Of a stretch of 37,395 bases of DNA, positions 1 to 37,395 are shown piece after piece. Each line of letters starts with the position of its first letter. Position 1 is the stretch's first letter. The notes under the pieces are model-generated. The model was not told the DNA's origin and did not search any database. It was given only the letters and a program-made list of their open reading frames with translations. A program made the translations under genes and the position numbers. The stretch spans positions 1 to 37,395 of the forward strand of contig JACMQW010000061.1 of assembly GCA_014376785.1 (NCBI GenBank), read 5' to 3'. This DNA comes from Oligoflexia bacterium. GTDB lineage: Bacteria > Bdellovibrionota > UBA1018.

Positions 1-2
1 AT

Positions 3-143
3 GTTCGCGATCCGATTCATGCGTCTTATATTCCTGACCTAGTTGCTATCCTGGCGGTCGGTTATTTGGAAGATTCTGTGGTGGTTATTATTGTGACGCG
101 ATTAGTTAAGTCAATGAAGAGTTTGTTATTCTTAGCAAGCTGA
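3..143 (+). CDS. C-terminal end of a DUF1232 (YkvA-like) membrane protein, partial
   Basis: An open frame enters from the left edge and stops at TGA 141-143, giving 46 residues. The stretch around YIPDLVAIL and GYLEDSVVV resembles the conserved core of DUF1232/YkvA proteins (usually IPDFIPVLG-x-LDD followed by a hydrophobic segment). The 5' part lies outside the window. The stop is 18 nt before the mlaE start and in the same frame, so the two may be co-transcribed. DUF1232 proteins are small membrane proteins of unknown function. The match is by eye to a short motif, so the family call is moderate. Confidence 0.5.
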   Translation, partial: VRDPIHASYIPDLVAILAVGYLEDSVVVIIVTRLVKSMKSLLFLAS

Positions 144-161
144 GATTTACTTGTACTCACT

Positions 162-947
162 GTGCGAATTCCTAAGCCCCTCGAAGATGCGGCCCTGTTA
201 GCCGGCGACTTTACAATTTTTGGTTTCGAGACGGTCCGAGCCCTTCCGCGCATGTGGAAGCGTCGCGGACTGGTATTGAAGCAGTGCGAAGCGATCGGTG
301 TGAGCTCGGGCGGAGTGGTCATGGTCGCCGCGACCTTTTTAGGGGCCGTTCTCGGTTATCAATTTTACGTCGCGTTCCGACTTTTCGGTGCCGAGGCCCT
401 TTTGGGCGGTACCGTCGGAGTTTCTCTCTTCCGCGAATTGGCTCCCGTGATGGCTGCGATTATGGTGACCGGCCGAGCCGGCGCCGCCATGGCCGCCGAA
501 ATCAGCTCAATGAGAATTTCTGAGCAAGTCGACGCGCTGGATGTGATGGCCGTCGATCCGATCGAGTTTTTAGTCACCCCTCGAGTCATCGCCGGACTCT
601 GCATGCTTCCCATCCTCTCCATTTTTTTCACCGCGGTGGCATCGCTCGCTGCCGCAGCGATCGGATGCGGGATTATGGGACTCGATTCGGCGGTCTACTG
701 GACTCAGTACGCGAAAGTTTGCGCCCCGATAGAAATCATTCATTGCCTGGTAAAAGGCACCGCGTTCGGCTTGATCTTGACCTGGATTGGGTGCTTTAAC
801 GGCTACCGCGCGCGAGGCGGTGCGAGTGCAGTCGGAATTGCGACTCGAAACACCGTCGTGGCATCGTTTCTTTCTATCTTACTTACGGACTACATCTTGA
901 CCAGCATCCTGCCGTTCGGCGCATTGAGACTAAAGGTGAACTCATGA
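162..947 (+). CDS. mlaE: MlaE-family ABC transporter permease (phospholipid/lipid transport)
   Basis: Inner-membrane permease of an MCE-type ABC transporter that moves phospholipids or other lipids between the inner and outer membranes. The 261-residue product has the normal family length. It shows the family hallmark near residues 85-130 (GGTVGVSLFRELAPV, then TGRAGAAMAAE and the IRAISEQ-like RISEQVDALDVM) and a C-terminal segment with KGTAFGLILTWIGCFNGY and the conserved TTxAVV-like TRNTVVASF. Several hydrophobic segments follow. The GTG at 162 is the first start after the in-frame stop at 141; no strong Shine-Dalgarno is visible. It overlaps the MCE gene by 4 bp, so the two are translationally coupled. 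No MlaF ATPase gene is adjacent, which is unusual. Confidence 0.93.
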   Translation: MRIPKPLEDAALLAGDFTIFGFETVRALPRMWKRRGLVLKQCEAIGVSSGGVVMVAATFLGAVLGYQFYVAFRLFGAEALLGGTVGVSLFRELAPVMAAIMVTGRAGAAMAAEISSMRISEQVDALDVMAVDPIEFLVTPRVIAGLCMLPILSIFFTAVASLAAAAIGCGIMGLDSAVYWTQYAKVCAPIEIIHCLVKGTAFGLILTWIGCFNGYRARGGASAVGIATRNTVVASFLSILLTDYILTSILPFGALRLKVNS

Positions 948-2443
948 ATCCTACTGAAGCAAGCAAAGCGACCACTGTTCGAGTCGGTCTTTTCTCCCTC
1001 CTCGGTCTCGCGCTCGTTGGGGCATTTACAGTGTTCGTGAACGATCGCCCCTCGTGGTGGAGAGGGTGTGACCCGGTTTTTATTACGGTCGAAGACGCAA
1101 CCGGATTGAAAACCAAATCTGCGATTCGGTCCCTCGGGTTGCAGATCGGATACCTGCACTCCGTAGAATTAACCGAGACCCGCGTTCGCATCGGAGTTTG
1201 CATCACGGCACCCGTGTCGATTCTTCCTACTACACGCGCGTACATTCGCGGCGAGGGATTCCTCGGCGACAAATTTGTGGAACTCAAGCCGGTCCAATAC
1301 ACGGGCAAGACCCAAGTCGGGCCTCGTGATGCGGCCGGGGATGGCCCTTCGATTTCGGTCACCCCGACTTCGACTTCCACCTCGGGAGCAAATTCTTCAT
1401 CTTTAAAAGAAGGAAAAAGCTATCCGGTCCAATCCGCATGGACGAAAATTTCGAATTTCCTGATTCCGTCCGCTGAGGCCTCAAAAGTGGACGAAGCGAG
1501 AGAAGTTCCCGTCGGCGAGAAACGCGCAGACATGGACAAGCTCATGGATCAGTCCGCGAAACTGATGAACGAGATGACCGATCTCACGCGAAATTTAAAA
1601 GAAGGTCTCCAACCTGCAGAGCTTCGCGAAACCATTCAAGCGCTGAATAAGACGCTCCAAAGCGCATCGAGAACCCTTTCACCGGAAGGCGGGCTGAACT
1701 CTACGGCGCGCCGTGCGCTTGAAAAGCTTGAAAAAGCATTCGACGCGTTTCAACAGCAAGCAGAGCGCATTAACCGCGGCGAGGGATCTTTAGGGCGGAT
1801 CCTGAATGATCCGGTCTATGCGGACGAAATGTTGAAGGCGATGAAGAACTTGAACAAGTTGCTGAACAAAGCGGCGGATATTCAATTCATCGTCCGCCTG
1901 GGGGCCGATCAGCTTCCTGCTTATGATGGTGGACGGGGTTACTTCCAGCTTCAGGTTTATCCGAATCCGAGCCGTTACTACCTGATCGGAATCACGCTCG
2001 ATCCGCGGGGCTCTCGGTCTGTGCTCCATACGACCACGAGTTCTGGAACGGTGAGCACGACGACGACCACCGAACAGATCGAAGAAGGAAAACTCCTTCT
2101 CACCGGGATGCTCGGAAAAGTGCTGTATAACCGGTTGGATGTTGCAGCCGGAGCGCTTCACGGTGATGGCGCTATTTCGACGGGAGTTTTACTCGGATCG
2201 ATTGGATTTGAGGACATGGTTATTCTGAAAAACGATGTCTATGTTCGGGGTCGAGGTGTGGGATTGAATGATCGGTTGAGCTTGCGGGTTCGTCCGTTCG
2301 CTCACAGCGATCTTTTGAAGTCGTTCTACCTTTCCGGCGGAGTCGAATCGTTCCGAAAAGTGAATGGTAAAACGCCGTTCTTATTTGGCGCCGGTGTCTC
2401 ATTCTCGGATGACGACATTAAGCTCCTCTTTGCATTCAAGTGA
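944..2443 (+). CDS. mlaD: MCE/MlaD-family substrate-binding protein with long C-terminal extension
   Basis: Periplasmic lipid-binding partner of MlaE. The 499-residue protein has an N-terminal membrane anchor (about residues 13-33) and one MCE domain (about 42-130) ending in the typical GEGFLGDKFVELKP. A Ser/Thr-rich linker follows, then a helical region (about 185-310) with heptad-like Leu spacing and the phrase GEGSLGRILNDP seen in many MlaD proteins. The last 180 residues are beta-rich (DQLPAYDGGRGYFQLQVYPNP, GSIGFEDMV, LFGAGVSFSDDDIKLLFAFK) and look like a partial outer-membrane barrel ending in an aromatic-plus-one residue. E. coli MlaD is about 183 residues, so this is a much longer architecture. 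The ATG overlaps mlaE by 4 bp. The MCE call is firm; the barrel call is inference. Confidence 0.88.
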   Translation: MNPTEASKATTVRVGLFSLLGLALVGAFTVFVNDRPSWWRGCDPVFITVEDATGLKTKSAIRSLGLQIGYLHSVELTETRVRIGVCITAPVSILPTTRAYIRGEGFLGDKFVELKPVQYTGKTQVGPRDAAGDGPSISVTPTSTSTSGANSSSLKEGKSYPVQSAWTKISNFLIPSAEASKVDEAREVPVGEKRADMDKLMDQSAKLMNEMTDLTRNLKEGLQPAELRETIQALNKTLQSASRTLSPEGGLNSTARRALEKLEKAFDAFQQQAERINRGEGSLGRILNDPVYADEMLKAMKNLNKLLNKAADIQFIVRLGADQLPAYDGGRGYFQLQVYPNPSRYYLIGITLDPRGSRSVLHTTTSSGTVSTTTTTEQIEEGKLLLTGMLGKVLYNRLDVAAGALHGDGAISTGVLLGSIGFEDMVILKNDVYVRGRGVGLNDRLSLRVRPFAHSDLLKSFYLSGGVESFRKVNGKTPFLFGAGVSFSDDDIKLLFAFK

Positions 2444-2448
2444 TCTCG

Positions 2449-3360
2449 ATGAAGCAGTCGTTTTTTCACTCATCCGTGTTTCTAGCCGCTGCCCTCCTCT
2501 CGCTTACTTTGAGCGCGCGAGCAGAAGAGAAAGATTTTTGGAGTGCTACGGCGCTTTGGAAAACGGGTAACCCTCTTTTCACCGAAAAAGGTTCTCGTGA
2601 TTTCCAATCTGAAGGTCCGATGCTGCGGTCGATTCGGGTGTCGAAGCACGTTCTGAGAGCGGGCGAAACCTGCGACACCGCTTTAGCGAAAGTAAAGAAT
2701 CACCCCATTGGTGTCCCTTTCGCTTTCGGGAGCCCGGATCGGTTTCGCGGTTGGGAAAAGTTTTCGGATGATGTCGACGCGGTCGAGGGCTGTTCGGATT
2801 TTCCCTGCAAAGTAAAATTCAATGAAGTAGAGACCTTGCTGATTTCTGCGAAGCCTAAAGAAGTGCGCCTGGCCGAAGTCGAAAATCAGGTCGAAAAAAG
2901 GATGCAAGACTACGTCAAGACTTCGCATCGGGGCGGTTATGACCTTCCCGAAGATCCGGTCGATCCTTGGAAGGTGTTCGTTACGAAAGGGCATGTCCTG
3001 CCCGCAGGATTCGAAAAGTCGAAACCCTCGTTTTACACGCGGAAGTTAAAGTTCGGGGAAGGCAGCTATCGGCCGCTTCGCCAGATGTTCGACGAACGGG
3101 TTTTCACTCAGAAGGGCAAGGTCGTGCGAGTTGCGCGCGATGTTTATACCGCTCATTATTTCGATGGATGGGGTGAGTGGTTGGAGGCTCGCTGTTCAGA
3201 CAACGGGAAAGAGATCTTCATTTTGCAGGATTTGCTGATGGAGTTTGATCTGCTGAAGAATACGGATTTCTTCTCTCGAATCGCTCGTCCGAAGATGCGC
3301 CAGGGTGTGGATCAAGAGAGTGTAAAATACCAAAAATCCCAAATCGATTCGATCTTCTAG
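2449..3360 (+). CDS. Secreted protein of unknown function next to the Mla genes
   Basis: No family is recognised. The product begins with a clear signal peptide (MKQSFFHSS, hydrophobic core, SARA then EEK), giving a mature protein of about 280 residues that is rich in charged and aromatic residues. Four Cys residues occur in the mature chain's first 110 residues or so (GETCDTA, EGCSDFPCKV), with one more near the C-terminus (EARCSDNG), so disulfides in the periplasm are plausible. An alternative GTG at 2440 would overlap the upstream stop by 4 bp and add three residues; I prefer ATG 2449 because Lys then directly follows Met at the signal-peptide start. The close spacing to the MCE gene suggests a periplasmic accessory role in the same lipid pathway, which is inference only. 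Confidence 0.75.
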   Translation: MKQSFFHSSVFLAAALLSLTLSARAEEKDFWSATALWKTGNPLFTEKGSRDFQSEGPMLRSIRVSKHVLRAGETCDTALAKVKNHPIGVPFAFGSPDRFRGWEKFSDDVDAVEGCSDFPCKVKFNEVETLLISAKPKEVRLAEVENQVEKRMQDYVKTSHRGGYDLPEDPVDPWKVFVTKGHVLPAGFEKSKPSFYTRKLKFGEGSYRPLRQMFDERVFTQKGKVVRVARDVYTAHYFDGWGEWLEARCSDNGKEIFILQDLLMEFDLLKNTDFFSRIARPKMRQGVDQESVKYQKSQIDSIF

Positions 3361-3397
3361 GCCGATAGATTCTCTCCATCCAACTCGATTTTAATAG

Positions 3398-3437
3398 AAA
3401 AAAGCCCCTCGTCGGTTAAGACGAAGGGCTTTTTTAT
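3398..3437. terminator. Bidirectional intrinsic terminator
   Basis: A hairpin with arms AAAGCCCcTCGTC and GACGAaGGGCTTT (one C/A mismatch) around a GGTTAA loop is flanked by A-runs on the left and T-runs on the right, so it can stop transcription from both sides. It sits between the convergent ends of the secreted-protein gene (+) and the urate-oxidase-N-like gene (-). Confidence 0.85.
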
Positions 3438-3473
3438 TTTAGGTCGAATGACTTCTAGCATCTCGAAATAGAG

Positions 3474-4175
3474 TTATCCGTGAAGGGTCAGTTCCACGAT
3501 GGCATACATCACGATGGTTAGAGCGAATCCGCAGTGGATCACTCCTTTCACCGACGTCATCGGACCGGTCTTGCCTTTGATGGCATTCAGCTCCAGAGCG
3601 AGAATGATCACTCCGATTAAGATCGCGCAAAGCATGAAGTGCGAGTTTTCATTCGTGAACACGGTCAGGTTTTTCGCGGCGGCCATAAAGAAAAGCATCG
3701 GAATGGAAAAAAGGACGTTCGTGCGGGATGCGAGCCCGGCTTTTCCTGCTGCAGCGGCGGCTTCGGGTAATGCTTTTCCACCACTCGCGGCGGCGGTGGC
3801 CGATGCGATGACGATTTTCTGATTCGGCCAGATGATCAGCCACACGTTTAGGAACATCACGGTTCCGAGTGCCATCCCGATGAGGATATTTACTCCCCAT
3901 GATGTCGAGAAACTAAATCCCATGTGGGTTCGGCCGATGATGAGCGCGATCCCGAAAATGACCGTGAAAAGCGCTCCATAGCGAAACCACCAGAGTGCGC
4001 GAGGCACTAGCTTTTGAATGGCGTTTGATTTCGTGGCGGCATCTGTTTCAGCGAAGAAAGGTCCTTGGACAAAGTTGAAATAATAAAGAAGTCCGATCCA
4101 AATCACGGAAAAGAATATGTGCATCCAGCGGAGTAGGAACATGATCCCATCCATGGAAAAGAGAGCGATCGTCAT
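3474..4175 (-). CDS. Urate oxidase N-terminal-like membrane protein (PuuD membrane domain)
   Basis: A 233-residue polytopic membrane protein with about six hydrophobic segments. The motifs LLRWMHIFFSVIWIGLLYYFNF near the N-terminus (shown only in part here), RALWWFRYGA and WPNQKIV match the membrane domain of PuuD-type urate hydroxylase (Urate_ox_N). Full PuuD proteins also carry a C-terminal cytochrome c domain with CXXCH; this protein ends after the membrane part and has no CXXCH. It may therefore work with a separate cytochrome, or may not be a urate enzyme at all. No purine-catabolism gene lies beside it. The start ATG at 4175 gives a membrane-entry N-terminus typical of the family. An Ala/Gly-rich loop lies near residues 125-150. 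Confidence 0.72.
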   Translation of the reverse strand: MTIALFSMDGIMFLLRWMHIFFSVIWIGLLYYFNFVQGPFFAETDAATKSNAIQKLVPRALWWFRYGALFTVIFGIALIIGRTHMGFSFSTSWGVNILIGMALGTVMFLNVWLIIWPNQKIVIASATAAASGGKALPEAAAAAGKAGLASRTNVLFSIPMLFFMAAAKNLTVFTNENSHFMLCAILIGVIILALELNAIKGKTGPMTSVKGVIHCGFALTIVMYAIVELTLHG

Positions 4176-4267
4176 AGGAAACTCCTTGAAGAGGGCGGTT
4201 TAAATTTTCGGTGAGATCATAGTCGTCTTGGAGCGTCTCAAAATCAACCGGAATACGGATGGTGGGT

Positions 4268-4417
4268 GGTGGGTCACCTTTCTTTAGGTTTGAAAAATCT
4301 CATGCATTCACACTCGCCGCGCTTCCTGCGCGCGGGGCCCTTTGGGGGGCGCATCGTGAGCTTTCCCCACTCGGTAAATGCATGGGATTTTTCAGACCTA
4401 AAGAAAAGTGACCCACC
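4268..4417. repeat. Structured inverted-repeat element, copy 1
   Basis: Two 41-nt arms (4268-4308 and 4377-4417) pair at 38 of 41 positions; read as + strand RNA, two of the three exceptions are G-U wobbles. They enclose a 68-nt GC-rich centre (4309-4376). The reverse complement of this centre is 62/68 identical to 4678-4745 in copy 2. The centre also contains a short hairpin, GCGC-AGGAA-GCGC in the reverse orientation. No credible gene is seen in it. It lies just upstream of the urate-oxidase-N-like gene. It could be an RNA structure, a DNA cruciform or a non-autonomous mobile element. Confidence 0.85.
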
Positions 4418-4641
4418 TACTCTGGTTGGAATGCTGTCTCGGTTTAGGTGCTTCCAGTGATGCGGTCTCGGAACTTCGTTTTCGTCGAGGAAGAGGCGCT
4501 TACGCGTTAGGCTTTAGAGTCGTTACGCCGCAGTTGGATGGCGCATGAACTTCGCCTGTCGGACTAACCGCGATACCTTCAACCGAGGATTAACGGCAGA
4601 TACCCTAAGCGGAGGAGCACTTGAAGTTGCCTATGAACGAA
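4418..4641. other. Gene-free spacer between the two hairpin elements
   Basis: About 224 bp separate the two inverted elements. I see no gene with coding character, no tRNA and no clear promoter here. Together with 4176-4267 (the upstream region of the gene starting at 4175), the two elements and this spacer form the only gene-free stretch over 300 bp in the window. A purine-rich GGAGGAG near 4611-4617 is the only ribosome-binding-like sequence, and the frame after it does not resemble a protein. Confidence 0.6.
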
Positions 4642-4781
4642 TTTCTCTTTTCTCTCCCGGCCTAAAAAACCCGCATTCACCGAGTGGGGAAAGCGCACGA
4701 TGCGCACCCCAAAGGGCCCCGCGCGCACGATGCGCGGCGAGGGTGAATGCGGGTTTTTTAGGCCGGGAGAGAAAAGAGAAA
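4642..4781. repeat. Structured inverted-repeat element, copy 2 (perfect 40-bp stem)
   Basis: Arms 4642-4681 and 4742-4781 are perfect 40/40 reverse complements around a 60-nt GC-rich loop. The loop contains GCGCACGATGCGC twice (4693-4705 and 4723-4735), each able to fold as a 5-bp hairpin with a CGA loop, plus a CCCC-AAA-GGG segment between them. The central 68 nt (4678-4745) match copy 1 in the opposite orientation. The right arm ends 6 nt from the serB stop codon. It could act as a terminator-like end for the serB transcript, but no T-run follows. Confidence 0.9.
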
Positions 4782-4787
4782 CTCGAC

Positions 4788-5450
4788 CTAAAGCAGATCT
4801 AAAATCTTGGCCAGATTCTTCTCATCGATGCAGTGTTTCGCGTAGGGGCGGAGTTTCGGTTTCGCGCAAAACGCGATTCCGAATGCGGCGGTTTTAAACA
4901 TTTCGATGTCGTTTGCTCCATCACCGACCGCTACGGTGTGGGAAAGAGGAATGCGAAATTTTTTTGCCGCTTCGATCAGTCCGCGTGCTTTTCCATGCGC
5001 ATCGATAATGGGAGGAATGGTTTTTCCGGTGCATTCACCCTCGACGAATTCGAGCCCATTCACCCTGATTTCGTCGACGCCTCCGAGATCACGGGCGTAA
5101 CGTTCGGCGAGCAAATCGAAACCGCCGGACAGAATCGCGATCCGGTGGCCGCGTTTTTTTAATTCTCGAATAAGGTCCTCGGCGCCTGGCATGAGCGGCA
5201 TCCGGTCGTAAACTTCGTCGAGTTCGAGAAGAGTGAGTCCCCGCAAAAGCTCGAGGCGTTCGGTGAACGACTCAGCAAAATCGATTTCTCCTCGCATCGC
5301 CCTTTCGGTAACCTGACTGACTTCATCATAAACACCTCGAGCCCGCGCGAGTTCATCGATTCCTTCGCCATCGACTAGGGTCGAGTCCATGTCGAAAGCG
5401 AAAAGCCCAGGTCGGTCTTTCAAAAAAGAGAGGGCATGAAGGTCGATCAT
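4788..5450 (-). CDS. serB: Phosphoserine phosphatase (SerB)
   Basis: Last step of L-serine synthesis: hydrolysis of O-phospho-L-serine in the cytoplasm. The 220-residue product has the HAD phosphatase motifs of SerB: FAFDMDSTLVDGEGIDE (nucleophile Asp20, acid Asp22), the cap-region glutamate-rich helices, LSGGFD (motif II Ser), a conserved Lys around GKARGL, and VAVGDGANDIEMF (motif III). It lacks the N-terminal ACT-like part of E. coli SerB and matches the shorter single-domain form. The ATG at 5450 is chosen because it starts just before the HAD fold and overlaps the upstream nitrilase stop by 4 bp (ATGA). The gene ends 6 nt from the large hairpin element. Confidence 0.93.
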   Translation of the reverse strand: MIDLHALSFLKDRPGLFAFDMDSTLVDGEGIDELARARGVYDEVSQVTERAMRGEIDFAESFTERLELLRGLTLLELDEVYDRMPLMPGAEDLIRELKKRGHRIAILSGGFDLLAERYARDLGGVDEIRVNGLEFVEGECTGKTIPPIIDAHGKARGLIEAAKKFRIPLSHTVAVGDGANDIEMFKTAAFGIAFCAKPKLRPYAKHCIDEKNLAKILDLL

Positions 5451-6307
5451 GAGAGTCGTCGATGCGCGAGTGACGGGAGGCGACTTCGAATGTTGAAAAG
5501 TTCTCCATAATCTAGGTCGGCCATGACCACTCCGGTTCCCGCGGGGCGTTCCGCAATCACGCGTCCCCAGGGGTCGACGATCCGCGTGTGGCCATGGCAT
5601 TCCCGACCTTCAAATGGCCCGCCGGTTTGGGCAGGGGCGATGACGTAGCACTGATTTTCTACTGCGCGCGCGCGAGTCAGGATATCCCAATGCGCTTTGC
5701 CAGTGACCGCAGTGAAGGCGGCGGGGATGAAGATCGAGTGCGCTCCCGCATCCGCGTGCTTTCGGTAGAGTTCTGGAAACCGGATATCGTAGCAAATCGA
5801 AAGCCCGAGGTTTCCCCATGGCGTTTCAGCGGTCACTACTTTTTTCCCCGGCGAAACGTCGGCGGATTCTAAGTATTTCCGGTCGCCCGGTATTTCGACA
5901 TCAAAGAGGTGAATTTTATCGTACCGAGCAAATAGGTCTCCTTCCGGGGAAAAGAGAATGGAGGAGTTGAAAATTTTCTCGTCCTTTCCCTTCATCGGGA
6001 GGCTGCCGGCGAGCAGCCAGACATCCGCTTCGGCTGCCCATTCTTGAAGGGTTTCGATCATTCGGCCACTCGCGCCACCGCGAGTTGTTTGGGCATTTTC
6101 GAGATAATCAGAAGAGCGCTCCGAAAATAAAAGCATGTTTTCCGGAAAGGCGACGATGTTGGGGTCATGGGCAAGCGCTTCGTCGAGGAGTACTCGGGCT
6201 TGAGAGAGATTACGATCGACATCTGGCGTCGAATTCATCTGGATCGCGGCGACGCGAGGATTTGCGGGCGGGAGGACGAATTTCGTATCAGAAAGTGAGT
6301 TTCCCAT
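5447..6307 (-). CDS. Nitrilase-superfamily C-N hydrolase (Nit1/Nit2-like)
   Basis: Cytoplasmic amidase of the carbon-nitrogen hydrolase fold, 286 residues. The catalytic triad is visible: Glu in AFPENMLL (about residue 56), Lys in YDKIHLFDVE (about 130) and Cys in LSICYDIRFPELYR (about 171). The tail GHTRIVDPWGRVIAE is typical of the Nit branch, which includes deaminated-glutathione amidase and omega-amidase. The exact substrate cannot be read from the sequence. It is coupled to serB by a 4-bp overlap and divergent from hisS across a 70-bp gap that must hold both promoters. The start ATG at 6307 places the first family motif (VAAIQMNS) at about residue 20, as usual. Confidence 0.9.
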   Translation of the reverse strand: MGNSLSDTKFVLPPANPRVAAIQMNSTPDVDRNLSQARVLLDEALAHDPNIVAFPENMLLFSERSSDYLENAQTTRGGASGRMIETLQEWAAEADVWLLAGSLPMKGKDEKIFNSSILFSPEGDLFARYDKIHLFDVEIPGDRKYLESADVSPGKKVVTAETPWGNLGLSICYDIRFPELYRKHADAGAHSIFIPAAFTAVTGKAHWDILTRARAVENQCYVIAPAQTGGPFEGRECHGHTRIVDPWGRVIAERPAGTGVVMADLDYGELFNIRSRLPSLAHRRLS

Positions 6308-6377
6308 GCCGAGACTTTAGCCGATTTTCGCTCTCGAGGGGCATGATTTTTAGCCTTAATTCCGCTAAGGTTCGTCT

Positions 6378-7676
6378 ATGGCATTCCTTTCGACTCAGCC
6401 TTATAAAGGCACTCGCGACTTTTATCCCGATGACCTTCAAATCCGGGACTGGATTTTTTCAAAAATGCGCGAGGTCTGCGCAAGCTTCGGATACCGCGAA
6501 TACGACGCTCCGATGTTAGAGCCTTTCGAGCTTTATGCTGCGAAATCGGGTGAAGAGATCGTCAACCAGCAACTTTATTGGATGATGGACAAGGGCGACC
6601 GCAAGATGGCGGTCCGTCCGGAAATGACGCCATCCATGGCACGAATGGTGGCGGGAAAAATTCATGAACTCCCAAAACCGGTGCGCTGGTTCTCCATTCC
6701 GAATCTCTGGCGGTATGAGCGCCCGCAGCGGGGGAGGCTGCGTGAGCATTGGCAGCTGAACGTCGACGTCCTCGGCGCAGATCCCCTTTATGCGGATGCC
6801 GAATTACTGACCCTCGCTTTTTCGATGATTCGAAAATTTGGTGGTGAAGCCCACGTTTCCATTCGCGTGAATAATCGGCGGTTGATGGACGAGCTTTTCG
6901 GTAAGCGGATGGGACTGTCGGCCGAGAACACTCTAAAAGTCACGAAGGCGATCGATGCGCGCCCGAAAATCGGCGAAGAAAAATACGCTGCCGCACTCAG
7001 TGAAGCCGGGGTTACGGATGCTCAGCGAAAAGACCTCGAATCATTTTTTTCCTCTTCGCTTGAAAAGGTCGCAACGGACTTTCCCTGCGCAGGATCAGAA
7101 GAGCTGGTAAAACTTTTTCGGTTGCTCGAAGAGTCCGGGATTGCGGCATCGGGATCCGAGGCGAAAGTCGTTTTCGACCCGACCATCATGCGGGGTTTAG
7201 ATTATTACACGGGGACCGTGTTTGAAATGTTCGACACCTCGCCGGAAAATAACCGGGCCATGTTCGGCGGAGGGCGTTACGATAATCTGGTCGGGCTCTT
7301 CGGAAAGGATAAACTTTCTGGGGTTGGATTTGGAATGGGGGATGTGACTTTAAGGGACTTTCTCGAAACCCACTCGCTCCTTCCAAAAATGCCGGGAACC
7401 GTTGACGTTTTTGTTTCTCTCCCGAAAGAAGAATCGAGAGGTCAAGCTGAGCGCATCGCGCGCGATTTGCGCGAAGCCGGACTGCGCGTGATTACGCCGC
7501 TTGAGGTTGGTGGTTTCGGAACGCAACTGAAGCAAGCGGTGAAGCACGGGGCGCGGCACGCCGTGCTTTTTGGCGACGCGGAGTTTGCAGAAGGAAAAGT
7601 GCTGATTAAAAATCTCGCGTTGAACTCACAGGAGACAGTTGCGTTCGGAGAAATCGTCGAAAAAATTCGCGGTTAG
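6378..7676 (+). CDS. hisS: Histidyl-tRNA synthetase
   Basis: Charges tRNA-His with histidine. The 432-residue class II synthetase shows motif 1 (GTRDFYPDD and the following helix), motif 2 (FSIPNLWRYERPQRGRLREHWQ), the histidine-specific segment MRGLDYYTGTVFEM, motif 3 (FGGGRYDNLVGLFG then SGVGFGMGDVTL) and a C-terminal anticodon-binding domain (from about residue 335, VDVFVSLPKEE). Length is normal. Motif 2 reads LWRYERPQRGRLREHWQ where the E. coli-type enzyme has FRHERPQKGRYRQFHQ; this places it in a divergent HisRS branch but the ATP-binding Arg is kept. ATG 6378 begins three residues before the conserved region. Confidence 0.96.
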   Translation: MAFLSTQPYKGTRDFYPDDLQIRDWIFSKMREVCASFGYREYDAPMLEPFELYAAKSGEEIVNQQLYWMMDKGDRKMAVRPEMTPSMARMVAGKIHELPKPVRWFSIPNLWRYERPQRGRLREHWQLNVDVLGADPLYADAELLTLAFSMIRKFGGEAHVSIRVNNRRLMDELFGKRMGLSAENTLKVTKAIDARPKIGEEKYAAALSEAGVTDAQRKDLESFFSSSLEKVATDFPCAGSEELVKLFRLLEESGIAASGSEAKVVFDPTIMRGLDYYTGTVFEMFDTSPENNRAMFGGGRYDNLVGLFGKDKLSGVGFGMGDVTLRDFLETHSLLPKMPGTVDVFVSLPKEESRGQAERIARDLREAGLRVITPLEVGGFGTQLKQAVKHGARHAVLFGDAEFAEGKVLIKNLALNSQETVAFGEIVEKIRG

Positions 7677-7721
7677 GTCCGTGCGGGGGATGTAGAAACG
7701 CCGCTGGGGTGGGAGCGGATG

Positions 7722-8927
7722 TCATTTTTTTAGAATTCCCGACTTCACTAAGTCATCCACCTGAATGAAAGTGTGGTAATAAATCATCGCAGCGTATTGG
7801 ATTCCGCTCAGGGAGTGTCCGCTGCCTTTTGGAAACCCCATAGGGCAACCAACTGCGGTATCATGGCTCTCGATGCTCCGACCTTCGTTTTTTTCTTGTT
7901 GGCGTTTACGTTTCAAAATGCCTAATGTTTCTTTTAGGTTATCAGAGAGCTGTGGAGCTCCGGCCTCGTCTACCTGCAGGGTTTGCGCGCTGTAACGCCC
8001 GCTTAAAGTGATAGGTCCAAGGTTGCCCATCGAAAGTCGTTGAACAAAGTCCTGCAGCACATTTGGGTGAGCCGGATTTACATTATCGAGCAACACTAAT
8101 TTAAGGGCCGTTCGGTAGTCGTTCACTCCCGTGATCTTACTAGCCAGTAAAAGATTCACAGCTTGGTTGATGGAAACAAATCCTTCATAAATCGAACCGA
8201 GAACAGATTCCTTAGTCGGGACCTCGTGTGCACGGGCGGCGTAGCGGCGTAGGAATTGAGAGTGCGCGTCCCACACTTTTTCTAATCTCGGCGCTAGAAC
8301 ATTTCCGGCCCATTCCATCAAAACGGTTTGGGTGAGGAGGTTGGTGAGCGCGAAATCCTCACCGTATTCACCGACCGGGGTAAGTCCCCCGATGAACAGA
8401 CGATGGAATTTTAAATCGAGGTGTTCTAAGCCTTCTGTCAACATGCCCTGTTTCGGTACCGCAATATAAAACTCTTTTTGCTTTTGGTCGAACAGCTGCC
8501 AATGACGGGTTTTTGTGCCGTGATATTCATTTTGGTTCTGGGTTCGGCGAAGGTCAAAGAGCCACTCATTCGCTTCTTTCGATCCTTCGACTGTGTGCTG
8601 CAACGACAGCGGGTGGTAATAAGGAATGAACGGAAGGCGAGCGGTTGTGAATTTCTGTTTCTGGCGGAGGAGGATCGTTTTAACGAGCGCAGCGTCCAGT
8701 TCTCCCGAGCGTTCGGAGAGATGATAAACCTCGGGAAGGAAAATGCTTCGGAGTCCTTCCATGACTTTGCCGCGATCGGCGGGAGATTTCATGTCGTAAA
8801 CAGTTTCAGGAGGATGCAGTAAGGCGAGGCATTCCGCTGAGCTGGTTTCCGACGAGCCTAGCGCGAATTGGCCTAGGCCCATCCCGAGTAAAATCATGAC
8901 TAGAACGAAAGCACGCGTTTTCACCAT
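7722..8927 (-). CDS. Exported protein of unknown function
   Basis: No family is recognised. The 401-residue product has a signal peptide (MVKTRAF, hydrophobic core, then about GSSETSS). The mature chain is mostly predicted helical with many Leu, Glu and Arg residues. Two Cys are visible in the mature part: SAECLALL near the new N-terminus and VGCPMGFPKGSG near residue 365, which could pair as a disulfide or bind a ligand. It is isolated: convergent with hisS and 99 bp downstream of the HAD gene's stop. The start at 8927 is supported by the signal peptide. The sequence looks like a genuine gene (coherent amino-acid composition over 400 residues). Confidence 0.78.
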   Translation of the reverse strand: MVKTRAFVLVMILLGMGLGQFALGSSETSSAECLALLHPPETVYDMKSPADRGKVMEGLRSIFLPEVYHLSERSGELDAALVKTILLRQKQKFTTARLPFIPYYHPLSLQHTVEGSKEANEWLFDLRRTQNQNEYHGTKTRHWQLFDQKQKEFYIAVPKQGMLTEGLEHLDLKFHRLFIGGLTPVGEYGEDFALTNLLTQTVLMEWAGNVLAPRLEKVWDAHSQFLRRYAARAHEVPTKESVLGSIYEGFVSINQAVNLLLASKITGVNDYRTALKLVLLDNVNPAHPNVLQDFVQRLSMGNLGPITLSGRYSAQTLQVDEAGAPQLSDNLKETLGILKRKRQQEKNEGRSIESHDTAVGCPMGFPKGSGHSLSGIQYAAMIYYHTFIQVDDLVKSGILKK

Positions 8928-9026
8928 CTCCCTTATTATTTCAGCATACAGGGTAAAGACTAGCGGTGAATTTATGACGGAAACTGACCGTTTAAAAACC
9001 GCCAGAATCGAAAAGCGTGGGGGAGT

Positions 9027-9743
9027 TTAAGAGGGATGATGAGGAGGAAGACTCGCAACCCAGCGGAAAAAGTCATCCATCGATTCCCCGATCCAAATGG
9101 GTGCGAGGTCGGGTCGCCCCGGAATCGGCAATTCCAGCGCAGAACGAGGGTAATTCGTGGTCACACTCGCGGTGACACATTTCGCAAGGAGCGCGCCCTC
9201 GAGCCCCGTCGGAGAATCATCGATGGCGATGCATTCCTCGGGAGAAAAACCAAGTGATGCCGCTGCGAATTCAAACGGACCTGGGTCTGGCTTCGGCCGC
9301 GGAACATCGTCGCGCGATAAAACCACGTCGAAAAATTCGCGGAGGTGGAGTTGCGACAGAGATGAATTCAGTTCGCGTGAGCGGGCATTCGACACGACCG
9401 CGCAGGGAATCCCGACACTTTTCAACCAAGCGAGTCCTTCGCGAACCCCTGGATAGGGAGCGAGTTGGGTTTTTGCAAACTCCAGATAGTAGTCGTTTTT
9501 CTGCAGAGCGAGGGCATCCACGTCGTAATCTGCAGATGTCCATCCCGGACGGAATTGGTTAAGGAGCGTAGCCAAAATCTGGGGAGCGGTGCGACCGACT
9601 AGCCCGTCGAAATGAATTTCCTGCCAAGGGAGGTCCATGTCGCGCAGCAGCTGCTGCCAGGCCAAGAAATGGAGTTGCTCACTCGTCACGAGCACTCCGT
9701 CGTGATCAAAAAGAATCGCTTTAGGTCGAAAAAGTTTCGTCAT
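9027..9743 (-). CDS. HAD-family phosphatase, beta-phosphoglucomutase/phosphoglycolate-like
   Basis: A 238-residue haloacid-dehalogenase hydrolase with a C1 helical cap. Visible motifs are ILFDHDGVLVTSE (nucleophile and acid Asp), VVSNARSRELN (motif II), KPDPGPFEFAAASLG (motif III Lys) and CIAIDDSPTGLEGA (motif IV acids). These are typical of the beta-phosphoglucomutase / GS1-like subgroup, which acts on small sugar phosphates; the substrate is not readable. ATG 9743 is preferred because it begins four residues before the fold; an upstream GTG-type extension would run into dut. It is divergent from dut with only 30 bp between the starts. Confidence 0.88.
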   Translation of the reverse strand: MTKLFRPKAILFDHDGVLVTSEQLHFLAWQQLLRDMDLPWQEIHFDGLVGRTAPQILATLLNQFRPGWTSADYDVDALALQKNDYYLEFAKTQLAPYPGVREGLAWLKSVGIPCAVVSNARSRELNSSLSQLHLREFFDVVLSRDDVPRPKPDPGPFEFAAASLGFSPEECIAIDDSPTGLEGALLAKCVTASVTTNYPRSALELPIPGRPDLAPIWIGESMDDFFRWVASLPPHHPS

Positions 9744-9773
9744 GAGGGTAAGACCTTCTACCAGGAGAACGTC

Positions 9774-10208
9774 ATGAAATCGAACGCCGAGCAGCTGTAT
9801 ATTAAAAAACTCACCCCCGACGCGACTTTGCCCACCCGTGGTCATCCGGACGATGCGGGCCTCGATTTGTATGCATTAGAAAATGGCGTGGTTGCTCCTG
9901 GGTCTGGCGTGCTAGCGCGAACGGGCATCGCTTTAATGCTCCCATCCCAGACCGTGGGTCTCGTTGCCGACCGATCCTCAATGGCGAAAAAAGGGATTAA
10001 AACCGCAGGAGGCGTGATCGACGCTGGATACCGAGGCGAAATTCAAATCGTCCTGCGCAATATCTCGGATGTGGAGTTTCAATTCTCGAAAGGCGAGCGA
10101 ATTGCTCAGCTTCTGATTCTGCCTTGCCTCACTCCAGCCGTCGTCGAAGCACCGTCTCTAGACGAAACCTCCCGAGGCGCCGGTGGTTTTGGAAGCACCG
10201 GACTTTAG
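9774..10208 (+). CDS. dut: dUTP pyrophosphatase
   Basis: Trimeric dUTPase, which hydrolyses dUTP to dUMP and keeps uracil out of DNA. The 144-residue protein has all five motifs: DDAGLDLYA (1), DRSSMAKKG (2), GVIDAGYRGEIQIVLRN (3), KGERIAQLLILP (4) and RGAGGFGSTG (5, the C-terminal arm with the stacking Phe). Length is normal. ATG 9774 is chosen because an AGGAG lies about 8 nt upstream and the next motif begins on time; a longer reading from 9612 would overlap the divergent HAD gene. It converges with the DUF455 gene, with 5 bp between stops. Confidence 0.96.
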   Translation: MKSNAEQLYIKKLTPDATLPTRGHPDDAGLDLYALENGVVAPGSGVLARTGIALMLPSQTVGLVADRSSMAKKGIKTAGGVIDAGYRGEIQIVLRNISDVEFQFSKGERIAQLLILPCLTPAVVEAPSLDETSRGAGGFGSTGL

Positions 10209-10213
10209 CCCCA

Positions 10214-10828
10214 TTAGGAATGAGTCAGAAGTTTTTCCGCGAGAGGACCCGTTTCCGAACCGTCGGGAAAAAATTTCGATGCGAGTCGGATGTGTTCCAC
10301 TTCCTCTTCAGCGATCTTTCTAAAAATTTCCGCGCTCATAGGATCAATCTCAATTAATGCTGTGTGAAAACGCTCGCCGGCGATTCGTCCGCGTTCTTCC
10401 GAACTCGCAATGAAGTGGGAAAATTCGCGGGCTGTTTTGCATTGGATGAGTGAAAGCCAGAGCCAGTCGGATACTCCGCGCTCCCGTACTTCTAAGCCGA
10501 GCTCAGTCATTCGACGAAGGAGCCAATTCAAGTGCCTCTCTTCCGCAGCGGCCAACTCTCGCCAATTTTTCTTCAATGCAGCGGGTGCATCTTCGAAGCG
10601 ATCTGCGGCCCAAAGAAACGCGTAATAGGCCTGAATTTCAGCAAAGGCGGCGGCGCGGAGGCGATCACTGAGTCCTTCCCTTGAGGTGATGGCGCGAGGG
10701 GATTTTCCGCGGTCCGTGCGAGGCAAGACTAAGAATGGACCCCAGCTGGGTGTCCATTCAGGATGGGCTTCGAGGTATCCCGGGGCGGAGGGGATGGGAT
10801 CTAAAACTAAGTTTTCAGTGGAAGTCAT
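10214..10828 (-). CDS. DUF455-like ferritin-fold protein
   Basis: A 204-residue protein with a ferritin-like four-helix pattern. Probable metal-binding Glu/His residues are in AFAEIQAYYAF (first helix), AAEERHLNWLL (second), SSEERGRIAGERFH (third) and AEEEVEHIRLASKFF (fourth), giving two E...ExxH-type sets as in di-iron proteins. The layout and spacing resemble DUF455 and the tRNA hydroxylase MiaE group. It is shorter than most DUF455 proteins (about 270 residues). The function is unknown in the family; oxidation chemistry at a di-iron centre is the likely type of role. It lies 24 bp downstream of the EVE-domain gene on the same strand. Confidence 0.65.
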   Translation of the reverse strand: MTSTENLVLDPIPSAPGYLEAHPEWTPSWGPFLVLPRTDRGKSPRAITSREGLSDRLRAAAFAEIQAYYAFLWAADRFEDAPAALKKNWRELAAAEERHLNWLLRRMTELGLEVRERGVSDWLWLSLIQCKTAREFSHFIASSEERGRIAGERFHTALIEIDPMSAEIFRKIAEEEVEHIRLASKFFPDGSETGPLAEKLLTHS

Positions 10829-10852
10829 GATGGATTTTTCTCCGCCATTTTT

Positions 10853-11272
10853 TCAGCCATTTTTCTCCGCTAGAGAGAGAATCGTCTCAAATTCTTCTCG
10901 CGTGATGGGCAAACAAGAAAGTCTGGATTGGCGAATCAGTAACAGATCTTTCAAAGCGGGCGTCGACTTTAGGCGTGAGAGTTCGACCGGGAGGCCCAGC
11001 TTTCGAACCGGTGCGAGGTCGATCTGCACCCATTCTTTTCCGTCTTCCGCGATATCCGGATATCCCTCCCGCACGCAGCGCGCGATTCCGACAACCGCTT
11101 TGTCCGCATTCGAATGATAAATCAGGGCTTGGTCGCCTTTTTTAACCTGTTTTAGAAAATTCCGGGCTTGGAAGTTACGCACGTGGTCCCAGTTCGTTTT
11201 CCCGTCTTTCACGAGGTCATCGAAGCTGTAAACGTCGGGTTCCGACTTAAAGAGCCAATATTGGGATGCCAT
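10853..11272 (-). CDS. EVE-domain protein (UPF0310/thymocyte nuclear protein 1-like)
   Basis: A 139-residue protein consisting of one EVE domain, a PUA-like fold that binds modified bases in DNA or RNA. The hallmark residues are present: WLFKSEPDVYSFDDL at the N-terminus, WDHVRNFQARNFLK, KKGDQALIYHSN and the following VVGIARCVREGYPD. Length is typical for bacterial stand-alone EVE proteins. The exact ligand is not known for this group. The start is the ATG at 11272, three residues before the first conserved Trp. It is followed on the same strand by the ferritin-like gene, so the two may be co-transcribed. Confidence 0.92.
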   Translation of the reverse strand: MASQYWLFKSEPDVYSFDDLVKDGKTNWDHVRNFQARNFLKQVKKGDQALIYHSNADKAVVGIARCVREGYPDIAEDGKEWVQIDLAPVRKLGLPVELSRLKSTPALKDLLLIRQSRLSCLPITREEFETILSLAEKNG

Positions 11273-11287
11273 GATCCCGGATTAGCA

Positions 11288-11554
11288 CTAAGGACCGCTT
11301 CTGGAAAGGTCGAGGCGGATTTGGGCAGGGACGCGGTCTTGCTCAAGGAGCGCATTCTTAGGGGCAGACCACTGGAGGAGGGCGGTTAAAACCAGCCCAA
11401 GCGCCACCGCGAAACTCCAAAGGAGTTGGCCGGCATGGACTTGGTCAGAATAACGACGAATCGGGACAGCGACTGCGGACGGCTTGTTCCGTTTCGGAGC
11501 GCGGTCAGATTCGGCCAACGGGGGCGTAAGGTTTTTACCGGACTGCTTCGACAT
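11288..11554 (-). CDS. Small single-span membrane protein, hypothetical
   Basis: An 88-residue reading frame with a basic, Pro-rich cytoplasmic-type N-terminus (KNLTPP, RAPKRNKPS), one hydrophobic span (about residues 44-60, LLWSFAVALGLVLTALL) and a charged tail (LEQDRVPAQIRLDLSR). No family is recognised. It lies 15 bp upstream of the EVE gene on the same strand, and no competing gene occupies the interval. This supports a real small gene, but the short length leaves doubt. Confidence 0.5.
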   Translation of the reverse strand: MSKQSGKNLTPPLAESDRAPKRNKPSAVAVPIRRYSDQVHAGQLLWSFAVALGLVLTALLQWSAPKNALLEQDRVPAQIRLDLSRSGP

Positions 11555-11674
11555 GAATTTCGGAATCCCCCTTCTTCTTAAAGTGTATCGGAATCCCGAT
11601 TACGCGCACAACTGTGTCACCGCGGACTTTCACTTTTTTTCGGAAATTCGGCCTTTTTCCGCATACGATGGGGC

Positions 11675-12574
11675 ATGGGCCTCGGACACGATCATTCACA
11701 TGGCGATCACGCCCACTCGCACGGTTCGTCGCTCGGTCGTGCTTTGGCGGTGACTTTAGTTTTTGCAGTGGTGGAAGTCGTGGGAGGATACTGGGCAAAT
11801 TCTCTCGCCCTTCTCTCCGACGCCGTTCATATGCTCGCAGATGGGGGAGCGCTGGTCGTGAGCCTTCTGGTGGTTTGGATTTCGAGGCGGCCGGCTGGAA
11901 AAGGCTATACTTACGGATATCAGCGAGTGGAAATTCTCGGCGCGCTTTTGAACGGCCTAGCAGTTTGGCTGATCTCGGGTGTGCTGATTTTTGAATCGAT
12001 TGCTCGGTTTCGCTCCCCTGAACCTGTAAAGGGAGGAATCCTGCTAGGCGTCGCCGCCATCGGCCTCTTAGCAAATCTGATTTCGCTGTTTTTTTTGCAC
12101 CGGTCTGCGAAAGATAATTTGAACGTCCGATCTGCTTATTTGCACGTTCTCAGCGATGCGCTCGGTTCGGTCGGCGCCATGATCGCCGGGGTCGTCATCT
12201 CCCTGACGGGCTGGCTCCTCGTCGATCCGATCATTACCGTGCTGATGGCCCTCTTGATGCTCTACAGTTCTTTCCGGCTCTTAAAAGAGTCGATTGAAAT
12301 TCTGATGGAAAAATCTCCCAGCCATTTACCGCTCGAAAAAATTCGCCATGCACTGGAAAAAATTCCCGGCGTGGAAGGTTCTCACGACCTTCATATTTGG
12401 ACACTTTCGAGCGGATCGATCGCAATGAGCGTGCACCTGATCGGCCGGGAAACGAGTGAAATCCTCACTGCGGCAACGGAGTTGCTCGAAAAAGAATTTT
12501 CAATCACGCACACGACGATTCAAATTGAATCCCACAGCGAATTGCTCGGCGATCATTGCGAAACTTGTGACTAG
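11675..12574 (+). CDS. Cation diffusion facilitator, CzcD/ZitB-like zinc exporter
   Basis: A six-span inner-membrane antiporter exporting Zn2+ (possibly Co2+ or Cd2+) in exchange for protons. The 299-residue protein begins with a His-rich tail (GHDHSHGDHAHSHG) and shows the metal-site motifs in spans 2 and 5 (LSDAVHMLADGG and HVLSDALGSVG, the HxxxD pairs). The cytoplasmic domain carries SHDLHIWTLSSG and ends with GDHCETCD, a likely extra metal ligand. Length is normal. No metal regulator gene is adjacent. It differs clearly from the second CDF gene in this window at 34819, which has the ZnT9-like pattern. Confidence 0.93.
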   Translation: MGLGHDHSHGDHAHSHGSSLGRALAVTLVFAVVEVVGGYWANSLALLSDAVHMLADGGALVVSLLVVWISRRPAGKGYTYGYQRVEILGALLNGLAVWLISGVLIFESIARFRSPEPVKGGILLGVAAIGLLANLISLFFLHRSAKDNLNVRSAYLHVLSDALGSVGAMIAGVVISLTGWLLVDPIITVLMALLMLYSSFRLLKESIEILMEKSPSHLPLEKIRHALEKIPGVEGSHDLHIWTLSSGSIAMSVHLIGRETSEILTAATELLEKEFSITHTTIQIESHSELLGDHCETCD

Positions 12575-12659
12575 ATCGATTTTATCCGCACGCGACCGAT
12601 CCTAACGAAACCCTGACCGAAAAAGCCCTCATAATCCGGTCCCCCTTTATAAATGCGCC

Positions 12660-12688
12660 TTGTTAAATAACGCGGGCGTTGGTATCCC
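12660..12688 (+). promoter_or_regulatory. Possible sigma-70-like promoter of the large secreted protein gene
   Basis: TTGTTA (12660-12665) and TATCCC (12683-12688) are separated by 17 bp, ending 28 bp before the start codon. The paralogous gene at 17860-19449 has the same TTGTTA with 17-bp spacing at nearly the same distance, and the same G-run plus GCAAAAA ribosome-binding leader. The -10 match is weak, so the support comes mainly from the shared layout. Confidence 0.35.
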
Positions 12689-12716
12689 AGCGATGCCTCT
12701 TAGGGGGGGCAAAAAC

Positions 12717-14612
12717 ATGAGTGATTTCCGCCTGAATCGATCCCGTGTCTTAGGAACTTCGATACTCGCTACGCTTGCTCTCCTCAGCCAAGCATTCCTC
12801 CTCTCTTCTGCCTACGCAGTCCCATCGAACATCGAAGCTTGGCGGGATGACCAGCATGGAATCATCGTCTATAAAGATGAAGATCCCGACAGCGGCACTT
12901 ACTGGTTTATTCCTAAAATTCGTTTTGAAGCGGTGAATGGGAAAACGCTCTTAAGAAAGACCGAATTATCAAACGGAAATACGGAAGTTCTGGTCCGAAT
13001 CATTCCTTATTTCTCAGATGCTTTCAGACAGCTGGCGGCTCGAAATATTTCGAACATTCGCCAACTTTCCCAACTGAAGCCGGTGATCGCTAAAAACATC
13101 GGGATTACCCTCCCTGATTTCAGTTACAAATTTTCATCCTCCAACGTCACAAACTTCCAGTACCTGGACGCTCCTCGTTTGCTGAAATTTTCGCTCACTC
13201 CGGATGAACTCACCACTTTCGACCTTCTGTACGGCGATGCTTCGGGAATCAACGTTGATTTCTCCATCGCCTACGACGGCGTGATCACGGATAAATTCTA
13301 CAACATCGCCATTAGCTGTAAGAGTGTCGCTGATCAATTGGGTTACGGAACCGGGCCTGGTTCAGGGGTCGGAGTAAACGCAAAAGTAAAAGGTGTCGGC
13401 GTTTACCTCGGAGCCGATGTCGAATCTGCCTTCATTCGCACGGTGTCGAATAGCACCAAGGGCGTCGATGTTGTTTCCAAAGGGGATACGGCGGGAATGG
13501 CAAAAATGCTCACCCAAGTGATGCAACTTTGCTTTGAGCCGATTAAATCGGCCGATGACGATCGTTACGGGTCCTATTACGACGACCGCTACCGAAATGA
13601 TGACGACCCTTACGGAGATAAGAAGAACACCCAAGACGATTACGACCCTTTTAAAACCCACACGGGTGATGTGCTCCCGGGTAAGGACGGCGTAAAGCCG
13701 GGTGATTCTGACCTCGGTACCGACGGTAAGGGCGGCGTCGACCCAAGCACGGGCGTAGACGACTCCGGTTATCCAAAAGACCGCAGCGGTAAGGGAAGCA
13801 GCGCGGGAAGTAACGAACCGGGCTTCATGAACCGAATGTCGAGTAGCGTAACGGGGGCTTACAAGATCCAGGCGGAGAAGGAAGCACTCGCACTCGATCG
13901 AATCTATCAAACGCTCGATATGAGCCGTTCGATGAACGAACTCATGGACCAAACCAATCCAGGTCGTGATCGAAGCGACGACGGAGACGTCGCCGGTGGC
14001 GGACTCCTTCCGGCCGCGGCTGCGAAACTTCACTGGAAGATCAAAAAAATCAGCGTGAACTCGAAAAACCAAGCGGTCGTAAAAAACGTCACCTTGAAAG
14101 ATTCGACCGCGACGGTGGTGATCCCGGGATACCTCTCTGAGAAGAGCAAAGCAGTCGAGAAAGTCACCATCACGAGTCTCGGAGAAAAGAAGTACTTCGT
14201 AAAATCGACGAACAACTCTGCTTTGCCGCTGCAAACGAAGATTTTCGTTAAAACGGGAGAGCAGTGGTCCATCAATGCGGCTTTCGTTTTTAAAGCGAAG
14301 TCCGGGTACTCCCCATGGGAAACGAAGCAGTACATCTGGGATTCGTCTTGGGATAAGGCAGACGGCGACTTGTACTTCCGAGTCGGGAATGGTCACTGGA
14401 CGCCGGTAAACGGACGCTCGATTATTGAATCGGGAGTGATTGCCGGAGGCGAGCTCCAGTTTTACCTCGATCGGTCTTCGATCTTTAACAAGATCCCGGA
14501 AGACCTCCGAACGTCCCACTGGTATTCGCTGCGAGGTCCGATGTATTCACTCGACGGTCTGGCACCCGAATTTTTAGTCCAGATCTCGGGACGTCGGATG
14601 CAGTTAAAATAA
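12717..14612 (+). CDS. Large secreted protein, paralog A of an unrecognised family
   Basis: No known family is recognised. The 631-residue product has a signal peptide (about residues 1-36, cleaved near SAYA-VPSN). An N-terminal module (about 37-285) shares many segments with the protein at 17860-19449: AWRDDQHGI, WFIPKIRFE, RIIPYFSDA, LKPVIAKNIGITLPDF, NFQYLDAPRLLKF and FSIAYDGVITDKFY. A low-complexity linker rich in Asp, Tyr and Gly follows (about 280-400, with GYPKDRSG near 350). The C-terminal beta-rich module (about 430-631) also has counterparts in the paralog (WTPVNGRS, GGELQFYLD, EFLVQISGRR). ATG 12717 is chosen because a run of seven G lies about 7 nt upstream and the signal peptide begins there. 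Likely periplasmic or surface located; function unknown. Confidence 0.85.
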   Translation: MSDFRLNRSRVLGTSILATLALLSQAFLLSSAYAVPSNIEAWRDDQHGIIVYKDEDPDSGTYWFIPKIRFEAVNGKTLLRKTELSNGNTEVLVRIIPYFSDAFRQLAARNISNIRQLSQLKPVIAKNIGITLPDFSYKFSSSNVTNFQYLDAPRLLKFSLTPDELTTFDLLYGDASGINVDFSIAYDGVITDKFYNIAISCKSVADQLGYGTGPGSGVGVNAKVKGVGVYLGADVESAFIRTVSNSTKGVDVVSKGDTAGMAKMLTQVMQLCFEPIKSADDDRYGSYYDDRYRNDDDPYGDKKNTQDDYDPFKTHTGDVLPGKDGVKPGDSDLGTDGKGGVDPSTGVDDSGYPKDRSGKGSSAGSNEPGFMNRMSSSVTGAYKIQAEKEALALDRIYQTLDMSRSMNELMDQTNPGRDRSDDGDVAGGGLLPAAAAKLHWKIKKISVNSKNQAVVKNVTLKDSTATVVIPGYLSEKSKAVEKVTITSLGEKKYFVKSTNNSALPLQTKIFVKTGEQWSINAAFVFKAKSGYSPWETKQYIWDSSWDKADGDLYFRVGNGHWTPVNGRSIIESGVIAGGELQFYLDRSSIFNKIPEDLRTSHWYSLRGPMYSLDGLAPEFLVQISGRRMQLK

Positions 14613-14639
14613 TCTGCCCTAGTATCTGAATGAATTTTT

Positions 14640-14680
14640 GAGGCTCGAATCGTTCTGCGGTTCGGGCCTCTCTCTATTTT
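14640..14680 (+). terminator. Intrinsic terminator after paralog A
   Basis: A 10-bp stem, GAGGCTCGAA with TTCGGGCCTC (one G-T wobble), encloses an 11-nt loop and is followed by a pyrimidine-rich TCTCTATTTT. It begins 27 nt after the stop of the large secreted protein gene. The T-run is interrupted, so efficiency is uncertain. Confidence 0.6.
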
Positions 14681-14784
14681 CAGGTTGAGTGTCTTATTTT
14701 TAGACGAATCTGAAGGCGCTTCAGTGAGCGCTCGAAATTGCCGAAAATTGAAAAGGAGAGAAGGGTTCTCCGTTTCGAGGCACC

Positions 14785-15240
14785 ATGAAAAGATCGCTGA
14801 CACTTTTCTGCATCGCCCTCTTTGTTTTTCCTAACTGCCCGGCTTTCGCATTCGATGGCGAAGGGGCAAGAGCGAATACGGTTTGCTCTGAGGGTCGTCA
14901 GAGCTTCGGAAAACTCGAATGTCGGACCGCAGAAGAGAAGAAAAGCCCGCTGGTTGAAGCTTATTTCTTCGGAGCGGAATCCCTCGAAGAAGTCATGCAC
15001 ACGTTTCCCGATCGATTTGAAAAAATTCGCTCGAAGTGCGAACGCGTGGCTTTTTCCCACCGTCCAGAATTTGATGCTGACTTACTCCAAGTGTCGGTGA
15101 AACCGATCGAAGTTTGCGTCGTAAAGCGCGGCGAAGGAGACCCTTGCCTCTCAAACGCAGACTGCCTGGAAAACCTCTGCCATCCGGACCGAGGTTCCTG
15201 TGCGCCTGCTTTCACCGTGCCGCTCACTGCTACGCAGTAA
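14785..15240 (+). CDS. Secreted Cys-rich protein, hypothetical
   Basis: A 151-residue product with a signal peptide (MKRSLTLFCIALFVF, cleavage near AFAF-DGEG). The mature chain contains about ten Cys. The C-terminal cluster GDPCLSNADCLENLCHPDRGSC matches the C-x(2-6)-C-x(4)-C spacing common in secreted proteins of myxobacteria-like bacteria and in Dickkopf/EB-type eukaryotic Cys modules, which are disulfide-stabilised. No specific function can be assigned. A GAGG about 6 nt upstream of the ATG at 14785 supports the start. The gene ends inside a short tandem repeat. Confidence 0.72.
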   Translation: MKRSLTLFCIALFVFPNCPAFAFDGEGARANTVCSEGRQSFGKLECRTAEEKKSPLVEAYFFGAESLEEVMHTFPDRFEKIRSKCERVAFSHRPEFDADLLQVSVKPIEVCVVKRGEGDPCLSNADCLENLCHPDRGSCAPAFTVPLTATQ

Positions 15241-15259
15241 TATTAGCTACGCAGTAATA
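15229..15259. repeat. Short tandem direct repeat, period 17 bp
   Basis: GCTACGCAGTAATA occurs at 15229-15242 and again at 15246-15259. The first copy contains the stop codon of the Cys-rich protein gene (TAA 15238-15240). Probably a small slippage duplication in the 3' untranslated region. Confidence 0.8.
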
Positions 15260-15272
15260 GGAACTGAATGCT

Positions 15273-15860
15273 TTATTCGAGTTCGGAGAGGATTTCCGGA
15301 AAGCTCACATTCATCACCGGGTAGTCTGACGAGCTCGCATGACTAAAATGCCACCACTCGTGTTTCAGTACTTGGAAACGATGCTTACTCAAGGAGTGGA
15401 TCAGGAGGTCCCGAAGGCGTCTCGATTCCTCAGATCCACCATCAAAAGTCGACCACGCGGTTTCATTCATGGTGTCGAATTTCGAAGGCATTTCGATTTC
15501 CATTCCCGTTTTCAAATCATAGAGCGAGCAGTCCACCGCGCAGCCGCGATTATGAATCGATCCGTTATCTGGATTCGCGAGGAACTTTCGCTGATCCTCA
15601 TTCGCCCAGTCCCAGAAAATTTTCGTGATAATCCACGGACGGTACCCGTCGAAAACCAGGATGCCGTATCCATGCTTCGTGAGTTCATCGTGTGCAGCTG
15701 CGAGGTCCTCGGCCACCGGCTCTTGAAGAAAGGCCTTTTCGTAAGGATAGAGGACTTTCCCCATGAAATTATTTTCCGTGGCGTATCGAATATCAAGACG
15801 AAACGGATAGTGATCGAGGTCCACTAAATCATATATTTTATCGTGAATTTTAGAACTCAT
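15273..15860 (-). CDS. D-Ala-D-Ala dipeptidase, VanX/DdpX type (peptidase M15D)
   Basis: Zinc dipeptidase that cleaves D-alanyl-D-alanine, in non-resistant bacteria usually for recycling or murein catabolism rather than vancomycin resistance. The 195-residue product shows DIRYATENNFMG, a substrate-binding Arg in VFDGYRPW, the zinc ligands in SIHNRGCAVDCSL (His and Asp of SxHxxGxAxD) and the catalytic EWWHF (Glu and His). No signal peptide is visible, so it appears cytoplasmic like VanX. ATG 15860 is chosen because it overlaps the stop of the upstream hydrolase by 4 bp (ATGA). No vanH, vanA or regulator genes are nearby. Confidence 0.9.
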   Translation of the reverse strand: MSSKIHDKIYDLVDLDHYPFRLDIRYATENNFMGKVLYPYEKAFLQEPVAEDLAAAHDELTKHGYGILVFDGYRPWIITKIFWDWANEDQRKFLANPDNGSIHNRGCAVDCSLYDLKTGMEIEMPSKFDTMNETAWSTFDGGSEESRRLRDLLIHSLSKHRFQVLKHEWWHFSHASSSDYPVMNVSFPEILSELE

Positions 15861-16633
15861 CGTCCATTCTCCAGCCAATCGGCCGTTTCTTTTGCTAACC
15901 ACTCCGGATCATCGATTGCGACTTCATGGCCTGCCCAGGGGTGCGAGTGGTGCTTTGCTCCGAATCGATCGGCGAGCCTCACCGAGCACTCGGACGAAAC
16001 CAACCGGTCCGCGGCACTGGATAGAAAAAGGAGTTTCGAAGTGGGTTTGTTCCTCGCAAGGGTAAAGGCCGAGGCCGCATTCACCTGTCTCCAAAGAGTG
16101 AGCCGTGAAAAAGGTCGTTCTTTTGAATACCGAGTTTGACGTTGGAGCAATTCCTGCATTCTGGGGTCGGTGCCAGCAAAGCGATTCGAAGCGGAAAGAA
16201 GGAGTCGGCGTTCGAGATTCTCGCTTCGGTTTGAAAAAACGGCGCGCAGAATTTTAAGGGAGTGGACGAGATTCGCTCGTTCCAGTGGAGAGGCTACGTC
16301 GCGGGAAGAGGTATTTAAGAGGACTAATTTTTTGAATAAAAGGGGTTCCGCATCGGTCCAGTCGAGGGCGACCATCGCGCCTAAGCCCGTAGAAAAGAGC
16401 ATCCACGGGCCCGTGGGAAATTCTCCGTGTTTTATTTTCTCGTGGAATCGCTTTGCGAGGTCGATGCGAATGGCCGTAACGGAATCCGGAGAAGTTCTCC
16501 GAAATTCAGTCCCGATTCCCGGAAGGTCGAGTGAGAAGGTCTTTAAGTGCGGTGCGTGATGGCGCAACCGTTCAGGAAAATCTCCCCAGCAGCGTTGGTC
16601 TCGGATGAGCCCCTGGATTAACAGCAAGTTCAT
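15857..16633 (-). CDS. Alpha/beta-hydrolase-fold protein with altered nucleophile motif
   Basis: A 258-residue protein of the alpha/beta hydrolase fold: LLLIQGLIRDQRCW (oxyanion region), LDLPGIGTE, the nucleophile-elbow equivalent FSTGLGAMVALDW, SAADRLVS (acid strand) and WAGHEVAIDDPEWL (His loop). Where the family normally has GxSxGG, aligning GAMVAL to GGMIAL puts Gly at the Ser position; the nearest Ser is two residues earlier. It may be inactive, or use a shifted Ser. It is translationally coupled to the VanX-like dipeptidase by a 4-bp overlap, and divergent from apaG over 38 bp. The substrate is unknown. Confidence 0.8.
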   Translation of the reverse strand: MNLLLIQGLIRDQRCWGDFPERLRHHAPHLKTFSLDLPGIGTEFRRTSPDSVTAIRIDLAKRFHEKIKHGEFPTGPWMLFSTGLGAMVALDWTDAEPLLFKKLVLLNTSSRDVASPLERANLVHSLKILRAVFSNRSENLERRLLLSASNRFAGTDPRMQELLQRQTRYSKERPFSRLTLWRQVNAASAFTLARNKPTSKLLFLSSAADRLVSSECSVRLADRFGAKHHSHPWAGHEVAIDDPEWLAKETADWLENGR

Positions 16634-16671
16634 ACTTCCGAACGTAGCATGGCTCGGATAGGGATAGAATC

Positions 16672-17055
16672 ATGTACCAAGCAGCGACGGACGGAATCAG
16701 CGTCGAAGTTCATCCGACCTACCTTCGGGAGCATTCGGACCCAGCCCAAAAGCTTTTCGTGTTTTCGTACGAGGTGACGATCTCCAACGAAGGATCATCG
16801 AGTGTGAAGGTCATCGGCCGGCACTGGATGATTCGGGACGGGGATGGCACCGAGCGAGATGTGAAGGGTGAAGGCGTGGTCGGGGAACAGCCCGAACTCA
16901 GTCCGGGAGCATCTTACACTTACTCCAGTTTCTGTCCGCTTCCGACTCCCACCGGAAGCATGCGGGGCACCTACCGTCTCCAACGTTCGGATGGGACCGA
17001 GTTTGACGCAAAAATTCCGCTCTTTTTCCTCCGCGATCTCACGCAGTATCAGTGA
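16672..17055 (+). CDS. apaG: ApaG domain protein
   Basis: A 127-residue protein of the ApaG family (fibronectin-III-like beta fold). Visible conserved segments are IRV-like ISVEVHPTYL, FVFSYEVTISNEG, VIGRHWMIRDGDG, VKGEGVVGEQPELSPGASYTYSSFCPL and GTYRLQRSDG. Length is normal. The family is widely conserved; its biochemical role in bacteria remains unclear (in E. coli the gene sits in the ksgA-apaH operon), and related domains occur in eukaryotic polymerase partners and F-box proteins. Here the neighbour is a short-chain dehydrogenase starting 1 nt after the stop, so the two are one transcription unit. Confidence 0.95.
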   Translation: MYQAATDGISVEVHPTYLREHSDPAQKLFVFSYEVTISNEGSSSVKVIGRHWMIRDGDGTERDVKGEGVVGEQPELSPGASYTYSSFCPLPTPTGSMRGTYRLQRSDGTEFDAKIPLFFLRDLTQYQ

Positions 17056-17056
17056 C

Positions 17057-17863
17057 ATGAACATTGTCATTACGGGCGCAAGCGACGGTATTGGTAAGGG
17101 AATGGCATTGGCTTTTGCTCGTCGGGGGGCGCGACTGGGGCTCATCGCGCGCAGAGGTGAGTTACTCGAAGCACTGGCGATCGAACTCCGTACGGTGGGA
17201 TCGCCTGAGGTTCTTACGGCGGCGGTCGACGTCACGGATTATTCTGCCACGCGCGCTGCGCTTTCGGCTTTCGACGAAACTTTTGGCGGCGAGCCCGGCG
17301 GAATCTCCCACCTCGTTTTGAACGCAGGCATTTCGGGACGAGCGGCGCCATGGGAAGATTCATGGCCGGAGATCAAGCGTTGTTTTGACGTGAATGTTCT
17401 CGCGGCTTTGAATTCGGCGGAGTGGATGAAGGCGAAAATGGTCGGACGTCGCCGGGGAACGATCGCCGGCATTTCCAGCGTCGCCGCGACGCGTGGACTT
17501 CCGGACTCGGGAGCTTATTCCGCGAGCAAAGCTGCGATCACGACTTACCTCGAAAGCTTGAGGGTCGATCTCGCGGCCTATGGCGTAAAAGTGGTGACCG
17601 TTGCGCCCGGCTACATTCGCACTGCTTTGACGGCAAAAAACCGGGGCACCATGCCTTTCCTCATGGATGCTGACCGTGCCGGAGAGATTTTTGCCGAAGG
17701 AATTCTAGCGGGCAAACCTTTCGTAGTAGCACCCTGGCCTTACGTCTGGATCATTCGCCTCCTGCGTATTTTACCTCGGTCGGTTTATGACTTTGCCATT
17801 CGACGGTCCGTTAAATCCGTCCGCGGTGAAACACCCGAACAGCGTCGAGCGCGCGGGGCTTAG
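17057..17863 (+). CDS. Short-chain dehydrogenase/reductase (classical SDR)
   Basis: A 268-residue NAD(P)-dependent oxidoreductase. Motifs are VITGASDGIGKGMA (cofactor-binding TGxxxGxG), VLNAGISG (NNAG equivalent), GISSVAATRG (catalytic Ser), GAYSASKAAI (YxxxK, catalytic Tyr and Lys) and VAPGYIRT (PG motif). Arg residues after the first strand (IARRGE) suggest NADP preference. The C-terminus has a hydrophobic stretch (PWPYVWIIRLLRIL) that may touch the membrane, as in SDRs acting on lipids. The ATG at 17057 is used because the glycine-rich motif starts at residue 6. The gene overlaps the convergent paralog B gene by 4 bp. Confidence 0.93.
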   Translation: MNIVITGASDGIGKGMALAFARRGARLGLIARRGELLEALAIELRTVGSPEVLTAAVDVTDYSATRAALSAFDETFGGEPGGISHLVLNAGISGRAAPWEDSWPEIKRCFDVNVLAALNSAEWMKAKMVGRRRGTIAGISSVAATRGLPDSGAYSASKAAITTYLESLRVDLAAYGVKVVTVAPGYIRTALTAKNRGTMPFLMDADRAGEIFAEGILAGKPFVVAPWPYVWIIRLLRILPRSVYDFAIRRSVKSVRGETPEQRRARGA

Positions 17864-19449
17864 CGGTTAGCGAGAGACGAAGTTCCGTTACGAATCTTCT
17901 TCGCCACCACTTGGACTGTGAACTCTGCTTCAGGAACCGCACCGAAGAATTTATACTTTGCAGGCAGTGCTTTGCGAAGCGCCACCGCATCGATTTGAAA
18001 CTGAAGCGCACCACCGCGTGCGATGTCGGAGTCGATCGTAAAATACCGATTCACAGGCCTCCAATCATCGCTGCCAATTCGGTACGCGAGGAAGGAATCG
18101 AGCGAAGGGCTCGCCTGCGCAAGCGTGACAAAGCTGTCGCCTGATTTTACCCGGTAACTCGCTTGAACAGTGTACTGAATCCCTCGCTCAATTTTCAATC
18201 CGGTGTTCGTTGGACGATTTCCGAGAACTGCTGTCTTTAATACTAAAAGACTCGTAGAAATGGTTTGCACGAGAGAGCGTGGTTCGACGGGAGCAGATTT
18301 TTTCAGCGCACTCATCACGACCGCCGTGCTCACGGAGTCCGCCATATTCACGTGTTTGATCGCTGCTTGCCGAGTCTGATTGTCGACCGATTTCTTGAAA
18401 CGGTACCTTAAGCGGGCCGAGGCTTTTGCGAGTAGTGTCCCGTCTCGGTTTGGCTCCAAGCAGGTCGAATCGGTTTGGCAAATTCGATCGTCCACCGGAT
18501 CCGAATTGCGCTCGTAGGATGCGAGAGGCTGGAAGCAAAAATCCAGAGTCGAACGCAGGGCATCGCTCATCGCGGATAAATCACCTTTTGACACGATGTC
18601 GATCCCGCCTAAATTATTTTGGACGGCCTTTTTATAGGCCGCTTCTAGGGTTGCACCTAAAAAGCTTTGCGTCCCTCCTTCCACACCAAATCCGCCGTTA
18701 TGGCTGAGCGCTTCGCTCATGTCTTTGCAGCTCACGGAGATTTGGTAATACTTGTCCCGCACCACTCCGTCGTAAGAAATCGTGAACGAAACTGGAACTC
18801 CGTAAGCATCGTCTAGCAATTGTTGAAAAAGACCCGCGTCTTCTTCGGCGATGTGGAAACGGAAAAGCCGGGGGATATTCAAGTACTGGATGTTCGTGCT
18901 CGCCACGACTGGATCGGGAGTTTGACTAGTTCGACCAAATCCTCCACTTGCATAGCCCCCGCTTCGGTCTGCGGGATAACCGGCATCGTCCGATGTGGAC
19001 GCACTCGCCTTCGTACTCGTGTCGGGAAGATCGTTAGTGGGGGCTTCTGTCGTGAGCTTTGCTCCGAAGTCGGGAAGGGCGACGCCGATATTGCGAGCGA
19101 TGACGGGTCTGAGCTGCGACTCCATCCTGATTTCCGATAGATCCGCGAAGATCTTTTCGCGAACCAAGTCGGAGAGGTAGGGAATGATTCTCGGGGCGTA
19201 TTCCGTTTCGCCATTTGCGAGGGTGTGAGGGCGTAAAACCGTTTGCCCGCCTGCGGATTCAAATCGAATCTGGGGGATGTACCAGAAGACCGCGGGATCC
19301 AGCTCGTCGTGATAAACGGTCACCCCACTTTTTTCATCTTTCCAAGCTTGCTGGTTGGAGGGCGCAGCCTTTCCATCCAGCGAGAACATTTCGAGCGTCA
19401 CTAAAACAGCGAGACCACCGAGCCGAAGACGATTGGAAGTTGGATTCAT
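17860..19449 (-). CDS. Large secreted protein, paralog B of the same unrecognised family
   Basis: A 529-residue product with a signal peptide (about 1-27, MNPTSNRLRLGGL to KAAP) and the same N-terminal module as the protein at 12717: AWKDEKSGV, WYIPQIRFE, RIIPYLSDL, LRPVIARNIGVALPDF, IQYLNIPRLFRF and FTISYDGVVRDKYY. The C-terminal module again shows WRPVNRYF, GGALQFQID and EFTVQV. Unlike paralog A, the Gly/Ser/Asp-rich insert containing GYPADRSG lies inside the N-terminal module near residue 153, and the Asp/Tyr-rich linker is absent. ATG 19449 is chosen because GGGGGAG lies about 7 nt upstream and the signal peptide starts there; a further in-frame start five codons upstream is less likely. 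Function unknown. Confidence 0.85.
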   Translation of the reverse strand: MNPTSNRLRLGGLAVLVTLEMFSLDGKAAPSNQQAWKDEKSGVTVYHDELDPAVFWYIPQIRFESAGGQTVLRPHTLANGETEYAPRIIPYLSDLVREKIFADLSEIRMESQLRPVIARNIGVALPDFGAKLTTEAPTNDLPDTSTKASASTSDDAGYPADRSGGYASGGFGRTSQTPDPVVASTNIQYLNIPRLFRFHIAEEDAGLFQQLLDDAYGVPVSFTISYDGVVRDKYYQISVSCKDMSEALSHNGGFGVEGGTQSFLGATLEAAYKKAVQNNLGGIDIVSKGDLSAMSDALRSTLDFCFQPLASYERNSDPVDDRICQTDSTCLEPNRDGTLLAKASARLRYRFKKSVDNQTRQAAIKHVNMADSVSTAVVMSALKKSAPVEPRSLVQTISTSLLVLKTAVLGNRPTNTGLKIERGIQYTVQASYRVKSGDSFVTLAQASPSLDSFLAYRIGSDDWRPVNRYFTIDSDIARGGALQFQIDAVALRKALPAKYKFFGAVPEAEFTVQVVAKKIRNGTSSLANR

Positions 19450-19475
19450 TTTTTGCTCCCCCATCGAGCCCCTTG

Positions 19476-19504
19476 TCAGTAGCAGCGCTAATTAGAGTTA
19501 ACAA
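19476..19504 (-). promoter_or_regulatory. Possible promoter of paralog B
   Basis: On the minus strand TTGTTA (19499-19504) is followed after 17 bp by TACTGA (19476-19481), ending 26 bp before the ATG. This mirrors the arrangement before paralog A (same -35-like hexamer, same spacing, similar leader), suggesting shared control of the two genes. Confidence 0.35.
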
Positions 19505-19596
19505 GTCTGACTGCATAACTTGCAGTGCGTAAAATCGGTATTTCCGTCAAATTTCCACTGCTTGCCGCTTAAACGAGGAACCTTTAACCTGGGAAG

Positions 19597-20667
19597 ATGG
19601 CGACAGGCGTTTTCTTTGTACCCGATCCAGACCTTCTCGTGATGGGACATCCGATTCCTTATAATTTATACATCAACTCCTCGGCGCTGGAGGGGCGAGA
19701 CCACCACGTGAAAATTTTTCGCGTCGGCGACGAACTTTCGAAAGCGGAATTCAGCGATCTCAAGTTGAAATACCAACAAGTGTACATCTCGGAGCTCGAG
19801 CGAGGCGCCTACCTCCGAGCGATCTGTCAGTTTTTCGGGAAGACCGAAGCTGAAAAAGTGAACATCTTAAAATCTTCCGCGCTCCACCACCTCGATTCCA
19901 TTTTCAATGTGAAGACGGAGGAAGTGTCCGTCGATATCATCAATCAAACGCTCACCGGTTGCCGCCAGACGGTCGAAGGTTTCGTTGAACTCTTGAAGAA
20001 CTACGAACTCAATCAGCTTCATGAGCTCATTGGTAACTTAAGCTTTCATGACTTCTACACCTACGACCATTCCATCAACGTCTCGATGTACTGCATCCTG
20101 ATTTATCAACTCATCGAACCCGACGCCGCACCCGAAAAAATTATCAATGCCGGCATGGGTGGATTCCTACACGACATTGGAAAAATTAAGATTCCAAATA
20201 AAATTCTCAACAAGGTCGGTCGCCTCACTGACGAAGAATTTTTGGAAATCCAAAAGCATCCGAATTATGGCAAAGAATTTCTCAGCCAACGGGGAGTGAT
20301 CGGACCGAAAGGCGCGAACGTGGATTTAATTCGAGATGTCGTCTATCAACACCATGAAAATTTCGATGGAACCGGCTACCCGAATCGCTTGAAAGGTGAG
20401 GAAATTCAGCTCCTCGCGCGAGTCACCGCCATCTCTGATTTCTTCGACGCCATTACCACGAAACGTTCTTATGCCGAGGCACTCTCAGTGGAAGAAGCGT
20501 TGAGTTTAATGAAGCGTTCCCGCGGAAAGAAAATCGATCCGACTCTTTTCGACCGCTTTCTTGGGCATATGAATGCGAAATACCGCGAGAAAGAAACGGA
20601 CTTCCAACTCTCGAATGATTTCGACCCTTGCCAACCTCACGTGAAGTTGAAGCGAGAAGTGAATTAG
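19597..20667 (+). CDS. HD-GYP domain c-di-GMP phosphodiesterase
   Basis: Degrades cyclic di-GMP to pGpG or GMP and so controls motility, surface growth or predation-type behaviours. The 356-residue protein has an N-terminal region of about 120 residues resembling DUF3391-type partners of HD-GYP proteins, followed by a complete HD-GYP domain: DHSINVSMY (His158), FLHDIGKIKIP (His192-Asp193), KHPNYG (His221), YQHHENFDGTGYPNRL (tandem His and the GYP signature, 258-262) and AISDFFDAITTKRSY. All metal ligands appear present, so it is likely active. No receiver or sensor domain is seen. The start ATG at 19597 has GGGAAG just upstream. It is divergent from paralog B across 147 bp. Confidence 0.93.
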   Translation: MATGVFFVPDPDLLVMGHPIPYNLYINSSALEGRDHHVKIFRVGDELSKAEFSDLKLKYQQVYISELERGAYLRAICQFFGKTEAEKVNILKSSALHHLDSIFNVKTEEVSVDIINQTLTGCRQTVEGFVELLKNYELNQLHELIGNLSFHDFYTYDHSINVSMYCILIYQLIEPDAAPEKIINAGMGGFLHDIGKIKIPNKILNKVGRLTDEEFLEIQKHPNYGKEFLSQRGVIGPKGANVDLIRDVVYQHHENFDGTGYPNRLKGEEIQLLARVTAISDFFDAITTKRSYAEALSVEEALSLMKRSRGKKIDPTLFDRFLGHMNAKYREKETDFQLSNDFDPCQPHVKLKREVN

Positions 20668-20686
20668 TTCTCGGTTTTTATCCGAT

Positions 20687-21904
20687 CTAAGGATTTAACG
20701 GAACCTGATCTGGTTGGCTCGGAACGGCCGGTGGAGAACGAGGCAGGGAAGTGTCCGGGACGCTCTCACTTGGCACGGCGTCGATTTCCCACGCTTTTCT
20801 CGGAGCTTCGTTCATCGGAGCGAGTTCGATGATCTCTGGTGCGAGGGGACGCACTTTTTCAATCGGGACCATCGGGACAATCGAGGTCGAGGGCATAGGC
20901 GGAAGAAACAGGTCTGACCGTGAAGGAGTGACGGGTTTGGAAACTTTCTCGCCCGAATCGGCAGCGGGTGGGACCGCTGGAGCTGACTTTAGCTCATCGT
21001 TTGGTGCGGGTTCCGGAGCCGAAGTTTTTTCATCTGTCGGTGCGGTTTCCTCATCCGACGTCGGGATTGAAGTTGGAGTCGGAGCTGGAGTCGGTGTCGA
21101 ACCTTCATAATCATCCAGCAGTGGCGCGGGAGATGCCGGCGAGGAGTGCTTTCTTTCCATCGGATCCCCGAAAGTCATCTGGAGTCCCAGTGAAGCAAAG
21201 AGACCGGAAGCTTTCAGTTTGAGGTCTTCGTAGCCCATTCCGGTATTGGTTTGGATTCGAGTGCCCGACGAAAAGTCAGAATACGCGCTTCCCGAGTTTC
21301 CCGTCGCGGCGAAATAAGAGGAATTAAGCCGAGAATATCCGACTTCGCCCACCAACTGAAGCGGGCCCACGGGAAATTCTAGTCCAGTCGACACCGCGAA
21401 TTCTGCGGACCACGCGCGGTACGAAAACTGACTTTCGCTTCCACTACGGTAGGTTTGGCTACCGGAAAAAAGTCCAATCCCGATTTTACCGCCGACGAAC
21501 CATCGCAGAGCTTCACCCTCCGCCGGCAATGGGAACCACCGCACTTCGGGCCCTAGCCTAAATCCACCAAGCGACGTCGACTTCGATTGGGCGGTGGAAT
21601 TCGTCGCTTGTCCACTCGTCGTGAGCGTTTGGGGTAAGGTCGCGGTTAAAAAGGCTCCCCATTTACCCCAGCTTTCTTGCTCAGGGAAGGCGCGTATCGT
21701 GAGTTCTCGAAAAGACGAAAGCTTAGGGGGGGCAGGTTGATTGTCCCAGGTGGTGGCAGTGGGATTCATCGCGCTGAATGCGTTGAAAGAATCGCCGGAG
21801 AGCGAGTGGCTTCCCAAATCGAATTCTAAATCCCACGCCCCGGCCGAGGCGGAAAGGCTGGAGATTCCAAAGCATCCGATTGCGAAAATAAATCGAATTT
21901 TCAC
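20687..21904 (-). CDS. Outer-membrane beta-barrel protein with long Pro-rich tail
   Basis: A 405-residue exported protein. After a signal peptide (about 1-22, ending SASAGA) comes an approximately 230-residue region of alternating hydrophobic residues with Gly/Tyr/Phe strands (GGFRLGPEVRWFPLP, WFVGGKIGIGLFSG, LQLVGEVGYSRL, SGLFASLGLQMTFGD), typical of an eight-stranded OmpA-like barrel and complete at LGLQMTF. The remaining 145 residues are Pro/Ser/Thr/Glu-rich (TPTPAPTPTS, SAPEPAP) and end in QPDQVPLNP, with no OmpA peptidoglycan-binding domain. The tail may span the periplasm or cell wall. It is the third gene of an overlapping operon after the metalloprotease. No named family is recognised. 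Confidence 0.78.
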   Translation of the reverse strand: MKIRFIFAIGCFGISSLSASAGAWDLEFDLGSHSLSGDSFNAFSAMNPTATTWDNQPAPPKLSSFRELTIRAFPEQESWGKWGAFLTATLPQTLTTSGQATNSTAQSKSTSLGGFRLGPEVRWFPLPAEGEALRWFVGGKIGIGLFSGSQTYRSGSESQFSYRAWSAEFAVSTGLEFPVGPLQLVGEVGYSRLNSSYFAATGNSGSAYSDFSSGTRIQTNTGMGYEDLKLKASGLFASLGLQMTFGDPMERKHSSPASPAPLLDDYEGSTPTPAPTPTSIPTSDEETAPTDEKTSAPEPAPNDELKSAPAVPPAADSGEKVSKPVTPSRSDLFLPPMPSTSIVPMVPIEKVRPLAPEIIELAPMNEAPRKAWEIDAVPSESVPDTSLPRSPPAVPSQPDQVPLNP

Positions 21905-22971
21905 CGGTTCGTTCTCTTACCCAGGGCGCGCGACCGACCCACGAGTCGGTAGGATGCGGCTAAGAAAATAAATCCCCAAACTCCAGTGATGCGATCGAAT
22001 GGAAAGGCGGTGTTTTCAGAGCTCGCTTGTCCCCGGTTTTCGCTCGCGACCGCAGAAGTAGCGCAGCCATCTCCGCTGGTCGATGCAGGGCTCGCGTTTC
22101 TTCCCTGGGTGTCTCCGCTGCATCCGACATCGACTGCGGTCGGTCCACCAGCAAGCGATCCGCTCACGGGACCTTGGTCATTCGTGCCTGAGTAAGATCC
22201 GCAGTGGAGGCCGGCGCGGAAGGGCTTTCCGCGTTCGTAGAGGCACTCTAACCCGTCGCGGTCGTCTTGGCTGATCACTCGCCGTGAAATGTCGGAAGGC
22301 ATTGGCAGAATGGCGGTTTGGCGCATGGTCGAGAGATTCACATAAGTATTCGTCGAAGTGTAGGAAGGGCTAGAGTTGATATCCGTCGGATGATCGAGCC
22401 CGAGGCAATGACCGATTTCGTGGGTGATGATTGAGCGAAGGTCTGCGCTCCCGGCAGTGGCGACATAAGTCATCGCAGTGGAAGAGTTTCCGTTTAAAAC
22501 AATATCGCAATCCGCGAATTCATTTCCTTGGAGGACGGTGGTTGCGGCGGCGAGCGTTCCCGTCTGAGAACCGTAGTAATTTCCTTCGCCCGCAGTCCTG
22601 CCGTCCCAAATAATCGTGTTCACGCCATCGCTCGAACTATAACTTCCATCGGTCGTGCCATCGAGGACGATATCGATATCTGCTCTGCACGCAGATTTCC
22701 AAGCTGCCACCGCAGATCGCACCGATGTCAGCAGATCAGTTCCGGTAACCGTAGGGGGAATGCTCCCTCCGAGCGCAGAAGTATTCGTATTCACCACGAA
22801 GTGAATCGACCGAGCCGGCCATACCGGTCCTTCCGAAACGGGACGTGCACCTTTTGAGAAGTTGGGGCCGGTAATGAAAAAAAATGCGGAAGCGGAGTGA
22901 GGGGTTCCCATCACCCAAGAGACTGCAGCGAGAACCGCGAGTTTCGAAAGGGAAGAGCTCTTCGAGATCAC
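21901..22971 (-). CDS. Matrixin-like zinc metalloprotease with C-terminal membrane/basic sorting tail
   Basis: A secreted metalloprotease of 356 residues. Residues 1-29 form a signal peptide. The catalytic domain has the zinc motif THEIGHCLGLDH (His184, Glu185, His188, His194) and a Met-turn-like STMRQT near 216, the pattern of matrixin/M10 and related metzincins; SQDDRDGLECLY follows as in bacterial matrixins. No prodomain Cys switch is seen. The C-terminus holds a Gly/Ser/Cys-containing linker (about 270-325), a short hydrophobic span (VWGFIFLAASY) and a basic end (RSRALGKR), the layout of MYXO-CTERM-type sorting tails, though the exact motif differs. It is coupled by 4-bp overlaps to the genes on both sides. 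Confidence 0.88.
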   Translation of the reverse strand: MISKSSSLSKLAVLAAVSWVMGTPHSASAFFFITGPNFSKGARPVSEGPVWPARSIHFVVNTNTSALGGSIPPTVTGTDLLTSVRSAVAAWKSACRADIDIVLDGTTDGSYSSSDGVNTIIWDGRTAGEGNYYGSQTGTLAAATTVLQGNEFADCDIVLNGNSSTAMTYVATAGSADLRSIITHEIGHCLGLDHPTDINSSPSYTSTNTYVNLSTMRQTAILPMPSDISRRVISQDDRDGLECLYERGKPFRAGLHCGSYSGTNDQGPVSGSLAGGPTAVDVGCSGDTQGRNASPASTSGDGCATSAVASENRGQASSENTAFPFDRITGVWGFIFLAASYRLVGRSRALGKRTNR

Positions 22972-23426
22972 CGAGCCCGACCCTTCATGGAGTTTTTTTC
23001 CGGACCTAAAAACCAGCCGGTCACATGGGTCGTCTCCGGCCGCGTTTTTGTGGGAATTTCGCGCACGGTGCGGAAGTCGAGTCGAAGGATGAATTCTTCA
23101 CCGGGTTTCGGTTCGGTGATGGAGACCGGATAGACAATCGAATGGGAGAGAGAAGAATAACTTCCCGACCAGATCCAGACTTCAAAGGAATGACCCATGC
23201 CGGAGCAAGCTTCCGACGGAGGATTCGCGGAATCCAAGCGATCAAAAATCCAGACGACGTGTCCGAGTTTCGATTTTGCTTCGATAAATTTTGCGGACAC
23301 TTCGCATGCAGCGATCGTTCGCGCGGGAATCGCGCCGGTGCTCGTTGCAAATGCAGACGTGAGGCCTAGGAAAAAGGAAAGCGTGATCCATGAAGCGGTT
23401 TTCGAGGAGCGTCCCATAGCGGGCAT
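22968..23426 (-). CDS. Exported protein of unknown function, first gene of the metalloprotease operon
   Basis: About 152 residues with a signal peptide (MPAMGRSSKTASW, hydrophobic core, cleavage near SAFA-TSTG). The mature part has two Cys (AACEVS, EACSGMG) and is beta-rich (HSFEVWIWSGSYSSLSHSIVYPV, shown only in part), consistent with a small periplasmic or surface beta-sandwich domain. No family is recognised. Starts at 23426 (GGA upstream) and 23417 are both possible; I give the longer. Its stop overlaps the metalloprotease start by 4 bp, which suggests it acts with the protease, for example as an inhibitor, chaperone or partner. That is inference. Confidence 0.65.
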   Translation of the reverse strand: MPAMGRSSKTASWITLSFFLGLTSAFATSTGAIPARTIAACEVSAKFIEAKSKLGHVVWIFDRLDSANPPSEACSGMGHSFEVWIWSGSYSSLSHSIVYPVSITEPKPGEEFILRLDFRTVREIPTKTRPETTHVTGWFLGPEKNSMKGRAR

Positions 23427-23534
23427 TTTTCCAAGAAAATCGAAGAGTTCCAAGTGAAACCGTGCGGTCCGGAGACAATACAGGTTCCAACTCGAGAATG
23501 CGGTGTCAGAGAACTGACGCTTTCTCCTCGGTCG

Positions 23535-24995
23535 TCACGAGGCGGCGCGACGCTTTAAACGAAGGAGGTCCGTAACCGCTCCGGCAATTTCTAGAAGTGG
23601 GAGCTGTTGATCTACGGCGCCTAATTCGAACGCTGCCCGCGGCATTCCGTAAACGACTGAGGAAGCCTCGTCTTGTCCGATCGTGCGGGATCCGGCTTGT
23701 TTCATTTTGAGCAGGCCTTTCGCGCCGTCGGATCCCATTCCGGTGAGGAGGACGCCAACTGCTTTTGCACCAAAGAGTTCGGCGACTGAATCGAAGAGAA
23801 AATCCACGGAAGGTTTGTGCCGGTTCACGGGGCCCGCGTTCGGGTCGACTTGAACTTTGAACCCGCTTCCGCTTTTTACGATCTTCATTTGAGTTCCGCC
23901 GGGGGCGACCAAAACGCGGTTCGTGCAAAGATCGTCTCCATCTTCGGCTTCTTTTACGGCGAACGGACAAATGTCATTCATGCGGTCCGCAAAGGCCTTC
24001 GAAAAGACGGCTGGAATATGCTGCACGACCACCATCGGTGGAATTTCATCGGGCAGATCTAAAAACAGCTGTCGCAAGGCTTCGGTTCCTCCGGTCGAAC
24101 TCCCGATGGCAACTAAGCTTGCAATGCTATTCTCAAGTCGCGCGGTTTGGGAAGTGCGTTTTATACTAGGAGTTCGAGCTGGAGATTTCGATAGCTGGAT
24201 TTTTGCGAATCGAGCGAGTTTCACTTTTTCTAGAATAAGCGGGGCGACGTCCTTTAGTTGTTCGAAACTCGGTTTCTGAACGTAATCCACAGCGCCGGAC
24301 TCGAGTGCGGAAAGAACCAAAGGTCCTTCCTCCATACTAATTGAGCTAATCATGATCGTAGGAATAGGAAACTTCGGCAGGTAGCTCTTCAAAAATGCCA
24401 CGCCGTCCATTTCCGGCATATGGATATCCAGCGTAATCACATGGGGGAGGCGTGCCGCACCGAGCGATTCTAAAATTTTGCGTGCGTCACTGGGTTTCTC
24501 TGCCGTACCCACCACTTCGATGTCTGAATCGGAAGTGAGTACTTTTTCGAGGAGACTCCGAATCGTCTTACTGTCGTCGACAATGAGGACTCGAGTTTTT
24601 TCTACCGTCGGATGAGTGGCCACGCGGACTCGACCCGAGCGCGGGTTAAAGAGAACGTCTAAAACCCCTTGTCGAACTTTCTTTTCGATCGTTTTGAAAC
24701 CAAGCTCAGTCAGCACTTTCTCCGCGCTGGAAAGGGCCGCGGTTTCTCCGACCAATTTCCATCCAGCGGTCTTTAGGTCGAGACCTGTTTTTAAGAGGAC
24801 TTCCCGAATGAGTTTTCGAGTCTCCGGAGTTCCGATGCTTTCGTTGTCGACAAAAAACCCCGCAAATGGGGACTCAGTGCCCATTCCGCTCAGGCAAAAG
24901 AAAAGCATGTTCCGCATTTCGAATGCGTAATCGAATTCTTCGCCCTTTTGGTCGTGCAACAGCTGATTCAAATTTCCAGTCTTTTTGGATGTCAT
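23535..24995 (-). CDS. cheB: CheB protein-glutamate methylesterase with N-terminal degenerate CheD-like domain
   Basis: Demethylates (and may deamidate) chemoreceptors when phosphorylated by CheA. The 486-residue protein has three parts. Residues about 25-128 resemble CheD (KLVGETAALSS, LTELGFKTIEKKVRQGVLDVLFNPRSGRV, quoted in part), but the catalytic Cys and His of CheD are not visible. Residues about 133-255 form a receiver (VLIVDDS, phospho-Asp190 in TLDIHMPEMDG, Lys241). Residues about 290-480 form the methylesterase with its triad: Ser300 in GSSTGG, His326 in VVQHIP and Asp423 in TGMGSDG. Normal CheB is about 350 residues, so the N-terminal domain is extra. The start overlaps the cheR stop by 4 bp. 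Confidence 0.93.
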   Translation of the reverse strand: MTSKKTGNLNQLLHDQKGEEFDYAFEMRNMLFFCLSGMGTESPFAGFFVDNESIGTPETRKLIREVLLKTGLDLKTAGWKLVGETAALSSAEKVLTELGFKTIEKKVRQGVLDVLFNPRSGRVRVATHPTVEKTRVLIVDDSKTIRSLLEKVLTSDSDIEVVGTAEKPSDARKILESLGAARLPHVITLDIHMPEMDGVAFLKSYLPKFPIPTIMISSISMEEGPLVLSALESGAVDYVQKPSFEQLKDVAPLILEKVKLARFAKIQLSKSPARTPSIKRTSQTARLENSIASLVAIGSSTGGTEALRQLFLDLPDEIPPMVVVQHIPAVFSKAFADRMNDICPFAVKEAEDGDDLCTNRVLVAPGGTQMKIVKSGSGFKVQVDPNAGPVNRHKPSVDFLFDSVAELFGAKAVGVLLTGMGSDGAKGLLKMKQAGSRTIGQDEASSVVYGMPRAAFELGAVDQQLPLLEIAGAVTDLLRLKRRAAS

Positions 24996-26836
24996 GCTGC
25001 GCGGACCGGTCTAACGGTTTTTACGCCGGCGAGGTATTCATCTGAAACAGCGATGAAACTCGTGGCGGGAAAGAGATCTTTCACAAAGCTGCCGAATGCG
25101 TTTCCACTGCCGGTGTCCTCGAGGAAAGCGAGGGTTTGGGGCCAGCTCTTCACTTCAGCGACCGTGCGTTTCGATGGTTGTCCGTACACTAACGAAACGG
25201 TTTGCTTTCCTTGAGCGAGCGCGCGAAGCGATTCACCAATGATAGTAAAGTCGCCCACAAGCACTTCACCTGGCTTAGGAAGTTCGGCTTGTTCCATCGC
25301 GCGAACTGGCCGAGAGAAAGTCTTTTCGAAAGCACGAGCCATTTCGGGGAGTGCCGGACCGGCATTCTCGATGAGAATGATAAATCCCGGGCCTGAAATT
25401 CCTTCCTTCAGGGTCGCTCCGATACGATCTCGGTCGCCCACGCCTCCAAACACCAATCTCAGTTTTGCTTCTGGGTTTGGGATGATCGGTCGGCGTTTGA
25501 ACTCAGCATCCACAGTCGCGTGCGCCGGTTTGTCTTTCCAGGTGCGATTTCGAACGGCACAACGGACCTTGGTTTGGATTTCATCCATCCGGATGGCGAG
25601 CTGGTTCAGTGCTGGTTTTTCGATATAGTCGGATGCCCCTAGCTCCAATGCTCGCGAGGCAAGCTCCGCATTTTCACGCGAAACACTCGATACCATCACG
25701 ACCGGAATGTGTCCGGAGGACATATTTTTTTCCAGGTATTCGATACCCGTTTGTTCGGGCATGTGGATGTCGAGGGTCATGACGTGAGGCTTCAGCTCGG
25801 CCACTTTTTTCGCAGCGTCTAGACCGTTAATCGCCGTACCGACAATCTCGAATCCTGCCGTTTTCGTAAAAATTCCCTTCAAGAGAGTCAGCACGGTGGG
25901 GGAGTCGTCGACGCAAAGAACGCGGATGGGGTTCGGCACATCGCTTGGTCGCACGGCGGGAGATGGAACCGGGGTGAGGGGAGTCTTTGAATTCGCCGGA
26001 GCCACTGCTTTGTGCGTGTAAATCGACGGTCCAGCGGTCGTGGCCGCGATTCCCAGACCATGTAATGTTTCTGAAATTCCGACAAAAAAGTAGCCCTTGG
26101 GTTGGACTTTCTTCATGAACTCAGTCGTAATTTTTCCGATTTGCTCGGGAGTGAAATAGATGAATACGTTTCGGCAAAACAAGATATCAAACTCAGGATA
26201 TTTGCGGATGGCATCAAGATCGATCAAATTTAAAGTATCGAATCGGCAGAAATCGCGGAGAGATTTTTTCACCTTCACAAAATCCGAAATTTCTCCGGTG
26301 CCGCGTGCCCAGTGATTTCCGAGGTAGTGGAGAGGGACTTCTTTGATTTCTCGGTAGTGGTAAACCCCATTTTTAGCAAGGTGAACCGATTCCGAATCCA
26401 CATCCGTTCCGAGGATGTCGAACTTCAATTCGGGCGCATGTCTTTTCAGATAGGCATCGATGAACATCGCAAGTGAATAGACTTCTTGTCCGCGGGAGCA
26501 AGCAGCGGACCAGATTCGAATGGTTTTATCGGCCCGCGCCCGAGCGATCGGAATCAGCGCGGGAAGAGCGGTTGATTCAAGAAACTCGAAATGAGAAAAT
26601 TCTCGAAAGAAGTAGGTATGGTGCGTAGTTAGAATCGAAATGAGGTTCGCCGTTTCCCCTTTCGTGTCTTTCTGGAATTGATCGTAATAGGCGTTTAAAT
26701 CCGGAAGTCCTAATTCCAGCGTTCTCTTTTTGATTCGAGATTCCACCATGTGGCGTTGCTTTTCGCCGAGCTGTACGCCGGTCTTTGCTTGAATGAGCAA
26801 CGCCAATTCTTTCAGAATTTCTGTTTCGTTTTTCAT
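24992..26836 (-). CDS. cheR: CheR methyltransferase fused to a receiver and a degenerate CheB-like domain
   Basis: Methylates chemoreceptor glutamates using S-adenosylmethionine. The 614-residue protein holds a CheR part (about 1-275) with SRIKKR in the N-terminal helical domain, THHTYFFREFSHFE, the SAM loop SAACSRGQEVYSLA, GTDVDSESVHLAKNGVY and FDILFCRNVFIYF. A Pro/Ser linker leads to a receiver (about 303-425) with VDDS, phospho-Asp356 in LDIHMPEQTG, and DYIEKP. The last 155 residues (about 455-610) align by eye to a CheB methylesterase domain (AFEKTFSRPVRAMEQAELPKPGEVLVGDF), but the Ser and His positions are replaced. It lies 46 bp after cheW and overlaps cheB by 4 bp. ATG 26836 gives the standard CheR N-terminus. 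Confidence 0.92.
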   Translation of the reverse strand: MKNETEILKELALLIQAKTGVQLGEKQRHMVESRIKKRTLELGLPDLNAYYDQFQKDTKGETANLISILTTHHTYFFREFSHFEFLESTALPALIPIARARADKTIRIWSAACSRGQEVYSLAMFIDAYLKRHAPELKFDILGTDVDSESVHLAKNGVYHYREIKEVPLHYLGNHWARGTGEISDFVKVKKSLRDFCRFDTLNLIDLDAIRKYPEFDILFCRNVFIYFTPEQIGKITTEFMKKVQPKGYFFVGISETLHGLGIAATTAGPSIYTHKAVAPANSKTPLTPVPSPAVRPSDVPNPIRVLCVDDSPTVLTLLKGIFTKTAGFEIVGTAINGLDAAKKVAELKPHVMTLDIHMPEQTGIEYLEKNMSSGHIPVVMVSSVSRENAELASRALELGASDYIEKPALNQLAIRMDEIQTKVRCAVRNRTWKDKPAHATVDAEFKRRPIIPNPEAKLRLVFGGVGDRDRIGATLKEGISGPGFIILIENAGPALPEMARAFEKTFSRPVRAMEQAELPKPGEVLVGDFTIIGESLRALAQGKQTVSLVYGQPSKRTVAEVKSWPQTLAFLEDTGSGNAFGSFVKDLFPATSFIAVSDEYLAGVKTVRPVRAA

Positions 26837-26882
26837 GATGGTTCCAGTGATGGGGGCTGTTTTTAGCGTTAAGCGGATTTAG

Positions 26883-27368
26883 CTAAGCGGCTTTAGCAAG
26901 GGGCGGAGTGCCACGAGCCATGGCGGCGTGGTCTTCCATATCCAGAGTTCGCGCAATATCGAGTAGTAAGACGAGGCTCTTATTATGGCGGTAAACTCCG
27001 GTGATAAATTGATTGGCTTTGCTGTTTTGGATTTCAGGGCGGTCAGCAATTTCCTCGCTTTTCGGCGAGTAGACTTGGTTCACCGAATCCACCACGATTC
27101 CGAGGTAGGAACCCCCGATGTCGCAAATCACCACTGCGGTTTCTCCGCCTTTTTTCGGAGGAATCGCGAGTTTCGTCCGAAGGTCGATGATCGAAATCAC
27201 CTGGCCACGAAGGTTCATGATGCCGATGAAGTGTTTCGGACTCTGGGGAACCGGTGTGATTTCCGGCATGCCGATCACTTCACGAACTTTTAACAGTGGA
27301 ATCCCGTATTCTTCTTCGCCGAGTGAAAAGCCTAAGTAGCGATCATTTCCAGTCAGTAAATCAGTCAT
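26883..27368 (-). CDS. cheW: Chemotaxis coupling protein CheW
   Basis: Scaffold that couples chemoreceptors to the CheA kinase. The 161-residue protein is a single CheW (SH3-like) domain: RYLGFSLGEEEYGIPLLKVREVIG at the start (partly quoted), VPQSPKHFIGIMNLRGQVISIIDL, the conserved Arg in NLRG, GGETAVVICDIGG, LGIVVDSVNQV and FITGVYRHNKSLVLLLDI. Length is typical. It overlaps the cheA stop by 4 bp and precedes cheR by 46 bp, all on the minus strand. The presence of one cheW, one cheA and both adaptation enzymes indicates a complete core array module apart from receptors and CheY. Confidence 0.96.
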   Translation of the reverse strand: MTDLLTGNDRYLGFSLGEEEYGIPLLKVREVIGMPEITPVPQSPKHFIGIMNLRGQVISIIDLRTKLAIPPKKGGETAVVICDIGGSYLGIVVDSVNQVYSPKSEEIADRPEIQNSKANQFITGVYRHNKSLVLLLDIARTLDMEDHAAMARGTPPLAKAA

Positions 27369-29395
27369 GCGGTTTTCTCCGGAATTTCGAGGTTGTGGGG
27401 TCGAGTGATCACGTTCTTCGTAATCAGTTCGGGAAGTTCGAGAATGAGGGACGGTCGGCCATCTCCGAGGATGGCGCTGCCAGAAAAGCCCTTGAGGTGG
27501 GCAAGCTCTGCCCCGAGTCTCTTGATCACGATTTGGTTTTGGCCGACAATATCGTCCACCAGAATCGCGAAAGGCTTCCCGGTTGCACGCACGATGATAG
27601 CGATACCGTCGTGGTGAGCCTTTTTCACATCGACCTTTTGGGAAAGGAGTTGGTTCAATCGGTAGAAGGGTAGGTTTTCCCCTCGCAGCAGAAGTGTTTC
27701 TCCGAATCCGGAATTGAACTGCATGTCTTTCGGATCAGGTTTAAGAGATTCGTGAACGTGTGCGAGGGGAAGGATGAACCGATCTCCTCCGCTTTTCACG
27801 ACCATGCCATCAATGATTGCCAGTGTGAGGGGCAGAAAGATTTTAAACGTCGTACCACTTCCCAAAACGGTGTCGATTTGGATGTCGCCTGATAATTTTT
27901 CGATATTCGTGCGAACCACATCCATGCCGACGCCACGTCCAGAAACTTCAGTGACTTCCGCTTTTGTGGAAAAACCCGGATGAAAGATTAAATGAACGGC
28001 CTCTTTTTCGCTCAGCGTTTGGCCGGGGCGCAGAATGCCTTTTTCGATCGCTTTTTGAATGAGGACTTTCGTGTTGATCCCGCCGCCATCGTCTTTTACT
28101 TCGATGACGAGACGTCCGCCCTGGTGATATGCGGAAAGTGAGACATTTCCCCCTTCAAGTTTTCCGTTGGCCAAACGTTCTGCTCCCGACTCGATCCCAT
28201 GGTCGACCGCGTTTCGAATGATGTGGACCAAAGGATCACCCAAGTGTTCGAGAACGGTCTTATCGAGCTCGGTCTCCTCACCGCTGATGTTGAGATTCAC
28301 TTTTTTATGCAGTGCTTGGGCGGTATCCCGCACAATTCTCTGCATTTTTTGGAACGTGGCTTTTACAGGCACCATTCGCAGAGACATGGAGATATCTTGA
28401 ATCTCTTTGGAAACTTTTCCCAGTTGGTCGACGGTTTTGCGAAGGGTGATGGACGCTTCTGCTTGCTGAGATTGCTCTCGCAGAACGCTTTGTAGGATGA
28501 CCATTTCGCCAACAAAGTTCAGCAATCGTTCGAGCCGAACTAAGCTAACTCGGATGCTGTCTTCCGCTCCTCCACTCACTGCAGGTGCAGTGGATTTCGG
28601 AGCCTGTTTAGAAGGATTTGGAGTAGTTGAAGGAGCAGCTGAAGCTGGAACTAAGGAGAGCGCGGGAGGCGCTCGCTCTAAAGGAGTTTCTGTAGGAAGC
28701 GGCGAATGAGGGGAGGCATTTGCGTGTCCATCGAGGTGCTTCTGGGTTTCCGCTGCCATGATGCGCATCAGGTCTTCAGGATCAATGGCGACGTCATCCG
28801 GAATTTCGAATGCGGCCGCAATCTTGTCAGAAAGTTCGGCAGGAATCCGGTTCATTTCGTCGTCGCTGCCCGCGAGCACCATCGGGGTTGAAAAAGCGTC
28901 CTCTCCGTCAGGGAATAGGGAGTCCGAGATTGGTTCCGAAACGGACTCGGAAACAGCTTCAGAAACAGCCTCGGACGTTGCGGCAGGCGCACTTTCAGCG
29001 TCTGAAAAGACGCCGGTCTGCGCCAGTTTTACTTCCGCAGTTAAATCAACCGAGTCGACGACTGCTCCTAAATCACCGGTCAAAGCATCGACCATGACTT
29101 TCAGATGGTCGTTACAACGCAGGAGAAGATTTACGGCCGAAGTCGATCGGCCCACTTCTCCGTTTTTAATTTTCAAAAGCAGAGATTCGAACTCGTGAGT
29201 GAACGCACCCATGGCGTCGAACCCCACGGCTTTCGAGGATCCCTTCAGATTATGAGCCAGACGAAAAATTTGATCGAGAATGCCAGGATCTTCCGGATTC
29301 GATTCCAGAGTTAGAAAGCACTGTTCCGTGTCTTGGAGGAGCTGAGAGGCCTCCTGAAGAAAACCGATCTTTAATTCTTTTTCGAAATCATCCAT
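27365..29395 (-). CDS. cheA: Chemotaxis histidine kinase CheA
   Basis: Autophosphorylating kinase of the chemoreceptor array. The 676-residue protein shows an N-terminal Hpt domain with phospho-His48 (FRLAHNLKGSSKAVG), a long variable linker (about 130-280) with Ser-Glu-Val repeats, and a Pro-rich part. The dimerisation helices follow (SIRVSLVRLERLLNFVGEMV, partly quoted), then the ATP-binding domain (NAVDHGIE, DDGGGI, STKAEVTEVSGRGVGMDVV, GSGTTFKIFLPLTLA) and a C-terminal CheW-like domain. A CheY/CheB-docking P2 domain is not obvious in the linker. It is first in the operon; the promoter must lie in 29396-29491, divergent from a small membrane protein gene. No MCP or cheY gene is in the window. 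Confidence 0.96.
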   Translation of the reverse strand: MDDFEKELKIGFLQEASQLLQDTEQCFLTLESNPEDPGILDQIFRLAHNLKGSSKAVGFDAMGAFTHEFESLLLKIKNGEVGRSTSAVNLLLRCNDHLKVMVDALTGDLGAVVDSVDLTAEVKLAQTGVFSDAESAPAATSEAVSEAVSESVSEPISDSLFPDGEDAFSTPMVLAGSDDEMNRIPAELSDKIAAAFEIPDDVAIDPEDLMRIMAAETQKHLDGHANASPHSPLPTETPLERAPPALSLVPASAAPSTTPNPSKQAPKSTAPAVSGGAEDSIRVSLVRLERLLNFVGEMVILQSVLREQSQQAEASITLRKTVDQLGKVSKEIQDISMSLRMVPVKATFQKMQRIVRDTAQALHKKVNLNISGEETELDKTVLEHLGDPLVHIIRNAVDHGIESGAERLANGKLEGGNVSLSAYHQGGRLVIEVKDDGGGINTKVLIQKAIEKGILRPGQTLSEKEAVHLIFHPGFSTKAEVTEVSGRGVGMDVVRTNIEKLSGDIQIDTVLGSGTTFKIFLPLTLAIIDGMVVKSGGDRFILPLAHVHESLKPDPKDMQFNSGFGETLLLRGENLPFYRLNQLLSQKVDVKKAHHDGIAIIVRATGKPFAILVDDIVGQNQIVIKRLGAELAHLKGFSGSAILGDGRPSLILELPELITKNVITRPHNLEIPEKTA

Positions 29396-29491
29396 AGATA
29401 CCTTTTCTCACTGGAAACTCATCGGTGGCTTCATTCTGGGAAATGAGTGAAGATTTCGTGATCATATGACAAACTAACCCGTGCCAGAAAA

Positions 29492-29926
29492 GTGACGACC
29501 TCAGTAATGCCTGTGACACCCCCTTTTTCGTCAAAATCCGTCGGTTTTATGGTTCTCGTCGGCAGTGCACTGACGGTGGTGGAAGTCGCGCTCCAATTTT
29601 TCGCGCCGAACCACCTTCCGATCGAAGCGCGCTTTTCGGCGGCCGCTTTTCTACTGTTCGGTGTGGGCAAACCACTTCAGACGCAAGCGACCGCAGAGAT
29701 CTACTCGCTTCGTCCGAGATTCTCTGCATTTTTTTGGGCAGTCGCCTGTGCTACCTTCTGGTATTCATTGTTAATCTGGATCTGGTGGGCAAGACGAACG
29801 CCGAACTTTCCTCTCGCCTTGCTGGATGACCGGCTGTCGATTCGACTCTATTTCGAGAGCACGGTCCTTGCGGTCACAGCTGGGATGGCGAACCTTTGGT
29901 TTCGCAAGCGGGAAAATCAGGGATGA
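29492..29926 (+). CDS. Small polytopic membrane protein, hypothetical
   Basis: A 144-residue product with about four hydrophobic spans (FMVLVGSALTVVEVAL, FSAAAFLLFGVG, FFWAVACATFWYSLLIWIWW, VLAVTAGMANLWF), two of them rich in Trp and aromatic residues. No family is recognised. The start is GTG 29492; an in-frame ATG at 29507 is an alternative that removes five residues, and neither has a strong ribosome-binding site. It is coupled to the downstream oxygenase by a 4-bp ATGA overlap and is divergent from cheA. Confidence 0.65.
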   Translation: MTTSVMPVTPPFSSKSVGFMVLVGSALTVVEVALQFFAPNHLPIEARFSAAAFLLFGVGKPLQTQATAEIYSLRPRFSAFFWAVACATFWYSLLIWIWWARRTPNFPLALLDDRLSIRLYFESTVLAVTAGMANLWFRKRENQG

Positions 29927-30528
29927 AAGAACCGCAGAGGGTGGATCAGGCCGTTTCAGACCTCGAGCATCAGGGCTACTGTATTTTAGAGGGCGCTCTG
30001 AGTGCAGAGTTTTGCGTACGAATACGCGCGGACATCGAAAGGCTGCGCGATTCGGGGCTATTTGCTCAAGCCCGAATCGGTAAAGCTGCTTCGCACCAAA
30101 CAAACCTCGAGATCCGTCGAGATGAAACCTACTGGTTAAATGAAGGAGCGCCTTCACCCGTCCAGAAAGAACTTTTAGAAACAGTGGAGCGATATCGGGA
30201 GGGCTTTAATCGTCATTTCTTCTCTGGCCTTTGGGAGCTTGAGGGGCATTTTGGGATCTATTCTCCCGGCGCGTTTTACCTCCCGCACCTCGATCAATTT
30301 CAAAACGATTCTCGTCGAACGGTTTCCGTAGTGGCATTCTTTAATCCAGACTGGAAAGTGGGCGAGGGTGGTTTTTTAAGACTTCATTTACCGGAACGGA
30401 AGATCGATGTGCTTCCGAATGAAGGAACTTTAGTGTTCTTCTTCAGCGATCGGATTTTGCACGAGGTCACTGAAACCCATCGCGAGCGGCTCAGTTTTGC
30501 AGGCTGGTTTCTTCAGAGGCCCCGTTAG
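29923..30528 (+). CDS. 2-oxoglutarate/Fe(II)-dependent oxygenase, prolyl-hydroxylase-like
   Basis: A 201-residue double-stranded beta-helix dioxygenase. The iron triad is visible as YLPHLDQF (His and Asp) and HEVTETHRERLSFAGWF (distal His at its start, and the 2-oxoglutarate-binding Arg in RERLSF). Surrounding segments (GYCILEGALSAEFC at the N-terminus, VAFFNPDWKVGEGGFLRLHLPE, PNEGTLVFFFSDRILHEV) match the EGLN/SM-20-type P4H family, whose bacterial members hydroxylate proline in protein targets such as EF-Tu. The substrate here is not known. ATG 29923 overlaps the preceding stop by 4 bp; a longer TTG reading is less likely. It converges with the DUF493 gene, overlapping by 4 bp. Confidence 0.87.
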   Translation: MKEPQRVDQAVSDLEHQGYCILEGALSAEFCVRIRADIERLRDSGLFAQARIGKAASHQTNLEIRRDETYWLNEGAPSPVQKELLETVERYREGFNRHFFSGLWELEGHFGIYSPGAFYLPHLDQFQNDSRRTVSVVAFFNPDWKVGEGGFLRLHLPERKIDVLPNEGTLVFFFSDRILHEVTETHRERLSFAGWFLQRPR

Positions 30529-30806
30529 AGAATGTAAAGAAGGTCAGGGATTTCGTAGGTTGCTTTCGCCAATTCGATGATGTCTTCGGCCGAACCGGCT
30601 AGGAATTCATAAGTCAACGCTCGGTGTGCATCCGAGGCGCTCATCTTTTCTCGGGTCATTCGAAGTCCGACGAATTTTGCTTCAAACTCGCGAACGCCTA
30701 CCCGAAAAACTTCAGAGTTCTTACCAATGAACTTATGAGAATAAGTTGCAGGAAAGAGGTAACTATCGATCAGGAGTTGGCGAAACTTTTCAAATGAATC
30801 GGACAT
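30525..30806 (-). CDS. DUF493 (YbeD-like) family protein
   Basis: A 93-residue product resembling DUF493/YbeD, small ferredoxin-fold proteins. The family pattern LIDSYLFPATYSHKFIGKNSEVF (partly quoted) corresponds to the FPxxFxxKxIG motif, and the rest shows alternating beta-alpha spacing ending in IPDLLYIL. E. coli YbeD (about 87 residues) is implicated in lipoate or related regulation, but its role is not well defined. ATG 30806 is chosen because the family normally begins a few residues before the LID motif; the upstream extension is not DUF493-like. The gene lies 19 bp after a small secreted-protein gene on the same strand. Confidence 0.72.
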   Translation of the reverse strand: MSDSFEKFRQLLIDSYLFPATYSHKFIGKNSEVFRVGVREFEAKFVGLRMTREKMSASDAHRALTYEFLAGSAEDIIELAKATYEIPDLLYIL

Positions 30807-30825
30807 AGCTAGAGGCCCCTCAGGT

Positions 30826-31233
30826 TTACTTCTGGAGAAAAAAACTAGGGGTGAGTAAATCTTTTGTTTCGACGTAAATGGAGAGGTCACAGTTTGGACC
30901 GTAAGTGACGCCGACTTCAGCTTGAGAAGTCCCTTCTTCGGGTAAAATAAGTTCCATTTCTGTGGTCACGCCGGGATGAGCGCATTTCTCTGCTTCAAAG
31001 GTGTAAAGGACGGCCGGAATTTCGAGTCCGATGACTTCGCGGACGCGGTAGGCGCTTCCTGATTCCACGACGACATTCGCACCGCGAGAATCCCTCAGAA
31101 GAAGCGCTTGGTCGAGCGTGACGTCGTCGGACGGTGATAGGACGTTCCAGTCCAAGTGCGAGGAAAGGGGAGTCTGGGCGAAGGCGCCGGCGCAAAAGAT
31201 GAAGACACCAAAGAAAAACACCGTCATTTTCAT
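30826..31233 (-). CDS. Small secreted protein, hypothetical
   Basis: A 135-residue product with a clear signal peptide (MKMTVFFFGVFIF, cleavage near AFAQ-TPLSS). The mature part (about 113 residues) is acidic and beta-rich, with two Cys (EKCAHPG and PNCDLS) that could form one disulfide. No family is recognised. The MKM start at 31233 is preferred over a GTG four codons upstream because it gives a standard signal peptide. It is divergent from the LamG-like gene and followed by the DUF493 gene on the same strand. Confidence 0.7.
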   Translation of the reverse strand: MKMTVFFFGVFIFCAGAFAQTPLSSHLDWNVLSPSDDVTLDQALLLRDSRGANVVVESGSAYRVREVIGLEIPAVLYTFEAEKCAHPGVTTEMELILPEEGTSQAEVGVTYGPNCDLSIYVETKDLLTPSFFLQK

Positions 31234-31317
31234 GGAAGCCACCACACCATGGATCTCGGCGCCTCGAAAGGGGTTTTTGGGGTTGTCTGTCGAGAAGACA
31301 TCTTCCAGACTGGAGGA

Positions 31318-32640
31318 ATGAAACGCATCTTGATTGGGTTACTGGTCGTCGCTCTCATTGCTCTTGGCATCTTCTTTTTCATACCGAAGGGTCCGTCGAT
31401 TAAGCAGCTCATCCCATCCGGATGGAGTCCCAGTGGAGCGAGCAGCCCGCTTAAAAGCATTTCAGCTTCGCCCGGAGTTGCAAACATTCCGAATGCCTCT
31501 CCAAACCTCAATCCAAATTCCAAACCCGTTTCCAACCCAAATTCAAATTCTAACCCAAAGCCGCAGCTAAAAAATGGGGCGGAATCCGTGGCTAAACCGT
31601 CTTCGGTCGTTTTCGCTGCTTCTCCTGTTCCATCAGCGACGTCGAGTCTGACCCCTACGCCGTCGAAAGCGAAGCCTAAAGACGGCGTAGACGGGAATGT
31701 TTCCCAGCCGGGAGACGACGGCGATATGCCACCAGAGTCGATCAAAGCCGCGCTACCGAAAGATCCTGCGGGCGTGAAGGGGGCCGCTATTTATTTGGTG
31801 GCATCCGACCTGAGAAACTTACCGAACGTCCCAAACGCCAACCGCGTTTTTGAAGCGGGGGTCTCTGAAGGTTCGAAATCATCGCCTTGGAAGAATCGTT
31901 CCTCGCCGAAAAGCGGAGATGCCCTCCGCGTGAAAGAAAACTCGACAGCGACTTTTGTCCCTGCACTTTCGACTGCTTACGGAAAGTTCGATGCCGTCGC
32001 ACTCTGCACTCCTGGAGTGAAAGAATGCGTGAACAGCGCTCCAAGCCAACTCCGGTTGGGTGGAGATGTGAATCAAGGAGATCATTGGCTTTCCGGATCC
32101 GACAAGTCAGGCAAAGGGGCCCGAGGCGGCGGCAGTTTCACGGTGATGTTCGTTGCTGCGCGCGCATCCGCAAACGCAAATCCGCTCATAGAACATCAAA
32201 ACGGTGAGGCAGGCGCAAACAAGGGCCCGTTCCTTGGCTGGATCGGCCCAGATCTGGTGGGCTCCATTCATGGATCTCAGGGAGTCGTGGGAGTTTCAGC
32301 GGTCTCCGTTCCCAGTGTGGTTTCTCCCGGAATCACTCCCCAAATTTTCACTTTGCGTTTTGACCGAAAGAAAGAGGAGCTGCGCTTGATGGCGGTCGGA
32401 GAGAAGGTCTCCGAGTCGACCGCAGTGACACTGGCGGAAGGCGAAGGACCCGACAACGATGAGTATGCCGCGATTGCGATGGGCTCTAAAAATCCGGGGA
32501 GCGGCGCGATCACTTACGTTTTCGAACAGGCAACTTATGCGAAGGCACTCAGTGATAAAGACATTTGCCGCATTCACAAGGAATGGAATTCGAAATACAG
32601 CATGAAAATCGATTCATCGAAGCTGAAGCCTTGTGAGTGA
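31318..32640 (+). CDS. Membrane-anchored LamG/concanavalin-like surface protein
   Basis: A 440-residue product that starts with a hydrophobic anchor or signal (MKRILIGLLVVALIALGIFF, partly a signal-anchor), followed by a low-complexity linker rich in Pro, Asn and Ser (SPNLNPNSKPVSNPNSNSNP is typical). The C-terminal half (about residues 200-435) looks like a LamG-type jelly roll, with GSFTVMFVAARA, LRFDRKKEELRLMAVG and the closing pattern QATYAKALSDKDICRIHKEW, which matches the usual 'iYnraLsdeEi' end of such domains. Carbohydrate or protein adhesion is plausible. The ATG 31318 has a GGAGGA directly upstream with unusually short spacing; an upstream start would add a non-signal-like extension. 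Two Cys pairs (ALCTPGVKEC, DICRIH with KPCE) could form disulfides. Confidence 0.72.
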   Translation: MKRILIGLLVVALIALGIFFFIPKGPSIKQLIPSGWSPSGASSPLKSISASPGVANIPNASPNLNPNSKPVSNPNSNSNPKPQLKNGAESVAKPSSVVFAASPVPSATSSLTPTPSKAKPKDGVDGNVSQPGDDGDMPPESIKAALPKDPAGVKGAAIYLVASDLRNLPNVPNANRVFEAGVSEGSKSSPWKNRSSPKSGDALRVKENSTATFVPALSTAYGKFDAVALCTPGVKECVNSAPSQLRLGGDVNQGDHWLSGSDKSGKGARGGGSFTVMFVAARASANANPLIEHQNGEAGANKGPFLGWIGPDLVGSIHGSQGVVGVSAVSVPSVVSPGITPQIFTLRFDRKKEELRLMAVGEKVSESTAVTLAEGEGPDNDEYAAIAMGSKNPGSGAITYVFEQATYAKALSDKDICRIHKEWNSKYSMKIDSSKLKPCE

Positions 32641-32734
32641 TTTGTATTTGATCTGTAACTGAAATCCGCCCTCTAAAAATCGAGCGAGGCGGAACTGGCC
32701 TTCGATTCGGTACGGTGTTTGCTCCCAGTCATGT

Positions 32735-34327
32735 ATGAACACGAATCATATCCCAATCTGGATGTCCGATACGTTTCGAAATCCGTCCATGCTCTTTCCT
32801 CCTCTTAAAAAAAATTTACGAGTGGATGCGGTGGTGGTGGGAGGGGGGATAGCGGGATTAACTTCTGCCCTCCGCCTGACCCGAGCGGGTAAACGAGTCG
32901 CGGTGATCGATCAGGGAGAAGTCGCAAGCGGCGAAAGTAGTCATTCGACGGCTCATCTCACTGAGTTTCTCGATACCCCCTACACTCAGCTGGTCCACGA
33001 TCTTTCCATGGAAGACGCTCGGATTCTGTCGGAAGCAAAGCGGAACGCCATTCGTTCGATCAAGGAATCTTCGAGAGAAATCCTTCTCGAGTTAAAAATC
33101 GATGCCGAGTTTAAATCCATGCCGGCCTACACTTATGGGGAAACAGACGCTGAATTAGACGAACTCCGGACCGAACTCTCATCCCTCTGGGATATCGGGA
33201 TGGTCGGTTATTGGTGCGATGACATTCCATTGGCGGGACCCGCATTAGGAGGAATCGAACTTCCGAATCAAGCCACCGTCCACCCTCGGAAATACCTTTT
33301 AGGTTTAGTAGAGCTCCTAGAGCGCAAAGGCTGTCTCTTCTTTGAAAACACGCGAGCCACCGAAGTCATCGGAGGAGTGCCTTCAAAAGTGGTCACTCCC
33401 GGTGGGACCATTCTCGCGGATGATGTGATCATGGCGACTCACGTTCCGACTTCAAATCAGACCTTTCTTCAGACGAAAGTAGCGGCATACCGAACTTACG
33501 CGATGGTTTTGAAGCTTTGGAATAGTCCGCCCGAAGCGCTTTATTTCGATCGGAGAGATCCTTATCACTACCTTCGCCCATGGGGAGAGTTTTGGATTTT
33601 GGGTGGAGAAGATCACAAAACGGGCACCGAAGAGCACGCAGCTTCTCACTTCTTAGCGCTTGAAACTTTCGCTCGAAGAAATTTGGGAGTCGAAAAAGTC
33701 ATCGGTCAGTGGTCAGGTCAGATCTTAGAACCCGCGGATGGTTTGCCGTATATTGGGCACGCTCCCGGAGAGCCGCATGTTTATCTGGCAACCGGCTTTT
33801 CTGGATGCGGAATGACCTTCGGCACCCTAGCCGGGGATATCATCTCAGATTTAATTGCCGGTGAGACAAACGGCGCTGAGCGTTTGTTGAGGCCGAATCG
33901 AATGGGGAACTTTCATTCGCTGGCTTGCTACTTGTCTGAAAATTCAGATTTTCCAAAATTCTTTGTGAAAGACCGTATTCATGATGCCGAAGTTGAATCC
34001 GTGGATGAAATCGCGTGTGGAGAAGGGAAGAGGGTTCGCATCGACGACCGTGTTTTAGCCGTCTACCGCGACGATGAGACGAAGTTACACGCAGTGAGCG
34101 CCGTTTGTCCCCATGCGGGATGCCATGTCCACTTCAATGATGCGGAAAAAACGTGGGATTGTCCTTGTCATGGCTCTCGATTTGAGACGACCGGAAAATT
34201 ATTAAATGGTCCAGCAATGGAAAATTTAAAGCGTGAATCATTGGCGAGACGAGACCCACCGATGACTTTGCCGCTTTCCGAGGCTTTCGGAAATCCCTTT
34301 GTCGTCCACTTCCCCGATCCCACTTAA
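32735..34327 (+). CDS. FAD-dependent oxidoreductase with C-terminal Rieske [2Fe-2S] domain
   Basis: A 530-residue two-domain enzyme. The N-terminal part is a DAO-type flavoprotein: DAVVVGGGIAGLTSALRL (dinucleotide-binding glycines), VIDQGEVASGESSHSTAHL and, late in the domain, PYIGHAPGEPHVYLATGFSGCGM (the second FAD-contact region). The C-terminal part (about 425-530) is a Rieske domain with Cys458-His460 and Cys476-His479 in CPHAGC...CPCH. Such fusions (YhfW-like) are widespread, with unknown substrates (amines or amino acids are usual for DAO proteins). The start ATG 32735 lies 94 bp after the LamG gene. The 3' end overlaps the convergent HAMP gene by 4 bp. Confidence 0.93.
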   Translation: MNTNHIPIWMSDTFRNPSMLFPPLKKNLRVDAVVVGGGIAGLTSALRLTRAGKRVAVIDQGEVASGESSHSTAHLTEFLDTPYTQLVHDLSMEDARILSEAKRNAIRSIKESSREILLELKIDAEFKSMPAYTYGETDAELDELRTELSSLWDIGMVGYWCDDIPLAGPALGGIELPNQATVHPRKYLLGLVELLERKGCLFFENTRATEVIGGVPSKVVTPGGTILADDVIMATHVPTSNQTFLQTKVAAYRTYAMVLKLWNSPPEALYFDRRDPYHYLRPWGEFWILGGEDHKTGTEEHAASHFLALETFARRNLGVEKVIGQWSGQILEPADGLPYIGHAPGEPHVYLATGFSGCGMTFGTLAGDIISDLIAGETNGAERLLRPNRMGNFHSLACYLSENSDFPKFFVKDRIHDAEVESVDEIACGEGKRVRIDDRVLAVYRDDETKLHAVSAVCPHAGCHVHFNDAEKTWDCPCHGSRFETTGKLLNGPAMENLKRESLARRDPPMTLPLSEAFGNPFVVHFPDPT

Positions 34328-34809
34328 AACTTCGAGGGATTTTCGTTTGAGAGTTTTTCTCCGAGCTTATTGAGGTCGGAGGCGAGTTCCTTGAATTCAT
34401 CACCCTGGCGGAGTTGGACCCTCGCGGTGAGGTCTCCTGCGATCAGTAACTCTACTTGTTTCCGCATGGCGTGAATAGGGCCATAGATTCGGTGGGTGAT
34501 GATCAGGGTGGCGGTCAGAGTGATGAACGAAAAAAGCAAAGTAAACGCCGTAAAGGCTAGCCAAGCCGAACTCATGGCTTGGGCTGCGGCATCGTTCAAT
34601 GGGGAGTCTAAAGGAATGTACGTCGAAACACTCCTAATCACGCTCGACATCACCCAAAGTTGAAAAGCGAAGAAGCTGAATAGAAAAGTAAGCAGTCCCA
34701 CCGTCGCAATGAATGCGAACTTCAATTGCCTCGAGGGCTTGATGAGGATGTTCTTCCATTTGCGATCATTACGGGATCCTCGGTCAGGTCGAATTAAAGG
34801 AGAGTCCAT
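34324..34809 (-). CDS. Membrane protein with two spans and a HAMP domain, no output domain
   Basis: A 161-residue protein with a basic N-terminus, two hydrophobic spans (about 30-52 and 82-105), a short extracytoplasmic loop (VIRSVSTYIPLDSPLNDA) and a C-terminal HAMP-like linker (HRIYGPIHAMRKQVELLIAGDLTARVQLRQGDEFKELA, quoted in part) with the usual P and DEF/E positions. It ends soon after, with no kinase, cyclase or MCP output. Solo HAMP proteins of this type are known, with unclear roles. It is the last gene of the minus-strand operon, 9 bp after the CDF gene, and overlaps the convergent oxidoreductase gene by 4 bp. Confidence 0.82.
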   Translation of the reverse strand: MDSPLIRPDRGSRNDRKWKNILIKPSRQLKFAFIATVGLLTFLFSFFAFQLWVMSSVIRSVSTYIPLDSPLNDAAAQAMSSAWLAFTAFTLLFSFITLTATLIITHRIYGPIHAMRKQVELLIAGDLTARVQLRQGDEFKELASDLNKLGEKLSNENPSKF

Positions 34810-34818
34810 CCTACTAGT

Positions 34819-35733
34819 CTAATCGAGGTAGTCGGGTTCTACAAAGAGCCAACGGATTTCTGTGAAACGTTTTTTCAACCTGCGCTCGAGTTCGTTGATT
34901 TGTTCGATCAATTCCTGAGCGGTGTGGATGCTTCTTCCAGGATGGAGTTTGAAACTCACCATGCATTCGCGCGAACCGGTCTGGAGTGCAATGAGGTGGA
35001 GCAAGGCCCCTCCTGGGAACAAGTTAGAAATTTCTCGAATGATCTCGTCATGGTAGTCGTGCGAAGGTGCCTCGCCGATCAGCAGCGATTTTACTTCGGA
35101 CGCGAGCAGAAGGGCGACCGCGACTAAAACGATACCGATGGCGATGGATCCGCCCGCATCCCAAGCCGGATTTCCGGTTGCCCACCCGATGACCGTCGCT
35201 ACTAATGCTACTGATAATCCGCTGAGGGCAGCGGCATCTTCGATAAACACGACCAATAGCTCAGCAGACGTTGAGCGTCGAAACCAATTCCAGAGCCCGC
35301 CTTCCGGTTGTTGGATTCGGATCTCTTGGATGCAGGCACGGAAGGAAAATCCTTCTAAGATCAAACTGAGGATGAGGATTCCCACGGCGACTGCCGGGTG
35401 ATCGATCGGCTCATGGCCTTCCAGTTTATGGAACCCTTCCCGGATAGCGAAAAGTCCGCCTAACGAAAACAAAAGGATAGCCACGACAAACGCCCAGAAA
35501 AAGGTTGCCCGACCGTATCCGAGAGGGTGTTTGTGATTCGGCGCTTTCTGGGACTGTTTATTTCCGACGAGCAGGAGGATTTGGTTTCCGCAGTCCACCA
35601 GACTGTGAATGGCTTCCGCAAGGAGAGAGGCGCTTTTGGTAAAGAACGCCCCGATAAATTTCGCAACGGCGATTCCGAGATTTGCTGAAAGTGCAAATAA
35701 GACGACTTTTAAAGATCCACCCGAATGCGACAT
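34819..35733 (-). CDS. Cation diffusion facilitator transporter, ZnT9/SLC30A9-like
   Basis: A 304-residue CDF protein with six spans. Its motifs differ from the classical CzcD form: SASLLAEAIHSLVDCGNQ replaces the usual HxxxD of span 2 by the HSxxD form, and GYGRATFFWAFVVAILLFSLGG is the ZnT9-type signature. Span 5 has VVFIEDAAALSG (ExxxD-like) where classical exporters have HxxxD. A cytoplasmic domain ends in RWLFVEPDYLD. Metal specificity is uncertain. It sits 9 bp after mocA in an operon with a molybdenum-hydroxylase subunit, so a link to metal supply for that enzyme is possible but unproven. Confidence 0.87.
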   Translation of the reverse strand: MSHSGGSLKVVLFALSANLGIAVAKFIGAFFTKSASLLAEAIHSLVDCGNQILLLVGNKQSQKAPNHKHPLGYGRATFFWAFVVAILLFSLGGLFAIREGFHKLEGHEPIDHPAVAVGILILSLILEGFSFRACIQEIRIQQPEGGLWNWFRRSTSAELLVVFIEDAAALSGLSVALVATVIGWATGNPAWDAGGSIAIGIVLVAVALLLASEVKSLLIGEAPSHDYHDEIIREISNLFPGGALLHLIALQTGSRECMVSFKLHPGRSIHTAQELIEQINELERRLKKRFTEIRWLFVEPDYLD

Positions 35734-35742
35734 GGGCGCACT

Positions 35743-36330
35743 CTAGAGGGACGAATTCAGAAAGTCAAAATCACTCGGTTGATCGATGTCGATGGCCGCT
35801 CGGACGTTCGTCACCGTCCCGAACTCTGCTGACTTCAGTCCGCTTTTTAAACCTTGTTCACCCTCTAACTGCAGCATTATTGAAAAAAAATTTCGCGGAA
35901 CCGCCGCGGGTGGCCCGATATGATCGGCTCCTTTCGTCAGAACGACGGAATTCGTTCGGCGACTCTCCCGCACGAGCGAGGTCAGGTGGTCGAATCGAAC
36001 GCCTGGCTGATCGACGGGGAGGATGACGATGAGGTGCGCGTCTGGTGCCAATCGAAGCACGTCCGCCACTCCCACGGCGATGGAAGTTCCCATGCCTTCT
36101 CTCCAATTTGCATTGTGGACGATCCATTTCGAATCGAGTTCGGCGTGAATTTTTTCCGAGTGTCCGCCCGTTACGACTCGGACGAGTTGCCCAGACAATT
36201 CACGCGCAAGGTAGAGCGCGCGCTCGAGGAGTGTTTTCCCTTCAAAAAGCGCGAGCGCTTTCGTTCCCCCAAAACGGGAGGAAGCTCCCGCTGCCAGGAT
36301 CACGGTACCGATTTTCCCTGTTGATTCCAT
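35743..36330 (-). CDS. mocA: Molybdenum cofactor cytidylyltransferase-like nucleotidyltransferase (MocA family)
   Basis: A 195-residue NTP transferase that attaches CMP (or a related nucleotide) to molybdopterin, making the cofactor used by xanthine-oxidase-family hydroxylases. Visible motifs are VILAAGASSRFGGTKAL (nucleotide-binding loop), NWREGMGTSIAVGV (the MocA/GMG motif), ILPVDQPGV (metal-binding Asp) and HIGPPAAVPRNFF. Length is typical. It lies 6 bp downstream of the cytochrome gene, which itself overlaps a molybdenum-hydroxylase large-subunit gene. This fits cofactor maturation for that enzyme. ATG 36330 begins a few residues before the loop. Confidence 0.88.
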   Translation of the reverse strand: MESTGKIGTVILAAGASSRFGGTKALALFEGKTLLERALYLARELSGQLVRVVTGGHSEKIHAELDSKWIVHNANWREGMGTSIAVGVADVLRLAPDAHLIVILPVDQPGVRFDHLTSLVRESRRTNSVVLTKGADHIGPPAAVPRNFFSIMLQLEGEQGLKSGLKSAEFGTVTNVRAAIDIDQPSDFDFLNSSL

Positions 36331-36336
36331 CTGAGG

Positions 36337-36930
36337 TTAAGGAGGGCAGGCCGCGCCGGAGCGAATCCACTTCGCGACCAAGCCACCGAATTTTTTCTGG
36401 GTAAGCGGTGCGGGCTCGCGTCCTTTTCCGGGTTTCCAGGCCCAGCCCACTAAAGCATCTTCTCCATTGTGGCGGATAAATTCTTCGGGAGACATTCCGC
36501 CGGCCATCCGTCCATTCGGAAAGTCACCTTTCAGTTTTCGGCAGAGGTCTCCTTTCGAAAGTCCCTGCCAAGCCATCGTTTTCGGAGCCAGGGCCCACTT
36601 CGGAGCGCCGGGAACTCCGGAAGAAAGGTTGTTTTCCACTCCGTGGCAGGCTGAACATTGGAGGGCGGCCGCTCCATGGTTCTGGAGTCCTCGCTGAACG
36701 TTCATCGTATGCTCATGAAGATCCATTCCTTGAGTGGGGCGATCCCCTCCTGGATGACAGTTCAAGCACCGCGGGTGTTGGAAAACGGATGAAGCTTGTT
36801 CGAAGAAACGAACGGACTCCGCCTCCCTCGCCGATTCTGAACCGGAGAGGTTCGGGGAGGAAGCCAGGAATACGGCACCCCCAGCGCCACACACAAACAA
36901 AAAGGCTGAAATCGATTTTTTTAGAGTCAT
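36337..36930 (-). CDS. Diheme-type c cytochrome of the isoquinoline 1-oxidoreductase-associated family
   Basis: A 197-residue exported protein with an N-terminal signal or anchor (about 1-22, MTLKKSISAFLFVCGAGG). Two CXXCH heme sites are present: CLNCH (in HPRCLNCHPGGDRPTQGMD) and CSACH (in LQCSACHG). The rest (KWALAPKTMAWQGLSKGDLC, GREPAPLTQKKFG, RSGAACPP) matches proteins annotated as isoquinoline 1-oxidoreductase subunit, thought to accept electrons from the molybdenum hydroxylase. ATG 36930 overlaps the large-subunit stop by 4 bp. It is likely periplasmic or membrane anchored. Assignment rests on recognition of the conserved C-terminal region and on context. Confidence 0.85.
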   Translation of the reverse strand: MTLKKSISAFLFVCGAGGAVFLASSPNLSGSESAREAESVRFFEQASSVFQHPRCLNCHPGGDRPTQGMDLHEHTMNVQRGLQNHGAAALQCSACHGVENNLSSGVPGAPKWALAPKTMAWQGLSKGDLCRKLKGDFPNGRMAGGMSPEEFIRHNGEDALVGWAWKPGKGREPAPLTQKKFGGLVAKWIRSGAACPP

Positions 36931-37395
36931 GCCTTCACCTCGGCCTTGAAGGGAAGAATGCGAAGTCTCGCCTTTGTTAATCGATAAAGGGCATTTGCGA
37001 CCGCGGGCGCGATCGGCGGAACGCCCGGTTCTCCGAGCCCGGTTGGGGGAGTCTCTGTATCCACGAAATCCACCGTGATCACCGGAGCGTCTTGAATCCT
37101 GAGCACAGGGTAGGTGTCGAAATTCGTTTGCGGAATGACTCCGTGTTTTAGGGCGACCTCCTGGAAGAGGGACGAAATTCCAAAAATCACCGCGCCTTCG
37201 ACTTGTGATTTTGCGATCTCTGGATGGACGACTTGACCGCAGTGGACGGCGCTGAACACTCGATGTACGCGTGGCGAACCGTTCACGAGTGAAATCTCCG
37301 CGACATGGCCGACGACGCTGGCAAACGATTCGTGAATAGCGAGACCCCACGCGCGGCCGGGCTCGAGCGTACTCAGATTTTGCTTCACTCTTTTC
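36927..37395 (-). CDS. iorB: Molybdopterin-binding subunit of a xanthine-oxidase-family enzyme (IorB-like), C-terminal part
   Basis: The last 155 or so residues of an aldehyde/xanthine-oxidase-type large subunit; the 5' part lies beyond the right edge. Recognisable features are GRAWGLAIHESFASVVGHVAEI, the histidine-rich HRVFSAVHCGQVVHPEIAKSQVEGAVIFGISS (partly quoted), TNFDTYPVLRI and the cofactor-binding end TGLGEPGVPPIAPAVANAL, with the catalytic Glu expected in GEPGVPP. This family includes isoquinoline 1-oxidoreductase beta subunit and related hydroxylases with nicotinate- or aldehyde-type substrates. The downstream cytochrome c and mocA support that reading. The substrate cannot be inferred from this fragment. 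Confidence 0.9.
   Translation of the reverse strand, partial: KRVKQNLSTLEPGRAWGLAIHESFASVVGHVAEISLVNGSPRVHRVFSAVHCGQVVHPEIAKSQVEGAVIFGISSLFQEVALKHGVIPQTNFDTYPVLRIQDAPVITVDFVDTETPPTGLGEPGVPPIAPAVANALYRLTKARLRILPFKAEVKA

Follow-up and report, generated by a model that had tools for sequence, protein, structure and literature searches.

Between a serB-like gene and a urate-oxidase-N-like gene, both on the minus strand of the window (the whole stretch of DNA analysed, 37,395 nucleotides), lie two long hairpins in inverted orientation; their centres are nearly the same, and their outer stems differ in sequence yet each pairs with its own partner. How can both arms of a hairpin change and still match each other, and is this pairing kept through an RNA or in the DNA itself? 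The answer that we regard as likely is that the two hairpins belong to a family of intergenic DNA hairpins, the arms of which are made and refreshed by template switching during replication and the heads of which spread within genomes. The locus comprises the following features:

3474-4175, minus strand: flanking gene, urate oxidase N-terminal-like membrane protein (PF06181)
4176-4267, minus strand: surviving native leader of this downstream gene, resembling the serB-to-urate-oxidase-like intergenic region in two congeners
4268-4417, minus strand: copy 1, whole hairpin
4268-4308, minus strand: copy 1, outer arm (41 bp), pairing at 38 of 41 positions with 4377-4417
4309-4376, minus strand: copy 1, conserved head (68 nt) in minus-strand orientation; covariance model match at 4303-4382, minus, 89.8 bits
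4377-4417, minus strand: copy 1, partner arm (41 bp), delimited by arm pairing
4418-4641, no strand: spacer separating the two copies, bearing no relation to the spacers of other pairs; pair and spacer are absent here in three relatives
4642-4781 (or 4638-4785 with one mismatch), plus strand: copy 2, whole hairpin
4642-4681, plus strand: copy 2, outer arm (40 bp) with an A6 tract, pairing at 40 of 40 positions with 4742-4781
4682-4741, plus strand: copy 2, conserved head (60 nt); covariance model match at 4672-4751, plus, 98.2 bits
4686-4710, plus strand: head hairpin 1 of copy 2, GGGG-AA-AGCGCACGATGCGCA-CCCC (25 nt), loop CACGATG, from the sequence and helix counts
4720-4739, plus strand: head hairpin 2 of copy 2, loop CACGATG, from the sequence and helix counts
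4742-4781, plus strand: copy 2, partner arm with a T6 tract, starting ~6 nt beyond the stop codon of the neighbouring minus-strand gene
4788-5450, minus strand: flanking gene, HAD phosphatase (serB-like; PF00702/PF12710)

The locus and its hairpin family

The first-pass annotation of this locus had described two inverted hairpins with 62 of 68 central nucleotides identical, 40 of 40 pairs in the arms of copy 2 and, in those of copy 1, 38 of 41 with two wobbles when read as plus-strand RNA. Both hairpins are present at these positions, and both of their strands fold much more stably than dinucleotide-shuffled sequence (z-scores of -11.8 to -15.2); the arm counts are reproduced exactly, the minus strand of copy 1 having a single G-U and a pair of A-C mismatches as its three exceptions, of which the A-C mismatches become the two wobbles of the plus strand, and the central identity is consistent with an inverted match of 78 nt at 92% between 4304-4381 and 4673-4750. 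In the relatives G002, G001 and G003, serB likewise precedes a urate-oxidase-like gene, the product of which is 80%, 77% and 64% identical, respectively, to that of the window. In these three genomes the two genes are separated by ~60-97 nt, versus ~612 nt in the window, where a native-looking leader is still present after copy 1; both hairpins, together with their spacer, were thus inserted at the locus in the window's lineage, either as one unit or stepwise. Elsewhere in the window, 12660-14612 (plus) and 17860-19464 (minus) encode two large, paralogue-like proteins with a common stretch of approximately AxPSNxxAWxDxxxGxxVYxDExDP.

A search for the centre of the hairpins in the genome and its relatives, as the first-pass annotation had proposed, returns many copies of a dispersed family. 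In the genome of the window (G000; 3.22 Mb in 103 contigs, only ~97% complete), queries with each of the two copies, followed by a covariance-model search, recover 14 full copies, a rearranged one (C83:20062) and a diverged one beside a tRNA (C96:4587). All full copies carry the same head, CGAGTGGGGAAAGCGCACGATGCGCTCCCCAAAGGGNCCCGCGCGCACGATGCGCGTCGAG or near it, each within its own inverted repeat, and the plan of the element is that of a conserved head of 55-70 nt, made of two hairpins with CA(C/G)GATG loops, standing on a copy-specific stem of 20-45 bp. A survey of 355 kb of G000 for inverted repeats with an arm score of 15 or more found only 18, 15 of which are the head element (of the other three, two are hairpins with short loops and one is formed by paired parS-like sites), and chance is thereby excluded as the origin of the hairpins. 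Two neighbouring GTTCCACGTGGAAC sites, parS-like, lie at C14:40958-41151 of the same genome (L098 958-1151), and the head at C83:20034-20239 (L082) has two extra hairpins (GATACATCCTGTATC, ACAGCCCTTTAGGGCTGT).

The congener G002 shows the identical layout with another head consensus, and no copies were found in the genome of the congener G001 when it was searched for the head element. Copies in G000 and G002 often stand as inverted pairs, the left copy being on the minus strand and the right copy on the plus strand in nine of nine pairs; the spacers compared are unrelated to one another, and a common cargo is rejected on that ground. In the same order, genus g26 has about 37 matches in G032, 20 in G040 and 17 in G039, and all 48 g26-type copies examined are outside called genes. 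In genus g89, which belongs to another family of the same phylum, most folded hits share the plan, with a third head hairpin and long arms that vary from copy to copy, and a search with one g89 element gives matches to the head region in no fewer than 19 of the 24 species. The two-loop pattern (GCASGATGC, gap, GCASGATGC) occurs in 20 of the 369 genomes available for the phylum; its reversed control hits almost nothing. Since orthologous copies are present in independent assemblies, the hairpins are not an assembly artefact; they form a phylum-wide family of intergenic, non-coding DNA elements in which the head is conserved and the two arms of each copy match each other. At G049 C328:976 (L149), in another genus of the family, three CAGGATG head hairpins stand on AT-rich arms, and at G220 C7:414971-415112 (L275), in yet another genus, GCAGGATGC hairpins are arranged in tandem at a spacing of 44-45 bp.

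An exact head 17-mer has 27 hits among 84,980 genomes, none of them in a comparable long-armed element, and these are taken as chance. Plasmid records contain no match to the element, and Rfam at the gathering score gives no match within the window. The first-pass annotation knew of no named repeat family or RNA with such a layout, and none has been found here: the parts are of known kinds, and their combination could not be matched to any named family.

Mirrored change in the arms

Over the arm pairs of 23 elements, 762 aligned positions comprise 728 Watson-Crick pairs, 10 G-U, 10 A-C, 13 other combinations and one gap. Selection on an RNA would favour G-U, which is no commoner in the arms than A-C, and the pairing thus appears to be kept at the level of DNA. 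The suggestion of the first-pass annotation that base-pairing is maintained or that stems are rebuilt separately finds support on both counts, with arms that are specific to each copy and pairing kept through paired changes; what is not supported is arm pairing as a sign of a selected RNA. The covariation test that it called for gives, for the whole structure in the 15 full-length g26 copies of G032, a score of 0.335 versus 0.136 in shuffles, and in the same copies 19 of 27 inner-arm pairs are altered on both sides with almost no one-sided wobbles. Changes on both sides with almost no wobble intermediates argue for arm copying at the level of DNA.

The arms of different copies show a weak, significant similarity in both G000 and g26 (0 of 300 shuffles being as high), which suggests that many arms diverged from common arms in step and that not all were built afresh from flanks. 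In the related copies C76:23386 and C97:24833, the head is identical and the outer arms are unrelated. At one g26 orthologous site (L185 versus L205), the ends and most of the head are kept and the near-perfect arms are wholly different between the two species, a whole-arm exchange that could also have arisen if one copy had converted another. At a g89 orthologous site in G189, G192 and G196 (84-91% gene identity), all differences in the ~30-bp arms are mirrored and none is unmirrored: G189 and G192 differ by three substitutions, each on both sides, and G192 and G196 by six substitutions and one indel, all on both sides. At the valS element (three species) and at the L190/L210 and L205/L212 orthologues, arm changes are mostly unmirrored, so that correction is intermittent and not constant. 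Most likely, then, an arm is re-copied from its partner during DNA replication, rather than held in place by selection on an RNA.

That the element is transcribed into a structured RNA, such as a stabiliser in the 3'-UTR or a terminator, with selection for RNA pairing driving stepwise compensatory change in both arms and head, is an unlikely explanation of the family. The covariation on which it builds is real in both parts, the head helices covarying in G000 and among the g26 copies; the copies are intergenic, many of them just past gene ends, and about half, as read from their sequence, have A-tract/T-tract arms like those of bidirectional terminators, copy 2 having its T tract on the minus strand. 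On the modelled strand of the G000 heads, moreover, hairpin 1 tolerates G-U, with 14 G-U versus 1 A-C (hairpin 2 has 2 versus 4; combined 16 versus 5, p=0.027), which is weak evidence that one head strand may be read as a single strand, be it RNA or DNA. However, the arms have no such excess of G-U and the inner arms almost no wobble intermediates, whole blocks change on both sides with an indel included, the G-U-tolerant head strand is usually antisense to the upstream gene in G000, and a simple terminator scan is barely above shuffles. A strict rule that the head is always sense to the upstream gene fails in g26, where copies in tandem settings follow the sense of that gene in 17 cases and run against it in 9. 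It is possible that the head acts as a terminator, an mRNA end or a protein-binding site; a CsrA-binding hairpin is rejected for copy 2, both loops of which read CACGATG, without GGA.

Birth of the palindromes and movement of the heads

At one gene junction of g89, the species G207, G199 and G200 carry a short ordinary terminator, which in G202 (its adjoining gene being 93% identical to that of G200) is extended into a near-perfect palindrome of ~40 bp. The right arm of this palindrome is homologous to the native flank of G200 and the left arm is its inverse copy; head-bearing elements occupy the same junction in G210, G189, G192 and G196. This junction, at which the mirrored arm differences among G189, G192 and G196 were counted, provides the strongest evidence, and its pattern is the one that replication template switching predicts. 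The valS element of g26 is orthologous in three species, and its gene-side arm includes valS codons while the far side is their inverted copy; because element-free relatives have a comparable valS end, the gene-side arm came first and the far arm is the copy. Template switching is documented to create and repair perfect stems (PMC8794818), and both of its expected traces are found here, namely arms that are inverted copies of neighbouring native sequence (at G200/G202 and valS) and multi-base mirrored changes with no excess of wobbles.

It is improbable that, instead, long palindromes existed first and each site then received a head at the tip of its palindrome. Boundaries that are symmetric between related copies would fit such insertion, as would the terminator hairpins at the g89 sites of element-free species and the one headless long palindrome of G202, but almost no headless long palindromes exist in the 355 kb surveyed in G000, and pre-existing palindromes are rejected for that genome. 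Its long inverted repeats being nearly all the element, the arms were not ready-made palindromes.

In g26, the head resides inside miniature transposons. The 15 copies share 198-bp units with terminal inverted repeats (AACTGGC..TTTGARTGGGCA and AACTGGC..CTTTGARTGGGCA) that match the ends of a ~1.0-kb insertion sequence, present in autonomous form in G039 and G040; G032 has transposase copies, several other head-bearing genomes also have this transposase, and 20 of the 55 genomes in the order contain relatives of the insertion sequence. Its 303-aa transposase resembles that of IS1, with a weak match to the NCBIfam IS1 model (24.7 bits for a cut-off of 100) and no match in Pfam. The ~1.0-kb elements lie at G040 C8:3648-4655 and C35:6333-7341 and at G039 C16:4845-5852 (L222, L229, L233), with ends of 23-24 bp and no visible target duplication, and at G032 C1:185062 (L234) both head hairpins are deleted from a full-length MITE whose long arms match. 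Outward copying of the flank past the g26 MITE ends is rejected, as complementarity drops after about 4 positions.

That the copies in general are MITEs of an IS1-like transposon with long palindromes, their arm symmetry being a by-product of age structure, is a doubtful possibility, although the g26 units and their matching insertion sequence speak for it. The transposase is absent from G000, at ~97% completeness of this genome, and reduced in the congener G002 to a single copy with a stop; no autonomous transposon with g26 ends is found in G000, where the end pattern gives one isolated hit, and the G000 copies have neither shared terminal inverted repeats nor any common sequence at their outer ends. 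Target duplication is absent even in g26 (0 of 15 copies), and ordinary transposition does not mutate two arms in step. The first-pass annotation had reasoned that shared arms would point to a local duplication or an IS-derived repeat, which holds for some g26 copies, those being MITEs, and not for the window's genome, where the arms are unique to each copy. Rather unlikely, too, is a mobile DNA copied via a folded single strand, which would keep the head and one arm and rebuild the second; copies would then be born as perfect palindromes with arms of their own, and the inserted unit would be the inverted pair with its spacer.

Proposed mechanism and known systems

Under template switching, which we prefer, the nascent strand would fold back at a hairpin during DNA replication, copy one arm or flank into the other side and then return to its template; we infer this enzymatic route from the pattern of change in the arms. 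Ordinary gene-end terminator hairpins would seed the growth of arms, probably as a general rule, the passage from terminator to head-bearing element not being seen as a series. Between refresh events, the arms would decay through ordinary mutation, perfect pairing being restored from time to time. The head would spread within genomes, in g26 inside MITEs with IS1-like transposon ends, and at the window locus a pair with its spacer was added between serB and the urate-oxidase-like gene. Conservation of the head probably reflects its recognition by some factor.

Covariation in stems is routinely taken as proof of a functional RNA; here, strong covariation is better explained by arm copying at the level of DNA. 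The family can thus be used to calibrate RNA discovery, with controls that are built in (head versus arms, G-U versus A-C), and it supplies natural before-and-after sites for the birth and upkeep of palindromes. It also raises the question of what conserves CA(C/G)GATG heads phylum-wide while their surroundings change.

The double-hairpin elements of fungal mitochondria (Allomyces) are mobile and have stems that vary yet still pair; they are mitochondrial and much shorter than the present element, and we know of none with long unique arms. Bacterial MITEs resemble the family in g26, where the units that carry the head have terminal inverted repeats in common and correspond to an insertion sequence, and differ from it in the G000 copies without shared ends, the lack of target duplications and the arms that vary in step. 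In comparison with the IS1 family, the g26 transposase gives a weak model match, far below the family cut-off, and there is no target duplication around the g26 copies.

REP/REPIN elements (PMC3116915, PMC3733652) are likewise multi-copy intergenic hairpins of bacteria, with genome-specific variants and frequent inverted pairs, and their spacers also show compensatory changes (PMC3116915). That the present elements are REP/REPIN-like, with a RAYT (Y1) transposase moving them in the form of single-stranded hairpins, is nevertheless highly improbable: such transposases are common in other family members, but a PF01797 search of the window's genus (G000, itself ~97% complete, G001 and G002) is negative, on which ground RAYT mobilisation is rejected, and the layout is the opposite, REPINs having conserved ends and a variable middle, whereas here the centre is conserved and the ends are unique. 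Among relatives of the genus, Y1 (RAYT-like) transposases give 7 matches in G003, 10 in G004 and 21 in G024. The closest parallel to the behaviour of the arms lies in template-switch hairpins (PMC8794818) and the correction of quasipalindromes in Escherichia coli (PMC7202029), in which an inverted copy of the flank yields a perfect stem in one step and later events restore its pairing, with multi-base compensatory changes and no wobble intermediates. Unlike these known cases, which are single loci or RNA genes, the hairpins described here belong to a family of dispersed repeats whose head is conserved.
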